DNA of 64,000 bases, taken from positions 248,001 through 312,000 of the forward strand of contig NZ_CANKXW010000005.1 in the NCBI RefSeq assembly GCF_947487805.1, read 5' to 3'. The translations under genes and the position numbers were made by a program. This stretch comes from an uncultured Tateyamaria sp. (GTDB lineage Bacteria; Pseudomonadota; Alphaproteobacteria; Rhodobacterales; Rhodobacteraceae). Shown one piece after another: positions 1 to 64,000 of this stretch. Position 1 is the stretch's first letter; each line of letters opens with the position of its first letter. The notes beneath the pieces are model-generated. The model was not told where the DNA came from. It did not search any database and saw only the letters and a list, made by a program, of their open reading frames with translations.

Positions 1-84
1 GGTATAGGGCAGGCCCAATTCCTCGAGCACGAGGCGCACGATCAGCGATGCATTGTCCGGGGCGTAGTGCAATCTGTACGTCAT
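1..84 (-). CDS. Glutathione S-transferase family protein, N-terminal fragment cut by window edge
   Basis: The first 28 codons of a minus-strand gene are visible; the rest lies outside the window. The translation starts MTYRLHYAPDNASLIVRL and ends LEELGLPYT, which matches the thioredoxin-fold start of glutathione transferases, where the first strand is followed by a helix and then the GLPY segment. An alternative start lies three codons upstream at base 93 (MPD). No strong Shine-Dalgarno sequence is visible for either. It would be a cytosolic glutathione-conjugating or reducing enzyme; the substrate cannot be told from the fragment. The gene is divergent from the exported EF-hand gene, so the 125 bases between them should hold both promoters. 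Confidence 0.72.
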   Translation of the reverse strand, partial: MTYRLHYAPDNASLIVRLVLEELGLPYT

Positions 85-209
85 GTCCGGCATGTACCGC
101 GCCTGCGCCGCGCAACCACGTCTCAAAACGACCAATTCCATCGGCTTTGGCCGCGGATTAACGGATGATTCACCAACTTGACGTTGGATGCGGGCCAGGA
201 GGAAGTCCC

Positions 210-797
210 ATGCGCTGGATTCTGGTTCTATTGTCGCTCGCCGCCTGCGTGATGCCGTGGCGCTACGCCCTGGCCCAGGAGGTGTCGGGCCAGGCGGTGA
301 TCGATGCACTGACGGCGCGCACGCCGGGCACCACGCTCAACCGGTTGCGCGCCCGTCCCGACGCCTTTGTCGAAGAGGCCGCGGGCCTGATCCTCGGCTA
401 TGGCGGGCCGGACGGGTTGTCGGCGCAGGATATCGAGACCGCCATCGCCGCGGAACGCGCGCGGCTGCGGGCCCGCGAAATGCGCCGCCTGCTCGAGGCG
501 GACCTGAACGATGATCTGGCGGTGACGCGCGCCGAAATGGCGGTGATCTTGCGCGCGGCGTCGGCCACAATGCGGGGGCGTCTGCTGGTGTGGCACCGGG
601 CGGCGGACCGCGACGGGGACGGCACCGCATCTTGGCAGGAACTGCGCCAATTTGCGGCACTCCGGGCGAATGTCGGGCTGAACGACCAGACCGCGGCGTC
701 GATGCGGGCAATGATGACCTTTGATCTCGACGGCGATGGCCGCGTGGCACTCGACGAGGTGCTGGATGCGGTCAGCATGCTGGGCGCACCCGCCTGA
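210..797 (+). CDS. Exported EF-hand calcium-binding protein
   Basis: A 195-residue protein with a signal peptide (about residues 1-23, ending YALAQ). I chose the ATG at 210 rather than the in-frame ATG at 165 because an AGGAGG sits just before 210 and the signal peptide then starts directly. Two canonical EF-hand loops are visible, DRDGDGTASWQE at residues 133-144 and DLDGDGRVALDE at 172-183, plus a degenerate loop at about 98-109 (DLNDDLAVTRAE). The protein is therefore probably a periplasmic calcium-binding protein. No enzymatic domain is seen and the partner is unknown. It stands alone, upstream of rpiA with a gap of about 100 bases. Confidence 0.8.
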   Translation: MRWILVLLSLAACVMPWRYALAQEVSGQAVIDALTARTPGTTLNRLRARPDAFVEEAAGLILGYGGPDGLSAQDIETAIAAERARLRAREMRRLLEADLNDDLAVTRAEMAVILRAASATMRGRLLVWHRAADRDGDGTASWQELRQFAALRANVGLNDQTAASMRAMMTFDLDGDGRVALDEVLDAVSMLGAPA

Positions 798-899
798 CGA
801 CGCGCAATTCCCCGACCGGACACGGCAAATTGCGCCCTTGGGGGTCGCAACGCCAGCCACACGGGCGTATAAGCCCCGCAGCACGTGGGGAGTCGCAGC

Positions 900-1688
900 A
901 TGACCGGAGAATTGTCACCCATCGACAAGGCAAAATATGTCGCGGCCAAGCGGGCCGCCGACTATGTCGAGGATGGCATGCGCGTGGGCCTTGGCACCGG
1001 ATCGACCGCAGCCTGGCTGGTGCGCTGTCTGGGCGAACAGGTCCGCGAGGACGGGCTGCGCTTCAAGGGAGTGCCGACATCGACTCGCACCGCCGATCTG
1101 GCCCGTGAGGTCGGGATCGACGTGATCAGCCTCGACGAGGCCAAATGGCTCGACATCACCATCGACGGCGCGGACGAGTTTGACGGCAACCTCAACCTGA
1201 TCAAGGGCGGCGGCGGCGCACTGCTGCAGGAAAAGATCGTGGCGACCGCCTCCGATCAAATGGTGGTGATCGCCGACATCGGCAAAGAGGTCGAGCATCT
1301 GGGGTCTTTTCCCCTGCCCATCGAACTCATCCCCTTTGGCTGGCAGACAACGCAGGCGCTGGTCGAGGAAACCCTTATTTCCATGGATGTTCTGGGCCGC
1401 CAGTCCAGCTTGCGCATGAACGGCGACCGCCCCTTTGTCACGGACGAGGGCAACTATATCCTGGACCTGCACCTGCAACGGATCGGCAACCCGCGCCAGC
1501 TGAGCCTGGTGATCAACCAGATGCCGGGCGTGGTTGAAAACGGCCTGTTTATCGATATCTGTGACGCTGTCGTGATCGGCTATGGCGATGGGCGTGTCGA
1601 GGTGCGGGATATCAACGAAGGAACGGTGGAACACGAGCGGTTGGACTTTCTGGAAAGCGACAACCTCTTCACCGAACTGGCAGACTGA
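900..1688 (+). CDS. rpiA: Ribose-5-phosphate isomerase A
   Basis: Cytosolic enzyme of the pentose phosphate pathway that interconverts ribose 5-phosphate and ribulose 5-phosphate. The 262-residue product has the family signatures GLGTGSTAAW (about residues 30-39), the acidic motif DGADEFDGNLNLIKGG (about 89-104) and the following ALLQEKI segment that carries the catalytic glutamate. I chose the ATG at 900 because GGGGAG lies about 8 bases upstream; a GTG at 885 would add five residues. The gene is followed 11 bases later by gor on the same strand, so the two are probably co-transcribed, joining NADPH-producing carbon flow with an NADPH-consuming reductase. Confidence 0.96.
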   Translation: MTGELSPIDKAKYVAAKRAADYVEDGMRVGLGTGSTAAWLVRCLGEQVREDGLRFKGVPTSTRTADLAREVGIDVISLDEAKWLDITIDGADEFDGNLNLIKGGGGALLQEKIVATASDQMVVIADIGKEVEHLGSFPLPIELIPFGWQTTQALVEETLISMDVLGRQSSLRMNGDRPFVTDEGNYILDLHLQRIGNPRQLSLVINQMPGVVENGLFIDICDAVVIGYGDGRVEVRDINEGTVEHERLDFLESDNLFTELAD

Positions 1689-1699
1689 GGACGGCCAAA

Positions 1700-3160
1700 A
1701 TGGCAGACTATGACTATGACCTGTTTGTAATCGGCGGCGGGTCGGGCGGCGTGCGTGCCGCGCGCGTTGCGGCATCGGACACGGGCGCCCGCGTGGCGCT
1801 CGCCGAAGAGGACCGCTATGGCGGCACCTGCGTGATCCGGGGCTGTGTGCCCAAAAAGCTGATGGTCTTCGCCTCTGAATTTTCCCACATGCCCGAGATG
1901 GCGCGCGGTTATGGCTGGCAGATCAACGACGGCACGTTTGATTGGCCCACCTTTCGCGGACATCTGAACACCGAACTGGACCGGCTCGAGGGGATCTACC
2001 GGTCGCTGCTCAAGAATTCGGGCGTCGATACGTTCGACGCGCGCGCCCGCCTGCGCGATGCCCACACGGTCGAGATGTCGAACGGCGAAACCCGCACAGC
2101 CAAGACCATCCTGATCGCCACTGGCGGCCACCCCGTGCGGCCCGACATGCCCAATGCGGGCCTCGGCATCGTCAGCGACGACATCTTCCATCTGCAAACC
2201 CTGCCGAAATCGATCCTGATTGTCGGCGGCGGCTATATTGCCTGCGAATTCGCCTGCATCTTCAACGGCCTCGGGGTGGAGGTGACGCAATACTATCGTG
2301 GAGCCCAGATCCTGCGCGGCTTTGACGACGAGGCGCGCGGCCTGATCGCGGAATCGATGCGTGAACAGGGCATCGACCTCAAGACCGGCACCAATATCGT
2401 CGAAATGGCCCCCGCCAGCGCCGAACGCCTGGGCGCTACCGGCACCGCGTCGGACGCGGCGATGGGTGCCACAGCGGAACAATCCGCTGCCCTCGTGCAG
2501 GAAGACGAAGATGCCAAGGGGCCCGTCTGGGTCAAACCGACATCCGGCGAACCACGCGAGTTCGACCTCGTGCTTTTTGCCACGGGCCGCGATCCCAACA
2601 GCCGCGATCTGGGCCTCGAGGATCTGGGCATCGAGATCGGCCGCCGGGGCGAGATCGTGGTGGACGAATACTCCAAAACGGCCCTGGACAGCGTCTATGC
2701 CATCGGCGACGTGACCAACCGTGTGAACCTGACGCCCGTCGCCATCCGAGAAGGCATGGCCTTTGTCGAAACCGCGTTCAAGGACAATCCCACCGCCGTC
2801 GATCACGAGCTGATCCCCTCGGCGATCTTTACCCAACCCGAAATGGGCACCATCGGCCTGAGCGAAGAAGCCGCGCGCGAAAAGGAGGAGGTCGAGATCT
2901 ACTGCACCTCCTTCCGCCCCATGAAATCGGCCTTTGCCGGTCAAAGCAGCCGCGTGCTGATGAAACTGGTGGTCAGCAAGGCCACCCGCGTCGTACTGGG
3001 TTGTCACATCGTCGCACCGGATGCGGGCGAGATGATCCAACTGGCGGGCATCGCGATCAAGATGGGCGCTACCAAAGAAGATTTCGACCGGACGGTTGCC
3101 GTGCACCCGACCATGTCGGAAGAAATTGTAACCATGAAGACGCCCATGCGTACTGCTTGA
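1700..3160 (+). CDS. gor: Glutathione-disulfide reductase
   Basis: NADPH-dependent flavoenzyme that reduces glutathione disulfide in the cytosol. The 486-residue product shows the FAD fold GGGSGG (residues 12-17), the redox-active disulfide GGTCVIRGCVPKK (C44 and C49), the pyridine-nucleotide fold IVGGGYIACEFA (about 174-185) and the C-terminal HPTMSEE with the catalytic histidine near 469. An extra segment of about 30 residues (about 236-268, rich in Ala, Thr and Glu) lies between the NADPH domain and the second FAD segment and is longer than in most family members. Trypanothione reductase or another class I disulfide reductase is possible, but the sequence fits glutathione reductase best. 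Confidence 0.94.
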   Translation: MADYDYDLFVIGGGSGGVRAARVAASDTGARVALAEEDRYGGTCVIRGCVPKKLMVFASEFSHMPEMARGYGWQINDGTFDWPTFRGHLNTELDRLEGIYRSLLKNSGVDTFDARARLRDAHTVEMSNGETRTAKTILIATGGHPVRPDMPNAGLGIVSDDIFHLQTLPKSILIVGGGYIACEFACIFNGLGVEVTQYYRGAQILRGFDDEARGLIAESMREQGIDLKTGTNIVEMAPASAERLGATGTASDAAMGATAEQSAALVQEDEDAKGPVWVKPTSGEPREFDLVLFATGRDPNSRDLGLEDLGIEIGRRGEIVVDEYSKTALDSVYAIGDVTNRVNLTPVAIREGMAFVETAFKDNPTAVDHELIPSAIFTQPEMGTIGLSEEAAREKEEVEIYCTSFRPMKSAFAGQSSRVLMKLVVSKATRVVLGCHIVAPDAGEMIQLAGIAIKMGATKEDFDRTVAVHPTMSEEIVTMKTPMRTA

Positions 3161-3234
3161 ATTTCCGATAAAAAATCACAGGTAATGGGCCAAGGCGTGG
3201 CAACGGCTGCGCGACAAGAGGAGACATACACCAT

Positions 3235-4401
3235 ATGGCTGGCAATACAGGCGGCCCCTGGGGGGGTGGCGGAAATTCTGGTGGCGACGGTGGGCGCGGC
3301 AACGGCCCGCGTGACCCTGATCGTGGCAATGGCGGGCGACGTCCCGGCGACGACGGTCCGCAGATCCCCGAAATCGACGAACTGGTCAAAAAGGGCCAGG
3401 AACAACTGCGCGTCCTGATGGGCGGTCGCGGCGGTGGTAACACCGGTGGTGGTCGTGGATCCGGCGGTGGCGGTGGTCCGTTCCTGACACGCGGCACGGC
3501 GCTTCTGGGTATCGCGGCGGCGGTGGGCCTATGGCTCTTTTCGTCCTTCTACACGGTCCGTCCCGAGGAACGCTCGGTCGAGCTGTTTCTGGGCGAGTTC
3601 AACAGCATCGGCGAGCCGGGCCTGAACTTTGCGCCGTGGCCTGTCATCACCGCAGAGGTGATCCCGGTCACCACCGAACGCACCGAGGAAATCGGGGTAG
3701 GCCGTGGAGGGTCCGAAGCGGGTCTGATGCTGACTGGCGATGAAAACATCGTCGACATCGATTTTCAGGTTCAGTGGAACATCAACGATCCTGCCAAATT
3801 CCTGTTCAATCTACGCGACCCGCGCCCCACGATCCGCGCCGTATCTGAATCGGCCATGCGCGAAATCATCGCCCAGTCCGATCTGGCTCCGATCCTGAAC
3901 CGCGACCGTGGTGTGATCGGCGACCGTTTGCAGGATCTGATCCAGTCGACGCTCGACAGCTATGACAGCGGCGTCAACGTGATCCGCGTCAACTTCGACA
4001 AGGCCGACCCGCCGGTCGAGGTTATCGATGCTTTCCGTGACGTTCAGGCCGCCGAACAGGAACGCGACCGCCTGCAAAACGTGGCCGATGCCTATGCTAA
4101 CCGCGTACTCGCCGAAGCGCGTGGTCAATCTGCACAGCTTCTGGAAGAGGCCGAAGGCTATCGCGCCCAGCAGGTCAACCAGGCCGAAGGTGAGGCATCG
4201 CGGTTTTCTGCCGTCCTCGAAGAATACAGCAAGGCACCCGATGTGACTCGCAAGCGCCTGTATCTTGAAACTATGGAGAAGGTGCTTGGCCAGATGGACA
4301 AGATCATTCTGGACGAATCCACTTCCGGCGGCGGGGGGCAGGGTGTCGTGCCCTACCTGCCGCTTAACGAATTGCGTCGCAGCACGGGAGGGACAAACTG
4401 A
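3235..4401 (+). CDS. hflK: FtsH protease modulator HflK (SPFH/band 7 protein)
   Basis: Membrane protein that forms, with HflC, the large periplasmic assembly around the FtsH protease and restrains its action on membrane proteins. The 388-residue product begins with a glycine-rich cytoplasmic tail (residues 1-82, with many GG and GGG runs), followed by one transmembrane segment at about 87-107 and a band 7/SPFH domain with a coiled-coil rich in Glu, Arg and Ala (about 255-330). A purine-rich GAGGAG precedes the ATG. The stop codon overlaps the hflC start as TGATG, which implies translational coupling and equal supply of the two partners. Confidence 0.95.
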   Translation: MAGNTGGPWGGGGNSGGDGGRGNGPRDPDRGNGGRRPGDDGPQIPEIDELVKKGQEQLRVLMGGRGGGNTGGGRGSGGGGGPFLTRGTALLGIAAAVGLWLFSSFYTVRPEERSVELFLGEFNSIGEPGLNFAPWPVITAEVIPVTTERTEEIGVGRGGSEAGLMLTGDENIVDIDFQVQWNINDPAKFLFNLRDPRPTIRAVSESAMREIIAQSDLAPILNRDRGVIGDRLQDLIQSTLDSYDSGVNVIRVNFDKADPPVEVIDAFRDVQAAEQERDRLQNVADAYANRVLAEARGQSAQLLEEAEGYRAQQVNQAEGEASRFSAVLEEYSKAPDVTRKRLYLETMEKVLGQMDKIILDESTSGGGGQGVVPYLPLNELRRSTGGTN

Positions 4402-5288
4402 TGTCTCGCACGACCTATCTCTTGCCGATTATTGTAATCCTCGCAGCCGTGGGCCTGTCGTCTATCTTTATCGTGGACGAACGTGAAAAGGCGCTGGTGC
4501 TGCAATTCGGGCGCGTCGTCGCGGTCAAGGAAGATCCCGGACTGGCGTTCAAGATACCGCTTATCCAGGAAGTCGTCCGCTATGATGACCGTATCCTGAG
4601 CCGTGATATCGACCCTCTGGAAGTTACACCTCTGGACGACCGCCGCCTCGTCGTGGACGCTTTTGCGCGGTATCGCATTGTCGATGTTAACCAGTTCCGT
4701 CAGGCTGTTGGCTCGGGTGGCATTGCATTCGCCGAAGACAGGCTGGACTCGATCCTGCGTTCTGAAACGCGCGAAGTGCTGGGTTCAGTGTCCTCCAATG
4801 ACATCCTTAGTTCGGATCGGGCGGCGCTTATGCTGCGCATCCGCAATTCGTCCATCCCGCAGGCGCGCGCGCTGGGCGTCGAAATCATCGACGTCCGCCT
4901 GAAGCGCACCGATCTGCCGGCTGAAAACCTCGACGCGACCTTTGAGCGGATGCGCGCCGAACGTGAACGCGAGGCGACGGACGAGCGCGCCCGTGGTAAC
5001 GAAGCCGCGCAGCGTGTCCGTGCGCAGGCCGACCGTACCGTGGTCGAACTGGTATCCGACAGCGAACGGCAGGCTGAAATCATTCGTGGTGAAGCCGATG
5101 CCCGCCGCAACGCGATTTTTGCCGAAGCCTTCGGCGCGGACCCGGAATTCTTTGAATTCTACCGGTCGCTCACCGCTTATGAACGCGCGCTGCAAGGCGA
5201 CAATTCGACCATGGTGATGTCGCCGGACAGCGAGTTCTTCAACTACCTGCGCTCCGATCAGGGCACGCGCAGCGCAGAAGGAGACTGA
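4401..5288 (+). CDS. hflC: FtsH protease modulator HflC (SPFH/band 7 protein)
   Basis: Partner of HflK in the FtsH-regulating membrane complex. The 295-residue product has an N-terminal membrane anchor (about residues 6-25), the motif FIVDEREKALVLQFGRV that opens the SPFH domain, and a charged helical region (about 180-240, rich in RERE and RAQA). It shares one base with hflK (TGATG) and is followed after 3 bases by a small DUF2065 gene. The hflK-hflC-DUF2065 order is a common arrangement in proteobacteria. Despite old annotations as a protease, no protease active site is present, as expected for this family. Confidence 0.95.
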   Translation: MSRTTYLLPIIVILAAVGLSSIFIVDEREKALVLQFGRVVAVKEDPGLAFKIPLIQEVVRYDDRILSRDIDPLEVTPLDDRRLVVDAFARYRIVDVNQFRQAVGSGGIAFAEDRLDSILRSETREVLGSVSSNDILSSDRAALMLRIRNSSIPQARALGVEIIDVRLKRTDLPAENLDATFERMRAEREREATDERARGNEAAQRVRAQADRTVVELVSDSERQAEIIRGEADARRNAIFAEAFGADPEFFEFYRSLTAYERALQGDNSTMVMSPDSEFFNYLRSDQGTRSAEGD

Positions 5289-5291
5289 TCC

Positions 5292-5486
5292 ATGGCGTGG
5301 GTCCTGTTGGCCCTCGGATTGGTGATGGTTGTGGAGGGGCTGGCCTATGTGCTGGCCCCTTCGCTTATCGAACGTGTGCTCGAAGTGCTGCGCAGCATGC
5401 CCGAGGCCGTGCGCCGCCAGTTTGGCGCGCTGGTGCTGGTGTCAGGCCTGATTTGCCTGTGGCTGGCCTTCTTCATTGGCCTCTGA
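5292..5486 (+). CDS. DUF2065 small membrane protein (YjeT-like)
   Basis: A 64-residue protein of two hydrophobic helices (about residues 3-22 and 45-63) joined by a basic loop (LRSMPEAVRRQFG). This is the pattern of the DUF2065/YjeT family, often found directly after hflKC. The start lies 3 bases after the hflC stop and it must be read from the same transcript. The function of the family is not established; its context suggests an accessory role near the FtsH-HflKC complex, which is inference. Confidence 0.85.
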   Translation: MAWVLLALGLVMVVEGLAYVLAPSLIERVLEVLRSMPEAVRRQFGALVLVSGLICLWLAFFIGL

Positions 5487-5647
5487 TCGCGCCCTGTTCA
5501 CGGAATGGTAACGCGGTGTTGAAAGCTGCGTGCGGAAAACCATCTTTAATGTTGCAAGGATGCAACCCTACATGCACGCTGTGCGCAATCGCGCATGAGT
5601 GTGTGCAAAATGGCCGGAATGGCCAAAGACGATCCAGGAGAGACCTG

Positions 5648-7120
5648 ATGCAGCGACAGGCAATTGCCCTTTCGAGACAGATTTCAGATGTGAATGCGAT
5701 CCGCGCCCTGATGATGGGCGCGCTGGCGCTGGCCTTTGTGCTGGTGCAAACCCTGATGGCCAATGCGCGACCCGAAAGCCTCGCGCCCCTCGCCGAACAG
5801 ATCAGCCCGTCGGTGGTGAATATCACTACCTCCACCGTTGTCGAAGGCCGGACCGGCCCGCAGGGCATTGTGCCCGAAGGCTCCCCCTTCGAAGACTTTT
5901 TCCGTGAATTCCAGGACCGCAACGGCCAGGGCGACCGCCCCCGCCGGTCCTCGGCGCTGGGCTCCGGCTTTGTGATTTCCGAGGACGGGTTCATCGTCAC
6001 CAACAACCACGTGATCGAGGGTGCCGACGAGATCCTGATCGAATTCTTCAACGGTGACGAATTGCAGGCCGAACTGATCGGCACCGATCCCAACACCGAC
6101 ATCGCCCTGCTCAAGGTCGAAGCGGACGGCCCCCTGCCGCACGTGCCCTTTGGCAACAGCGACGAGGCCCGTGTGGGCGACTGGGTGGTGGCGATGGGCA
6201 ACCCGCTGGGGCAGGGGTTCTCTGTCTCTGCAGGCATCGTATCGGCCCGCAACCGCGCGTTGTCGGGTACCTATGACGACTACATCCAGACCGACGCTGC
6301 CATTAACCGCGGCAACTCCGGCGGCCCGCTGTTCAACATGGACGGCGAGGTGATCGGCGTGAACACCGCGATCCTGTCGCCCAATGGCGGCTCGATCGGC
6401 ATCGGCTTTTCCATGGCCTCCAACGTGGTCACCCGCGTGGTCGACCAGTTGCAGGAATTCGGCGAAACCCGCCGCGGCTGGCTGGGTGTGCGTATCCAGG
6501 ACGTGACCGATGATATCGCAGAGGCCATCGGCCTCGAAGAGGTCGCAGGCGCGCTGGTGACATCCGTGCCCGACGGCCCGGCCAAGGACGCAGGCATGCA
6601 GGACGGCGACGTCATCCTCAGCTTTGCCGGCGTGGACGTGGCCGACACCCGTGGCCTCGTGCGCCAGGTGGGCAACAGCCCTGTGGGCGAGACGGTGCGC
6701 GTCGTGGTGTTCCGCGATGGTGATACGGTGACCCTGCGCGTGACGCTGGGCCGCCGCGAAGAGGCCGAAGGTGCGGTGCCTGCCGCCGCACCCGCGCCCG
6801 ACACACCGGACGAGCCGGAGACAAAGGATGTGCTGGGCCTGACCCTCAGCAGCCTCACGGACGAGCTGCGCGAGCAGTTGGGCGTGGCGCAGGACCAACA
6901 GGGCCTCGCCGTGGTGTCGGTCGATGAGACGACCGAAGCCTATGAAAAAGGCCTGCGCGCCGGTGACGTGATCACCGAGGCGGGCCAGCAAAAGGTCACC
7001 ACGATCTCGGATTTCGAAACCCGGTTGGGCGAAGTGAAAGAGGCCGGGCGCAAGTCGCTGCTGCTTCTGGTGCGCCGCGCCGGTGATCCGCGTTTCGTGG
7101 CGCTCAGCCTGGGCGAGTAA
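5648..7120 (+). CDS. Do-like periplasmic serine protease (DegP/HtrA family)
   Basis: Periplasmic protease and chaperone of the HtrA family that handles misfolded envelope proteins. The 490-residue product has an N-terminal hydrophobic segment (about 17-40), a trypsin-like domain with H121 (TNNHVIEGA), D151 (PNTDIALLK) and S224 (RGNSGGPLF), and two PDZ domains (about 265-355 and 390-485). All three catalytic residues are present. I chose the ATG at 5648 because AGGAG lies 8 bases before it; an open frame continues upstream but has no signal. It follows the hflKC block after 161 bases and may have its own promoter. A strong terminator follows. DegP and DegQ types cannot be told apart. Confidence 0.94.
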   Translation: MQRQAIALSRQISDVNAIRALMMGALALAFVLVQTLMANARPESLAPLAEQISPSVVNITTSTVVEGRTGPQGIVPEGSPFEDFFREFQDRNGQGDRPRRSSALGSGFVISEDGFIVTNNHVIEGADEILIEFFNGDELQAELIGTDPNTDIALLKVEADGPLPHVPFGNSDEARVGDWVVAMGNPLGQGFSVSAGIVSARNRALSGTYDDYIQTDAAINRGNSGGPLFNMDGEVIGVNTAILSPNGGSIGIGFSMASNVVTRVVDQLQEFGETRRGWLGVRIQDVTDDIAEAIGLEEVAGALVTSVPDGPAKDAGMQDGDVILSFAGVDVADTRGLVRQVGNSPVGETVRVVVFRDGDTVTLRVTLGRREEAEGAVPAAAPAPDTPDEPETKDVLGLTLSSLTDELREQLGVAQDQQGLAVVSVDETTEAYEKGLRAGDVITEAGQQKVTTISDFETRLGEVKEAGRKSLLLLVRRAGDPRFVALSLGE

Positions 7121-7140
7121 ACCACGGTCTGACAGGAACA

Positions 7141-7168
7141 AAGGGCGCCTTTCGGGGCGCCCTTTTTC
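7141..7168 (+). terminator. Rho-independent terminator after the Do protease gene
   Basis: A perfect 9-bp stem, AAGGGCGCC paired with GGCGCCCTT, with a 6-base loop, ends in a run of five T. It lies 20 bases after the protease stop codon and closes the hflKC-protease region before the convergent lipoprotein gene. Confidence 0.9.
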
Positions 7169-7192
7169 GTTCCTACCAGCGTGACGCCGCGG

Positions 7193-7732
7193 TCAGAGTG
7201 TCGCGGCAGGTGCCTGCGGCACCGCGACCAGCCCCAGCTTGCGGGCGGCGGCGATGGACAGGGTGCTGCTGTTGATGCCTTCGGCGGCCTGATAGCGGCG
7301 TACGGCCGCGCGGGTGCGCGGATCCAGCGCGCCGGTGATCGGGCCGGAATAGTGCCCGCGCGCCTCAAGCGCGCGCTGGACCGAGGACAGGAAGTCTGGG
7401 GTGAGGGCGTCGGCGCAGATCACCTCGTACCAGTTCTCGCGCCGCGGCTCGATCACCTGTTGCTGATCTTCGCTCTTGTAGATCGGGGCGGCCTGCACGC
7501 GGCCATCGCTGCTGATCTGTGCGGGCTGGAGCAGCACCTTGCGGGTCACGGTCTGGACCACGGCGGGGGTGACCGTCTTGCCCCAGCAGGTGCCGGGCGC
7601 CGCGCCGGGCGGGGCCGTGGCCAGCGAAATCGGGTCGATATTGGCGTTGGAGGTGACCACACCGTTGGGGGCACAGCCCGACAGGGCAAGCGCCGCCACA
7701 ACTGCGGCGGAGGTAAGAATGTGACGTGTCAT
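7193..7732 (-). CDS. Lipoprotein with C-terminal peptidoglycan-binding domain
   Basis: A 179-residue envelope protein. The N-terminus is a lipoprotein signal peptide with lipobox LSGC, so C20 is the likely lipidated residue. The C-terminal part (about 110-170: LSSVQRALEARGHYSGPITGALDPRTRAAVRRYQ) is a peptidoglycan-binding type 1 repeat, which recognises the cell wall. The middle part contains two cysteines (in GTCWGK and VICADA) that could form a disulfide. The predicted job is to tether the outer membrane or a complex to the wall. It converges on the Do protease gene, separated by that gene's terminator. Confidence 0.82.
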   Translation of the reverse strand: MTRHILTSAAVVAALALSGCAPNGVVTSNANIDPISLATAPPGAAPGTCWGKTVTPAVVQTVTRKVLLQPAQISSDGRVQAAPIYKSEDQQQVIEPRRENWYEVICADALTPDFLSSVQRALEARGHYSGPITGALDPRTRAAVRRYQAAEGINSSTLSIAAARKLGLVAVPQAPAATL

Positions 7733-7794
7733 GCTCGGGCCTCTGACTGGGCTTTTGTGGCATCATAGCCGGGGGCGCCCGATCTGCCTAGTCC

Positions 7795-8223
7795 TCAGCG
7801 GGCGCTGCGGCTGTCCCATGTGTCGGTGCGTGCCTCTGCGGCCACGGCGCGCCCGGTGCCCTGGGCCAGCAGCTGATCCAGCAGGGGCGAGATGTCCTCG
7901 ATGTCTTCGGCCAGAACATGGGTGACATTGTGGGCCCGCTGCATCCGCCCGGTCACCCGCAACATGCGCCCGGCCACAACGGCGCGGCGAAACCGTTCGT
8001 AGATGTGGCGCCAGACAATGATGTTCACGACGCCGGTTTCATCCTCCAGCGTGATGAAGATGACGCCCTTGGCCGTGCCGGGACGCTGGCGCAGGATCAC
8101 CAGACCGGCCACGGCGACGCGTGCATTCACGGGTGGCGCGCCCAAGTCGCAGGCCCGCAGGCAGGCCGGCGGACGCGGCCAGGCCTGGCGGGGTTTTGCG
8201 GTGGGGGCGGTGAGGACCTGCAT
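7795..8223 (-). CDS. DnaE2 C-terminal OB-fold remnant under SOS control
   Basis: A 142-residue protein whose central part (ARVAVAGLVILRQRPGTAKG, then VIFITLEDETGVVNIIVW, then a segment ending HVLAEDIEDISPLL) is the OB-fold nucleic-acid-binding domain at the C-terminal end of the error-prone polymerase DnaE2 (normally over 1000 residues). No polymerase, PHP or finger domain lies upstream; the next gene is on the other strand. The ATG at 8223 directly follows a LexA box and a promoter that would start transcription at the A of the ATG, so there is no Shine-Dalgarno sequence. It may be a pseudogene left by a deletion or a domesticated SOS gene that binds single-stranded DNA. The intact reading frame and promoter favour a working gene, but this is inference. 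Confidence 0.75.
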   Translation of the reverse strand: MQVLTAPTAKPRQAWPRPPACLRACDLGAPPVNARVAVAGLVILRQRPGTAKGVIFITLEDETGVVNIIVWRHIYERFRRAVVAGRMLRVTGRMQRAHNVTHVLAEDIEDISPLLDQLLAQGTGRAVAAEARTDTWDSRSAR

Positions 8224-8225
8224 AA

Positions 8226-8240
8226 GAACAAAGATAGAAC
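8226..8240 (-). promoter_or_regulatory. LexA box (GTTC-N7-GTTC)
   Basis: On the minus strand the bases read GTTC, seven bases, GTTC, the direct-repeat SOS box known from Rhodobacter, Caulobacter and other alphaproteobacteria. It begins 3 bases upstream of the start codon of the DnaE2-tail gene and overlaps its -10 element, a position where LexA would block transcription until DNA damage. Confidence 0.85.
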
Positions 8241-8258
8241 ATATGCGATCTGTCGCAA
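8231..8258 (-). promoter_or_regulatory. Promoter of the DnaE2-tail gene, probably leaderless
   Basis: On the minus strand TTGCGA (-35, 8258-8253) and TATCTT (-10, 8236-8231) are separated by 16 bases. Seven bases after the -10 comes the A of the ATG at 8223, so the transcript would begin at the start codon. The LexA box spans the -10 element. Confidence 0.6.
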
Positions 8259-8346
8259 GTGAAAAGCGGCTGTGTCGCAAAAGGGGCTGGCGGGGCGAAA
8301 ACGGGCCGGGTAGAACCGTGCGAAACCAAGGAACAAGGGGGGCTGA

Positions 8347-8672
<326 letters not shown>

Positions 8673-8673
<1 letters not shown>

Positions 8674-9506
8674 TGCCCAAGGGGGCGCCGCGTCTGCTGT
8701 TGCGCCGCTGGCGCGGTCAAGCCCGCGGCGCGTTGCACCCTCTGTGCCTGTGGCTGGCGCTGCTGGGCGCGGCCCCGACAGTCGCGCTGGCGCAGGAAGC
8801 GTGCACGCCCGGTGACGGGGCTGTGTTGGCGCAGGCCTGTTTTCGGGCCGACCCGCCCCCTGCGCAACGCTATGGCCATGACATTCTGGGCAACACGCCC
8901 GAATGGGCCAACCTGACCCTCGATTGGGGCCCGTCCGCCAATCCCGCCTATACCGGCGGCGCGCCTGCGCTGGTCATGCGGCTTGAGGACGGGATTTTCG
9001 AGGATGTCGCCCCGCGCGTCATCGCGTTGGACACCGACCCGTTACCCGAAGTTCTTGTGGTCAACAGTGAACGCGGCCGTGGTGCGCGTCTGATGATCCT
9101 CGACGTGAACGCCGACGGCATTCGCGCCATCACCGGCCCGTTCATCGGCCAGCAGAACCGCTGGTATGCGCCTCTGGGCGCTGCCGATCTGGACGGGGAT
9201 GGCACGGTGGAGGTCATGTGGATCGACCGGCCCCATCTGGCCAAGGAACTGCGCATCGCACAGGTGCGCGGCGACACGTTGGTCGAGGTTGCGGCCCTTG
9301 CGGGGCTGACCAACCACCGCATCGGCGAGCCGGACATCGCTGGCGGCATCCGCACCTGCAACGGCACGCCCGAAATGATCCTCGCCACCGGCAACTGGAG
9401 CGATCTGGTCGCGATCACCTGGGACGGGGACGCTTTTGACCGCACCTATATCGAGCAGGACACAAGCCGCCCCGCCTTTGCCCGCGCGATGACCTGCGCC
9501 GAGTGA
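8673..9506 (+). CDS. Exported FG-GAP/VCBS-repeat-like protein
   Basis: A 277-residue protein with a long basic N-terminus and a hydrophobic signal segment (cleavage likely near residue 41, VALAQ). The body contains beta-propeller-like segments: ALDTDPLPEVLVVNSERG, AADLDGDGTVEVMWIDR and a third near GGIRTCNGTPEMILATG. The DLDGDG stretch is a calcium-binding signature typical of FG-GAP/VCBS repeats. Cysteines in the mature part could pair. The start overlaps the ferredoxin stop by one base (TGATG). The function is unknown; the propeller suggests a periplasmic or surface scaffold. Confidence 0.75.
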
Positions 9507-9516
9507 GCGCGCGCGC

Positions 9517-10785
9517 CTAGTCGCCCAAGGCGCGCCAGCCGATGTCGCGGCGGCAGAACCCGTCCGCAAAATCAATGCCGTCGATCATCCCGTAGGCCTG
9601 CGCCGCCGCCTGCGCCAGCGTGGTGCCGCGCGCGGTCACGTTCAGCACACGGCCCCCAGACGACGTAATCTGTCCATCGCGCAGGCTGGTGCCTGCGTGA
9701 AACACCATCTGGCTGCTGGTTTCGGGCAGGGTGTCCAGCCCCTTGATCACGCTGCCTTTTTCATAAGAGCCCGGATAGCCATTGGCGGCCATCACCACCG
9801 TGATCGCGTGATCATCGGCCCAGTTGACCTGCGCGTCCCGCAAACGCCCCTCGGCGGCGGCCTGCATCAGGTCCAGCGCCTGCGCACCCAGACGCATCAT
9901 CAGAACCTGACACTCCGGATCGCCAAAACGCACGTTGTATTCCACCAGACGCGGCGCGCCGTTTTCGATCATCAGCCCGGCATAGAGCACACCCTGATAG
10001 GGCATGCCGCGCGCGGCCATCTCGGCCATGGTGGGGCGGATGATCTCGGCCAGCGCGCGTTCGGCAATGGCATCGGTCAACACCGGCGCCGGAGAATAGG
10101 CCCCCATGCCGCCCGTGTTGGGGCCGGTGTCGCCTTCGCCCACGCGCTTGTGGTCCTGCGCGGTGCCGATGGGCAGCACATCCGCACCGTCACACAGCAC
10201 AAAGAACGAGGCCTCTTCGCCCTGCATGAACTCCTCGATCACCACCTCGGCGCCCGCGCCGCCAAAGGCCCCGCCGAACATGTCGTCAATGGCCGCATGG
10301 GCGGCCTCAACCGTCTCGGCAATGATCACGCCCTTGCCTGCCGCCAGACCGTCAGCCTTGACCACGATCGGTGCGCCCTGCGCGGTGACATAGGCCTTGG
10401 CAGCTGCGGCATCGGTGAAATGGCCATAGGCGGCCGTGGGCGCGCCCGCGGCATCGCAGATCTGCTTGGTAAAGGCCTTGGACGCCTCCAACTGGGCCGC
10501 CGCCTGGCTGGGGCCAAAGACCAGAACGCCCGCGTCGCGCAACCGGTCGGCGACGCCTGCGGCCAGCGGCGCCTCCGGGCCGACGATCACGAAATCAATC
10601 GCCTCTTCGTCCACGAAAGTCGCCACTGCGGCACCATCCTCGGTGTCCAGCGTTGCGCAATCGGCAATCGCGGCAATGCCCGCATTACCCGGCGCCACGA
10701 TCAGACGGTCGCATTTGGGGTTCTGCAACACGGCCCAGGCCAACGAATGTTCGCGGCCCCCACCGCCCAAGATCAGGATATTCAT
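9517..10785 (-). CDS. purD: Phosphoribosylamine--glycine ligase
   Basis: Cytosolic enzyme of purine synthesis that joins glycine to phosphoribosylamine with ATP. The 422-residue product opens with [17 protein letters not shown], the N-domain signature of PurD, and has an ATP-grasp domain with [19 protein letters not shown] (about 140-160) and the late motif [13 protein letters not shown]. The ATG at 10785 is preceded by AAGGAGCA; the reading frame stays open upstream, but that part overlaps the divergent xseA gene. purD and xseA are divergent with 69 bases between starts, an arrangement I recall from other Rhodobacteraceae. Confidence 0.97.
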
Positions 10786-10854
10786 GCGCGCTGCTCCTTG
10801 GCCTTTGCTGGCTCGCGTTCTAAGCTGAGCGCCAGCCTTGCACAAGGACGCGCT

Positions 10855-12408
10855 ATGGACCTTCTCGACGATCCGATCCCCGGCTCGAACACACCGGAAT
10901 TCTCCGTTTCCGAGATCGCGGGCAAGGTCAAACGCCTGATCGAGGGCGAACTGGGCTGGGTCCGGATCAAGGGCGAGGTGGGGCGCGTGGTGCTCGCACG
11001 CTCCGGGCATCTCTATTTCGACCTCAAGGATGACCGCAACGTGCTGTCCTGCATGACGTGGAAAGGGCAGGTGCCCGAACTTGGCACCATGCCCGAAGAG
11101 GGGATGGAAGTCGTGGCCGAAGGGCGCATGACCGCCAGCGGCTTCCAGTCGAAATTCTCGCTCAACGCGCAGCGGATCGCGATTGCGGGCGAGGGGGCGC
11201 TGATGGCGCTGCTGGAAAAACGCAAAAAGGCGCTTGCCGCCGAGGGGCTGTTCGACCCGGCGCGCAAGAAACCCCTGCCATACCTGCCCGAGGTGATCGG
11301 CGTCGTGACCTCGCCACAGGGCGCGGTGATCCGCGACATCCTGCACCGGCTGCGCGACCGCTTTCCGCGCAAGGTGATGATCTGGCCCGTGGCAGTGCAG
11401 GGGGCGGCCTGCGCGCCGCAGGTGGCCCAGGCCATCGCGGGGTTCAACGCGCTGACGCCTGGCGGGGCGATGCCACGGCCCGACCTCATCATCGTCGCCC
11501 GTGGCGGCGGCTCGGTCGAGGACCTATGGGGCTTCAACGAAGAGGTGGTGGCCCGCGCGGCAGCCGCCTCGGACATCCCGCTGATCTCGGCGGTGGGCCA
11601 CGAGACCGACACGACGCTGATCGACTTCGTCTCGGATCAGCGCGCGCCGACACCCACTGCCGCGGCTGAAATCGCGGTGCCCGTACGGCACGAATTGCTG
11701 GCCTGGGTCGAACAGGCGGGCGCGCGCATGACGGGCAGCATCAGCGGCGGGTTGCAGCGCCGGTCGCAACGGCTGCGCGATCTGGGCCGGGCGTTGCCGC
11801 GCGCCGACGCCCTGCTGGACGGTCCGCGCCAGCGGCTCGACCGGGCGGCGGACCGGCTGGGCCCTGCATTGATGACCGGGGTGCAGGGGCGGCGGGTGCG
11901 CCTCTCGGACGTCGCAGGCAGCCTGCGGCCCAGCCTTCTGGGCCGTCAGATGCGCGCGGAACAGCAGCGGGTTCAGGGACTTGGTGCGCGCCTGTCGCCC
12001 GCACTGGCGCGTGTGGCGCAGGTCAAGCGTGACGCGTTCACCGCCCGCGCCGCACGGCTGGCCCCCCGCGTGCTGGGCACAGATGCACAGCGCGCGCGCG
12101 ACAGGCTCGACAGCATCGTGGCCCGGCTGCACCGCGCAGGCACGCAACAGATCGACCGTCTGTCGCAGCGCCTCATCGCCATGGACCGGCTGCGCGAAAC
12201 GCTGGGCTACAAGGCCACGCTGGCGCGTGGATATGCGGTGGTGCGCGGCGGCACGGGCGACATCGTCACCACCAAGGTACAGGCCGAACAGGCGGGTGCG
12301 CTGGACATCGAATTTGCCGACGGTCGCTTCCGTCTGGGCGGCACCGCCACGCCCGCGCGCAAGGGCGGCAAGCCCGCCAAACCGCCGGAACAGGGCTCAC
12401 TCTTCTAG
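10855..12408 (+). CDS. xseA: Exodeoxyribonuclease VII large subunit
   Basis: Large subunit of the single-strand-specific exonuclease VII, which acts in mismatch repair and in clearing single-stranded DNA. The 517-residue product has an N-terminal OB-fold (about 17-110, FSVSEIAGKVKRLIEGELG and VVLARSGHLYFDLKD), the catalytic core with PLPYLPEVIGVVTSPQGA and IIVARGGGSVEDLWGFNEE, then a long Arg/Ala/Leu coiled-coil region and the C-terminal YKATLARGYAVVR motif. An AAGGA precedes the ATG at 10855. The small subunit gene xseB is not adjacent. Confidence 0.96.
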   Translation: MDLLDDPIPGSNTPEFSVSEIAGKVKRLIEGELGWVRIKGEVGRVVLARSGHLYFDLKDDRNVLSCMTWKGQVPELGTMPEEGMEVVAEGRMTASGFQSKFSLNAQRIAIAGEGALMALLEKRKKALAAEGLFDPARKKPLPYLPEVIGVVTSPQGAVIRDILHRLRDRFPRKVMIWPVAVQGAACAPQVAQAIAGFNALTPGGAMPRPDLIIVARGGGSVEDLWGFNEEVVARAAAASDIPLISAVGHETDTTLIDFVSDQRAPTPTAAAEIAVPVRHELLAWVEQAGARMTGSISGGLQRRSQRLRDLGRALPRADALLDGPRQRLDRAADRLGPALMTGVQGRRVRLSDVAGSLRPSLLGRQMRAEQQRVQGLGARLSPALARVAQVKRDAFTARAARLAPRVLGTDAQRARDRLDSIVARLHRAGTQQIDRLSQRLIAMDRLRETLGYKATLARGYAVVRGGTGDIVTTKVQAEQAGALDIEFADGRFRLGGTATPARKGGKPAKPPEQGSLF

Positions 12409-12413
12409 GGCCG

Positions 12414-12812
12414 TCACACGCCGACCTTGGGGCCAAGGCACACCATCTCCTCGCCCACGTCCTGCGCCTCATAAAGCGTGGTGGTGGCCGGGTCGTTCTC
12501 GAATGTCGCGATCAGACCGCCACCGCTTTTCTCAAAGCTCCAGCATTGCGGATCATCGGGCCGGTCCTCATAGACGAAACAGATGTTGCGCCCCTCGTTG
12601 TACCAATACCCGTCCTTGCACTCACCATCCAGAAACGACCACGTCACGCGCCGGTTCTCACGGTATTCCTCCGCTCCGTAGGCCGTGCCGCCACGGCCAT
12701 AAAACAGCGTCTTCCCCGTGACATAGGCTTCGAATTGGGCGGCGGTCATCGGCTCTGCGGCCAATGGCGTGCCAATCAGGGCGAAAAGGGCAACGGCATA
12801 TCGCAAATACAT
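12414..12812 (-). CDS. Small exported protein of unknown function
   Basis: A 132-residue protein with a clear signal peptide (about residues 1-19, ending PLAAE). The mature part contains TWSFLDGECKDGYWYN, RNICFVYEDR and QCWSF, giving four cysteines that could form two disulfides, and many aromatic residues. I do not recognise the family; the pattern of an extended Trp/Tyr/Cys-rich beta protein resembles small periplasmic proteins common in Rhodobacteraceae. It converges on xseA with 5 bases between stop codons and lies downstream of the AlkB-like hydroxylase on the same strand, 50 bases away. Confidence 0.7.
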   Translation of the reverse strand: MYLRYAVALFALIGTPLAAEPMTAAQFEAYVTGKTLFYGRGGTAYGAEEYRENRRVTWSFLDGECKDGYWYNEGRNICFVYEDRPDDPQCWSFEKSGGGLIATFENDPATTTLYEAQDVGEEMVCLGPKVGV

Positions 12813-12862
12813 GTCCGCACTCTGCCACGCACCGCGCCCATGCACCACCCGCAAGCCCGTGA

Positions 12863-13864
12863 TCAGGCAGCAACCCGCCACTGTGCCACGCGGGGGGCCA
12901 TCATCCGTTTCCAGACCGGCGGCACCAGCGCGATCACCGCCATCACAGGCAGCGAATGGGGCAGCATCGGCATGGTCTCCGCGTCCAGATCCAGCTGCGG
13001 AAAGGCGCGCGCGGGCCGTGTGTGGTGTGCGGAATGGCGCGGCGCGTTCAACATCATGGCCGCCGAACACCAATGCGGCGCGTTCCACGAATGGGCCGGA
13101 CCCATCGGGTCATAGCCGCCACCGGCTCGTGCGTCGCGTTCCAACCCGTAATGCTGCACGTAATCCGACAGCATCAGCTGGATCTGCGCATAGACCGCGA
13201 TCCCCACCAGCCCCAGCACGCCTGCGCGCCCAGCCAGCGCATAGGCCACCCCAAGGCTCAACACCGCGCCGCCTGTATAGGCCACATAAGGCGCGGGCCA
13301 GCGCACCCCGCCGCGCCGATGGCGTTCGGCCCGCAGGCCTGCGCGGAAACTGCCGATCCACGTGCGCGGCAGATAGGCCCAGAACCCTTCGCCCCTGCGC
13401 GCCGTCGCCGGATCCTGCGGTGTCGCGGCATGCACATGGTGCACCAGCCGGTGCGCGCTGGTGTGATGGCCGAAAAGGACGCTGATGTAATTCGCAGCCC
13501 CCAACCGGAACGCCCAGCGGTCCGCCCTGTGGATCAGCTCATGCGCGTTGGAGTTCGAGATCTGCCCGAAATAGAGCCCGCATCCCACCACGATCAGCAC
13601 TTTGTCCAGCACAGCGAGCGGCCCGCCCATGGCCCAGACCGCCGTGCCCAGCAGCACGAAATGCACGACCCCCAACAGCTCGGACAACCTGTGCCCCGCG
13701 GCCTCAGGCCTTTGCGACGGGCCGGGCATCCGGTCGGCCAGAAACACCACCACGGTCATCAGGACAATCCCCGCCACGGCCCACACCCCGCCCATGAAAC
13801 AGGCGGCGAGCAACAGACCGGCAGGCCCCAATGTCGCCACGGCAAAAGGCAGCAGGGCAGGCAT
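12863..13864 (-). CDS. AlkB-like membrane-bound alkane/fatty-acyl hydroxylase
   Basis: Integral membrane di-iron enzyme of about 333 residues in the AlkB/fatty acid desaturase superfamily. Histidine clusters are HELIHR (about 108-113), HHTSAHRLVHHVHAATPQDP (about 133-152), YVQHYGL and APRHSAHH, which together form the di-iron site of the alkane 1-monooxygenase type. Six or so hydrophobic segments surround them. The enzyme would insert oxygen into a terminal methyl group of an alkane or lipid chain, using rubredoxin or ferredoxin electrons; no rubredoxin gene is next to it. The last cluster differs from the usual QRHSDHH. A GTG three bases upstream (13867) is an alternative start with better Shine-Dalgarno spacing. 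Confidence 0.82.
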   Translation of the reverse strand: MPALLPFAVATLGPAGLLLAACFMGGVWAVAGIVLMTVVVFLADRMPGPSQRPEAAGHRLSELLGVVHFVLLGTAVWAMGGPLAVLDKVLIVVGCGLYFGQISNSNAHELIHRADRWAFRLGAANYISVLFGHHTSAHRLVHHVHAATPQDPATARRGEGFWAYLPRTWIGSFRAGLRAERHRRGGVRWPAPYVAYTGGAVLSLGVAYALAGRAGVLGLVGIAVYAQIQLMLSDYVQHYGLERDARAGGGYDPMGPAHSWNAPHWCSAAMMLNAPRHSAHHTRPARAFPQLDLDAETMPMLPHSLPVMAVIALVPPVWKRMMAPRVAQWRVAA

Positions 13865-14065
13865 CACACAGAATCACTCCGAAATTTCAGTCGCGTGGGT
13901 GTAGCACAGCCCCGTGCATCCCGTCTTAACCTCCTGCGCGTTCCCGATCGGCGTCACGGCGATGTGGATCGGCGCGTGATTTGCGCGCTGACGGGTCGCT
14001 TTTGGGCTGATTGCGCGCGGGCCCCGCTGTTAGTGTCGCCCCAAATCCGACCGAGGGAGCGTGGC

Positions 14066-15760
14066 ATGGCACTGGATCAAGCGGAAAAAGGCAAAGGTGT
14101 CTGGAAGTCCGGCAAGGGCAAGGGGCGGGTGCGCCCCAAGGGCCGCGCGCTCGAGGATGAGGCCTGGGACGACATCCGCGCCCTTCTGGGGGACCGCCCC
14201 CGCCGCCGCGATCTGCTGATCGAATTCCTGCATCTTGTTCAGGACGCCCACGGCCACCTTTCTGCGGCTCACATGCGCGCATTGGCCGAGGAAATGCGCC
14301 TCAGCATGGCCGAGGTCTACGAGGTCGCGACCTTCTATGCCCATTTCGACGTGGTCAAGGAGGGAGAGACACCGCCCCCCGCGCTGACCATCCGTGTCTG
14401 CGACTCGCTCAGCTGCGAACTGGCCGGCGCACAGCAGCTCAAGGCAGCACTTGAGGACGGGCTGGATGCATCACAGGTCCGCGTGGTGCGCGCGCCCTGC
14501 ATGGGCCGTTGCGACACCGCCCCCGTGCTGGAACTGGGCCACAACCACATCGACAACGCCACGCCCGAAAAGGTGCAGGCGGCCATCGCCGCCGGTGACA
14601 CCCACGCCCACGTACCCGACTACGAAACCTACGACGCCTACGCTGCGGCGGGTGGTTACGAGACGCTCAAATCCCTGCGCGACAGCGGCAAATGGGAAGA
14701 CATCCAGGCGCAGATCAAGGAAAGCGGCCTGCGCGGTCTGGGTGGCGCGGGCTTCCCCTCGGGGACCAAGTGGGGCTTTGTCCGTGGCAACCCCGGCCCG
14801 CGCTATCTGGCCGTCAACGGCGACGAGGGCGAGCCCGGCACTTTCAAGGACCGCTACTACCTCGAACGCACCCCGCACCTTTTCCTCGAGGGGATGCTGA
14901 TCGCCGCATGGGCGGTCGAGGCTGACACCGCCTTTATCTACATGCGCGACGAATACCCCGCCGTGCTCGAGATTTTGGCGCGTGAAATCAAGGCATTGGA
15001 AGACGCAGGCGTCGTGGCCCCGGGCTATATCGATCTGCGCCGCGGGGCCGGTGCCTATATCTGCGGCGAAGAATCCGCGATGATCGAAAGCATCGAGGGC
15101 AAGCGCGGCATGCCCCGCCACCGGCCACCTTATGTGGCGCAGGTCGGCATCTTCAATCAGCCCACGCTGGTCCACAATGTCGAAACCCTGCACTGGATCG
15201 CGCGCATCTGCCGCGAGGGGCCAGAGGTGCTGAACAGCACCGAAAAGAATGGCCGCAAAGGCCTGCGCAGCTACTCCGTCTCGGGGCGCGTGGCGCAACC
15301 GGGCGTCTACCTGCTGCCCGCAGGCTCGACCATCACCGACATCATCGAGGCCGCCGGGGGCATGGCCGACGGACACGTGTTCAAGGCCTACCAACCGGGC
15401 GGCCCGTCCTCGGGCCTGCTGCCCGCGTCCATGCACGATGTTCCGCTTGATTTCGACACGCTGCAACCGCACGGCACCTTCATCGGATCTGCGGCGGTGG
15501 TTGTCCTGTCCGATCACGACCGCGCCCGCGACGCCGCCCTCAACATGCTGCGGTTCTTCGAGGACGAAAGCTGCGGCCAATGCACACCTTGCAGGGTGGG
15601 TTGTGAAAAAGCGGTAAAACTGATGCAGGCGGACAGCTGGGATCAGGGTCTGCTGACCGAACTTTGCACCGCGATGACCGACGCGTCGATCTGCGGGCTG
15701 GGGCAGGCCGCACCCAACCCGATCAAACTGGTGATGCAGCACTTCGCGGACGAAGTTTAA
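14066..15760 (+). CDS. NAD-linked formate dehydrogenase subunit, fused NuoE-NuoF type
   Basis: A 564-residue flavoprotein that combines a NuoE-like domain (about 25-170; cluster ligands C112, C117, C145 and C149) with a NuoF-like domain (about 195-564; FMN/NADH site GLGGAGFPSGTKW and GEESAMIESIEG, 4Fe-4S ligands C503, C506, C509 and C543). This is the diaphorase arm that passes electrons from a formate dehydrogenase or hydrogenase to NAD+. Complex I subunits are usually separate proteins, so a soluble formate dehydrogenase (FdsG plus FdsB) is the best guess. The catalytic alpha subunit is not adjacent: the next gene is convergent and overlaps by 4 bases. The lysine-rich N-terminus (GKGVWKSGKGKGR) is unusual. 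Confidence 0.85.
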   Translation: MALDQAEKGKGVWKSGKGKGRVRPKGRALEDEAWDDIRALLGDRPRRRDLLIEFLHLVQDAHGHLSAAHMRALAEEMRLSMAEVYEVATFYAHFDVVKEGETPPPALTIRVCDSLSCELAGAQQLKAALEDGLDASQVRVVRAPCMGRCDTAPVLELGHNHIDNATPEKVQAAIAAGDTHAHVPDYETYDAYAAAGGYETLKSLRDSGKWEDIQAQIKESGLRGLGGAGFPSGTKWGFVRGNPGPRYLAVNGDEGEPGTFKDRYYLERTPHLFLEGMLIAAWAVEADTAFIYMRDEYPAVLEILAREIKALEDAGVVAPGYIDLRRGAGAYICGEESAMIESIEGKRGMPRHRPPYVAQVGIFNQPTLVHNVETLHWIARICREGPEVLNSTEKNGRKGLRSYSVSGRVAQPGVYLLPAGSTITDIIEAAGGMADGHVFKAYQPGGPSSGLLPASMHDVPLDFDTLQPHGTFIGSAAVVVLSDHDRARDAALNMLRFFEDESCGQCTPCRVGCEKAVKLMQADSWDQGLLTELCTAMTDASICGLGQAAPNPIKLVMQHFADEV

Positions 15761-16620
15761 TCCAGCGCATACAAGGAGTTGTTGCGCGTGCGTCCGACCA
15801 GCCGGTAACCCAGCCGCGCGAACTCCGCCACGCATCCGGGATAGTCGCCGTCCGGTCCCATGCGTTCGATCACGATGCGCGTGGGCCGCAGATCTGCGGA
15901 CGACTGTTGCAGGAACGGGACAAGGGCCGCGTCTTCGTGTCCTTCGATATCGATCTTGAGCGCATCGATCCGCGTCACATCTGCCTGCGCCAGAATGTCC
16001 AGCAAGGGCTGCATCTGCACACGGCCATCGTCGCTGGCGGCGACGCTGACAATCGCCACATCGTCCTGCCGGATTTGTAGATCGACCCGCGCGGTCTCTC
16101 CCCCCACGGCGCGGTGGACGGCGTGCACATTCCCTAGATCGCTGGCCTGCGCGTTGAATTCCAACCGTGCAATCATGTCCGCATTGGCATCTATGGCCAC
16201 GACCTGCCCGCCGGGCCCCGCTGCCTGCGCCAGCGGCAAGGCATACAGGCCGATATTGCACCCGATATCCACCGCCACCCCGCCATCCCGCACGGCTTCC
16301 GACAGAAACTCGATCTCCTGCGCGTTATAGCTGGGCCGCGTCAGCAGCCCGGTCTCGATCAGGTTGTTGCGCCCTTCGATCCGGTAGGCACAGCCGCGAA
16401 ACCGGATATCCAGCGGCCGCCCCAAGCTCAGGATCCGCCGCGCCATCATCGCCCGCGCGGCCCCGCGTTGCAGCACCGTGTTCTGCGTCAGAGCAATCAG
16501 CGCCCGTTGCAGCGCCCCCGGTTCATGCGCGCCCCATGGCTGGTCAAACAGGGTCGCACTGCCCATGTCGCGTGTCTGGGACAGCGCCCGCCACTGTGTT
16601 TTCGAAGACTGAGAAGACAT
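15757..16620 (-). CDS. FkbM-family methyltransferase
   Basis: A 287-residue S-adenosylmethionine-dependent methyltransferase. The SAM-binding motif VAVDIGCNIGLYALPLA (about 117-133) is followed by VVAIDANADMIARLEFNA and by the acidic motif LKIDIEGHEDAAL, the typical FkbM signature. FkbM enzymes usually O-methylate sugars or small molecules, often in polysaccharide or lipopolysaccharide modification; the substrate is not shown. The start at 16620 is followed by a serine-rich leader. The stop codon overlaps that of the formate dehydrogenase subunit (TTAA). It is divergent from ftsY, with 99 bases between the starts. Confidence 0.88.
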   Translation of the reverse strand: MSSQSSKTQWRALSQTRDMGSATLFDQPWGAHEPGALQRALIALTQNTVLQRGAARAMMARRILSLGRPLDIRFRGCAYRIEGRNNLIETGLLTRPSYNAQEIEFLSEAVRDGGVAVDIGCNIGLYALPLAQAAGPGGQVVAIDANADMIARLEFNAQASDLGNVHAVHRAVGGETARVDLQIRQDDVAIVSVAASDDGRVQMQPLLDILAQADVTRIDALKIDIEGHEDAALVPFLQQSSADLRPTRIVIERMGPDGDYPGCVAEFARLGYRLVGRTRNNSLYALD

Positions 16621-16719
16621 TTTAAAATTCTTTGTTGCAATGCGCGACACGCTAGCGACGGGTTGCCCATCGGGCAAGGCATCAGTACCTAGACCCAAGG
16701 CCCAACCTCCGGAGGCGCA

Positions 16720-18027
<1,308 letters not shown>

Positions 18028-18050
18028 CGCGCGATTTCAACGGGTTCCAG

Positions 18051-18068
18051 CTGTCCCCGCGGGGACAG
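18051..18068. repeat. Perfect 18-bp palindrome between ftsY and the EamA gene
   Basis: CTGTCCCCGCGGGGACAG is its own reverse complement. It ends 7 bases before the ATG at 18076 and covers the place where a ribosome binding site would be (GGGGACAG). It could be a repressor site or, as RNA, a stem of at most about 7 bp that hides the Shine-Dalgarno sequence. No T run follows, so a terminator is unlikely. Confidence 0.75.
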
Positions 18069-18075
18069 ATGCTGA

Positions 18076-18978
18076 ATGACCGAGTGGCTGATCAGCATTG
18101 AAGGCACAGAAACCGGCCATTCCGTCGCGCTGGGCCTTGCGATCATGGCCGCGTTTCTGCACGCGGTGTTCGGCGCGCTGCAAAAGGGGCGGCACGATCC
18201 TTGGCTGACCCGCGGCGCGGTGGACATCTCTTATGGGACGATGGCGCTGCCCTTTGCGCTGTTCGTTGTGCCCTGGCCCGAACCGCATATGTGGCCGATC
18301 TTTGCCGTCGTGTTCCTGATCCACATGGGGTACAAAATCCTGCAAGCCTGGGCCTATTCCAAGGGGGCCTATACGGTGGTCTACCCGGTGGTGCGCGGCA
18401 CCGGGCCGCTCTTTGCGGTGATCGGCGCCTATTTCCTGTTTTCCGAGACGTTCACCGGGGTGCAATGGCTGGGCGTGGCGGTGCTGTTGTCGGGGATCTT
18501 TGGGCTTGCCGTCTATAACCTGCGCTATCTCGAGACCGAACGTGACACGCTCAAGATGGCGCTGGGGCTCGCGGTTCTGACCGGTCTGTTTGTGGCGGCC
18601 TACACGACCTACGACGCATACGGCATCCGCGCCACGGCCGACCCGTTCACCTTTCTGGCGTGGTTTTTCCTGATCGACGGGCTGGGCATGCCGCCCATTG
18701 CCTACCTGCGCTGGCGACGGATGCAGGACCGGCCCGCCATCGGGCCGTTGATGCTGCGCGGGCTGGCAGGCGGGATCGTGGCGCCGCTGTCTTTTGGCGC
18801 GATCATGCTGGCCACGCGACTGGACAAGGTGGGCGAGGCGGCGGTCCTGCGCGAGACCTCGACCGTCTTTGCCGCCATTATCGGTTGGCTGGTGCTCAAA
18901 GAAACGGTAGGACCGCGCAGAATTGCCCTGATGGCCTTGATCGCGCTGGGCGCGGTGATCGTCGAGATGGGCGGATAA
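18076..18978 (+). CDS. EamA/DMT-family transporter
   Basis: A 300-residue inner-membrane protein with about ten hydrophobic segments and two EamA repeats. The second repeat ends in LRETSTVFAAIIGWLVLKET, a typical motif of drug/metabolite transporters. It opens with an unusual periplasmic or cytoplasmic stretch before the first helix (ISIEGTETGHSVALGLAIMAAFLHAVFGAL). Substrate unknown; the family exports amino acids, nucleosides or other small metabolites. It lies 48 bases after ftsY and 9 bases before yciB, so it probably forms an operon with yciB. A palindrome covers its translation start region. Confidence 0.85.
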   Translation: MTEWLISIEGTETGHSVALGLAIMAAFLHAVFGALQKGRHDPWLTRGAVDISYGTMALPFALFVVPWPEPHMWPIFAVVFLIHMGYKILQAWAYSKGAYTVVYPVVRGTGPLFAVIGAYFLFSETFTGVQWLGVAVLLSGIFGLAVYNLRYLETERDTLKMALGLAVLTGLFVAAYTTYDAYGIRATADPFTFLAWFFLIDGLGMPPIAYLRWRRMQDRPAIGPLMLRGLAGGIVAPLSFGAIMLATRLDKVGEAAVLRETSTVFAAIIGWLVLKETVGPRRIALMALIALGAVIVEMGG

Positions 18979-18987
18979 GGGGCAGCC

Positions 18988-19614
18988 ATGAGCAACGCAC
19001 GCGACATTAACCCGATCCTCAAACAAGTACTGGAACTGGGCCCGCCGCTGGTCTTTTTCCTGATCTACCTGCGCATCCGCGACAACACCTATGTGATGGG
19101 TGGCACGGAATATTCCGGGTTCATCGTGGCCACGCTGGTTTTTGTGCCGATCATGCTGATCGCGATGGCGGTCCTGTCGGCGCTGACCGGCAAGCTGAGT
19201 CGGATGCAGGTTTTCACGGCCTTCATGATCGTCTTTTTCGGCGCGCTGACCGCGTGGTTCAACGACGAGCGGTTCTTCAAGATGAAGACGTCGATCGTCT
19301 ATGGCATGTTTGCGCTTTTGCTTGGGATCGGCCTGTTGCGCGGGCAAAGCTGGCTGGCTTTTGTTCTCAAGGACACGATGCCGATGGAGGACGAAGGCTG
19401 GATGATCCTGACCCGGCGGCTGTGCCTGATGTTTGCGGGGCTTGCGGTGGCCAATGAGATCGTCTGGCGCACCATGTCCACCGATACATGGTTCAAGATC
19501 GAGACATTCGGCTTTCCGATTGCGCTGGTCGTTTTCCTGTTTTTGCAGTTCAGCGCGCTTCAGGGTTATCTGATCGAGGAAGACGAGGAAGACGAGGAAG
19601 ACGAGGACGCCTAG
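18988..19614 (+). CDS. yciB: Inner membrane-spanning protein YciB (septation protein A family)
   Basis: A 208-residue protein with about five or six membrane helices, matching the YciB/IspA family by the early motif ILKQVLELGPPLVFFLIYL and by FFGALTAWFNDERFFKMKTSIVYG. The family affects cell-envelope integrity and septum formation through unclear means. The C-terminus is a cytoplasmic acidic tail made of three EEDED-like repeats (residues about 198-208). The gene follows the EamA transporter by 9 bases. Its stop overlaps that of the convergent cyclic-nucleotide-binding gene within CTAG. Confidence 0.92.
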   Translation: MSNARDINPILKQVLELGPPLVFFLIYLRIRDNTYVMGGTEYSGFIVATLVFVPIMLIAMAVLSALTGKLSRMQVFTAFMIVFFGALTAWFNDERFFKMKTSIVYGMFALLLGIGLLRGQSWLAFVLKDTMPMEDEGWMILTRRLCLMFAGLAVANEIVWRTMSTDTWFKIETFGFPIALVVFLFLQFSALQGYLIEEDEEDEEDEDA

Positions 19615-20315
19615 GACCCGCGGGCGCGGGCGACCTCGTTGCGCCAGCCGTCCTGACGGGGGGCCACGGCAAAGGCGACCTTGACCGCCAGATCGCGCGA
19701 AATCATCGCCTCGAGCGCCAGTTTGAACCGCGATTTGCGCGCGGCCTGGCGGCGCAGGGCGGCGACGTTCCATTCCAGCACTTCGGCCCCTGCGCTGAGG
19801 CGTGTGCTGGCGGCACTGGGTTGGCGCGACAGATACGCGACTTCGCCCACAAAGACACCTGCGGGCATGGGAAACGTTTCGCCGCGTTTTTCGATCTTGA
19901 TCTGGCCCGAGATCACGTAAAAGAGGTTTTCGACGGGCGCGCCTTCGGTGGTGATGTCGGCGTCATCCGCCAGGGTATAGCGGCGCGCGCAGGTGACCAG
20001 ATCGCGGAAATCGCCGGGCGGCAGGCTGCTGAATTGCGTATAGATATCGCGGTGTTGATGGGGTACGGCCAGTTTCGACTGACGCCAGAACAGGCTGCCC
20101 AGACCGATCAGGTTGGCGGTGCCCATCGCGACGGACGTATAGATTGCGGTCCACAGCGGTGCGTCGGCCACAACCCAGTAATACCAGATATAAAGCGCCG
20201 TCCCCACAAGGATGATCAGCCGCAGCACCACCTGATTGATGATCAGGTAGGCCAGTGTAAAGGCGATGCCGGCCAGCAGCACAATGGTTTCGGCTGGCAC
20301 CAAGTCGTTCAGCAT
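19611..20315 (-). CDS. Popeye-like membrane protein with cyclic nucleotide-binding domain
   Basis: A 234-residue protein with three membrane helices (about 8-28, 30-50 and 55-78) followed by a cyclic nucleotide-binding fold (about 95-200). The fold is recognisable by LADDADITTEGAPVENLFYVISGQIKI and FPMPAGVFVGEVAYLS. The arrangement of short membrane part plus cNMP-like domain resembles Popeye-type proteins. The phosphate-binding cassette (GEVAYLSRQPSAAS) deviates from the RTA form, so ligand binding is uncertain. The gene is monocistronic as far as can be seen, with its start 98 bases from the neighbouring glutathione transferase stop. Confidence 0.78.
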   Translation of the reverse strand: MLNDLVPAETIVLLAGIAFTLAYLIINQVVLRLIILVGTALYIWYYWVVADAPLWTAIYTSVAMGTANLIGLGSLFWRQSKLAVPHQHRDIYTQFSSLPPGDFRDLVTCARRYTLADDADITTEGAPVENLFYVISGQIKIEKRGETFPMPAGVFVGEVAYLSRQPSAASTRLSAGAEVLEWNVAALRRQAARKSRFKLALEAMISRDLAVKVAFAVAPRQDGWRNEVARARGS

Positions 20316-20413
20316 GATTTGTCTCCGTCCCGGCGCAGAATTTGTACCGGAACGGGATGATCTCAAAGCGTTTTTCGGGACGTTACATCCCGATATCTGC
20401 ATTTGTGAACGAA

Positions 20414-21100
20414 TTACCCCTTTTGCTTGAACAGGCGGTCCTGGCTGTCCTTGTCGTGGGTGGTCTTTCGGCGGTCGGCGTGCAGGGCGCGACCGGCCTG
20501 AACTGCGGGTCGGTTGCCCACGGCGTCGAGCCAGCGCGCGAGGTGCGGTTTGTCGTCGAGCGTCTGTTCCTGCCCTTCCCACAGCGAGGCCCAGGGCCAG
20601 ATCGCCATATCGGCGATGGAGTAGTCACCCGCCACGTATTCATTGTCAGCCAGTTGCCGGTCGAGCACGCCATAAAGACGCGATGTCTCGCCCCGGTAGC
20701 GGTCCTTGGCGTAAGGGATGTCGTGGCCCATCTGGGGCGCGTATTTCAGGAAATGGTGCGTTTGCCCGGCCATCGGCCCCACGCCGCCCATCTGCCACAT
20801 CAGCCATTGATCCACCGCGATGCGGTCGCGTTCCGTGGCGCCGCCGAATTTGCCGGTCTTGCGGGCGAGGTATTGCAGGATTGCGCCGCTTTCAAAGAGG
20901 GATATGGGCGCGCCGTCCGGGCCGTCCGCGTCGATGATGGCAGGCATCCGGTTATTTGGCGCGATTTTCAGAAAGTCGGGTTTGAACTGGTCGCCTGCGC
21001 CGATGTCCACCAGATGGGTGGTATAAGGCAGGCCGAATTCCTCGAGCGCGATTGAGATTTTCCAGCCATTGGGCGTGGGCCAGAAATACAGGTCGATCAT
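20414..21100 (-). CDS. Glutathione S-transferase (disulfide-bond oxidoreductase type, YfcG/YghU-like)
   Basis: A 228-residue cytosolic protein. The N-domain reads MIDLYFWPTPNGWKISIALEEFGLPYTTHLVDI, with the TPNGWK segment of the YfcG/YghU (nu-class) group, which act as glutathione-dependent disulfide reductases. The motif MPAIID and the LFESGAILQYLA segment bind glutathione; the C-domain has EYVAGDYSIADMAIWPW. The C-terminus ends in a lysine- and aspartate-rich tail. The gene lies just downstream of the hydrolase on the opposite side of a 24-base gap to 21125, same strand. Confidence 0.9.
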   Translation of the reverse strand: MIDLYFWPTPNGWKISIALEEFGLPYTTHLVDIGAGDQFKPDFLKIAPNNRMPAIIDADGPDGAPISLFESGAILQYLARKTGKFGGATERDRIAVDQWLMWQMGGVGPMAGQTHHFLKYAPQMGHDIPYAKDRYRGETSRLYGVLDRQLADNEYVAGDYSIADMAIWPWASLWEGQEQTLDDKPHLARWLDAVGNRPAVQAGRALHADRRKTTHDKDSQDRLFKQKG

Positions 21101-21124
21101 GTGGGTCCCCTTGTGTGTAGGGGA

Positions 21125-22063
21125 TCATGATGCCGTTTTGTGCGCGGCGGGCAAGGGCAGGGGGCGGTTGGGGCGTGCAAAGATACGTGACCAGCGGGGC
21201 GCGGCCCGTCGGGGCAGCACCTGTTGCAGCGCGTCCAGGGGCACGGATGCCGGATCGCGCAGGGCGCGGGCATAGAACTGCATCACGCCGGGACGGGTAT
21301 AGCCGGACCAGTGGCACACGCGCGCTTGCGGTGGCGCGATATGGCCGCCGAACCCGCGCAGCAGGCTGAGCGTGCGGGGGCAATCGATCTGGATGTTGAC
21401 GGCGTGGGATAGGGACAGCCCGTAGCCCATGGCACGGTCGCCACGGCGGGGCGCGGGCATCAGCCGTTCAAAGATCAGGTCGAAGAGGTCGTTTTCCCGG
21501 CTGGTGATGTTGAGCAGCGTGGCGGTGGACCCCGCGGGTGTGGTCATCGCGTCGTACGCGCGACTGGCAAAGGAGGCGCCGGTCAGCGTGATGATGCGGT
21601 CAACGCTTTGCGCAGGCAGGCGGTGCAGCGCCTCGAAGATGACCTCGGATCCCATGGAGTGGGTGATGACGTGGATCGGGCGGAGGGGCGCGCGGGTGCG
21701 CAGATCTTGGATCACGCCTGCGAGGTGCCGCCCCGCCGCACGCGCTGACCGCAGCGCGCGCCACAGATTGCCGCGTGCGCGCCAGCCAAAGGCGATGGCC
21801 AGCCCTTCGTCCGGGTGGCCCGCGCCAAAGCCCAGGTGCCGCAGCCACTGGACACACCCCGCGCGGTCGGGGTGGCGGGCATGAGCGAATATCGAGGTAT
21901 GCGGGGAAAAGCGCACCGTGTCGGGGTCGTATTTGAAACCGTGCACCATAATGATGATCGGCCCCTGGCCGCTGGCGGCGGTCGCGATGGCGGACCGGGC
22001 CGAAGCGGGCGAGCCATGCAGGCGGAGCCCCTCGGGCCCTGCATTCAGTCTCAGGATCGGCAT
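21125..22063 (-). CDS. Alpha/beta hydrolase (DUF900-like)
   Basis: A 312-residue protein with the oxyanion-hole motif IIIMVHGFKYDP (about 36-47) and nucleophile elbow THSMGSEVIFEAL, the serine of which is the predicted nucleophile. It lacks a signal peptide. The layout recalls lipase/esterase-like DUF900 proteins. The ATG at 22063 is preceded by AGGAGGTGGTGC, which is convincing; an open frame extends 40 codons upstream but has no such signal. Substrate unknown. The start is divergent from the SAM-II riboswitch and metZ. Confidence 0.78.
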   Translation of the reverse strand: MPILRLNAGPEGLRLHGSPASARSAIATAASGQGPIIIMVHGFKYDPDTVRFSPHTSIFAHARHPDRAGCVQWLRHLGFGAGHPDEGLAIAFGWRARGNLWRALRSARAAGRHLAGVIQDLRTRAPLRPIHVITHSMGSEVIFEALHRLPAQSVDRIITLTGASFASRAYDAMTTPAGSTATLLNITSRENDLFDLIFERLMPAPRRGDRAMGYGLSLSHAVNIQIDCPRTLSLLRGFGGHIAPPQARVCHWSGYTRPGVMQFYARALRDPASVPLDALQQVLPRRAAPRWSRIFARPNRPLPLPAAHKTAS

Positions 22064-22188
22064 TGCACCACCTCCTACCACATCTCGTGGGGCCCATATG
22101 GGTGAGGCATATGACGCGTGGATGAATTTAAAGTTACAGCACCGTGACGGTGTTGACGCGCAACACCTTCCTGCGTATCCCATGACGC

Positions 22189-22265
22189 GTGGCGATTTGT
22201 TACCGGATTGCGGGCCACACCGGCTGCTGCCCCTCGGCGGTGCGTCGGAAAATTCCGCTAAAAGG
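22189..22265 (+). ncRNA. SAM-II riboswitch
   Basis: The stem GTGGC/GCCAC (22189-22193 with 22214-22218) encloses the conserved loop GATTTGTTACCGGATTGCGG. A 3' segment TTCCGCTAAAAGG (22253-22265) carries the family's GCTAAAA signature. CGGATT in the loop (22204-22209) can pair with AATTCCG (22251-22257), with one bulged T, forming the pseudoknot. SAM-II is an alphaproteobacterial class found before methionine genes, and the next gene is metZ. The insert between the two halves can form an extra hairpin (CACCG with CGGTG). Confidence 0.87.
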
Positions 22266-22273
22266 TCAGGATG

Positions 22274-22313
22274 AAAGCCCCCCTTTCGCTTGACCCGCGT
22301 CTGGGGGTTTTTT
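22274..22313 (+). terminator. Intrinsic terminator between the SAM-II riboswitch and metZ
   Basis: AAAGCCCCC can pair with GGGGGTTTTT around a loop of about 20 bases, followed by more T. It starts 9 bases after the riboswitch core. GGTCAGG at the 3' edge of the riboswitch (22264-22270) is the exact complement of CCTGACC (22318-22324), which could lengthen this hairpin, while GGCCTGA and TCAGGCC (22317-22336) offer a competing stem. Premature termination in the presence of SAM is thus plausible. Confidence 0.7.
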
Positions 22314-22352
22314 GTGGCCTGACCCCATTTCAGGCCCGTGACGGAGACTATG

Positions 22353-23540
22353 ATGTCCGAAAGTTGGAAAGCGCGGACCCGCGCGGTTCATGGCGGCACG
22401 CGCCGCAGTCAATATGGCGAGGTCAGCGAGGCGATTTTTCTTACCCAGGGGTTTGTCTATGACAGCGCCGAAGCCGCGGCACAGCGGTTCGAACAGGCGG
22501 GCGAGGACGAGTTCATCTATGCCCGCTATGGCAACCCGACGGTGCGGATGTTCGAGGAACGTATTGCGTTGCTCGAAGGGGCGGAGGACGGGTTTGCGAC
22601 CGCGTCCGGCATGGCGGCAGTGTCAGGTGCGCTGACCTCGATGCTCAAGGCAGGCGACCGGGTTGTGTCGTCGCGGGCGCTCTTTGGGTCGTGCCTTTAC
22701 GTGCTCGAAGAGGTGTTGACCCGCTATGGGGTCGAGGTGGAATTTGTCGACGGCACCGATCTGGACCAGTGGCGCGCGGCGATCACGCCGGGCACGCGCG
22801 CGGTGTTTTTCGAGAGTATCTCGAACCCTACGCTCGAAGTTGTCGACATCGCGGCGGTGTCGGACCTTGCCCACGCGGTGGGGGCCACCGTTCTGGTGGA
22901 CAACGTGTTTGCTACGCCGGTCTTTTCCGACGCGATTGCGCAGGGGGCGGATGTGGTGATCTATTCCGCAACCAAGCATATCGACGGGCAGGGCCGCGCG
23001 CTGGGCGGCATCATCCTAGGCACGCGCGATTTCATCCGCAAGACGGTCGAGCCCTACATGAAACACACCGGCGGGTCGATGTCGCCGTTCACGGCCTGGG
23101 TGATGCTCAAGGGTCTGGAGACCATGGAGTTGCGCGTCCGCGCGCAGGCGGCCGGGGCGTTGCAACTGGCGCAGGCGCTGGAGGGGCACGACGCCTTGGC
23201 GCGGGTGATCTATCCCGGACTGGAGAGCCACGCGCAGAACGATCTGGTCGCGCGCCAGATGGGCGGCAAGGGCGGCACAGTCCTGTCGCTGGATCTCGCG
23301 GGCGGGCAGGCGGCGGCGTTTGCCTTTCTCAATGCGCTGACGATCCCGGTGATCTCGAACAACCTGGGCGATGCCAAGTCGATCCTGACCCATCCGGCGA
23401 CGACAACGCATCAGAGACTGCCGCAGGATCAGAAGGATGTGCTGGGCATCACGCCCGGACTGGTCCGTATGTCCGTGGGCATCGAGGATGCCGACGATCT
23501 GGTGGCCGATGTCCTGCAAGCATTGGAAAAGGCAGTATAA
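22353..23540 (+). CDS. metZ: O-succinylhomoserine sulfhydrylase
   Basis: PLP enzyme of methionine synthesis that replaces the succinyl group of O-succinylhomoserine with sulfide to give homocysteine. The 395-residue product has AVHGGTRRSQYGEVSEAIFLTQ near the N-terminus, the substrate loop YARYGNPTVRMFEERIALLEG and the PLP lysine K208 in SATKHIDGQGRALGG, with SIGIED-like MSVGIEDADDL at the C-terminus. I take the second of two adjacent ATG codons (22353) because GGAG lies 6 bases before it. A SAM-II riboswitch precedes it, which supports the methionine role over cystathionine synthase or lyase. Confidence 0.94.
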   Translation: MSESWKARTRAVHGGTRRSQYGEVSEAIFLTQGFVYDSAEAAAQRFEQAGEDEFIYARYGNPTVRMFEERIALLEGAEDGFATASGMAAVSGALTSMLKAGDRVVSSRALFGSCLYVLEEVLTRYGVEVEFVDGTDLDQWRAAITPGTRAVFFESISNPTLEVVDIAAVSDLAHAVGATVLVDNVFATPVFSDAIAQGADVVIYSATKHIDGQGRALGGIILGTRDFIRKTVEPYMKHTGGSMSPFTAWVMLKGLETMELRVRAQAAGALQLAQALEGHDALARVIYPGLESHAQNDLVARQMGGKGGTVLSLDLAGGQAAAFAFLNALTIPVISNNLGDAKSILTHPATTTHQRLPQDQKDVLGITPGLVRMSVGIEDADDLVADVLQALEKAV

Positions 23541-23547
23541 TGCCAAA

Positions 23548-23571
23548 ACGGCCCGTGGTGACACGGGCCGT
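23548..23571 (+). terminator. Hairpin after metZ
   Basis: A perfect 10-bp stem, ACGGCCCGTG with CACGGGCCGT, and a GTGA loop lies 7 bases after the metZ stop. No T run follows, so it could end transcription weakly or protect the 3' end of the metZ message. Confidence 0.6.
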
Positions 23572-23693
23572 CAGCAGCGTGAACTATTTGTCATCCAAGT
23601 TGCAGTTCTACACGTAAACGTTAGCAATATTGGAAAAGTGCGGTGAGGTGGCTTACATACTCATCACACGCAGACAAAAAGGGGGGCTACTTT

Positions 23694-24797
<1,104 letters not shown>

Positions 24798-24821
24798 GCA
24801 TCCATGGAATGACGCATGAGG

Positions 24822-24847
24822 GGCGCGCCTGCCGGGTGCGCCTTTTT
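24822..24847 (+). terminator. Rho-independent terminator after folE2
   Basis: GGCGCGCC pairs with GGTGCGCC (one G-T pair) around a 5-base loop, followed by TTTTT. It lies 25 bases after the folE2 stop. Confidence 0.88.
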
Positions 24848-24926
24848 CATGTTCAGGTGCGGTCAATAAACAAGTGTAAACAAAGCGCTTACCCGTCTGC
24901 CGCAACCCGGCCATGCAGGATGGGCA

Positions 24927-24956
24927 TTGGTATTCTGCGCTGCGGCATTCTATATT
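24927..24956 (+). promoter_or_regulatory. Candidate promoter of the DUF1127 gene
   Basis: TTGGTA (24927-24932) and TATATT (24951-24956) are separated by 18 bases, a good sigma-70-like spacing. It lies about 45 bases upstream of the DUF1127 start. Confidence 0.5.
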
Positions 24957-25001
24957 TGAGCCATCGGGAGGACATGAAATTCTAGACCCACGAGGTATCC
25001 G

Positions 25002-25229
25002 ATGGCCTATATCACACACAACAACACTTCCGTTCTGTCCACTATCTGGGACGGCATTTCCAGCTTTTTCGTAACGGTGAGCCGTGCGCTTTCCGTGTCC
25101 TATGCAATGGACGCCCGCATGCGCCGGATCGACGCGCTGAACGCCAAGACAGACGCAGAACTGCACGCGATGAACCTGCGCCGTGCGGACATTCCGGCAT
25201 ATGTGTTTCGCGACCTGATGCACATCTGA
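25002..25229 (+). CDS. DUF1127 small RNA-binding-type protein
   Basis: A 75-residue basic protein. The C-terminal 45 residues (YAMDARMRRIDALNAKTDAELHAMNLRRADIPAYVFRDLM) carry the DUF1127 pattern of RELxxLxDxELxDIGLxRxDI, here in a more divergent form. DUF1127 proteins such as CcaF1 in Rhodobacter sphaeroides bind RNA and affect small-RNA levels and stress responses. The N-terminal part is hydrophobic and may form an amphipathic helix. It has its own promoter and Shine-Dalgarno (GAGGT) and a hairpin after the stop, which suggests a short, well-expressed message. Confidence 0.85.
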   Translation: MAYITHNNTSVLSTIWDGISSFFVTVSRALSVSYAMDARMRRIDALNAKTDAELHAMNLRRADIPAYVFRDLMHI

Positions 25230-25239
25230 TCTGTGCCCC

Positions 25240-25264
25240 GGCACCTCGCCTGACGCGGGGTGCC
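25240..25264 (+). terminator. Hairpin after the DUF1127 gene
   Basis: GGCACCTCGC pairs with GCGGGGTGCC (one T-G pair) around a CTGAC loop, 10 bases after the stop codon. No T run follows. Stem-loops of this kind after DUF1127 genes have been described as sources of small RNAs; here that is only a possibility. Confidence 0.55.
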
Positions 25265-25323
25265 ACGCCTTGCCCGCTCTGTCGGCTTGACACCCTTGCA
25301 ATAGGGCTTCAACGCTGGGCGCG

Positions 25324-26772
25324 ATGATTGACCTGCGCCCCGTTGGATATGTGATCGGCCTGCTTGTGGCCGTTCTTGGCATTGCGATGCTGCTGCCGCT
25401 TTTGGTCGATCTGGCCGAGGGGCGCGGGCATTGGCCCGTTTTCGCAGAAAGCGCCCTGATCACCATTCTGACCGGCGGTGTCATCGCCCTGAGCTGTGCC
25501 AACGGCGTGCGCGAAGGGCTGACGATCCAGCAGACGTTCCTGTTGACCACGGGCGTGTGGCTGGCGCTGCCGATCTTTGGCGCGCTGCCGTTCTTTTTTG
25601 GCGCGACTGAGGCACGGTTTGTGGACGCGTTTTTCGAGGCGATGTCCGGGCTGACCACCACCGGGTCCACGGTGTTCTCGGGGCTGGAGGAATTGCCCAA
25701 GGGGCTGTTGCTGTGGCGCGGCATTCTACAATGGCTGGGCGGGATCGGGATCATCGTTGTGGCCATGGTCTTCCTGCCCGAATTGCGGGTTGGGGGGATG
25801 CAGATTTTCCGCACCGAAGCCTTTGACACCTTTGGAAAAATTCTGCCCCGCGCGACCGAGATCGCGAGCCGGATTTCGGTGATTTATGTCACGCTGACCC
25901 TGATCTGTACCTTGTGTTACATCACCGCCGGGATGGGCAGTTTCGATGCCACCGTACATGCGATGACGACGATCGCCACGGGCGGGTTCGCCAATTATGA
26001 TGCGTCTTTCGCGGCCTTTGGTCCGGCGGCATCTTATGTGGCGACGGCCTTCATGATCCTCGCCGCCTTGCCGTTCGTGCGATTCGTGCAGTTGAGTGCC
26101 GGGACGGCGCGGCCGCTCTTGCAGGACACGCAGATCCACGTGTTTCTGGCCACGGCCTGCATCATTGTCGGGCTGATCGCCATCTGGAACGTGTGGCAGA
26201 GCGGCGCGTGGGGTGAGCCTGCGGTGCGCACGGCGCTGTTTAACTCCGTATCGCTGATGACGGGCACCGGTTATGCCAATGCGGATTACATGCAATGGGG
26301 CAGTTTCGCGATCACGGTCCTGTTTTTTACCGGATTGATCGGGGGGTGTGCGGGGTCTACGGCCTGTTCGATCAAGGTGTTCCGGTATCAGCTGCTCTTT
26401 GCGTCGATCCGCGCACAGCTGCAAAAGACGCGCAGCCCCCACGGCATTTTCACGCCCCGCTATGCAGGCCGGGCCGTGGGCGAGGATGTGTTGAACTCGG
26501 TCATGTCATTTTTCATGTTCTTTACCGTCACGCTGGGCCTTTTGGCGGTTGCGCTGGCGATGACGGGCCTGGATTTCGTGACCGCCGTATCGGGTGCGGC
26601 GACCGCGCTGGCCAATATCGGCCCCGGCCTTGGCGATCAGATCGGCCCGGCGGGCAACTTCGCGGGCCTCAACGATACCGCCAAATGGCTGCTGGCGGCG
26701 GCGATGCTGATCGGGCGGCTGGAGCTGATGGCCGTCTACGTAATCTTTACCCTGCAATTCTGGAGAGCCTGA
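25324..26772 (+). CDS. trkH: Trk-type potassium uptake transporter TrkH
   Basis: Inner-membrane potassium channel-like transporter of 482 residues with about ten membrane helices. Four filter-like loops are visible, including SGLTTTGSTVFSGLE (about 110-124), TTIATGGFANYD, MTGTGYANADYMQW and ATALANIGPGLG. The protein works with cytosolic TrkA, which is not adjacent here. The stop overlaps the next gene's start (TGATG), so a TPP-dependent enzyme is translated on the same message, an unexpected partner for a potassium transporter. Confidence 0.94.
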   Translation: MIDLRPVGYVIGLLVAVLGIAMLLPLLVDLAEGRGHWPVFAESALITILTGGVIALSCANGVREGLTIQQTFLLTTGVWLALPIFGALPFFFGATEARFVDAFFEAMSGLTTTGSTVFSGLEELPKGLLLWRGILQWLGGIGIIVVAMVFLPELRVGGMQIFRTEAFDTFGKILPRATEIASRISVIYVTLTLICTLCYITAGMGSFDATVHAMTTIATGGFANYDASFAAFGPAASYVATAFMILAALPFVRFVQLSAGTARPLLQDTQIHVFLATACIIVGLIAIWNVWQSGAWGEPAVRTALFNSVSLMTGTGYANADYMQWGSFAITVLFFTGLIGGCAGSTACSIKVFRYQLLFASIRAQLQKTRSPHGIFTPRYAGRAVGEDVLNSVMSFFMFFTVTLGLLAVALAMTGLDFVTAVSGAATALANIGPGLGDQIGPAGNFAGLNDTAKWLLAAAMLIGRLELMAVYVIFTLQFWRA

Positions 26773-28370
26773 TGTCGCAAACCCGGCCCCTTGGCGCGCA
26801 AATTTCCCACATGCTGAAGGATCGGGGGGTCGATACGATTTTCGGCATTCCGGGCGTGCACAATCAGGAAATGTACCGCGGGATCGAAGAGGCGGGGATC
26901 ACCCATGTGCTGGCGCGGCACGAACAGGGGGCCGGGTTCATGGCCGATGGCTATGCGCGCGCGACGGGCAAGCCGGGGGTGGCCTATGTGATCACCGGGC
27001 CGGGGGTGTGCAACATCATGACGCCGATGGGGCAAGCCTATTCCGACAGCGTGCCGATGCTGGTGATTTCGTCCTGCCTCGACGAGGTGGCGGCGACACG
27101 GGGGCAGTTGCACCAGATGAAGGACCAGCGCGCGGCGGCAGGGACCGTGTGCGACTGGTCCGAAGAGGCGCGCACGGCCGCCGCGGCCTATCAGCTGGTG
27201 GACCGGGCGTTGGTGGAGTTTTCGACGCGCCGCGCACGGCCCAAACATATTCAGGTGCCGATTGCACAGCTGGAGGCGGAGGCGGCGCCTGCAGTGCCGC
27301 GTGGGTCCGAAGGCGCAGGTGCAGAGCGTTTGCCCATCGACCCCGCGCAACTGGACGGCGTCGCGCAGCGTTTGATGACGGCGACGCGTCCGCTGATCGT
27401 CTTTGGCGGGGGTGTGGCTGTCGATGGACTAGAGCGCGCCGTTGCCGAGGTGCTGGAGACATGCCGGGCGGCGGCGTTCACGACCTATGCCGGGCGCGGC
27501 CTTGTGGCGGCGGACTATCCCTTGCGGCTTGGCGCGACGCTCGCGCGCCCCGACAGTGCCAAGCTGCTGGAGGCGAGCGATTGTGTCCTGTTCATCGGCA
27601 CGGATCTGTCCGAGGGGGACCTGTGGCGCGCAGAGCCGGGGCACCGTCCGGGAGCCATCCATATCAACACGGATCCCGAGGTTCTGGCGCGCGCGCATCC
27701 GCAGGACATGCGGTTGTTGACGGACGGGGTCGAAGCGATTGCCTATTTGGCGGAGCATCTGAGCGGGGAGGCCGCAGCTGGCTGGTCGGCGGATGTTATT
27801 GCGGGCTATCGCGACCGCTGGCGCGCCGAGGTGGATGCGGAGCGTCCGGGGATTGTGCCCGTCTGTGATGCGCTGCGTGCCTGCCTGCCGGAAGGCACCA
27901 TGATCTATTCGGACATGACGCAGCTGGCCTATACCGCCAAGGAGGTCTGGGACATGGACCGCCCCGGCCACTGGCATCACCCGACAGGGTTCGGCACGCT
28001 GGGCTATGCCACACCTGCGGCCATCGGCGGTGCTGTCGCGCGCAAGGGATTGCCGACGGTGGCGATCATCGGGGATTACGGGTTTCACTATACGATGGCG
28101 GAATTGGGCGTGGCGGTGGAACTGGGCCTGCCACTGCCGATCATCCTGTGGGACAACACCAAGCTGGGCGAGATCGAGGACAGCATGATCCGTGCGCAGA
28201 TCGCGCCCAATGCGGTGGTGGCGCACAACCCTGATTTCTGCAAGTTGGCAGAGGCCTTTGGTGCCCATGCGGCAGCGCCCAAAACGCTGGCCGAGATGCA
28301 GGAAACCGTCCGCGCCGCATTTGGCGCAGACGGTCCGACCTTGGTCTACCTCACCCCAGACATCCTGTGA
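26772..28370 (+). CDS. Thiamine-diphosphate-dependent 2-oxoacid decarboxylase, possibly 5-guanidino-2-oxopentanoate decarboxylase
   Basis: A 532-residue cytosolic enzyme of the acetolactate synthase/benzoylformate decarboxylase superfamily. The N-terminal pyrimidine domain has the catalytic glutamate E51 in ARHEQGAGFMADGYA; the C-terminal TPP-binding motif is IIGDYGFHYTM (from G434) with the metal-ligand asparagine about 25 residues later in ILWDNTKLGEIE. The GDY in place of GDG and the LWDN sequence match the AruI-like group, which I recall as arginine transaminase pathway decarboxylases. Acetolactate synthase is less likely, as no small subunit is next to it. The start overlaps the trkH stop by one base. 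Confidence 0.8.
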   Translation: MSQTRPLGAQISHMLKDRGVDTIFGIPGVHNQEMYRGIEEAGITHVLARHEQGAGFMADGYARATGKPGVAYVITGPGVCNIMTPMGQAYSDSVPMLVISSCLDEVAATRGQLHQMKDQRAAAGTVCDWSEEARTAAAAYQLVDRALVEFSTRRARPKHIQVPIAQLEAEAAPAVPRGSEGAGAERLPIDPAQLDGVAQRLMTATRPLIVFGGGVAVDGLERAVAEVLETCRAAAFTTYAGRGLVAADYPLRLGATLARPDSAKLLEASDCVLFIGTDLSEGDLWRAEPGHRPGAIHINTDPEVLARAHPQDMRLLTDGVEAIAYLAEHLSGEAAAGWSADVIAGYRDRWRAEVDAERPGIVPVCDALRACLPEGTMIYSDMTQLAYTAKEVWDMDRPGHWHHPTGFGTLGYATPAAIGGAVARKGLPTVAIIGDYGFHYTMAELGVAVELGLPLPIILWDNTKLGEIEDSMIRAQIAPNAVVAHNPDFCKLAEAFGAHAAAPKTLAEMQETVRAAFGADGPTLVYLTPDIL

Positions 28371-28383
28371 TGACGGAGTACGC

Positions 28384-28659
28384 TTACATTTTTGAGCCTT
28401 CGGCCCGGTAGATACCGCCCCATGTGGTGCCTGCGATATAGCTTGGGCAGCCCTTTTTGCGGGTGTTGATGATGAGGAACCACATGGTTTCGCCCGGACG
28501 GCCCGCACGGCTGTATTCACAGCCCAGCGGATGCACCCACCATTGGCCCTGATAGGACACGGGCGGCTTGACAACTGCGGCGCTGGCGGGGGCCGCGAGG
28601 CCCATGACCATGCCGACGGTTGCGACCATTGCGGTGGATTTGAGAATAAACTTGAACAT
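28384..28659 (-). CDS. Small secreted protein of unknown function
   Basis: A 91-residue protein with a clear signal peptide (about residues 1-28, ending APASAA). The mature part has two cysteines (GCEYSRAG and KKGCPSY) that may form one disulfide, and a Trp-rich segment (YQGQWWVHPLG). A GGAGTG lies in front of the ATG. I do not recognise the family. It converges on the TPP-enzyme gene with 13 bases between, and is separated from the upstream pseudoprotease gene by 124 bases that contain a perfect inverted repeat. Confidence 0.75.
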   Translation of the reverse strand: MFKFILKSTAMVATVGMVMGLAAPASAAVVKPPVSYQGQWWVHPLGCEYSRAGRPGETMWFLIINTRKKGCPSYIAGTTWGGIYRAEGSKM

Positions 28660-28722
28660 GACACACTCCGATCACTGATGACGTTGACAGCGCTCCCACG
28701 CCTCGGTGTCACAATGGTCTTT

Positions 28723-28749
28723 TGGCCGTTAACAGCGGGCTAACGGCCA
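28723..28749. repeat. Perfect inverted repeat upstream of the small secreted gene
   Basis: TGGCCGTTA (28723-28731) and TAACGGCCA (28741-28749) are exact inverse complements around a 9-base centre. It lies 64 bases before the start of the small secreted gene and 35 bases after the stop of the pseudoprotease gene, both on the minus strand. There is no T run, so a regulator site or a message-stabilising stem is more likely than a terminator. Confidence 0.6.
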
Positions 28750-28783
28750 GCGGTGTCTTGCGCCGGATTTTAACGAATTGCCG

Positions 28784-30508
28784 TCAATCCCAGCAGCTGA
28801 CCAGCACGGTCATGCCTGTGGCTTCGCCTGTGAGGTCGATGGGGTCAATCGGCGTGCTGCTGTTGGTGATACCGGCGGCCATGCCGGCCTGTGCCAGCAC
28901 ATCCTGTAGAGCCTCGCGGTCGAGGGCAAAGCGCACACCCGCAGGCAGGGCGCGCCCCGACTGCGTTTCTGGCAGGAGCATGCCAAGCACACCGCCCCCG
29001 GCGTCCAGTACCGGGCCACCGGCATCGCCGGGCAGCGTATCCATCGCGATGCGGGCCAGGTCCGGTTCGCCCGCCAGCCCCTTGAGATCGTTGAGCGTGC
29101 CAAAGGTCATCGACGGCGCGCCCAGCACCCCTTCGAAGCTGTAGCCCGCGGCGGCGACCTCGGAGTTCAGGCGCGGCGCGCGGTCGCTGAACCGGGCGAC
29201 GGCCAGCGGATCAAGCGCGGTCTTGGGTTTGAGCACGGCGGCACCGCGCGCGGCATCGACGACCGTCAGCTCGGCTTCTGTTTCGGTGTCCAGTGTCAGG
29301 CGGGTACAGTTCTGCACCGCTTCGGCGGTGGTGATGACCGTGCCACGCCGATCCACGAAAAAGCCCGACCGCGACAGGCGCGGTTTGCGCACTTGCAGAC
29401 CCGCCACCAGATCGATGGCCTGTTCGCCCGTGCTGGCCTCGGGCGGGATCACGCCTGCGAGGCGGGTAAAGCTCTGCTCCATCTGGTCGATCAGGCGGGT
29501 GCGGCGTTCCTCGTCGCCGCTGGGCCACACGAGGGTAAACCCCTTGATCATGCCATCCTCAAGAGCGACGCGGGTTTCGGAGACGCGGTTGGCGTCCTCG
29601 CCCACCAGCACGAACGAGCTGTTCTTGCGGTCGCGCGGGCCGTCCAGCGGCACCACGTCCAGCGTCTGCATGATGTCATAGAGGCCAAAGAGCGTGGTCT
29701 GGTCGCCTGCCTGGCTGATCAGCAGGACGGTCGCGTCGATATCGCCTGATCGGGTGTAATGGGCGAAGGGGTATTCGTATTTCTCGAAGCTGACGACATT
29801 TGTGGGCAGCAGCATTTCGATGCCTGCGGTGTCGTCGCGCACGGTGTCGAGGCCGAGACCATCAAGGACGGAGTTGTAATCCTGGAGCAGCACGGCGCGC
29901 TGTTTCGTCGTCAGGATGCCGGTGACGTCAAAGCCCTTGCGTTCCTGCCATGCGGCCATCGCGTTGCGTGTGCCACGGCCAAAGGCGCCGTCGATGCCGC
30001 CCTGGTAGGTGCCCGCCCATTGCAGCGCGACTTGCAGTGCCTCGCGTTCCGCGCGGGACAGTTCGCGTTCGCTACGCTGGGCCTGGGCGGGGGTTTCGTC
30101 GGCAGGTGGAGTTTCGATCACCGGGGCCGCCGGGGTGGCCGTTGCGGGCGCCTGCACCACGCCGCGGTCCAGCACGTTTGCACCCACGGGCCAGAACTGC
30201 TGGCGGAAGCTGGAGGGCAGGGCGATGTAGCTGTCGCGCGGGATCACGCCCTCGGCGCGGTAGACGCGCAGCACCTGTTCGGCGTCAGACCGGGCATAGG
30301 GGCCCAGCGCGATGCCATACCAGCCACCGCCCAGCGAAAATCCGTTCACATCAGGCAATTCGGCCGCATAGTCCTGCGCCCGCTGGGTTGCCGTGGCCAG
30401 GCTTGGCTGTGCTTCGACCTGGATCCACACGGTCTCTGTCTGGGCCCGCACGACCCCGACCGTCATGACCAGAACCGCCCACACCAGCGCCAGTTTTCTA
30501 ATAATCAC
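28784..30508 (-). CDS. Exported trypsin-like pseudoprotease with peptidoglycan-binding domain
   Basis: A 574-residue exported protein: signal peptide (about 1-23), an SPOR-like segment (about 27-110; SLATATQRAQDYAAELPDV and WYGIALGPYARSDAEQVLR), a peptidoglycan-binding repeat (about 180-240; LQWAGTYQGGIDGAFGRGTR) and a trypsin-like fold (about 370-555). The catalytic residues appear lost: TTAEAV has glutamate E396 where the histidine should be, RGAAVLK has glycine (about 422) for the aspartate, and LPGDAGGPV has alanine A496 for the serine. I chose GTG 30508, which starts the signal peptide and has AAGGGG upstream. The protein probably binds the wall or other proteins without cutting. Confidence 0.83.
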   Translation of the reverse strand: MIIRKLALVWAVLVMTVGVVRAQTETVWIQVEAQPSLATATQRAQDYAAELPDVNGFSLGGGWYGIALGPYARSDAEQVLRVYRAEGVIPRDSYIALPSSFRQQFWPVGANVLDRGVVQAPATATPAAPVIETPPADETPAQAQRSERELSRAEREALQVALQWAGTYQGGIDGAFGRGTRNAMAAWQERKGFDVTGILTTKQRAVLLQDYNSVLDGLGLDTVRDDTAGIEMLLPTNVVSFEKYEYPFAHYTRSGDIDATVLLISQAGDQTTLFGLYDIMQTLDVVPLDGPRDRKNSSFVLVGEDANRVSETRVALEDGMIKGFTLVWPSGDEERRTRLIDQMEQSFTRLAGVIPPEASTGEQAIDLVAGLQVRKPRLSRSGFFVDRRGTVITTAEAVQNCTRLTLDTETEAELTVVDAARGAAVLKPKTALDPLAVARFSDRAPRLNSEVAAAGYSFEGVLGAPSMTFGTLNDLKGLAGEPDLARIAMDTLPGDAGGPVLDAGGGVLGMLLPETQSGRALPAGVRFALDREALQDVLAQAGMAAGITNSSTPIDPIDLTGEATGMTVLVSCWD

Positions 30509-30619
30509 CCGACATCCCCTTGATTGGTCTTTGTGCCCATTTTTGTTCGGCCAAAGATAAGCAGGAAACCGCTGCAATGAAAATGGGGGAATACCTCCAA
30601 AAAGAGACCTCGCGCGCAA

Positions 30620-30648
30620 TTGACCTCGTTCGGGGTGGGCCGTAGGAA
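30620..30648 (+). promoter_or_regulatory. Candidate promoter of the glyQ operon
   Basis: TTGACC (30620-30625) and TAGGAA (30643-30648) are separated by 17 bases. It lies 30 bases before the glyQ start; the -10 match is weak. Confidence 0.4.
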
Positions 30649-30678
30649 AGGCGCGCATCTTCCAAAGGTCCGTGCCCC

Positions 30679-31620
30679 ATGTCCGACACCGTTTCGACCC
30701 CGCGTTCGTTTCAGGAAATCATCCTGCGGCTTCAGACATATTGGGCGACGAAGGGCTGCGCCATATTGCAGCCATATGACATGGAAGTGGGGGCGGGTAC
30801 GTTCCACCCCGCGACGACCCTGCGGTCGCTGGGTGATCAGCCATGGGCCGCGGCCTATGTGCAGCCTTCGCGGCGGCCTACGGACGGGCGGTACGGTGAG
30901 AACCCCAACCGGCTCCAGCACTACTATCAGTACCAGGTGCTGATCAAACCCAGCCCGCCGGATCTGCAGGACCTGTACCTCGGCTCGCTCGAGGCGATCG
31001 GGGTGGATATGGCGCTGCACGATATCCGCTTTGTCGAGGATGACTGGGAAAGCCCGACGCTGGGCGCGTGGGGCCTTGGCTGGGAAGTGTGGTGCGACGG
31101 GATGGAAGTGTCGCAATTCACCTATTTCCAGCAGGTGGGCGGGCATGATTGCCACCCTGTCTCGGGCGAGCTGACCTATGGGCTCGAAAGGCTGGCGATG
31201 TATATCCTTGGCGTGGATCACGTCATGGACATGCCGTTTAACGACCCGCAAACGCCCATTCCGCTGACCTATGGCGACATCTTCAAGCAGACCGAAGAGG
31301 AATATGCCCGCTGGAATTTCGACGTGGCCAACACCGACGTGCTGCTGCGCCAGTTCGAAGAGGCCGAGGCAGAATGCGAGAAGATCCTGAGCCAGGACCA
31401 CGTCGACCCCAAGACCGGCAAGCGCATCGTCATGGCGCATCCGGCCTATGACCAGTGCATCAAGGCGTCGCACATGTTCAACCTGCTGGACGCGCGCGGC
31501 GTGATCTCTGTCACGGAACGGCAGGCCTATATCGGTCGCGTGCGGGCGCTGGCCAAACAATGTGCTGATGCGTTTGTGCAGACACGGGCCGGGGGTTGGA
31601 CCCCGGAGGGCGCGGCATGA
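30679..31620 (+). CDS. glyQ: Glycyl-tRNA synthetase alpha chain
   Basis: Catalytic subunit of the bacterial (alpha2beta2) glycyl-tRNA synthetase, which charges tRNA-Gly. The 313-residue product has the class II features: [32 protein letters not shown] at the start, the motif [21 protein letters not shown], and the motif [12 protein letters not shown] (about 168-179). The C-terminal helix region continues normally. Its stop overlaps the next start (ATGA). In many bacteria glyS follows directly; here two small genes are placed in between and all four are coupled by overlapping codons. Confidence 0.97.
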
Positions 31621-31973
31621 CTTACCTGAATGCGACCCCTGTGTTGCGCGTCTCTGACTACCAACGGGCCAAGGCGTTTTACATGGACGTACTGGGGTTC
31701 GACGTGGTGAACGAGGCGGGGGAGCCGGTGACAGGCTTTGGCATTTTCGTGGCCGGTGGCGCGCGCGTCTTTCTGCACAGCTGGGAAGGGCCGGAGGCGG
31801 CCTGGGACGGGTGGCGCGGGTATTTCTACTGCCCCGATCTGGATGCGATGATCGCCAAGCTGACAACGCTAAAGCAGCCGTTCAAAGGCCCGGAAACCAC
31901 ATTCTACAACATGCGAGAAATCGAAGTGACCGATCCGGACGGCAATGTCCTTTGCTTTGGGCAAGACGCATGA
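31617..31973 (+). CDS. VOC-superfamily (glyoxalase/bleomycin-resistance-like) protein
   Basis: A 118-residue protein with the single-domain beta-alpha-beta-beta-beta pattern of the VOC superfamily ([27 protein letters not shown] and [18 protein letters not shown]-like end). These domains bind metals or hydrophobic antibiotics, or act as lyases; the metal-ligand set here is incomplete for glyoxalase I (no clear His/Glu pairs beyond FLHSW and REIEV). The ATG overlaps the glyQ stop by four bases and the stop overlaps the next gene likewise. Its role beside a tRNA synthetase is unknown. Confidence 0.85.
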
Positions 31974-32494
31974 GCGGAAAAATCATAGGAATTATCCTCT
32001 TGCTCACTGGCATCATCGCGGGCGCAGGTCTCTATTACCTGCAAGTCTATGGCTTTTACGAGGACGTGGATTTTGACGTTCCGAACGAGATCGAAATGGT
32101 GTCGATTGTATCCGGCGTGCCCGAGCCGCTGCTCGTTCATGTATTGCAGGCCATCGACGCCGACAGCTCGCCGATCCGGTTCCGCGCCTGCTTCGAAACA
32201 GAGGCGTCGCTGGCCATGCTGACCGAGACCTTTGTCGGTCTCGAACCTGTGACACCGCGAAACGCGCCGCCCTGGTTCGAGTGCTTTAACGCCGAAGCGT
32301 TGGGCGCAGAGATTGAGGCGGGAACCGCGCTGACTTTTCTCGGCCAGAAGAACGTGCATTTCGGCGTGGACCGGATTGTCGCGATCACCGAGGACGGGCG
32401 TGGCTATATCTGGCACGAGCTGAATGATTGCGGCGAAAAAGCCTATGACGGAACGATTGTGGGCGAAGAATGCCCGAGACGGGACACTGAATAA
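31970..32494 (+). CDS. DUF6446-family membrane-anchored protein
   Basis: A 174-residue protein with one N-terminal membrane helix (about 4-25) and a soluble domain that probably lies in the periplasm. Recognisable features are YGFYEDVDF, MVSIVSGVPEPL and paired cysteines (FRACFE, FECFN and NDCGEKAYDGTIVGEECP), a pattern I recall from DUF6446, found between glyQ and glyS in Rhodobacteraceae. The function is unknown. The ATG overlaps the VOC stop (ATGA) and its TAA shares a base with the glyS ATG, so it is translated with both neighbours. Confidence 0.75.
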   Translation: MSGKIIGIILLLTGIIAGAGLYYLQVYGFYEDVDFDVPNEIEMVSIVSGVPEPLLVHVLQAIDADSSPIRFRACFETEASLAMLTETFVGLEPVTPRNAPPWFECFNAEALGAEIEAGTALTFLGQKNVHFGVDRIVAITEDGRGYIWHELNDCGEKAYDGTIVGEECPRRDTE

Positions 32495-34542
32495 TGCCTG
32501 ACCTGCTGATCGAACTCTTTTCCGAAGAAATCCCCGCGCGGATGCAGAAACGTGCCGGTGAGGATCTGCAAAAGCGGATCACGGATGGTCTGGTAGAGGC
32601 GGGGCTGACCTATGCCTCGGCGGCGGCGTTCACCACGCCGCGGCGGTTGTGCCTGACGGTCGAGGGCGTGGTGGGCGAATCGCCCACCCTACGTGAAGAG
32701 CGCAAGGGGCCGCGTGCCGACGCGCCGGAAAAGGCGATCGAAGGGTTCCTGCGCGGCGCGGGCCTGACCCGTGATCAGGTCGTGACGCGGCCCACGCCCA
32801 AGGGCAATGTGTTGTTCGCGGTGATTGAAAAACCGGGCCGCCCTGCGGCGGACATCATCGCCGAAGTATTGGCGCAGACGGTGCGCGATTTCCCTTGGCC
32901 CAAGTCGATGCGCTGGGGCAGCGGCGCGTTGAAATGGGTGCGCCCGTTGCAGTCGATCCTGTGCATCCTTGCCGACGAGGCAGGCGCGCAGGTCGTGCCG
33001 GGTGACGTGGACGGCATCGCCTTTGGCGACACGACCGAAGGCCACCGTTTCATGGCGCCGGGCCGATTTTCGGTCACGTCTTTCGAGGATTACGAGGCAA
33101 AACTGAAGCGATCCTTTGTGGTGCTGGACAGCCAGGCGCGGGCTGAGACCATCTGGCATGATGCGACCAATGCGGCCTTTGCCTCTGGGCTTGGGGTGGT
33201 CGAAGATGCGGGCCTGCTGGCCGAAGTTGCGGGTCTGGTGGAATGGCCCGTGGTGCTGATGGGGGAAATTGGGAGCGATTTTCTGGACTTGCCAGCCGAG
33301 GTTCTGCAAACCTCGATGAAAGAGCATCAGAAGTTCTTTTCTGTAAGAAATCCCAAGAGTGGTCAGATCGAACGGTTTGTCACCGTGGCCAACCGCGAGA
33401 CGGCGGACAATGGCGCGACCATTCTTGCGGGCAACGAAAAGGTGCTGAGCGCGCGATTGGCGGATGCAAAGTTCTTCTGGGAAAACGACCTGCGCGTGGC
33501 CAAGTCGGACATGAGCATCTGGACGCAAGCGCTTGAAAACGTGACGTTCCACAACAGGCTTGGATCGCAAGCCGACCGGATCGGGCGCATTGCAGCGCTG
33601 GCGCGTGACCTGGCGCCCGTGGTCGGCGCGGATGCAGACATGGCCGAAGAGGCCGCACGACTGGCCAAGGCGGATCTGAGCTCTGAAATGGTTTATGAAT
33701 TCCCCGAACTTCAAGGGCTTATGGGGCGCTATTACATCGAAGCATCAGGCCGCGATGCGGCCATTGCGGCGGCGGCAGAGGATCACTATTCGCCCCTTGG
33801 CCCCTCGGACAAGGTGCCGACCGCGCCGGTCTCTGTCGCCGTGGCGCTGGCGGACAAGCTGGACACGCTGACAGGCTTCTGGGCGATTGATGAAAAACCC
33901 ACCGGGTCAAAGGATCCCTTTGCCCTGCGCCGTGCGGCGCTGGGGGTGATCCGGTTGATTTTGGACAACGGGCTGACACTGCCGTTGGGCGGGACCTTTG
34001 GCCCACACGCGTGGTCCGACAACCTGCTGGCCTTCTTCCACGACCGGTTGAAAGTTTATCTCCGCGATCAGGGCATTCGTCATGACGTCATTGATGCGTG
34101 CATCGCGATGGAGGGCAACGATGATCTCACGCTCTTGGTCAACCGTGCGCGAGCGCTTTCCGCGACGCTGGCCACGGATGACGGCGAAAACCTGATCCAG
34201 GGGTTCAAGCGCGCCAACAACATCCTAAGCCAGGCCGAGGCGGCGGACGGGGTGGAATATTCCTTTGGCGCGGACCGGAAATACGCAGAAACAGACGAGG
34301 AACGCGCACTCTTTGACGCGTTGGATCAGGCGGATGCCCGAATTGTGCCCGCTATGGACGCACAGGATTTCGCGACTGCCATGGCCGCGATGGCAGCGCT
34401 GCGCGGTCCGATCGATGCGTTTTTCGAAGCGGTGCAGATCAACACGGACGCGCAAACCGTGCGCCGCAACCGTCTGAACCTGCTCAGCCGCATCCGGACG
34501 CTGTGCCTATCCGTGGCGGACCTGTCCAAGATCGACGGATAA
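32494..34542 (+). CDS. glyS: Glycyl-tRNA synthetase beta chain
   Basis: Beta subunit of the glycyl-tRNA synthetase, needed for tRNA binding. The 682-residue product begins MPDLLIELFSEEIPARMQKRA and contains WPKSMRWGSGALKWVRPLQS and HKFF-like KEHQKFFSVRNPKSGQ, plus an HD-type and an anticodon-binding region toward the C-terminus (DALDQADARIVPAMDAQDFATAM). The length is normal. Its ATG shares one base with the DUF6446 stop. A two-hairpin repeat follows 32 bases after the stop. Confidence 0.96.
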   Translation: MPDLLIELFSEEIPARMQKRAGEDLQKRITDGLVEAGLTYASAAAFTTPRRLCLTVEGVVGESPTLREERKGPRADAPEKAIEGFLRGAGLTRDQVVTRPTPKGNVLFAVIEKPGRPAADIIAEVLAQTVRDFPWPKSMRWGSGALKWVRPLQSILCILADEAGAQVVPGDVDGIAFGDTTEGHRFMAPGRFSVTSFEDYEAKLKRSFVVLDSQARAETIWHDATNAAFASGLGVVEDAGLLAEVAGLVEWPVVLMGEIGSDFLDLPAEVLQTSMKEHQKFFSVRNPKSGQIERFVTVANRETADNGATILAGNEKVLSARLADAKFFWENDLRVAKSDMSIWTQALENVTFHNRLGSQADRIGRIAALARDLAPVVGADADMAEEAARLAKADLSSEMVYEFPELQGLMGRYYIEASGRDAAIAAAAEDHYSPLGPSDKVPTAPVSVAVALADKLDTLTGFWAIDEKPTGSKDPFALRRAALGVIRLILDNGLTLPLGGTFGPHAWSDNLLAFFHDRLKVYLRDQGIRHDVIDACIAMEGNDDLTLLVNRARALSATLATDDGENLIQGFKRANNILSQAEAADGVEYSFGADRKYAETDEERALFDALDQADARIVPAMDAQDFATAMAAMAALRGPIDAFFEAVQINTDAQTVRRNRLNLLSRIRTLCLSVADLSKIDG

Positions 34543-34574
34543 CCCCTTCCTTTCGCTGCAAATACCTCGGGGGA

Positions 34575-34604
34575 GTCGCGGCACGCGACGGGGGCGGCGC
34601 CCCC
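34575..34604 (+). repeat. Two-hairpin intergenic repeat element
   Basis: GTCGCG-GCA-CGCGAC is followed directly by GGGGGC-GGC-GCCCCC, two perfect 6-bp stems with 3-base loops, in the context CTTTCGCTGCAAATACCTCGG. From memory this resembles a short element repeated in Roseobacter-group intergenic regions (a GGGGGAGTCGCG...GGGGGCAGCGCCCCC form). It lies between glyS and the PPDK-like gene and may act as a terminator or message-stabilising element. Confidence 0.55.
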
Positions 34605-34682
34605 TGACCCGTGACGAACCTGACATCAACACTTGTCACGTCAATGCGACAGTCTATGCTGCGCCGCGAGAGGAACGCCGCA

Positions 34683-37220
34683 GTGCAGAATAATCCGAAT
34701 ACCACGCTGGTGACACCCACCGCCCCAATCGCCACGGCGACCCATGGGGGGCGGGCCAAGTGTTTGCAGCGGTTGGCGCGGCTGGCGCTGCCGGTGCCGA
34801 CCACCGTGGCGCTGTCCTTTGATGCGGTTCACGCGATTGCCAGCGGGCATTTGCCCGATATCGACGCGATCCTGCGGCAGTTTCCGGACGATGCCTTGTT
34901 GTGCGTGCGACCATCGTCAGAGGACCCGGACTGGGGCGGCCCGTCCGCGATCCTGAACATCGGGATGAACGACGCGCGCTACGAAGTTCTCTGCGGCACG
35001 TTGGGGCCGGATGCGGCCTCGGCGCTCTATACCCGCTTTGTGCAAAGCTATGCGATCCATGTGGATCGGCTTGATCCTGACATGTTCGACGACATCGCGG
35101 GCGAGGGGCCGGAGGCGATGGCGCAGGTCTTGCGCGCCTATGAAGACGAGACCGAGCTGGCCTTTCCGACCACGCGTGCTGAGCAACTGGCCGGTGTTCT
35201 GAAATCCATGGCGCGTGCGTGGGAGGGGACCTCTGCGCGACTTTTACGGCAGGCCAAGGGCGCGCCTGCGGATGCGGGCCTGGGCCTCGTGGTGCAGCAG
35301 ATGGTCTTTGGCATCGGTCAGGGCGAAAGCGGGGCAGGCGTCTTGCAGCTGGTGTCGTCGCAGACAGGCAAGCCGCAGATCACCGGGCGCTACCTGCGTC
35401 AGAGCCAGGGGCGCGACGCGCTGCGCAGCGACGCGTCGAGCCTATATATCACCCGCGACAGCCGCGGCCCGTCGCTTGAAGAGCAGGTGCCTGAGTGCTT
35501 CGCCCAACTGGTCGATCACGCCCGCCTGATGCGCACCAAGCTGCGTGAGGAAATGCAGGTCGAATTCACCATTGAGAACGGGGCCTTGCGGATCCTTGAC
35601 GGGGTGCGCGTGGCGCGGTCGTCGAGGGCGACTGTGCGGATTGCGGTGCAACTGGCGCGCGACGGGATCATTCCGCGCCAGGAGGCGTTGATGCGGGTCG
35701 AACCCAACCGCCTGAACGAATTGCTGCACCGGCAGGTGGACAAGCACGCCAAGCGCGACGTTTTGGGTCAGGGCATTGCCGCCAGCCCGGGGGCGGCCAC
35801 GGGGCGGCTGGTGTTTTCGGCCGCGGACGCGCAGGCCAGCGCGTCTCGCGGCGAAGATTGCATCCTCGTGCGGCGCGAAACCTCGCCCGAGGACATTCGC
35901 GGCATGCATGCGGCCAAGGCGGTGATCACCGAGCGCGGGGGCATCACCAGCCACGCGGCGGTGATCGGGCGTGGCATTGGCCTGCCGTGCGTGGTGGGTG
36001 TCAGCAATATGCGGTTTCAAACGCGCCGCGGGCAATTGGTGACTGACGACGGACGCGTCATCTCCGCGGGCGAGACGGTGACGGTTGATGGCACCAACGG
36101 CACCATTCTGATGGGCGCGCCAAACATGCAGGAGGCCGCGCTGGACGACGCGTTCCAAGACCTGATGGACTGGGCCGATGCCGAACGCGACATCGATATT
36201 CGTGCCAATGCCGACACGCCTGCCGACGCGCAGACCGCCCGCAACTTTGCAGCACAAGGCATCGGGCTGTGCCGGACGGAACACATGTTCTTTGAGGCCG
36301 GGCGGCTGACGGTCATGCGCGAGATGATCTTTGCCGAGACAAGCGACGACCGACGCGCCGTGCTGGACCGGTTGCTGCCGATGCAGCGCGCGGATTTCAT
36401 CCAGCTCTTCAGCATCATGCAGGGCCAGCCGGTGTGCATACGCCTCTTTGACCCGCCCCTGCACGAGTTTCTGCCCACCGACCGGAACGGCCAGCGCGAG
36501 TTGGCCGACGCACTGGATCTGCCCCTGTCGGACGTGACCCGGCGGATCGAGGCGATGATGGAATACAACCCCATGCTGGGCCTGCGCGGCGTGCGGTTGG
36601 GTGTGACCGTGCCGGAAATCTACGAGATGCAGGCGCGCGCGATTTTCGAGGCCACGGTAGAGGCCAGCCGTGATGGCGATCCGGTGGTGCCCGAGATCAT
36701 GATCCCGCTGGTCAGCGCCAAGCGCGAGGTCGAGCTGGTGCGCACCAATGTGGATGCCGTAGCCGCTGCCGTGACCGCTGAGATGGGGGCCGAGTTCACC
36801 TATCGTCTGGGCATCATGGTCGAGACCCCGCGTGCCGCGCTGCGCGCCGGAGAGATCGCGCAGCATTGCAGTTTCCTGAGTTTCGGCACCAACGATCTGA
36901 CCCAGATGACCTATGGGCTCAGCCGCGATGACGCGGGCCGGTTCATGTCCGATTACGTCCGTCAGGGGGTGTTCGTGGAGGATCCGTTCCACACGCTGGA
37001 CATCGACGGGGTGGGCGAATTGCTGCAACTTGGGTCCGAACGTGGCCGCGCCGCGCGGCCCGACGTGACGCTGTCGATCTGCGGGGAGCATGGCGGCAAT
37101 CCCGAATCGATTGCCTTTTGTCGCAATGCCGGGTTCGACTATGTGTCCTGTTCCCCGTTCCGTGTTCCGGTGGCACGTTTAGCCGCAGCCCAGTTGGCGA
37201 TTGGTCACAAGATAGGGTAG
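34683..37220 (+). CDS. Pyruvate phosphate dikinase-like protein with divergent ATP-binding part
   Basis: An 845-residue protein of the PPDK/PEP synthase family. The central phosphohistidine domain is intact (ERGGITSHAAVIGRG, catalytic H424) and the C-terminal PEP/pyruvate domain has GLCRTEHMF, LSFGTNDLTQM and the catalytic cysteine C800 in SICGEHGG. The N-terminal ATP-grasp domain departs from the family where I would expect GGKGANL, FTRNPSTG and NAQGEDVV: it reads GGRAKCL, LVSSQTGKP and RQSQGRDAL. It may be a PPDK with altered nucleotide use or a PTS-type phosphotransfer protein. I chose GTG 34683 (GAGAGGAA before it); GTG 34611 would add 24 residues. Confidence 0.82.
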   Translation: MQNNPNTTLVTPTAPIATATHGGRAKCLQRLARLALPVPTTVALSFDAVHAIASGHLPDIDAILRQFPDDALLCVRPSSEDPDWGGPSAILNIGMNDARYEVLCGTLGPDAASALYTRFVQSYAIHVDRLDPDMFDDIAGEGPEAMAQVLRAYEDETELAFPTTRAEQLAGVLKSMARAWEGTSARLLRQAKGAPADAGLGLVVQQMVFGIGQGESGAGVLQLVSSQTGKPQITGRYLRQSQGRDALRSDASSLYITRDSRGPSLEEQVPECFAQLVDHARLMRTKLREEMQVEFTIENGALRILDGVRVARSSRATVRIAVQLARDGIIPRQEALMRVEPNRLNELLHRQVDKHAKRDVLGQGIAASPGAATGRLVFSAADAQASASRGEDCILVRRETSPEDIRGMHAAKAVITERGGITSHAAVIGRGIGLPCVVGVSNMRFQTRRGQLVTDDGRVISAGETVTVDGTNGTILMGAPNMQEAALDDAFQDLMDWADAERDIDIRANADTPADAQTARNFAAQGIGLCRTEHMFFEAGRLTVMREMIFAETSDDRRAVLDRLLPMQRADFIQLFSIMQGQPVCIRLFDPPLHEFLPTDRNGQRELADALDLPLSDVTRRIEAMMEYNPMLGLRGVRLGVTVPEIYEMQARAIFEATVEASRDGDPVVPEIMIPLVSAKREVELVRTNVDAVAAAVTAEMGAEFTYRLGIMVETPRAALRAGEIAQHCSFLSFGTNDLTQMTYGLSRDDAGRFMSDYVRQGVFVEDPFHTLDIDGVGELLQLGSERGRAARPDVTLSICGEHGGNPESIAFCRNAGFDYVSCSPFRVPVARLAAAQLAIGHKIG

Positions 37221-37369
37221 GTCCCCCGATCCGGCACACTTTATGGGCGTGTGCATCAACGTTGCATACGCTTGTGCATGGCGGGTATGTGCCCAGCCAT
37301 TGGGCAAAAACTGGACGAACCAGCATTTTTTGACTACATGCCCCAGATCGAAAGAAACCTGGGGTTTTC

Positions 37370-38011
37370 ATGCAACGGATTCTGAAAGGCGCTGCTGCGC
37401 TGGCGCTTTTGGCGTTTTCGGGTGGCCTTGCCACGGCGGAGACATCGGTGGACAGCACGGCAAACGCTTTGCAAAAAGCCGAGGAACGCGGGTTGAACGC
37501 GGTCCCTCCGCAGCGGTTGAGCGAATTCCTGTCCGAACCGGCCGAAGCGTCTCAGGTGTCCTTTACCCGCAGCTGGTTGAACGAACAGCCCAATGCGTCG
37601 GGCGGTGCACAGTGGCGGTGCCTGAGCGAGGCGCTCTATTTCGAAGCGCGCGGCGAGACGGTCAAGGGCCAGTTCGCCGTGGCCGAAGTGATCATGAACC
37701 GGGTGGCAAGCGCGCGCTTTCCGTCTTCGGTTTGCGGGGTGATCAATCAGGGTACGGGCCGCAAGTATCAATGCCAGTTCACCTATACCTGCGACGGTGC
37801 GCCCGAGACGATCCACGAGCCGCGCGCCTTTGCGCAAGTGGGCAAGGTCGCGCGCACGGTTCTGGACGGTCGTGCGCCGGACCTGACGAACGGGGCCACG
37901 CATTACCACACCACGGCTGTTCGCCCTAACTGGGCGCGGGTCTATACCAAGACCGCCAAGATCGGCGTGCACATCTTCTACCGGCACACGTTCCGCACCG
38001 CGTCGAACTGA
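37370..38011 (+). CDS. Cell wall hydrolase (SleB/Hydrolase_2 family)
   Basis: A 213-residue exported protein with a signal peptide (about 1-23). The C-terminal half has the SleB-type catalytic region: RCLSEALYFEARGETVKGQFAVAEVIMNRV (glutamates are the likely catalytic residues), YQCQFTYTCDG and NGATHYHTTAVRPNWAR. SleB-like enzymes cleave peptidoglycan glycan strands. The N-terminal half is a low-complexity linker. It could help wall turnover during growth or division. Its start is preceded by ACCTGGGG; a 149-base upstream gap after the PPDK-like gene should carry a promoter, but none is clear. Confidence 0.86.
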   Translation: MQRILKGAAALALLAFSGGLATAETSVDSTANALQKAEERGLNAVPPQRLSEFLSEPAEASQVSFTRSWLNEQPNASGGAQWRCLSEALYFEARGETVKGQFAVAEVIMNRVASARFPSSVCGVINQGTGRKYQCQFTYTCDGAPETIHEPRAFAQVGKVARTVLDGRAPDLTNGATHYHTTAVRPNWARVYTKTAKIGVHIFYRHTFRTASN

Positions 38012-38023
38012 CGTTTTTGCGCC

Positions 38024-38040
38024 CAAAGGCGACGCCTTTG
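38024..38040 (+). terminator. Hairpin after the cell wall hydrolase gene
   Basis: CAAAGGC and GCCTTTG form a perfect 7-bp stem with a 3-base loop 12 bases after the stop codon. No T run follows. It may end or protect the message; low confidence. Confidence 0.4.
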
Positions 38041-38107
38041 CCCCTGTCCCTCATTTGGCCGCGACGTTAGAAGTGCGGCTCTGACCCGCTTGCAAAGGAC
38101 ATGGTTG

Positions 38108-39037
38108 ATGGCGTCTGAAATCCGGCTTGCATTCGCCCATCCATCGGAGCGCGCTGCGGCGACCGCCAGTGCCGAGCCGCTGGACCGCATCTCGGTGCGC
38201 GAGCATACGGTTGATGTCGAGATCGGGGCGTTTCAGGCCGAACGCGGGGTCACGCAGCGCATCTGTTTCAACATCGTGGTCGAGGTGCGCCCGCTGACCG
38301 GTCCGATCGATGACGATGTGGACCGTATTCTGAGCTATGACAAGGTGACGGAGGCCATCGCATTTGAATTGGCCGAGGAACGGCTGAATCTGCTGGAGAC
38401 GTTGGCCGAACGAGTGGCGGACCGCATTCTGATGGAGCCGCAGGCGGTGCGAACCTTCGTGCGTGTCGAAAAGCTCGACCGGGGTCCGGGCGCTCTGGGT
38501 GTGGAAATCGTGCGCAGCCGCGACGCGGCACAGCCCGTCAGCGCAACCGAAATCGAAGAAGACGTGCTGCACCCCGAACTGGTGTTCCTGTCCAATGCGG
38601 CCATCGCGTCGGAGAACCTGAGTGGCTGGATCGATCAGCTTGAACAAATGGGCCGCCCGCTGATCTTCTGCGTGGGGCCCGGTGATCAGCCCGCGCCTGA
38701 GGCAGGCCATCCGCTGGCGCAGCGCCGCGTGGATTTGCTGGCAATTGAGCAGAATGCGTGGGTGCTGGCCGCGCGCGATGCACGCTGCAAGGTGGTCGAC
38801 ACCAGGACCGAGCTCGACTGGGCGATGCGCAACGGGCAGATCAGTGTCTGGGCACCGTCCAAGATCGTGCTGGATGCGGTTGACGGGCCGTCGGCCAAGG
38901 GGGCGGATGCGGTTGCGTTGGCCTGCTGGTTTGCGGCCACGTTCGATGCGCGAGAAATGCTGGTGATCGGCGCGGATGCGCCCGCGGCGGCGCCGGTCAC
39001 GGTCCGCGCTGTACCCGCCAGCCAAGAGACCCTTTAG
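38108..39037 (+). CDS. folB: Dihydroneopterin aldolase fused to an amino-acid-kinase-like domain
   Basis: A 309-residue protein. The first part (about 30-150) is a FolB fold: DRISVREHTVDVEIGAFQAERG, ILSYDKVTEAIAF and VRVEKLDRGPG with the catalytic-type lysine. It converts dihydroneopterin to hydroxymethyl-dihydropterin and glycolaldehyde. A typical FolB has about 120 residues, so the second part (about 155-309: LVFLSNAAIASENLSGW, ISVWAPSKIVLDAV and GADAVALACWFAATFDAREMLVIGA) is an addition; its pattern resembles small amino-acid-kinase folds of the MfnE type, without clear catalytic motifs. ATG 38108 is preceded by AAGGAC. The gene is followed 4 bases later by folP. Confidence 0.85.
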   Translation: MASEIRLAFAHPSERAAATASAEPLDRISVREHTVDVEIGAFQAERGVTQRICFNIVVEVRPLTGPIDDDVDRILSYDKVTEAIAFELAEERLNLLETLAERVADRILMEPQAVRTFVRVEKLDRGPGALGVEIVRSRDAAQPVSATEIEEDVLHPELVFLSNAAIASENLSGWIDQLEQMGRPLIFCVGPGDQPAPEAGHPLAQRRVDLLAIEQNAWVLAARDARCKVVDTRTELDWAMRNGQISVWAPSKIVLDAVDGPSAKGADAVALACWFAATFDAREMLVIGADAPAAAPVTVRAVPASQETL

Positions 39038-39041
39038 ACCC

Positions 39042-40025
39042 ATGCGCTATCTGCGCCCGTTGATGCAGGTGGGGCCCGCGCGGCCCCAAGGCGCGCGGCG
39101 GTTCGGGGCATGCTGGTACACACAAGTCGAGGTGCTGGCGCGAGATGCGGACCCGTATGTTGTCGGGCTGGAGGACTTGCCGGAGGAAGACCTTGCACGG
39201 TTTTCCGAGGGCGTGGTTGCCCCGCAGGTGATGGGCATTCTCAACACCACGCCGGACAGTTTCTCGGACGGGGGACAGCACAGCGGGACGGCGGATGCGG
39301 TAGCGCATGGTCAGGCATTGGTGCGGCATGGCGCGCAGATCATCGACGTGGGCGGTGAGTCGACGCGCCCCGGCGCGCAACTGGTGCCGGTAGAGGAAGA
39401 GATCGCACGCACGGCCCCGGTGATCCGCGCCCTGCGGGAGGCGGGCGTGAAGCCCCCCATTTCCATCGATACGCGCAAGGCGGCGGTGGCGGAGGCGGCG
39501 CTGGACGCAGGTGCCACGCTGGTCAATGACGTGTCGGGCTTTACCTTTGATGCGGGTCTTGCACCCCTGTGTGCGGCGCGCGGTGTGCCAGTCTGCGTGA
39601 TGCACGCGCAGGGCGATCCGCAGACCATGCAGGACAATCCGCGCTATGACGACGTTCTGCTGGACGTCTATGACTTTCTGGATAGGCGGATTTCGGCGCT
39701 GGTGGAGGCCGGGATTGACCGGGGACAGATCATTGCCGACCCGGGCATCGGCTTTGGCAAGACGCTGGATCACAACCTTGCGCTCTTGCAGCGGATCAGC
39801 CTGTTTCACGGGCTGGGTGTGCCGATCCTGCTGGGCGTGTCGCGCAAACGGTTCATCGGGACGCTTGCGCATGTGCCCGATGCTGCCGACCGCGGGCCGG
39901 GATCTGTCGGCGTCGCGCTGGCCGCGCTGGGGCAGGGGGTGCAGATCATCCGTGCGCATGATGTGGCCGATCATGCACAAGCCATTGCACTATGGCGCGC
40001 GGCTGTGGCACATCCTGAGGCATGA
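39042..40025 (+). CDS. folP: Dihydropteroate synthase
   Basis: Joins hydroxymethyl-dihydropterin diphosphate with p-aminobenzoate, and is the target of sulfonamides. The 327-residue TIM-barrel protein has the signatures [16 protein letters not shown] (about 66-81), [13 protein letters not shown] (about 104-116), a late KRFIGT segment and [12 protein letters not shown]. The N-terminal 60 residues ([21 protein letters not shown]) precede the barrel and are longer than in E. coli. It follows folB after 4 bases and its stop overlaps the glmM start (ATGA), so folate and amino-sugar synthesis are translationally linked. Confidence 0.95.
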
Positions 40026-41368
40026 CCAAGCTTTTCGGTACCGACGGCGTGCGCGGCACAGCCAATACAAGCCCCATGACAGCAGAGATCGCGTTGCGGA
40101 TCGGCGCCGCAGTCGGGCGATATTTCCGCCGCGACGGTGACAGCGTGCACCGCGTGGTGATCGGCAAGGACACGCGCCTGTCCGGATATATGTTCGAGAA
40201 CGCGTTGACCGCTGGCCTGACCAGTACGGGCATGAATGTTCTGCTTCTCAGCCCGGTGCCGACCCCGGCCGTGGGCCTGCTGACCCGGTCGATGCGCGCC
40301 GATCTCGGCGTGATGATCTCGGCCAGCCATAACCACGCCCATGACAACGGGATCAAGTTTTTTGGCCCTGATGGCTTCAAACTGAGCGATGCGGCAGAGG
40401 CCGAGATTGAACGGCTGGTGGATGATGGGGTTGAGCCGGTCGCCGCCGGTGAGATCGGCCGCGCGAAACACGTCTATGACGGGCGTTATCGCTATGTGGA
40501 GCGGGTCAAGTCGTCCTTTCCCCGGCAGATGCGGCTCGATGGGCTGAAGGTTGTAATCGATTGCGCGAACGGTGCCGCGTACAACGTCGCACCAGAGGCG
40601 CTATGGGAGCTTGGGGCGACGGTCATTCCGGTGGGGGTCGATCCCAACGGCCACAACATCAACAAGGGCTGCGGGTCAATGCACCCGCAAACCGCCGCCG
40701 AGGCGGTGGTGGCGCATGGTGCCGATGTGGGCATCTGCCTGGACGGCGATGCGGACCGGGTAATCCTGCTTGATGAAAAGGGACGCGTCGGTAATGGCGA
40801 CCAGTTCATGGGCCTGATGGCCGCACGCTGGGCCGCCGAGGGCCGGTTGAAGGGCAACGCGCTGGTGGCGACTGTCATGTCCAACCTGGGGCTTGAGCGG
40901 TTTCTGCAGGGCCATGGTGTGGGTCTGGAACGCACCGGTGTTGGCGACCGCTATGTGGTGGAACGGATGCGGCAGGGTGGTTTCAACCTTGGCGGTGAAC
41001 AGTCGGGCCATATCGTGATGACGGATTATGCCACAACCGGCGACGGTTTGATGGCCGGGCTGCAATTCCTCGCGGAACTGGTGCAATCGGGCAAGCGCGC
41101 GAGCGAGGTTCTGCACGTATTCGATCCGGTGCCGCAACTGCTCAAGAACGTGCGCTTTGCCGCTGGGCAAACGCCGCTGGAGATGGACAGCGTCAAGGCG
41201 GCGATTGCAGATGCCGAAGGGCAGTTGAACGGCAATGGCCGGTTGCTGATCCGCAAGTCCGGCACGGAACCGTTGATCCGTGTGATGGCCGAGAGCGAGG
41301 ACGAAGCCGTGTTGACGGCCAGCGTCGACCACGTTGTGCAGGCTGTTGAATCTGCGGTTTCTTCTTGA
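40022..41368 (+). CDS. glmM: Phosphoglucosamine mutase
   Basis: Converts glucosamine 6-phosphate to glucosamine 1-phosphate for UDP-N-acetylglucosamine, the wall and lipopolysaccharide precursor. The 448-residue product begins [15 protein letters not shown], with the phosphoserine loop [20 protein letters not shown] (S102 is the phosphorylated serine), the metal motif [16 protein letters not shown] and the substrate motif GGEQSGHIV, and ends with the phosphate-binding [12 protein letters not shown] loop. It overlaps folP by four bases; folP-glmM adjacency is common in bacteria. Confidence 0.97.
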
Positions 41369-41427
41369 CGCGCCTGCACTGGGTTTCTGTAGGGTTGGCG
41401 TATTGTCAATAAAACCGAGTACGCACA

Positions 41428-41922
41428 ATGAAGATCGTTTCCTTTTCCCTTTCCATTCTTGCCCTGAGCGCGGGTGCCGCCTTTGCCGATTTGAAGGCCC
41501 AGGTATCGTCGCCCTGGGACGGCAAGAAGGTGCCCGCAGGTCAGAACTGCGTCCTTGACGGGGGCAAGGGATCGACACCTCCGTTTCAGGCCACGGGCAT
41601 TCCAGCCGGTGCCGTTTGGCTGATCGTCGAGTACAACGACAAGAGCTATAAGCCGCTGTCGCGCAACGGCGGTCACGGGACAATCGGGTATGCGGTCAAG
41701 GGGACTTCGGGCAGTTTCCCGGCGGTGCCGGGCATGTCCGCGCGGATGCCCAAGGGCGTTCAGCTGATCGCGGCGGCCAAGAGCACCGGGAACTATGCCT
41801 CACCCGGCTATCTGCCGCCCTGTTCCGGTGGGCGCGGCAACACCTATGAGGCCGTGGTCAAGGCTGTCGATGCCAATGGCAAGGTGCTGGACAAAACCCG
41901 CATGAAGCTGGGCAAGTACTAA
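41428..41922 (+). CDS. Periplasmic PEBP-like protein (YbhB/YbcL family)
   Basis: A 164-residue exported protein with a signal peptide (about 1-20, ending AFA). The mature part shows features of the phosphatidylethanolamine-binding protein family: IPAGAVWLIVEYND, NGGHGTIGYAV and a late GYLPPCSGGRGNTYEAVVKAVD, which aligns with the family's Y-GP-PP-G-H-Y block. The ligand-binding motif is altered. The role is unknown; possible tasks are a chaperone or inhibitor in the periplasm. Its stop overlaps that of the convergent EamA gene. Confidence 0.75.
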   Translation: MKIVSFSLSILALSAGAAFADLKAQVSSPWDGKKVPAGQNCVLDGGKGSTPPFQATGIPAGAVWLIVEYNDKSYKPLSRNGGHGTIGYAVKGTSGSFPAVPGMSARMPKGVQLIAAAKSTGNYASPGYLPPCSGGRGNTYEAVVKAVDANGKVLDKTRMKLGKY

Positions 41923-42848
41923 GGCGCATCGCTGCGGCGGAAGAGCCGTCGCAGCGCGCCATATTGGCTGAGCCCGACACCAACAAGGATCAGGCTCATT
42001 GCCAGCAACAGACTGGGCGGAAGGGGTTCCGAAAGGAACCAAGCGCCCAGCAGCACCGACCACAACGGCACCTGATAATTCGTCAAGGACATGAACACAG
42101 GGCCCGCACTGCGGATCACCAGAACGCGCAGCATATTGGCGGCTGCGGTGGGGATCAGGCCGAGAAAGGCAATCACCACAAGGGTTTGGGTGTCGGGGCG
42201 CGGCGGCGGCCCTTCGATGATGATTGCGAGCGGGATGGTGATAATGGCGGCGATTAGCAGCAGGACGGTGGAGAGGCCGATGGGATCCACCGCGGGCAGG
42301 CGGCGCATCAACACCGAACTGATGCCGTAGCAGCATGCGGCGGAGACACAGGCCAGCCGCCCCGCTGTTTCCAGCGATGCGCCGGAGCTTTCAAAGGCTT
42401 GCCCGCCGATCAGAATGCATACCCCGACAAAGCCGATCACAAAGCCCAGCGTCCGCCGCCAGGTCATCCGCTCTCCGGGGACAAAGAAATGCGACAGGGG
42501 CAGGACGATCAGCGCGACCGAGGCCATGGAAACCCCCGCAAACCCGCCAGTGACATATTGCTGACCCCATGCCAGCAGCATGAAAGGGATGGCCGTGCTG
42601 AACCCGCCGATGGCGATGACGGCCAGCAGGGTGCTACGCGATGCAGGTGCGGAAAACAGGCGCAGCCCCAGAGCGCGCCAGATGATGATCATCAAGACGG
42701 CGGCAAAACCAATCCGACCGGCAGCCAGCCAAAACGGCGTGATGCCGGTCAGCGCGATTTCCGTGACCAGAAATGTGCCACCCCAGGTCAGGCCCAGCGT
42801 GGCAACCATGGCCCAGCTGGACCACGTGATATTGGCGCTAGCGGTCAT
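41919..42848 (-). CDS. EamA/DMT-family transporter
   Basis: A 309-residue protein with ten predicted membrane helices in two EamA repeats (VATLGLTWGGTFLVTEIAL in the first and GLIPTAAANMLRVLVIRSAG with SLTNYQVPLWSVLLGAWFLSEPL in the second). Probably an exporter of a small metabolite. It is the last gene of a minus-strand operon: its start overlaps the ABM-domain gene by 11 bases, which itself overlaps the NIPSNAP gene. The combination of two dimeric alpha-beta-barrel proteins and an exporter suggests handling of one toxic or signalling compound. Confidence 0.86.
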   Translation of the reverse strand: MTASANITWSSWAMVATLGLTWGGTFLVTEIALTGITPFWLAAGRIGFAAVLMIIIWRALGLRLFSAPASRSTLLAVIAIGGFSTAIPFMLLAWGQQYVTGGFAGVSMASVALIVLPLSHFFVPGERMTWRRTLGFVIGFVGVCILIGGQAFESSGASLETAGRLACVSAACCYGISSVLMRRLPAVDPIGLSTVLLLIAAIITIPLAIIIEGPPPRPDTQTLVVIAFLGLIPTAAANMLRVLVIRSAGPVFMSLTNYQVPLWSVLLGAWFLSEPLPPSLLLAMSLILVGVGLSQYGALRRLFRRSDAP

Positions 42849-43185
42849 GCAACGCCTTGCTGTCGGCCGGGGCTTGGTCCCGTTCGGTCATGCCATAGTC
42901 GCGGATCACGCCCGCCACGCGCAGGCGGTAATTGTCAAAGTGGATGTCGCGGCCCGCGCCCTGAGCGTCGCGGTGGTCCGGCAATTTGCGCCAGTGTTCG
43001 AGTGCCGCTTCGTCCTCCCAGAACGACAGGGACAAGAGCTTGCCCGGTTCCATAAGCGACTCGAACCGTTCGACCGAAATAAAACCGGGAATGTCCGCGA
43101 GATGGTGTTTCAGCGCAGCCGCGCGGTTCAGATAGGGCGTGCGATGGCCCTGCTTGGGCCAGACTTCGAAGATGACTGCGATCAT
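42838..43185 (-). CDS. ABM-domain (antibiotic biosynthesis monooxygenase-like) protein
   Basis: A 115-residue dimeric alpha-beta-barrel protein: IAVIFEVWPKQGHRTPYL begins the first strand, and GFISVERFESLMEPGKLLSLSFWEDEAALEHWR is the typical YgiN/ABM helix-strand arrangement. Such enzymes oxidise quinols or degrade haem, and some only bind the compound. The ATG at 43185 has GGGAGGTC upstream; the frame stays open for 13 further codons but overlaps the NIPSNAP gene. It overlaps the NIPSNAP stop by four bases. Confidence 0.82.
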   Translation of the reverse strand: MIAVIFEVWPKQGHRTPYLNRAAALKHHLADIPGFISVERFESLMEPGKLLSLSFWEDEAALEHWRKLPDHRDAQGAGRDIHFDNYRLRVAGVIRDYGMTERDQAPADSKALHDR

Positions 43186-43505
43186 GCGGGACCTCCCATT
43201 GGCTTGGACACGTTCCTGAGCCATGTCCGGTCTTCTTTGAGAATGAATTTCTCGGATTGTGCAAACAGGTAATTCTCTTGCCCCAGCGGGTCAGCGGCGA
43301 GGCGGGCGCGATATGCCTCGTAAGCGGCAAGGTTTTCAATGTGATAGATGCCATAGGCCAAGGTTGATGATCCTTCGTGGGGTGCGAAATATCCCACAAG
43401 GTCCGCGCCGCAGCGGGGGATGCACTGGCCCCAGCGGTCGCCGTATTCGGCAAAGGCTGCGCGTTTGGTCGGGTCGATCTGGTACTGGATGATACAAGTG
43501 AGCAT
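43182..43505 (-). CDS. NIPSNAP-family protein
   Basis: A 107-residue dimeric alpha-beta-barrel protein opening MLTCIIQYQIDPTKRAAFAEYGDRWGQCIPRCGADLVGYF, the NIPSNAP pattern, and continuing with STLAYGIYHIENLAAYEAYRARL. The family is found in operons with oxygenases and transporters; the function in bacteria is unclear. AAAGGAACACCC precedes the ATG. It is the first gene of the operon and faces a divergent ArsR regulator, 70 bases away, which is the likely controller. Confidence 0.83.
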   Translation of the reverse strand: MLTCIIQYQIDPTKRAAFAEYGDRWGQCIPRCGADLVGYFAPHEGSSTLAYGIYHIENLAAYEAYRARLAADPLGQENYLFAQSEKFILKEDRTWLRNVSKPMGGPA

Positions 43506-43539
43506 GGGTGTTCCTTTCGTGATGGGCGATGAATAGCAC

Positions 43540-43569
43540 TTGGCGATGCGAGAATGCTTCGGCTATGAT
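43540..43569 (+). promoter_or_regulatory. Promoter of the first ArsR gene, probably leaderless
   Basis: TTGGCG (43540-43545) and TATGAT (43564-43569) are separated by 18 bases; the ATG at 43576 begins 6 bases after the -10, with no Shine-Dalgarno sequence. CGATGC and GCTTCG (43544-43549 and 43556-43561) form an imperfect inverted repeat between the two elements, which could be the ArsR operator. Confidence 0.6.
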
Positions 43570-43575
43570 CAAACT

Positions 43576-44259
43576 ATGAAAGAAGGTCCTGACATCTCTC
43601 ATATCGCGGCGCTGATTGGTGATCCGGCGCGGGCGAATATCCTGACGGCGCTGATGGATGGCCGTGCACTGACGGCGTCCGAGCTGGCCGAAGATGCGGG
43701 CGTGACCCTGTCCACGGCCAGCGGGCATTTGTCGAAACTGGTGGATGCGGAGCTACTCAGCCCGCGCAAACAGGGGCGGCACAAGTATTTTCAGCTTGCA
43801 GGCGCGGATGTGGCAGAGGTGCTGGAGGCGCTGATGGGCCTTGCCGCGCGGCGCGGGGCAACGCGCGTGCGCACCGGCCCCCGTGATGCGCAGATGCAGA
43901 CAGCGCGGGTCTGTTACAACCACCTGGCGGGGCGCTTGGGGGTGCAGATGTATCGCAGCCTCTTGGCCCAAGGCATTCTGGTGGAACAGGGCGAAGACGT
44001 GACGCTGACGCCGTTGGGGGTCACGTTTGTGGGTGAGTTCGGTATTGATATCAACGGATTGAAGGCGGGGCGGACCAAGCTGTGCCGCACGTGCCTTGAT
44101 TGGTCAGAGCGGCGCAATCATTTGGCAGGCAGCCTCGGTCGCGCGATGTTGACCCGGATGGAAGACAGCGGTTGGTTGCGCCGAGATCCCAAGAGCCGGG
44201 CGGTGATCATGTCCGCCACGGGACAGGTCGCATTCGACGAGGCGTTTCCCACAGTTTGA
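43576..44259 (+). CDS. ArsR-family regulator with C-terminal extension
   Basis: A 227-residue winged-helix regulator. The ArsR fold (about 8-85) reads ISHIAALIGDPARANILTALMDGRALTASELAEDAGV, TLSTASGHLSKLVDAELLSPRKQGRHKYFQL, followed by a longer C-terminal region (about 86-227) with cysteines in RVCYNHLAG and KLCRTCLDWSERRNHLAG that may bind a metal or respond to redox. Such long ArsR proteins are often called DUF-containing or YdfF-like. It is divergent from the NIPSNAP/ABM/EamA operon, which it probably represses. The start at 43576 fits a leaderless promoter; the next gene is another ArsR protein. Confidence 0.84.
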   Translation: MKEGPDISHIAALIGDPARANILTALMDGRALTASELAEDAGVTLSTASGHLSKLVDAELLSPRKQGRHKYFQLAGADVAEVLEALMGLAARRGATRVRTGPRDAQMQTARVCYNHLAGRLGVQMYRSLLAQGILVEQGEDVTLTPLGVTFVGEFGIDINGLKAGRTKLCRTCLDWSERRNHLAGSLGRAMLTRMEDSGWLRRDPKSRAVIMSATGQVAFDEAFPTV

Positions 44260-44284
44260 CATAGTGTAAGTCATTGCTTACCGT
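44256..44284 (+). promoter_or_regulatory. Promoter of the second ArsR gene, probably leaderless
   Basis: TTGACA (44256-44261, exact consensus and overlapping the stop codon of the gene before) and TACCGT (44279-44284) are separated by 17 bases. The ATG at 44290 follows after 5 bases without a Shine-Dalgarno sequence. Confidence 0.55.
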
Positions 44285-44300
44285 AAGTCATGACTTACGG
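44266..44300. promoter_or_regulatory. ArsR-type operator, a 20-bp palindrome over the start codon
   Basis: CCGTAAGTCA and TGACTTACGG (44281-44300) form a perfect 20-bp palindrome with the start ATG (44290) at its centre. Fifteen bases upstream GTAAG and CTTAC (44266-44281) form a related inverted repeat, and GTAAGTCAT occurs twice as a direct repeat (44266 and 44283). The sites overlap the -10 element, the natural place for a self-repressing ArsR protein. Confidence 0.75.
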
Positions 44301-44607
44301 AGAATCACTTGCTGCATTGTCGGACCCGACCCGCCGGATGGTGTTTGAAAGCGTTGCGCGCAGGCCCAATTCGGTCTCTGCGATTGCGGAGGATCTGCCG
44401 GTCAGCCGGCCGGCGGTGTCGCAACACCTCAAGGTGTTGTCCGACGCAGGCCTGGTGGAAGTACGCGCCGAGGGTACGCGCCGCATTTATTCGGTTCGCG
44501 CGGCCGGGATCGCCGATCTGCGCGCCTATCTCGATCAATTCTGGGATGATGTGATGGCAGGATTTGCCGCCGAAGTTCGAAATATGGAAGGGCAACGCCA
44601 TGACTGA
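44290..44607 (+). CDS. ArsR/SmtB-family regulator
   Basis: A 105-residue winged-helix repressor, almost only the DNA-binding domain: ESLAALSDPTRRMVFESVARRPNSVSAIAEDLPVSRPAVSQHLKVLSDAGLVEVRAEGTRRIYSV. No metal-binding cysteine motif is visible, so it belongs to the non-metal group that often controls AHSA1/SRPBCC genes. The next gene is of this type and overlaps by eight bases, so the pair is probably a regulator-effector unit. The start codon is inside a palindromic operator. Confidence 0.9.
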   Translation: MTYGESLAALSDPTRRMVFESVARRPNSVSAIAEDLPVSRPAVSQHLKVLSDAGLVEVRAEGTRRIYSVRAAGIADLRAYLDQFWDDVMAGFAAEVRNMEGQRHD

Positions 44608-45052
44608 CCCAATCATCAAAACGCTCGACGTGTCGTGTGATGCCGCGCAAGCCTTTGATATCTTTGTAAATCGCATCGCGGCTTGGTGGCCGCTGGACGG
44701 GCACGCGGTCTCTGCGGCGGCGGGTAAGGTGGCAGTGGCGGTGACGATTGAACCCAAGGTGGGAGGGGCGGTCTTTGAAACCATGTATGACGGCACGCGC
44801 ACGGATTGGGGCGAGATTCTGGAGTTTGAGCCGGGCCGCAAGCTGGCGATGACCTGGCATCCGGGCAACAATGCAGACAACCCGACGCGCGTGGAAGTCG
44901 TGTTTGATGACCTGCCGGACGGGGGATGCCGCGTCACGCTGACCCATAGCGGTTGGGAGGTCTGGGGCGATCAGGCGGCAGACAAACGCGGCAACTACGA
45001 TAACGGCTGGGATTTCGTTCTGGGCGAACGGTATGCGGCTGCCGTCAGGTAA
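44600..45052 (+). CDS. SRPBCC/AHSA1-domain protein
   Basis: A 150-residue protein of the START-like SRPBCC fold: TLDVSCDAAQAFDIFVNRIAAWWPL, GGAVFETMYDGTRTDWGEILEFEPGRKLAMTWHPG and a C-terminal helix ending NGWDFVLGERYAAAV. These proteins bind hydrophobic ligands or act as co-chaperones. It follows the ArsR gene with an eight-base overlap, a common pairing, and is probably repressed by it. The ligand is unknown. Confidence 0.88.
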   Translation: MTDPIIKTLDVSCDAAQAFDIFVNRIAAWWPLDGHAVSAAAGKVAVAVTIEPKVGGAVFETMYDGTRTDWGEILEFEPGRKLAMTWHPGNNADNPTRVEVVFDDLPDGGCRVTLTHSGWEVWGDQAADKRGNYDNGWDFVLGERYAAAVR

Positions 45053-45076
45053 AACAGGCGCCCCGAAGGGCGCCTG
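45051..45076 (-). terminator. Rho-independent terminator of ilvC
   Basis: On the minus strand CAGGCGCCC pairs with GGGCGCCTG around a TTCG loop, followed by TTTT. It lies 37 bases after the ilvC stop, and the stem also reads as a hairpin after the convergent SRPBCC gene. Confidence 0.85.
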
Positions 45077-45112
45077 AGCGAAGGTGCGCCGTGAAGGCGC
45101 AACCTGCGGTTC

Positions 45113-46165
<1,053 letters not shown>

Positions 46166-46203
46166 TTATAGGATGGGGCATGCGGGTTTTCTGCGTTGCA
46201 ATT

Positions 46204-46257
46204 TGCATATTTTTGGAACAATGAAGCGCTAATCATTCATTGTTCTTCAAATATGCA
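46204..46257. promoter_or_regulatory. 54-bp interrupted palindrome between ilvC and the first Lrp gene
   Basis: The left half has TGCATATTT (46204-46212), three bases, GAACAATGA (46216-46224); the right half has TCATTGTTC (46237-46245), three bases, AAATATGCA (46249-46257). The halves are exact inverse complements around a 12-base centre. It ends 8 bases before the Lrp start and lies in the shared promoter region with ilvC, as expected for an Lrp-type regulator that controls itself and ilvC. Confidence 0.85.
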
Positions 46258-46265
46258 GGAAAATC

Positions 46266-46721
46266 ATGCTTGATGACGTGGACCGGCGCATCCTGAGGCA
46301 CTGGCAGTCCGACCCAAGCCTTGCGCCGACTGAACTGGCGGAGCGCGCGCGTGTCAGCGCGGGCCAGTTGGCGCGCCGACAGGCAAAGATGCGGGCCGCT
46401 GGGTTGGTGCACGGCGTGCAGGCGATGATTGATTGGGCGGCGCTGGGATACGCGGTTGAGGTGTCCTTGCGCGTGACGTTGGACAAAACGCAAGGCAGTG
46501 CCTTTGACGAGTTTATCGATGCGGCGCGGGACGTGCCCGAGGTGATCGAGATCCAGACCTTTCTGGGCCGTGTGGATGTACGCCTTTCGGTTATTGCGCG
46601 CGACATGGCCCATTACCAGCATCTCTATCGCAGCCGAATCCTGACCCTGCCGCATATCTCGGACATAGAGGCCTTGATGCATGTGGCGCGGATCAAGAGC
46701 GATGAGGCGCTGCCGCTGTGA
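46266..46721 (+). CDS. Lrp/AsnC-family regulator (first of an overlapping pair)
   Basis: A 151-residue protein: winged helix (about 2-50; LDDVDRRILRHWQSDPSLAPTELAERARVSAGQLARRQAKMRAAGLV) and an effector domain of the RAM type (about 65-145). The protein is divergent from ilvC across a large palindrome. AGGAAAA precedes the ATG. The stop overlaps the next Lrp gene (GTGA), so the two proteins are made together and could form heteromers. Amino-acid sensing is likely; the effector is not known. Confidence 0.88.
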   Translation: MLDDVDRRILRHWQSDPSLAPTELAERARVSAGQLARRQAKMRAAGLVHGVQAMIDWAALGYAVEVSLRVTLDKTQGSAFDEFIDAARDVPEVIEIQTFLGRVDVRLSVIARDMAHYQHLYRSRILTLPHISDIEALMHVARIKSDEALPL

Positions 46722-47176
46722 TTGATCTGGACGACATGGATTTTGCGATCCTGCGCCATCTGTCCGAGGATGCGGGGCAAGGGGCGGGTGCGATCGGGCG
46801 CGCGTGCGGGTTGTCACAACCGGCGGCGTGGCGGCGGATCAAGCGGCTGCGCGACGCTGGCGTGATCCGGGGGCAGCGTCTGCGCCTTGATGCCCAGAAG
46901 CTGGGGTTCGGGGTGACCGTCTTTCTTGGGGTGAAACTGGCCACCAAGGGGCGGGTGAGCCTTGAGGATTTCGAGCGCGCGGTGTCTGCGATCCCCGAAG
47001 TGCAGACAGTGGAGCATGTGCTTGGCCTCTATGACTACCGCCTGCGGGTGGTCGCGCGGGATCTTCCCGATTTCGAACGGGTGTTGCGGCGGCGGATCAT
47101 GACCCTGCCCGGCGCGGGCGAGGTGGAGGCGAATGTGCTTTTGTCCGAGGAGCGGCGTCCGGGGCCGATTGGCTGA
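46718..47176 (+). CDS. Lrp/AsnC-family regulator (second of an overlapping pair)
   Basis: A 152-residue Lrp protein with a winged helix (about 3-52; LDDMDFAILRHLSEDAGQGAGAIGRACGLSQPAAWRRIKRLRDAGVI) and a RAM domain with GLYDYRLRVVARDLPDFERVLRR. It starts with GTG and overlaps the first Lrp stop by four bases. The HTH differs from its neighbour (AAWRRIKRL), so it probably recognises another sequence or works as a co-regulator. It is 115 bases upstream of a class V aminotransferase. Confidence 0.88.
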   Translation: MIDLDDMDFAILRHLSEDAGQGAGAIGRACGLSQPAAWRRIKRLRDAGVIRGQRLRLDAQKLGFGVTVFLGVKLATKGRVSLEDFERAVSAIPEVQTVEHVLGLYDYRLRVVARDLPDFERVLRRRIMTLPGAGEVEANVLLSEERRPGPIG

Positions 47177-47291
47177 AAAGCTTTCCGATATGCGGCGCAC
47201 CGTGCTGCGGTGCCGCGAATGTATACTGTCATAGGCTTTGTCGGGGCCGCGGCGTTGGGTTATGTCCTCTGCAAACAGAGAGGACATACCC

Positions 47292-48419
47292 ATGGCTGCA
47301 TTGCTTGATACTGTTGATCCCACAGGTTTGGAGGAGTTTTCCGTCGTGTTCACGGACCGGTCGCTCAACCATATGAGCGCTGCGTTCCAGGAGGTGATGA
47401 ACGACATCTCGGCGATGCTGAAATCCGTCTATCAGGCAGATGCGGTGGTGGTTGTGCCCGGTGGCGGCACCTTTGGCATGGAGGCCGTCGCGCGGCAATT
47501 CGGGCGTGGCGCAGATGTGCTGGTGGTGCGCAACGGGTGGTTTTCCTACCGTTGGAGCCAGATTTTCGAAACGGGCGGTCTGACCGCACAGACCCATGTG
47601 CTGAAGGCGCGCCAGACGGGCAATGCATCGCCGTCGCCCTTTGCGCCCGCGCCCATCGAGGAGGTCGTGGCGACCATTCGGGATCAAAAGCCGGATGTCG
47701 TCTTTGCGCCGCATGTGGAAACCAGCGCGGGTGTGATCCTGCCCGATGACTATGTGGCGGCGATGGCCGCTGCGGCGCATGAGGTGGGCGCGCTGATGGT
47801 TCTGGATTGCATCGCGTCGGGCTGTGCCTGGGTGGATATGCGGGCGCTTGGGGTGGATGTGCTGATCTCTGCGCCGCAAAAAGGGTGGAGCGCGTCGCCC
47901 TGTGCCGGGCTGGTCATGTTGTCGGACCGTGCCGTGGCGCGAATGGAAGAGACGACGTCCGATAGTTTTGCGATTGATCTCAAGAAGTGGCATCAGATCA
48001 TGCAGGCCTATGAGAGCGGCGGCCATGCCTACCACGCCACAATGCCGACCGATGCCTTGCGCGATTTCCGCGACACCATGCGCGAGACGGAGGGCTACGG
48101 CTTCGGCAAGCTGAAAGAGGCGCAATGGGCGCTGGGTGGCGCGGTGCGCGCCATGTTGTCGGAGAAGGGTGTGACGTCTGTGGCCGCGGACGGGTTCGGC
48201 GCACCGGGTGTTGTGGTCAGTTACACCGCCGATCCGGAGATCCAGACAGGCAAGCGTTTTGCCGCCCAGGGCATGCAGATTGCGGCGGGCGTGCCACTGC
48301 AATGCGATGAGCCGGCGGATTTCCGGACGTTCCGCATTGGTCTTTTTGGCCTGGACAAGCTTTATGATGTGGACGGCACCGTCGCGCGGCTGCGCCGGGT
48401 GGTCGATCAGGTTCTCTGA
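47292..48419 (+). CDS. Class V aminotransferase (alanine/serine-glyoxylate type)
   Basis: A 375-residue PLP enzyme. The PLP lysine is K197 in SAPQKGWSASPCAG, preceded by GALMVLDCIASGCAW (the aspartate that contacts the ring). N-terminal TVDPTGLEEFSVVFTDRSLNHM and VVVVPGGGTFGMEAVARQF match alanine-glyoxylate and serine-glyoxylate aminotransferases and related purine-catabolic enzymes. I start at ATG 47292, with GAGAGGA upstream. It follows the Lrp pair and may be their target. Confidence 0.86.
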   Translation: MAALLDTVDPTGLEEFSVVFTDRSLNHMSAAFQEVMNDISAMLKSVYQADAVVVVPGGGTFGMEAVARQFGRGADVLVVRNGWFSYRWSQIFETGGLTAQTHVLKARQTGNASPSPFAPAPIEEVVATIRDQKPDVVFAPHVETSAGVILPDDYVAAMAAAAHEVGALMVLDCIASGCAWVDMRALGVDVLISAPQKGWSASPCAGLVMLSDRAVARMEETTSDSFAIDLKKWHQIMQAYESGGHAYHATMPTDALRDFRDTMRETEGYGFGKLKEAQWALGGAVRAMLSEKGVTSVAADGFGAPGVVVSYTADPEIQTGKRFAAQGMQIAAGVPLQCDEPADFRTFRIGLFGLDKLYDVDGTVARLRRVVDQVL

Positions 48420-48422
48420 GGG

Positions 48423-49634
48423 TCAGCCCGCGGGCCGCGTGCCCAGCCCCAGTTGCATCAGCGTTTTGCGTACGGGTGTGATCTGGTGCAGGGCGTTCAG
48501 CCCGAGAGCGCGCGCCTCGCGCATCAGCGGTGCCTGCGCCTGGCTTGCACGGTTGAGCAGGTCCACACCTGTGACACGCCTGCGGATGTCGGCATAGCGG
48601 GCATCGTGATAGGCGGTCAGCATCGCGTCGTCGCCAAGGGTGTCCGGATTGGCCTGGGCCAGCTCCAGCAGGCTGGCGGTATCGGCGAGCGACATGTTCA
48701 ATCCTTGCGCGCCGATGGGTGGGACGACGTGGGCCGCTTCGGCGATCAGGGCCATGCGCGTGCCGGACATTCGGTCCGCAATCTGGCTGATGATCGGCCA
48801 GACCGTGCGCCGTGAAGCAAGGGTCAGGGGGCCCAGGATCTCGCAACTGCGCGCGGACATCTCTGCCTCGAACGCGGGAATATCTGCGACCGTCCGGGCC
48901 ATACTGCGCGGGCCATCGTCCATCCAGACGACTGCGGAACAGGGGCGACCGTCCCGGTCCGGCAGGGGCACGAGGGTAAAGGGGCCACCGGTCTGGTGCA
49001 CCTCGGTCGATATATTGTCGTGGGGGATCGGGTGGGTCACCGCAAAGGCCAGCGCTTTTTGCCCGAACCTGCGGGTGCGCGCGCCGATGCCCGCGGCTTG
49101 CCGCATCGGGGAATTGCGCCCGTCTGCCGCGATCACCAGACGGGTCGCGACCCGCGTGCCATCCGTCAGGCCCACGCGGGCTTCGGCGGTGCGGCCCACA
49201 AAGGTTTTCGTGCCGACGCCCGGGCGGAAATCGACGGTCTCCAGCGCGTCCAGCCGGGCCACCATCTCGCGCCGCAGCCGCCAGTTGGGAAAGTTCCAGC
49301 CAAAGGGCAGGTCCGACACGTCGGAGGCGCGAAACGCCTTGGCCGCACGGGCGGTGCCATCTGTGCCACCGGCATCGACGATCTGCATCACCTCCAGAGC
49401 AGCGGCATGTGGTTCCAGTGTGGACCAGAGGCCTGCGGCCTCGAGCACCCCGTGCGCAGGTTGCAGCATGGCGGTTGTACGCAGATCCGCGCCCGCGTCA
49501 TCGCCATCGGTGACGGGCGGGGCAGGGTCCACGCAGATGACGGAAAAACCGGCAGTCCCAAAGGCCGCGGCAGCTGTCAGCCCGGCGATGCCGCCGCCGG
49601 AGATCAGGATATCGCAGGATGTGATGTCGCTCAT
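48423..49634 (-). CDS. UbiH/UbiF-type FAD-dependent hydroxylase
   Basis: A 403-residue flavoprotein monooxygenase. It has the FAD fold ILISGGGIAGLTAAAAFG (about 8-25), the DG-motif region VIAADGRNSPMRQAAG and the C-terminal GD-like motif ALIAEAAHVVPPIGAQGLNMSL, here AEAAH in place of the usual GDAAH. The family hydroxylates the ubiquinone ring. AAAGGAGACGTC precedes the ATG. It converges on the aminotransferase with 3 bases between stops and runs with the HAD gene on the same strand after 61 bases. Confidence 0.87.
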   Translation of the reverse strand: MSDITSCDILISGGGIAGLTAAAAFGTAGFSVICVDPAPPVTDGDDAGADLRTTAMLQPAHGVLEAAGLWSTLEPHAAALEVMQIVDAGGTDGTARAAKAFRASDVSDLPFGWNFPNWRLRREMVARLDALETVDFRPGVGTKTFVGRTAEARVGLTDGTRVATRLVIAADGRNSPMRQAAGIGARTRRFGQKALAFAVTHPIPHDNISTEVHQTGGPFTLVPLPDRDGRPCSAVVWMDDGPRSMARTVADIPAFEAEMSARSCEILGPLTLASRRTVWPIISQIADRMSGTRMALIAEAAHVVPPIGAQGLNMSLADTASLLELAQANPDTLGDDAMLTAYHDARYADIRRRVTGVDLLNRASQAQAPLMREARALGLNALHQITPVRKTLMQLGLGTRPAG

Positions 49635-49695
49635 GACGTCTCCTTTGACAGGCAATCTAAGCTGCCTGCGCACCGCGCCAAGGCGGCATCCTGTC

Positions 49696-50343
49696 CTACC
49701 CCTGCAACCGGGTGAGGAAACCGGTCAGATCATCCGTGTGATATTGGATATGCGGCGCAGGTGCTGCGGCACTGGCCACGTGCACCGTGCGCATGCCAAG
49801 CGCGTGCGGCACGGCCAAGTTGCGCGGCTCGTCCTCGAACATGGCGCCGACGCGCGTGTCGATACCGTCGCGTCCGAACACGCGGTCAAAGGCGGCGCGA
49901 TCCGGTTTGGGATGGAAATCCGCGTGCTCGACGCCGTAAACCGCGTCGAACAGGCCCGACAGACCACGCGCGGCCAAGACGCGTTCGGCATAGGGCGCGC
50001 AGCCGTTGGTATAGACGATGCGCCGTCCCGGCAGGTCGCCGATGCGGTCGGCAAGCGCGCTGTCGGGTTCGAGGTGATCCATGGAAATGTCGTGCACGTC
50101 CTCGAGATAGGGCAGTGGATCGAGGTCATGTTCGCGCATCAAGCCCGCCAGAGTGGTCCCGTGATCGTGCCAATACTGCGTTCGCAACTGATCGGCGCGG
50201 GCGCGCGAGACGCCAAGCGCGTCCATCACATAGGCCGTCATGCGCACCTCGATCTGATCAAACAGCCGTGCGGAGGGCGGATAGAGCGTGTTGTCTAGGT
50301 CAAAGACCCAGGCGCGGACATGGGAGAAATCGGATGCGGACAT
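49696..50343 (-). CDS. HAD-family pyrimidine 5'-nucleotidase-like phosphatase
   Basis: A 215-residue HAD hydrolase: catalytic motif WVFDLDNTLYPP (about 12-23), motif II IVYTNGCAPY, and motif III/IV region HPKPDRAAFDRVFGRDGI with GAMFEDEPRNLAV. The DLDNTLY form is that of the pyrimidine 5'-nucleotidases (SDT1/PYE group). Likely cleaves UMP, CMP or related nucleotides in the cytosol. It is divergent from the GntR gene, with 104 bases between. Confidence 0.88.
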   Translation of the reverse strand: MSASDFSHVRAWVFDLDNTLYPPSARLFDQIEVRMTAYVMDALGVSRARADQLRTQYWHDHGTTLAGLMREHDLDPLPYLEDVHDISMDHLEPDSALADRIGDLPGRRIVYTNGCAPYAERVLAARGLSGLFDAVYGVEHADFHPKPDRAAFDRVFGRDGIDTRVGAMFEDEPRNLAVPHALGMRTVHVASAAAPAPHIQYHTDDLTGFLTRLQG

Positions 50344-50447
50344 GGCAACTGCTTAGGCCGCCACCGGGCGGGGTGCAAGTCACGAGGGTTGCGTGCAGGT
50401 CGGCGCACGCTCTAGTGTGATGCAATTCAATGACTTGCGAGGCCCGC

Positions 50448-51101
50448 ATGCCTGCCCCACGCCCGAACAACACAGACGCCTATTCCATGATCCTCGACGC
50501 GATCGACATCGGCACTTATCGCCCCGGTGACCGGCTGGTGGAAAGCGAGCTGGCGGATCGGTTCGGCGTGTCCCGCACGCCGGTGCGCGAGGCCTTGCAG
50601 CGGCTCGAGACGCAATCGCTGTTGTCGCGCGACGGGCGCAGCCTGATCGTCGCGTCTCTGGATCACAACCAGATGTCCGAACTTTATGTGGTGCGGCGCG
50701 AGTTGGAGGGGTTGGCCGCATCGCTTGCGGCGCGTCACGCCACGTCCGAAGAGGTGCGCATCCTGCGCGAGATGGTCGAGGAGGACAACGCGCTGATCGG
50801 TGACCCACCCGCGCTGGCGCGGGCCAACCGCCGGTTTCACCAGCAGATCCACCTTGCCTCGCATAACCGCTATCTTGTGCAGCAACTCGATCTGGTGCAC
50901 CGCACCATGGCGCTGATGGCGACGACATCTCTGGCCGCGGTGGGACGGACACGCATCGCGCAGTCCGAGCATGACGCCATCGTTTCGGCGATCGAGGCCA
51001 AGGATGAGGCCGCCGCGGGTCAGGCGCTGCGGGATCACATCTCCGTCGCGTTCATGACCCGTTTGAAACAGGATGCCGAGGCGCGCAAGGAAGACGGCTA
51101 G
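50448..51101 (+). CDS. GntR-family regulator with FCD domain
   Basis: A 217-residue regulator with an N-terminal winged helix (about 9-65; MILDAIDIGTYRPGDRLVESELADRFGVSRTPVREALQRL) and an FCD ligand domain (about 75-210; HQQIHLASHNRYLVQQLDLVHRTM and SEHDAIVSAIEAKDEAAAGQALRDHI). Histidines and Glu/Asp residues of the FCD domain probably bind a metal and a carboxylic acid. I chose ATG 50448 (GCGAGGC before it); ATG 50430 would add six residues. The stop overlaps that of the convergent glycosyltransferase. Confidence 0.87.
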   Translation: MPAPRPNNTDAYSMILDAIDIGTYRPGDRLVESELADRFGVSRTPVREALQRLETQSLLSRDGRSLIVASLDHNQMSELYVVRRELEGLAASLAARHATSEEVRILREMVEEDNALIGDPPALARANRRFHQQIHLASHNRYLVQQLDLVHRTMALMATTSLAAVGRTRIAQSEHDAIVSAIEAKDEAAAGQALRDHISVAFMTRLKQDAEARKEDG

Positions 51102-52969
51102 GGTTGCGCTGTGCCGTGCTGGGTCTTGTCCCAATAGTAGGGATCAAAGACCAGTTCGTAGAGCGCCTTGTAACTGGCCAGCGCACCCAGCGGGAAATAG
51201 AGCGGAAGCGTGAACACCCACGGGATCAGGTGCCTGCGTTCTTTGGCAGACGTTGCAAGGATGCCGATCAGCGCGTTGAGGATTTCGGCAAAGATGAAGA
51301 ACCCGGCAAGCGGCCAGATGACACCTGCGCCCAGCGTTTCGGTAACCGGGTGAGGCAGGCCGAATGTGGGCAGGAGAAAGCTCCACAGAAGCGGCAGGGT
51401 CACGAATTGCGAGAATGTCGCCAGAAACATGACCTGAAACCCGATGAACCGTTTCCAGCCCAGATCGTGCAACAGCGCGCGCGGGTTCCGCATGTGCACG
51501 CAATAGGTGATCAGATAGCCCTTGAGCCAGCGCGACCGCTGTTTGACCCAAGGCCAGGCGCGGCAATTGGCTTCTTCGAACGTGGCGGTGGGGATCAGTT
51601 CGGTCCGGTATCCCCGCCGCGCCAGTCGCACGCCCAGGTCGGCGTCTTCGGTCACATTATGCGCATCCCAGCCGCCAAGCTCTTCTAGGATCTCGCGTCG
51701 AAAGAAGAGTGTGGTGCCACCCAAGGGCAGGACCAAACCCATGCGCGCGACGCCAGGCAGGACAAGCCGCCACCAGCTGGCATATTCGATGGTAAAGCAG
51801 CGGGCGATCCAGTTGTAGCTGGAGTTGTAGTAGTCGAGGATACCCTGCAGGCAGGCCACATCCGGTCCTGCCTGGGCGTAATGCGCCACGACCTTTTCGA
51901 TCTGATCAATCTCCGGCGCGTCCTCGGCATCCCACACCCCGATGATGTCCCCGTCGCAGAAATCCAGTGCATAGTTCAACGCGCGGGGTTTGGTCGTGAT
52001 CGTACCGTCATCGGGCACTTCGACAACGCGCATCCATTGCGGCAGCTTGGTCCGGGCAAGGGTGGCGCGGGTGACGGCATCCTTGGCTTCGAGCACCAGC
52101 ACCACTTCGAGCAGGGCCTTTGGGTAGGTGAGGCGGGAAAGTCGGGCAACAAGCGCCTCGGCGATCCGCTCTTCCTTGAACAATGGCACCATGACTGACA
52201 CACGCGGCAACCGGTGCGGGACGACCTTGGGCAGCGGTTCGGGGGCCGTCGGCACCCGGTCGGTCATTTGTGTAACAAGCGCCAACAATTTCAGCACGGT
52301 CGTCAGGACCAGCGTAACCACACCCCATCCGATCAAGGCGGTCATCACCCATAGCGGAAAGGCGATCAGTGCGGCGCCGAAGAGCGCCGCAAGCAACACC
52401 AGCCCGCCGTCTCCCAGAGCCTTGAGAGGTGACCAGTCGCGGCAGCTGATCTCTTGTGGAACAAGCGTCACCGCGCGGTGCGCCAGTTCCGCGCCGTGCA
52501 GCGTGCTGATTTGCGTGTTGATCTGGTCCTGATCGGCCAGCACGGGTCGGATGTCAAAGCCAGGGGCAGGCGCTGCGGCCCGCAAGGCATCAAAACGGTC
52601 CGGCCGGGTTGTCGCGACAAGCAGCGTTGTGCCGATCCATCGCCACGGGACAACGCTAAATTTCTGGCAGAGGCGTGCGGGCAGGGCGCGGGCCATCAGC
52701 GGGCTGGGTGGATCGAGCCTTAGGTCGACATGATCGGTGTCGTGCTGCGTTGCAAGCGCATGCAACACGTCGCGCCGGTCCACATGCCCATCGGCGACGA
52801 GAATCTCACCCAATGGTGCATTATAGGTGTGCTGTTTGCCGAGTGCTTCGATCAACGTCGTCTGAGTGATCAGACCCGCATTCACCAATTGCCGCCCCAC
52901 CGGCAAGGTGGGCCGATCCCGCCGCAGGACCGGGCGGGGCTGGGAAAGGCGCAGTAACGGATCGCTCAT
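51098..52969 (-). CDS. Family 2 glycosyltransferase with N-terminal MshEN (c-di-GMP-binding type) domain
   Basis: A 623-residue membrane protein. An N-terminal domain (about 20-90; LPVGRQLVNAGLITQTTLIEAL and PLGEILVADGHVDRRDVLHALATQH) is the MshEN fold, which in type II secretion and NfrB-type proteins binds cyclic di-GMP. Two membrane helices (about 185-230) lead to a processive GT2 catalytic domain with D347/D350 (WDAEDAPEID), D442 (VTEDADLG) and QRSRW (Q477, R480, W481), then further membrane helices. It probably makes or exports a surface polysaccharide under c-di-GMP control. A CtrA box lies 47 bases before the ATG. Confidence 0.86.
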   Translation of the reverse strand: MSDPLLRLSQPRPVLRRDRPTLPVGRQLVNAGLITQTTLIEALGKQHTYNAPLGEILVADGHVDRRDVLHALATQHDTDHVDLRLDPPSPLMARALPARLCQKFSVVPWRWIGTTLLVATTRPDRFDALRAAAPAPGFDIRPVLADQDQINTQISTLHGAELAHRAVTLVPQEISCRDWSPLKALGDGGLVLLAALFGAALIAFPLWVMTALIGWGVVTLVLTTVLKLLALVTQMTDRVPTAPEPLPKVVPHRLPRVSVMVPLFKEERIAEALVARLSRLTYPKALLEVVLVLEAKDAVTRATLARTKLPQWMRVVEVPDDGTITTKPRALNYALDFCDGDIIGVWDAEDAPEIDQIEKVVAHYAQAGPDVACLQGILDYYNSSYNWIARCFTIEYASWWRLVLPGVARMGLVLPLGGTTLFFRREILEELGGWDAHNVTEDADLGVRLARRGYRTELIPTATFEEANCRAWPWVKQRSRWLKGYLITYCVHMRNPRALLHDLGWKRFIGFQVMFLATFSQFVTLPLLWSFLLPTFGLPHPVTETLGAGVIWPLAGFFIFAEILNALIGILATSAKERRHLIPWVFTLPLYFPLGALASYKALYELVFDPYYWDKTQHGTAQP

Positions 52970-53015
52970 GATGGGGTCCGAACATATGGCTCGGGCCCAC
53001 TGTGAAGCTGTCCAG

Positions 53016-53030
53016 TTAACGAAGCGTTAA
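53016..53030 (-). promoter_or_regulatory. CtrA box (TTAA-N7-TTAA)
   Basis: TTAA (53016-53019), seven bases, TTAA (53027-53030) is the full CtrA consensus. It lies 47 bases upstream of the glycosyltransferase start codon and may also sit near the end of carA, whose stop codon is 51 bases away on the same strand. Confidence 0.7.
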
Positions 53031-53080
53031 GGTTGTGGCGTTGCGCGGATCAATCAACCAAAGCGCGATGCAATCCCGCC

Positions 53081-54238
53081 TCAGACGGCGCGCGCCGCCA
53101 TCGCGTCGGCAAATCGTTCAAAAAGGTAATAGCTGTCTTGCGGGCCGGGGCTTGCCTCAGGGTGGTATTGGACCGAGTAAACCGGCTTGCCCTCGACCCG
53201 GATGCCACAGTTGGAGCCGTCAAAGAGCGACGTGTGGGTTTCGATGACGCCATCAGGCAGGGTCTGCGCATCCACGGCAAATCCGTGGTTCATCGAGGTG
53301 ATCTCTACCTTGCCTGTGTCCAGATCCTTGACCGGGTGGTTGGCGCCGTGGTGACCGTGGTTCATCTTGATCGTCTTTGCACCCAGGGCGAGGGCCAGCA
53401 TCTGGTGGCCAAGGCAAATGCCGAACATGGGTACGTCCCGGCCCAGGATATCTTGGATCATCGGTACCGCGTAAGCCCCGGTGGCCGCCGGATCACCGGG
53501 GCCGTTGGACAGGAACACGCCGTCTGGATTGTGGGCCATCACCTCTTCGGCAGTGGCGGTGGCGGGCAGAACGGTCACATCGCAGCCCGCAGAGGCAAGA
53601 CAGCGCAGGATGTTCCGCTTGGCGCCATAGTCGATGGCGACCACTTTGTGCTTGGGGTCGGTCTGGGGCGTATAGCCTTCGGGCCAGGCCCACCGCATCT
53701 CGTTCCAGTGATAGGATTGGGCGCAGGTGACCTCCTTGGCCAGATCCATCCCTTCGAGGCCCGCAAAGGCGCGCGCGGCAGCAACCAGCGCATCAGTGTC
53801 AAATGTGCCATCGGGGCTGTGCGCCAAGGCCACGTGTGGTGCGCCAGCCTGCCGGATCGCGCGCGTCAGACGCCGCGTGTCCACGCCGCCGATGGCGATC
53901 CGCCCGCGCGCAGCCAGCCAGCCCGACAGGTGTTCCGCGGCGCGCCAGTTCGACGGGTCTGTGGGCATCCACTTGACCACCATACCAGAGGCAACCGGAT
54001 CGCCTGTTTCGTCATCTTCGGGGTTCACGCCCACATTGCCGATATGCGGAAAGGTAAAGGTCACGACCTGCCCGGCATAAGACGGGTCGGTCATGATTTC
54101 CTGGTATCCCGTCATGGCCGTGTTGAAACACAGTTCGGCCTCGGTCTGGCCTGTGGCTCCGAACCCGTGGCCGAAGAACAATGTGCCATCAGCAAGGGCG
54201 AGGCAGGCAGTCGGTGCAGGTGTGGCGGCGGCGTTCAT
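53081..54238 (-). CDS. carA: Carbamoyl-phosphate synthase small subunit
   Basis: Glutaminase subunit of carbamoyl-phosphate synthase, for arginine and pyrimidine synthesis. The 385-residue product has the N-terminal domain (ALADGTLFFGHGFGATGQTEAELCFNTAMTGYQEI) and a class I glutamine amidotransferase domain with the catalytic cysteine C275 in FGICLGHQ and YHPEASPGPQD near the C-terminus. carB is not adjacent. The gene is divergent from yqeY, with 209 bases between starts, which hold its promoter. Confidence 0.97.
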   Translation of the reverse strand: MNAAATPAPTACLALADGTLFFGHGFGATGQTEAELCFNTAMTGYQEIMTDPSYAGQVVTFTFPHIGNVGVNPEDDETGDPVASGMVVKWMPTDPSNWRAAEHLSGWLAARGRIAIGGVDTRRLTRAIRQAGAPHVALAHSPDGTFDTDALVAAARAFAGLEGMDLAKEVTCAQSYHWNEMRWAWPEGYTPQTDPKHKVVAIDYGAKRNILRCLASAGCDVTVLPATATAEEVMAHNPDGVFLSNGPGDPAATGAYAVPMIQDILGRDVPMFGICLGHQMLALALGAKTIKMNHGHHGANHPVKDLDTGKVEITSMNHGFAVDAQTLPDGVIETHTSLFDGSNCGIRVEGKPVYSVQYHPEASPGPQDSYYLFERFADAMAARAV

Positions 54239-54447
54239 GGGCGGACCTCTGGCAGCAGGGGGAACATGTGGAATGTCGGCAAATTGCGCGGAAACTAGTG
54301 TGCGCAGGGCACAGGGTCAAGCAAGATCGGAATTTTGAGTTTTCGTTTTAAAACAGTAACTTGTGCCGCTTCGTCCGGGTTGCCTCGTATATCCGTTTTC
54401 AGTATGGTCCCAAGTTCAACACGTGCCCATGGGGATGGACATCACAA

Positions 54448-54912
54448 ATGGATTTACGCGCCAAGATTTCGGCCGCTCTCAAGCAGGCCATGAAAGACAA
54501 GGATGCGGAGCGTCTGTCGACGCTGCGGCTGATCAATGCCGCGATCAAGGACAAGGATATCGACGCCCGCGCGGCAGGCGAAGATGACGGTGTCGGAGAG
54601 GCCGAAGTGCTTGGGATCCTTGGGAAAATGTCAAAGCAGCGCACCGAAAGTGCCCGCACCTATGAGGAAGGCGGGCGGCTGGATCTGGCGGAACGCGAGC
54701 TGTCGGAGATCAAGGTCATCGAAGAATTCCTGCCACAGCAGTTGGACAACGATGCCAGCGCCAAGGCCGTCGATGCCGCCATCGCCGAGGTCGGCGCGGA
54801 CAGCATCCGCGACATGGGCAAGGTGATGGGTGTGCTCAAGTCGAAATATACCGGCCAGATGGATTTCGGCACTGTTGGTCCGATGGTCAAGGATCGGCTC
54901 TGCGCGTCCTAG
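54448..54912 (+). CDS. YqeY/GatB-like protein
   Basis: A 154-residue helical protein of the YqeY family, related to the tail of GatB, which binds the tRNA in Asp/Glu-tRNA amidotransferase. Sequence MDLRAKISAALKQAMKDKDAERLSTLRLINAAIKDKDID and the late GADSIRDMGKVMGVLKSKYTGQMDF are typical. The function of free YqeY is not known. I start at ATG 54448; the reading frame stays open farther upstream but without signals. The stop overlaps that of the convergent DUF2244 gene. Confidence 0.92.
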   Translation: MDLRAKISAALKQAMKDKDAERLSTLRLINAAIKDKDIDARAAGEDDGVGEAEVLGILGKMSKQRTESARTYEEGGRLDLAERELSEIKVIEEFLPQQLDNDASAKAVDAAIAEVGADSIRDMGKVMGVLKSKYTGQMDFGTVGPMVKDRLCAS

Positions 54913-55403
54913 ACCGCCGTTGGCCGCTGCAAGGCGCGCTGTAGGTCTTCGAAGAGGTCAAGCCGCTCTTCCTCGCTGAGAAACGCGCCGATCTCTACTT
55001 CGCGCCCTTTGCCTTTGAGCGTGATGTAGTTGGGCACAGGGCCCTTGTCCTCATGCTTGGTCACTTGCGTCCAGTAGCGGTTGCAATCCCATGTCTGGAC
55101 CGCGCCGTTGGCGTCGGTCCGGGTCAGGTGCGTTTCCTCTGCATCCAGTCGCAGCACTTCGATGATCTGGCGGGCACGGCGATTGCGGCGGAGCGCATAG
55201 TAGATGCCCCACACGGCCACCATCAGGAAGGGCAGTACCCCCCATAACACGACACTCCCCAAAAGCGGCAGTGCGGGAATGAGGATCAAGGTGAATGTCG
55301 CCAGAACAAAAGCCGCCATCCCGTGCGGGGGCAGCGAATTGTGCGGCCAGAGCAGGAGCTCTTGCACCTGTGCGTCCGGTTCTGTGGTCCAACGATATGG
55401 CAT
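54909..55403 (-). CDS. DUF2244 integral membrane protein
   Basis: A 164-residue protein with two membrane helices (about 28-48 and 52-72) between a short N-terminus and a C-terminal cytoplasmic domain. The pattern PHNSLPPHGMAAFVLATFTL and the mid-region ARQIIEVLRLDAEETHLTR with the TQVTKHEDKG segment match DUF2244. The family is often near cytochrome oxidase genes; ctaD is 1 kb downstream on the same strand. Function unknown. Confidence 0.85.
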   Translation of the reverse strand: MPYRWTTEPDAQVQELLLWPHNSLPPHGMAAFVLATFTLILIPALPLLGSVVLWGVLPFLMVAVWGIYYALRRNRRARQIIEVLRLDAEETHLTRTDANGAVQTWDCNRYWTQVTKHEDKGPVPNYITLKGKGREVEIGAFLSEEERLDLFEDLQRALQRPTAV

Positions 55404-55487
55404 GACAGGATTTATAATCTGTCTCGCGCCCTTGTCGAACGACAGGGTGTCGCGGCGCGGGTGTTTCGGGCCCGCACCGCGATCTGG

Positions 55488-56111
55488 TCAGAGATCGGTA
55501 TAGGCCACTGACGGCTCCGGCGTAAGGGTGCGTCGCTGCGCCGTACCGGAGGCGAGGTCCTGCCGGTAAAGCTTGAGCAGCCCGCGTGTCCCGTCAGGCA
55601 GGGCCGCAATCTGGCCCAGAGTGCTGTTGCCGCCCGCCTCGGCGCGGAGGTAGGACGTGGTCAGCAGATGCTGCTGAAACGTGGTTAACGTCCCGGTGGC
55701 CTCATAGCCCATATACCGTTGGTAATTCGAAATCGCGCTGCGTGTCTTGGGGCCGACGCGACCGTCCACAGTTCCTGCATCAAAGCCGAAATAGGTCAGC
55801 GCCGACTGAATCTCGCGACCTTCGGTGGTGGCGGGGATGCTGGGCCGATAGGCTTTCTTGGCGGTGTATTTGCGGGGCTTGGGCTTGTAGGTCGCCGTCG
55901 GGGCGGTGGCGCGGGTGCGGGCGCGCTGTTGCTGCTGGATCTGGGCGTCGCGTGCTTTCTTCTTGCGCACCTCTTTCTGGATGATGGCACCGGCGACACC
56001 GCCGATCAGGGCACCGGTGATGAAATCCTTGCCGTCGGCGGCAACGCGGGTGGCGGGGACGAGGGCGATGGCGGCCACGAGGGCGCCGGTTGTCAGTTTT
56101 GGCAGACGCAT
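55488..56111 (-). CDS. Exported peptidoglycan-binding protein
   Basis: A 207-residue exported protein: signal peptide (about 1-25), a glycine-zipper segment (FITGALIGGVAGAIIQKEV, about 30-48), a long Gln/Arg/Lys-rich linker (about 49-95) and a peptidoglycan-binding type 1 repeat (about 100-150; IQSALTYFGFDAGTVDGRVGPKTRSAISNYQRYMGY). It probably spans from the outer membrane to the wall. It lies between the DUF2244 gene and ctaD; it may be transcribed after ctaD but the 319-base gap holds a terminator. Confidence 0.82.
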   Translation of the reverse strand: MRLPKLTTGALVAAIALVPATRVAADGKDFITGALIGGVAGAIIQKEVRKKKARDAQIQQQQRARTRATAPTATYKPKPRKYTAKKAYRPSIPATTEGREIQSALTYFGFDAGTVDGRVGPKTRSAISNYQRYMGYEATGTLTTFQQHLLTTSYLRAEAGGNSTLGQIAALPDGTRGLLKLYRQDLASGTAQRRTLTPEPSVAYTDL

Positions 56112-56430
56112 TGGAATGCTCCTTTGGCTGTATCAGGGTGCGCAAGGGGGCACGTGTTCGGGCAGCGTGGTCCATGTGCGGCACACTCGGCATATGGGAC
56201 GTTTAGCGGGGCATGAAACCGCGATAGCGCCGCGCGCCCTAAATGGGCGGCAATCTGCACGTTTCTCGGCGCGAACAAGCAACGAACCGCGTGTGACGTC
56301 GCGCTGTTATTGCATAGCAGGCGGCAAGGCGCCGTGATTCATGACCCGGACTGGCCACACGACCATCGCCAAATAAAAAGGGCCCCGGTCGCCACCGGAG
56401 CCCTGTTTCAGTTTCATGTCTCAGACCGGG
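56112..56430. other. Intergenic stretch with the ctaD terminator, no gene seen
   Basis: No supported reading frame was found here. The minus-strand terminator of ctaD lies at 56375-56403. The remainder should contain the promoter of the peptidoglycan-binding gene, but no convincing -35/-10 pair was identified. Confidence 0.6.
56375..56403 (-). terminator. Rho-independent terminator of ctaD
   Basis: On the minus strand GGGCTCCGGT pairs with ACCGGGGCCC (one T-G pair) around a GGCG loop, followed by TTTTT. It lies 27 bases after the ctaD stop. Confidence 0.88.
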
Positions 56431-58167
56431 CTATTCCGGTTTGTACTGTCCGTCTCGCGGGTGACTGGTGTCGACCCACTCGTCAAAGTTATCCGGATAG
56501 CGGTGCGACTTGTCCCAGTCTTCCTGCTTGGGCAGGATTTCGAACGTGTGCTCTGGCGGCGGGCTGGGCAGTGTCCATTCCAGCGTGTCCGCATATTCGT
56601 TCCACGGGTTGTTCTCGGTCACCTTGGCGCCGCGCAGCAGCGAATAGCCAATCACACCAAAGAAGAACACGAAGGACGCGAAGGACAGGAATGCACCCCA
56701 CGACGACCACTCGTTCCAATAAGCAAACTGCTCGGGGTAGTCGATGTAGCGGCGCGGCATCCCTTGGCGACCCAGGAAGTGCTGGGGGAAGAAGGTGATG
56801 TTGGCACCGATGAACATCGCCCAGAAGTGCAGCTTTCCTGCCCATTCGGGATACATGCGGCCTGTCATCTTGGGGAAGTAGAAGTAAACCCCCGCAAAGA
56901 TCGCGAACACGGCGCCAAGGCTCATCACGTAGTGGAAGTGCGCGACCACGTAGTATGTATCGTGATAGTAGCGGTCCACGGCGGCCTGGCTGAGTACGAT
57001 GCCCGTGACCCCACCTGCGGTGAACAGGAACAGGAAGCCGAAGGCCCACAGCATGGGTGTCTTCATCTCGACCGAACCGCCCCACATGGTGGCGATCCAG
57101 CTAAAGACCTTGACCCCTGTGGGCACCGCGATGACCATCGTCGCCAGCATGAAGTAGGCCTGCTGGTTCAGCGACATGCCGACCGTGTACATGTGGTGCG
57201 CCCACACGACAAAGCCCAGCACGCCAATTGCGATCAGCGCCCAGACCATCGGCAGGTAGCCAAAGACCGGCTTGCGGCTGAACGTTGCGATCACGTGGCT
57301 GATGATGCCGAAACCGGGCAGGATGATGATGTACACTTCTGGGTGACCAAAGAACCACAGGATGTGCTGGTACAGCACCGGGTCACCGCCACCTGCGGGG
57401 TCAAAGAAGGCGAAGCCAAAGTTACGGTCCATCAGAAGCATGGTGATCGCGCCCGCCAGAACCGGCAGGGACAGAAGGATCAGCCACGACGTGATGAAGA
57501 TCGACCAAGAGAACAGCGGCACCTTGAACAATGTCATGCCGGGGGCCCGCATGTTCAGGAATGTCGTGATCATGTTGATTGCACCCAGGATCGACGAGGC
57601 ACCCGAAACGTGGACCGCAAAGATAGCGAGGTCCATCGACATGCCCTGTTCATTGGTCGACAGCGGCGGGTACAAAACCCAGCCCACGCCCGAGCCGGCC
57701 TGGCCATTGCCACCGGGGGCGAGCACCGAACAGATCGCCAGCGTGGTACCGGCCACATACAGCCAGAAGGACAGGTTATTCATCCGCGGGAACGCCATGT
57801 CCGGAGCACCGATCTGCAGCGGCATGAAATAGTTGCCGAACCCGCCGAAAAGCGCGGGGATCACGACGAAGAACATCATCAGGATGCCGTGTCCGGTGAT
57901 CAGCACGTTCCAGAGGTGGCCGTTGGGCGTACATTCACCCGCGGCCGCGGCTGTCAGGCGTGCGCCTTCCATACACATGTACTGTACGCCCGGATCCATA
58001 AGTTCGAGGCGCATGTAAACCGTGAACGCCACCGAGACAAAGCCGACAAGGGCCGAAACGATGAGGTACAGGATACCGATATCTTTGTGGTTGGTGGACA
58101 TGAACCAACGGGTGAAAAAGCCCCGTTCGTCTTCGTGCTCGTGCCCGTGAATGGCTGCGTCTGCCAT
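56431..58167 (-). CDS. ctaD: Cytochrome c oxidase subunit I (aa3 type)
   Basis: Catalytic subunit of the aa3 oxidase, the respiratory enzyme that reduces oxygen and pumps protons. The 578-residue product has about 12 membrane helices. Signatures are [44 protein letters not shown] (copper-B histidine and the cross-linked tyrosine), [11 protein letters not shown] and [12 protein letters not shown] for haem ligands. A short acidic tail follows the last helix. It is a single gene here; subunits II and III must lie elsewhere. A strong terminator follows and a 377-base gap separates it from the RTX gene. Confidence 0.97.
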
Positions 58168-58544
58168 GCGGTGCCTCCTGGCTTGGAACTGTTAACGCGC
58201 GCGGGGTTCCCATCCGCACACGGATTCTTGAGTGGTTCTAGAGTTTTGGCACGCCCGCATCAATGGAAGATCGCCTTTGGGACCGGGATGAATTGTCGCG
58301 TGTGAACCATGATGCATAGTCCGTTGGGGTCTGGTTTGAAAACCCAGCCAAATTGGTGCCGGTGTTTCCACCGTGGAAACGATCGCGCCTGTCTTGTGCT
58401 TGCGTTTCCAAATCAGGGCCGACCGCACAAAATGGCCTAGGTTTCGTGGCTTTGTGCGCATCTTTCATCCACCGATAAACCTGATTCCACCGCCATTAAC
58501 GCTCCGTGAATGCGTGCAAAGCGCTGTGGAGTGAGTGAAGATCA
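58168..58544. other. Intergenic region between ctaD and the RTX gene with inverted repeats
   Basis: No gene seen. It holds the divergent promoters of ctaD and the RTX gene. GTTTCCA and TGGAAAC (58364-58380) form a perfect inverted repeat, and GGTTT and AAACC occur at 58334-58345 around GA. A near-CtrA site lies at 58496-58510. No clear -35/-10 pair was found. Confidence 0.5.
58496..58510 (+). promoter_or_regulatory. CtrA-like site (TTAA-N7-TGAA)
   Basis: TTAA (58496-58499), seven bases, TGAA (58507-58510) differs from the CtrA consensus at one base. It lies 34 bases before the RTX start codon. A single match to a short motif is weak evidence. Confidence 0.4.
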
Positions 58545-61148
58545 ATGGCAACGAATGACAATACGAATCCCGGAACCGAGGGTGACCAGGTTATCAGCGG
58601 GACAACTGGCGCGGACACACTGACGGGTGCGTTCGGCTCGGACACGATCAACGGCGGCGACAGCGCAGATGTGCTAAGCGGTGACGGTCCGGTTCAGGGC
58701 GCATGGCATTTCGAAACCTTCGACTATGATTTCACCTCTGCCGCAGGGCAGGCGTTTGACATCGAGAACGGTGTGCGCACCGGATCGGGCTATGTCAGCG
58801 ACTTCAACGAAGGCGGCCTGACCAACACCGTGCGCGGCACGCCCGGCAGCAACCCGGAAAACTTCGGCGTCATCTATACCAGCACGTTGAACGTCGTTTC
58901 GGGGGGGACGTATCGTCTGACCACGTCGTCGGACGACGGCTCTACGATCCAGATCTTTGATTCCGCGGGCAATCCCCTGCAATTCGCCAACCAGTCCGGC
59001 GGCACGCTCGACTATCTGAATAACGATTTCCACCAAGGCACCACCACGCGGTTCGGCGACGTGGTGCTGGACCCGAATGAAACCTACACCATCCAGATCC
59101 GCTATTGGGAGAATCAGGGCGGTGACACGCTGGCGGCCACGATCAGCGGGCCGGACACCGGCAATGTATCCGAAAGCCTGCTGACCACTGATATGATCGG
59201 CATGCCGCCCGGACCGGAATATTCGGTCACCGGCACGCCGGCGGGCATCGAAGGAGATGACTATATCGATGGCGGGGCCGGTGCCGATAGTATCGACGGA
59301 GACGGCGGAAATGACACGCTTTTGGGCGGTGCGGGTCAGGATACGATCGATGGCGGCAGCGGCGACGATGTCATTGATGGCGGCGACAATACTGATTTCA
59401 TCTACGGCGGGGCGGGCAACGACAGCATAACGGACACTGGCGGCGCCCTCTCCGACGACACGATCGACGGCGGCAGCGGCAACGACACCATTGACGGCGG
59501 CGCGCGTGAAGACCTTTTGACCGGCGGAACCGGCGACGATCAGATCTTGGGCGGGGATGGCAATGATACCATTCTGGGCGAACTGGGGTCTGACAATCTG
59601 TTCGGGGGGGCGGGCAACGATATTCTGGTTGGCGATACGCTCGGAGGGGCCGGTGCTACTACGGGCTCTGTCCTCGCGGTTGAGGATTTCGAGGGTGGCG
59701 CCAGCGGCTGGTCCGACAACGCGACCGAAACGGACCCGGGTGTTGGCGAGGTGCTGGGCCGTTTTGGTTCCGCTGACGGCGTGAACGCCACGCAAAAGAC
59801 CTTTGCCCTTGATGCCACCAAGGATTTCGCGGTTATCGAATTCGACGCCCACCTGATCGACAGTTGGGACGGAGAGAGCTTTGTCATCACTCTGAACGGC
59901 GAAGACGTGTCGTTCACCCACGTTTACAATCAGCCCGCCGTCGGCGGCAGCCAGAGCTTTGTCGGATCGGATGGCGCAACCTACACGGTCGATTACACTC
60001 CGACCGCCCACGGCGCATTTGCCTTCTCCAGCGGATCGGGTGGCGGGTTTGAAGACGCGACATTTGCCGTCAAGATCACGGTCGAAGACCCGCCCGCAAA
60101 TCTGACCATCGGTTTTGGCAGTACGCTGGATCAGTCGACGACAGACGAAAGCTTTGCCATCGACAACCTGTCGGTCATTGCCACGGATGATCCAAACGAC
60201 ACTCTGGCGTCCGTCCAGTCCGGCCTCGCGGTTGGGGCAGACGACACGCTGACCGGCGGAACTGGCGACGACACCCTGACAGGCGGCGACGGGGATGATG
60301 TGTTTGTCTACACGCCCGGCGACGGCAATGATGTCATCACCGATTTCAACGCGGGCAATAGCGGCGCGCTGGATGATGGCGATCAGACCAACAACGATTT
60401 TATCGATCTGAGCGCCTACTACTCCCACATTCACGAATTGCGGTCGGATCTGGCCGATGACGGGGTGCTGAACCAATCTGTCGGCGATTTCGCGGACAAC
60501 ACGGCGCTCGGTGGCTCGATCACCATGACAGGTGTTGGCGCGAACGACCTGACATTCGACAACACAAACGTGGCCTGCTTCACCGCAGGGGTGCTGATCG
60601 ACACGGTTGACGGCCCCGTGCCCGTGGAACAGTTGCGCCGCGGCATGCGCTTGCGCACGTATGACAATGGCGACCGGCCTGTGCGCGCCGTTCTGCGCCG
60701 CAGTGTTAACGGATCGGGTGAGCTTGCACCTGTCCATATCTCTGCCGGTGCGCTGGACAACGACCGCGACCTGATCGTGTCCCCGGCCCACCGGATGCTG
60801 ATCTCGGATTGGCGGGCGCAGATGCTCTTTGGTGCCGATGAGGTGCTGGTGAGCGCGATCAATCTCGTGCGGGGCGACATGATCTATCGTGCGCCTGTCC
60901 CGCAGGTGACCTATTACCACATCCTGCTGGACCGGCACGAGATCATCTTTGCCGAAGGCGCCGCGACCGAAAGCTTCCATCTGTCCCGCGAGGCGGTAGA
61001 TGCAGCTGAATACGGCGATGCCGAAGAGGGCGCCGTCGCCGCAGAGATCGCGCGTATCTTCCCTGAACTGCTGATGTGCGCCAGCCGGTGCGTGCGTCCG
61101 GTGATGAAAGGGTATGAGGCGCGTGCGCTGGCCGGGATGCTTGGTTAA
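58545..61148 (+). CDS. PA14-RTX-Hint surface protein
   Basis: An 867-residue protein without a typical N-terminal signal peptide, as expected for type I secretion. In order: an acidic start with a few RTX-like nonapeptides ([16 protein letters not shown]), a PA14-like carbohydrate-binding domain (about 50-215; [16 protein letters not shown] and [14 protein letters not shown]), a run of RTX calcium repeats (about 230-365; GGxGxDxxx), a second region (365-560) that looks like a beta-rich adhesive domain, a short RTX group (about 570-595) and a C-terminal Hint domain (about 675-820) starting with C678 in [11 protein letters not shown] and SPAHRML. The Hint part could cut the protein itself. No C-terminal Asn-Cys, so this is not a splicing intein. 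Confidence 0.85.
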
Positions 61149-61798
61149 TCAGCCCCAAAGACGGTTTCGAAACTGCGGCGCAGGGCGACATCCACATCGT
61201 CCATCGTCACAGGCAGGCCAAGATCAACCAGCGACGTCACGCCGTGGTCTGCGATGCCGCATGGCACGATGCCGTCAAAATGGGACAGGTCGGGTTCGAC
61301 ATTGATCGACAGGCCGTGAAAGCTGATCCATTTGCGCAGGCGAATGCCAATGGCGGCGATTTTGTCCTCTGCAGGGGTGCCGTCGGGCAGGGGCGGTTTT
61401 TCGGGCCGTTCAACCCAGACACCCACACGGCCCTCCCGGATTTCCCCCCGGACATTAAAGCTGTCCAGCGTGTCGATCACCCATGTTTCAAGGTCGTGGA
61501 CAAAGGCGCGGACATCATGGCCGCGTTTGCCCACGTCGAGCAGGGTATAGGCCACGCGCTGTCCCGGTCCGTGATAGGTGTATTGGCCACCACGCCGGGT
61601 GTCGAAGACCGGAAACCGGTCCGGGTCGGTCAGGTCCTCGGCCTTTGCTGAGGTACCCGCGGTATATAGGGGCGGGTGCTCCAGCAGCCAGATGCACTCG
61701 GCCGCGTCACCGGCGGCGATGGCGTTGGCGCGGTTCTCCATCCAGGTTTCGGCCGTGCGATAGTCCGTCAGGCCGGGGCTCGTGATCCATTCCACCAT
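61145..61798 (-). CDS. lipB: Lipoyl(octanoyl) transferase
   Basis: Transfers octanoyl groups from acyl carrier protein to lipoate-dependent enzymes, the first step of lipoate synthesis. The 217-residue product has the family's [41 protein letters not shown] (catalytic lysine) and [14 protein letters not shown] (catalytic cysteine C180). The length is normal. Its stop overlaps that of the RTX gene (TTAA). The partner lipA is not in the window. Confidence 0.96.
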
Positions 61799-61805
61799 GC
61801 TCGGT

Positions 61806-62576
61806 TCAGGGCAAAAGCCCCGCCTCCTTGATGGCAGCCACGTTGGCGCGGCTCACGGGAATTTCGGCACCGTTGGACATGGTCAGGATTGCACGGTCGC
61901 CCGCACGCCTGGCACTGTGAACCTGATCGAAAGCGGCCCAGTGCGACCGGTGCACTTGTGCGCCGGGGGTCTCCCCGGTCTCTGTTATGGCGTCGGACAG
62001 GCGCATCAGGACGAGGTCCTCTCCCTTCGTGGTCTGGATGCGCACATAGTGGTCTTCGACCGACAGCGCCACAAGCGCACCGCGTTTTTCGACGGCGATG
62101 CGACGAAGAATGCGGGCCGGTTCAGGCGTGGGCCGTGCCGGTGCGTCCGGCAGTTGGAGCCGCACCACGGCGAGAACGGCAGTGATGACTGCGGCAATCG
62201 CGATCACGGGGCCCAGAGCACCGGGTAATTCTTTCAGATCGGGCAGCAATCCAAACGCCAGCAGATTGATTAGCGTGACGACCCCGGCAATGCAAATACC
62301 GCTGAAAAGGGCCGTGATCCCAATGCGCAACCAGATGTCGCGCCCGTTCAGGACCGGGCGCAACGCCACATCACTCAGGGCACCGACGCCATAGCACAGG
62401 ACTGCGGTTGTCAGCCAATAAACGAGCCGAGCACCAAAGCTCAGCCGCATGTCGGTGCCAAAGGGGCCTGCCATCGCCAGCACAAGCGCCACCCCGGCCA
62501 AGGCCGTCAATGTCGCGGGGTGGGCCATGTGCAGCCGCCATTCACGAAGCGTGAATTGCGGTTCATCGTCATTCAC
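61806..62576 (-). CDS. LytTR-domain regulator with membrane helices
   Basis: A 256-residue protein: four membrane helices (about 20-130), then a LytTR DNA-binding domain (about 160-250; [30 protein letters not shown] and [35 protein letters not shown]). No histidine kinase partner is next to it, so a membrane signal may act directly on the DNA-binding part. I use GTG 62576, with AAGGGGG before it; GTG 62597 and ATG 62528 are alternatives. It converges with nothing: lipB lies 8 bases downstream on the same strand. Confidence 0.82.
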
Positions 62577-62673
62577 GAAGCACGCCCCCTTTTTCACGCA
62601 AACACAATGGAATGGCCGCCTGTGCCTTGTCTAGCTGAGGGTCGTTCGACACCGCAACTGGAAAGACCCCGCC

Positions 62674-63168
62674 ATGACTTTGCTTCCACTCCTGTCCGCC
62701 TCGCCGATCATCCAGCTGCACGTGGTCAGCGCCGTGCTTGCACTGATACTGGGGCCCTTTGTGATTTACGGGCGCCGTAAATTGCGGGTGCACAAGATCA
62801 TGGGCTATGTCTGGGTGCTGGCAATGGGGGCTGCGGCCCTGTCGTCCTTTGGTATCCACAGCTTCCCGGTCATCGGTCCGTTCAGCCCGATCCACTTGCT
62901 CGCACTCTTTGCCTTGTGGTCGCTCTTTGAAGGCATGCGACACATTTTTCAGGGCCGTGTCACCCTGCACAGGGTCGTGATGCGCTCGCTTTACTGGCGC
63001 GGCCTATGCGTCGCCGGTCTGTTCAACTTTCTGCCCGAGCGAACGACCAATCGCATGGTTTTTCCCGACACGCCCGAAGCGGGCTATGCGGTGATCGCAG
63101 CCGGGATCGCGGCGCTTGTCCTTGCGGGGGCGCGTGCCCGGCTTGAGGGGCGCGCGGCCGGGGTCTAG
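62674..63168 (+). CDS. DUF2306 membrane protein
   Basis: A 164-residue protein with four membrane helices (about 11-30, 43-62, 66-88 and 138-156). The sequence QLHVVSAVLALILGPFVIYGRRKLRVHKIMGYVWVLAMG, with conserved histidines, is the DUF2306 pattern. The family may bind haem, but this is not established. It is divergent from the LytTR gene, which is a possible regulator. GGAAAG precedes the ATG. Its stop overlaps the DsbA-like gene (CTAG). Confidence 0.83.
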   Translation: MTLLPLLSASPIIQLHVVSAVLALILGPFVIYGRRKLRVHKIMGYVWVLAMGAAALSSFGIHSFPVIGPFSPIHLLALFALWSLFEGMRHIFQGRVTLHRVVMRSLYWRGLCVAGLFNFLPERTTNRMVFPDTPEAGYAVIAAGIAALVLAGARARLEGRAAGV

Positions 63169-63818
63169 GCCGCCTCGACGGCCACCTTTTGCAACAACTG
63201 TGCGTAAGTGTCAGCGCCCTGTGCGCCTGTCAAAAGGTACTTGCCGTCAAACACCATGCTCGGCACGCCAGAAATACCGTTCGCTGTCCAGAACTGCTGC
63301 TTTTCCCGAACGCCTTGCGCCAATCGGCCGCTTTCAAGAACGTCTGTGACGTCGTCGCGGTCAAGGCCCACGGTTTCAGCGACGTCGCGTAACACGTCCC
63401 AGTCCGACACATCGCGCTGGCCAGTGAAATAGGTTTCGAACAGGGCCAGTTTCAGTGGGTGCTGCACGCCCTGGGACAGGGCGAAATCCAACACCTGATG
63501 GGCCGCAAACGTGTTGTAGATGCGGCTTTGTGCTGAAAACGCGAAATCGATGCCGAGCGTCTTGCCCAGTGCAACGAGGTGGGCGCGGTTCTGTGCCGAT
63601 TGCTCGGCGGACGCGCCATATTTCTCTGCGATATGTTCGGTCAGGTTCTGGCCTTCCGGCGGCATGGCCGGGTTCAATTCGAATGGATGCCACCGGATGC
63701 GCGCGCCCGAGCCTGTCATGGCAAGGGCTTGTTCCAGTTGGCGAAAGCCGACAATGCACCAAGGACACATGACATCGGACACAATGTCGATATCGATGAA
63801 TGGGGCGTCTTGGGGCAT
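63165..63818 (-). CDS. DsbA/FrnE-family dithiol-disulfide oxidoreductase
   Basis: A 217-residue thioredoxin-fold protein without signal peptide, so cytosolic. The active site is MCPWC (C18 and C21) in DIVSDVMCPWCIVGFRQLE; the region HPFELNPAMPPEGQNLTEHIAEKYG is typical of the FrnE/2-hydroxychromene isomerase-like group, and SGVPSMVFDGKYLLTGAQ contains the cis-proline. It may serve in oxidative-stress defence or polyketide-type isomerisation. I start at ATG 63818; a further ten in-frame codons upstream are possible. Confidence 0.88.
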   Translation of the reverse strand: MPQDAPFIDIDIVSDVMCPWCIVGFRQLEQALAMTGSGARIRWHPFELNPAMPPEGQNLTEHIAEKYGASAEQSAQNRAHLVALGKTLGIDFAFSAQSRIYNTFAAHQVLDFALSQGVQHPLKLALFETYFTGQRDVSDWDVLRDVAETVGLDRDDVTDVLESGRLAQGVREKQQFWTANGISGVPSMVFDGKYLLTGAQGADTYAQLLQKVAVEAA

Positions 63819-63971
63819 GGCAGATGGTCGCTTTTGTTTGTGCAGCAAGGCAAATTACATCGCTGTCCCGCGAGGGGATTTCAAGGGTAGCACCGTCATG
63901 GTCAGGAATTCGAGACTATGCAAATCGCCCTCAGGTGGTAGGCTGGGTGTATATTTTACGGAGGGAATTTG

Positions 63972-64000
63972 ATGTTTACAAAGACGATTGCGGCGTCCGT
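63972..64000 (+). CDS. Start of a probable exported protein, cut by window edge
   Basis: Only ten codons (MFTKTIAASV) lie in the window. A good Shine-Dalgarno sequence GGAGGG stands 6 bases before the ATG, and the basic-then-hydrophobic start resembles a signal peptide. TATATT upstream (about 63950) could be the -10 element. The product cannot be named. Confidence 0.5.

Follow-up and report, generated by a model that had tools for sequence, protein, structure and literature searches.

In the split lineage described here, the DnaE2 chain stops after its (HhH)2 region and before the C-terminal OB-fold, which is encoded by a gene of its own at the fdx locus. One such gene lies in the window, the whole 64-kb stretch of DNA that was analyzed. 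The split, the co-occurrence of its two halves, their boxes, the locus and the selection on the gene were all observed, and we consider it probable that the OB gene encodes one of the two halves of a divided translesion polymerase, a half that would work with the OB-less DnaE2 and/or ImuB in trans. Because the split is natural, spans dozens of genera and has its own SOS-type promoter, the role of the OB-fold becomes testable through a small gene, with no engineered truncation. With the OB gene, a likely mutasome subunit comes into view that annotation easily overlooks. The features of the locus are:

7193..7732, minus strand: conserved downstream neighbour of the OB gene (26 of 52 stand-alone OB loci), its product presumably lipoprotein-like
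7795..8223, minus strand: stand-alone DnaE2-tail OB-fold gene, 142 aa (NF004225 and PF01336 profile matches; AlphaFold model)
7891..8118, minus strand: OB-fold domain, residues 36-111 (PF01336 stretch; core common to full-length DnaE2 OBs)
8167..8181, minus strand: WPRPP arm, residues 15-19 (consensus of stand-alone copies, not of full-length DnaE2)
8226-8240, minus strand: LexA box GTTC-N7-GTTC, GTTCTATCTTTGTTC (perfect; 2 nt before the ATG of the OB gene)
8231-8236, minus strand: putative -10 element TATCTT within the LexA box (from sequence)
8253-8258, minus strand: putative -35 element TTGCGA (from sequence)
8350..8673, plus strand: fdx, conserved divergent neighbour (48 of 52 stand-alone OB loci), its product taken by us to be 2Fe-2S ferredoxin-like

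The stand-alone OB gene, its promoter and its locus

The minus-strand frame at 7795-8223 comprises an ATG start, 142 codons and a stop. Its product matched the end of the NCBIfam DnaE2 profile NF004225 (E=1.1e-30, profile about 945-1041 of 1047) with 106.5 bits, far lower than the whole-protein cut-off of 939 bits, as for a part, and residues 36-111 matched the Pfam OB-fold PF01336 (E=1.8e-12). The initial annotation had recognized the OB-fold of the DnaE2 end in this frame, and the similarity to DnaE2 was confirmed by these profile searches. The OB domain was the only Pfam domain found; the 142-aa protein gave no PHP, Pol3 alpha, finger or HhH domain in the profile search, did not contain the SRDF[H/R] C-terminal motif, and scored E=0.041 against PRK07275 (14.1 versus 254 bits).

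The box carries the GTTC-N7-GTTC operator of the alphaproteobacterial LexA (SOS) regulon. A perfect box was present upstream of 56 of 59 stand-alone OB genes (L032, L102 and L111 lacked it), against 2 of 554 background ORFs (mechanical ORFs of at least 200 aa in related loci). The box count within the window alone is unsurprising (three matches versus 1.68 expected, with at least three in 21 of 100 shuffles); significance comes from its retention in the orthologues. The first in-frame start codon stood 1-3 nt past the box in 48 of the 56 boxed genes, the TATnTT positions inside the box were each kept in 44-50 of the 56, and the first three -35 positions (-18 to -16) were T in 51, T in 28 (G in 26) and G in 44. 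This -35 and -10 geometry, conserved in orthologues, would place the transcription start at about the ATG, and leaderless transcription is predicted. Both the box directly before an intact frame and transcription starting at the ATG had been proposed from the window alone. The box and the frame are upheld by the orthologues, in which intact frames and conserved boxes were found rather than random frameshifts. No expression record for the OB gene under DNA damage was found in the published literature searched. The two extra matches in the window may be chance, given the expected number; one (56273-56287) lies ~160 nt upstream of a 207-aa ORF (55488-56111, minus strand) and the other (37484-37498) inside ORF 37370-38011.

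Further neighbours over the 52 stand-alone OB loci were degP (36), hflC (32) and hflK (31). In none of 21 relatives, 18 of them with full-length DnaE2 and three with no DnaE2, was an OB gene found within 1.5 kb either side of fdx. One origin offered in the initial annotation was the fusion of an SOS promoter to the end of dnaE2 by a deletion. Such a deletion at this place does not fit with the OB-free fdx site in all 21 relatives, with the position of the OB gene at its own fdx site or with the polymerase body, which survives on another contig (C4). The stand-alone OB of G083 (L074, contig C42) is located away from the fdx locus, and in it a long insert separates the WPRPP arm from the OB; it has a box, and an ancestral-type HPRDQSKLLF tail like that of full-length relatives.

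The OB-less polymerase and the distribution of both halves

Searching the genome of the window with NF004225 returned the window ORF (profile 944-1041), DnaE1, a weak match (E=0.009) and a frame on contig C4. The last of these covers profile positions 3-938 with 1211 bits (over the cut-off) and then ends. It encodes 990 aa with PHP, DNA_pol3_alpha, finger and HHH_6 domains and no Pfam OB, which in a full-length DnaE2 used for comparison (G004) lies at 1035-1109, and it contains the stretch PPDIDVDF, which we take to be the polymerase active-site motif. The polymerase, PHP and finger domains and imuA and imuB, correctly reported as missing from the OB locus, were all found elsewhere in the genome, with imuB on contig C3 and imuA on C2 (ImuA scored 41.1 versus 150 bits against NF033429, under the NCBIfam cut-off). 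A full imuA-imuB-dnaE2 cassette had been suggested as something to look for; all three genes exist, but they and the OB gene are dispersed over four contigs (C2, C3, C4 and C5), with no contiguous or two-part cassette. A perfect LexA-type box precedes imuB, another ends 16 nt before the start of imuA, and a box with one mismatch, GAACAAAAAGTGAAT, begins 52 nt upstream of dnaE2. Four separate genes, each with a LexA-type box in front, here take the place of the usual operon. The arrangement resembles the ImuA-ImuB-DnaE2 mutasome in these three boxed genes and in the homology of the OB to the DnaE2 C-terminus; it differs in lacking an operon, in making the OB a separate protein, and in the SRDF[H/R] tail, reported for about 77% of DnaE2s in the part of PMC3919608 available to us and found at the end of none of 58 OB-less DnaE2s, that of this genome included.

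Those 58 came from a survey of 149 Rhodobacteraceae genomes, evenly drawn and one per genus, in which OB-less DnaE2 ending near profile position 938 was found in 58 genomes, in one frame in 57 and in two frames in G013; G035 encoded a full-length DnaE2 besides. Stand-alone OB genes were identified in 60 of the 149 (59 in the main set plus G083). Left out of this count were three frames ending in SRDFH (L115, L116 and L119, from G091, G021 and G095), L086 (G009), which is probably a full-length gene that spans the two ends of a circular contig, and L127, which duplicates L012. Both halves occurred together in 56 genomes, that is, 56 of 58 with OB-less DnaE2 and 56 of 60 with the stand-alone OB. 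Three further OB carriers (G061, G068 and G118) have DnaE2 pieces on small contigs, and the about 100% complete G051, which keeps the OB and imuB and in which no DnaE2 was found, is the only one of the 60 without a DnaE2 trace. Conversely, no OB was found in G044 and G064, which have OB-less DnaE2, even when the family profile was used, nor in G098 and G142 (each 84% complete), which have pieces of DnaE2. The missing OB of G044 is possibly an assembly gap; that assembly is without a close fdx orthologue (best 43% identity). In G064, the 222 bp upstream of fdx contain no box, which 39 of 41 relatives have within 205 bp; the absence may be a true loss, and a mere contig gap is weakened as an explanation by this boxless stretch. 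The G064 contig (C75, L274) ends upstream of fdx, at the expected site of the OB gene, and its end resembles what we take to be the start of a transposase.

An independent set (GTDB r220 loci, best 80 of 562) gave a similar picture. Among these best 80, 49 loci were called stand-alone by script, 43 of them with a box in the tested interval, and the other 31, called full or full-fragment, all lacked one there. Of the six boxless stand-alone calls (L192, L193, L227, L209, L214 and L216), L192 and L193 lie at contig edges, L193 with a box 107 bp from fdx, and L227 is a piece of a full-length DnaE2, so that L209, L214 and L216 remain. The 31 include L217, called full by frame length yet without DnaE2 similarity, from an uninformative genome that yielded neither DnaE1 nor DnaE2 intact; L217 is probably a stand-alone OB without a box. 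The genomes behind 20 of the stand-alone loci all contained both halves (20/20). They comprise 14 named species, three isolates assigned to genus, one to family and two MAGs, and include Ruegeria, Roseovarius, Mameliella, Tropicimonas, Pelagimonas, Nioella, Gemmobacter, Palleronia and Maritimibacter. Roseovarius dicentrarchi has both halves and a full-length DnaE2. Ruegeria atlantica HKCCA5752 (G326, the genome of L244) combines a full-length DnaE2 and a stand-alone OB with an OB-less DnaE2 that carries an internal deletion, the last on contig C12 as a 551-aa open frame that covers profile positions 4-404 and 829-938 and misses the middle; perhaps DnaE2 replacement is in progress there.

A class-wide search for a stand-alone OB, made with profile A1, covered 152 genomes. 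Outside the family, all 66 matching genomes have at least one match in a frame of at least 894 aa, a criterion of frame length only. DnaE2 similarity lay beside the OB in 18 of 18 loci fetched from other families, and the short OB frames of G219, G208 and G193 were accompanied by long ones. When eight DnaE2-free genomes were tested for imuB, four gave no match and four only matches of 28-31% identity. On plasmids, 821 records matched; among the 25 listed, most were annotated as 'error-prone DNA polymerase' and one, in Kozakia, as an OB-fold protein. Among phages there was one matching record, at 32.5% identity.

The OB-less dnaE2 genes are themselves preceded by boxes, with at most one mismatch within 120 nt upstream in 56 of 58 (L075 and L120 being the exceptions), 19 of them perfect, against 38 of 390 (5 of 390 perfect) for background ORFs of the same loci. 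A one-mismatch LexA-type box, often GAACAAAACGTGAAT, recurs upstream at 37 of the 58 loci and may be a conserved operator weaker than that of the OB gene.

Selection, structure and the history of the split

The stand-alone OB gene is under purifying selection. The comparison of substitutions in orthologues, advised in the initial annotation, gave dN/dS of 0.14-0.32 in 14 of the 15 closest pairs and 0.50 in one, and the median pN/pS over all pairs was 0.45, with 0.37 in the core and 0.75 and 0.93 at the two ends. Conservation in the core followed that of 80 full-length OBs (rho 0.69). W15, P18, P19 and D116 were strongly conserved in stand-alone copies only. The WPRPP arm was well kept in the 59 stand-alone OBs (W15 90%, P18 95%, P19 100%), and at the same positions the commonest residues in the 80 full-length OBs were R (99%), L (66%) and P (31%), in a linker whose alignment is less sure than that of the core.

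The AlphaFold model of the window protein has a mean pLDDT of 83.4 and a pTM of 0.71. In a Foldseek search, the first rows were CST and RPA OB folds with tRNA synthetases behind, and no Pol III alpha chain was found among the 50 rows listed. CST and RPA are separate OB subunits that work with polymerase machines. The modeled likeness to them is a weak global match (TMq 0.37-0.54 among the rows listed), and it supports common descent no further than the OB superfamily. Profile A1 had no match among PDB sequences up to E=0.01, and a PDB search with the DnaE2 of this genome gave 10 sequences, all from chains named Pol III alpha or PolC.

A FastTree phylogeny built from 99 DnaE2 proteins with the OB left out (58 split and 41 of 60 full-length rows) placed the split rows on one side of a single branch with support 98, requiring one change, and with the drawn midpoint root the full-length side had G083 at its base. 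For the split label, the tree of OBs (80 full-length, 59 stand-alone) likewise required one change. A single origin of the split fits both trees. The HPRDQSKLLF tail of G083, together with HPR..R.F remnants at the ends of three OB-less DnaE2s (L072, L130 and L139), agrees with excision of an OB that lay between body and tail.

On a DnaE1 tree of 30 genomes, chosen by DnaE2 state, split, full-length and DnaE2-free genomes were interspersed (15 changes versus a shuffled mean of 14.8); therefore, DnaE2 loss or replacement happened repeatedly. The idea that OB-free genomes simply branch outside is weakened by these interspersed states. None of the 11 DnaE2-free and none of the 7 full-length-only genomes of this sample had the stand-alone OB, with G051 counted apart. 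A phylogeny-aware pair test yielded five concordant pairs, none discordant and one without difference (p=0.0625), and 3/0/1 without four long rows (p=0.25); by this measure the co-occurrence of both halves is suggestive only.

A probable two-part polymerase and competing explanations

Should the OB gene be one half of a split polymerase, DNA damage would lead RecA to trigger LexA cleavage, and all four boxed genes of this genome would be derepressed together. Translation of the leaderless OB mRNA would then supply a protein that re-associates in trans with OB-less DnaE2 and/or ImuB, perhaps through the lineage-specific WPRPP arm (a guess as regards docking) and the C-terminal helix, and that would provide the ssDNA-template contact presumably made by the covalent OB in other DnaE2s. 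We counted against this reading the OB of G051 without DnaE2, the unpaired G044 and G064, the DnaE2 pieces without OB in G098 and G142, the p value of 0.0625 and, for the predicted model, the absence of Pol III alpha chains from the 50 Foldseek rows listed. A more far-reaching version is possible, and we offer it tentatively: DnaE2 in a large roseobacter-type lineage may be an obligate two-chain polymerase, with a catalytic chain and a detachable SOS-controlled OB subunit docking by the newly evolved WPRPP arm, in which the supply of the small ssDNA-binding subunit would switch mutagenic synthesis. If so, it would be a natural test of the role of the OB domain in C-family polymerases.

The initial annotation had offered, as its other option, a stand-alone DNA-binding protein made after DNA damage. 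The gene is indeed stand-alone, conserved, selected and behind an SOS box; the matching OB-less DnaE2 in the same genome was not foreseen. An independent SOS ssDNA-binding protein (or ImuB/RecA partner), uncoupled from a DnaE2 that works without an OB, would account for G051 and for the Ruegeria atlantica strain, whose OB is accompanied by a full-length DnaE2, the only OB-less one being internally deleted, and it would suit the lineage-specific arm and C-terminal helix and the predicted resemblance to CST/RPA chains. It is nevertheless unlikely given co-occurrence in 56 of 58 genomes, with G051 alone among 60 devoid of DnaE2, and given that the constrained core residues are largely those of covalent OBs. 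It seems very improbable that the chromosomal DnaE2 first lost its OB and that the OB gene was then recruited from another DnaE2, such as that of a plasmid cassette. Full-length DnaE2 genes do occur on roseobacter plasmids (among the plasmid matches listed), and the available part of PMC9426580 describes a D. shibae imuA-imuB-dnaE2-type cassette on a 126-kb plasmid, but one change for the split label on both trees fits one event, with the order of steps left unset. Plain decay, that is, a dnaE2 relic kept by chance beside an SOS box, could point to the truncated look of OB-less DnaE2, to the Ruegeria atlantica copy without its middle and to the two frames in G013; given that the frame is open in dozens of genera, that dN/dS stays well under 1 and that the locus and the box-start spacing are conserved, we give it almost no credence.

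OB-less DnaE2 is already known, and the separate OB gene is without an earlier report that we found. The part of PMC3919608 (Nucleic Acids Res. 2013) available to us describes several DnaE2 sequences without OB domain and CTD and a covalently carried OB domain detected in at least 97% of C-family polymerases, and it mentions no stand-alone OB gene, gene fission or Rhodobacter. Those DnaE2s share the missing OB with ours. Split cassettes and stand-alone ImuB-C domain proteins are described in the accessible portions of PMC3765255 and PMC6511836; the latter, like the OB gene, have a single mutasome domain in a gene by itself within SOS contexts, but they derive from the ImuB C-terminus rather than the DnaE2 OB and are found in operons. 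No report of a split DnaE2 or a stand-alone DnaE2 OB gene, and no test of the role of the OB in DnaE2, was found in the mostly open-access journal literature searched.

Additionally, recurrent C-termini were seen in both halves. Stand-alone OBs of part of the family end in RAGDQP or RAADQP (e.g., L097, L103 and L184). The OB-less DnaE2s of L069, L080, L125 and L153 end in TRSNPD, TRGNPD, TRGNPD and TRANTD, possibly a new C-terminal motif replacing SRDFH.
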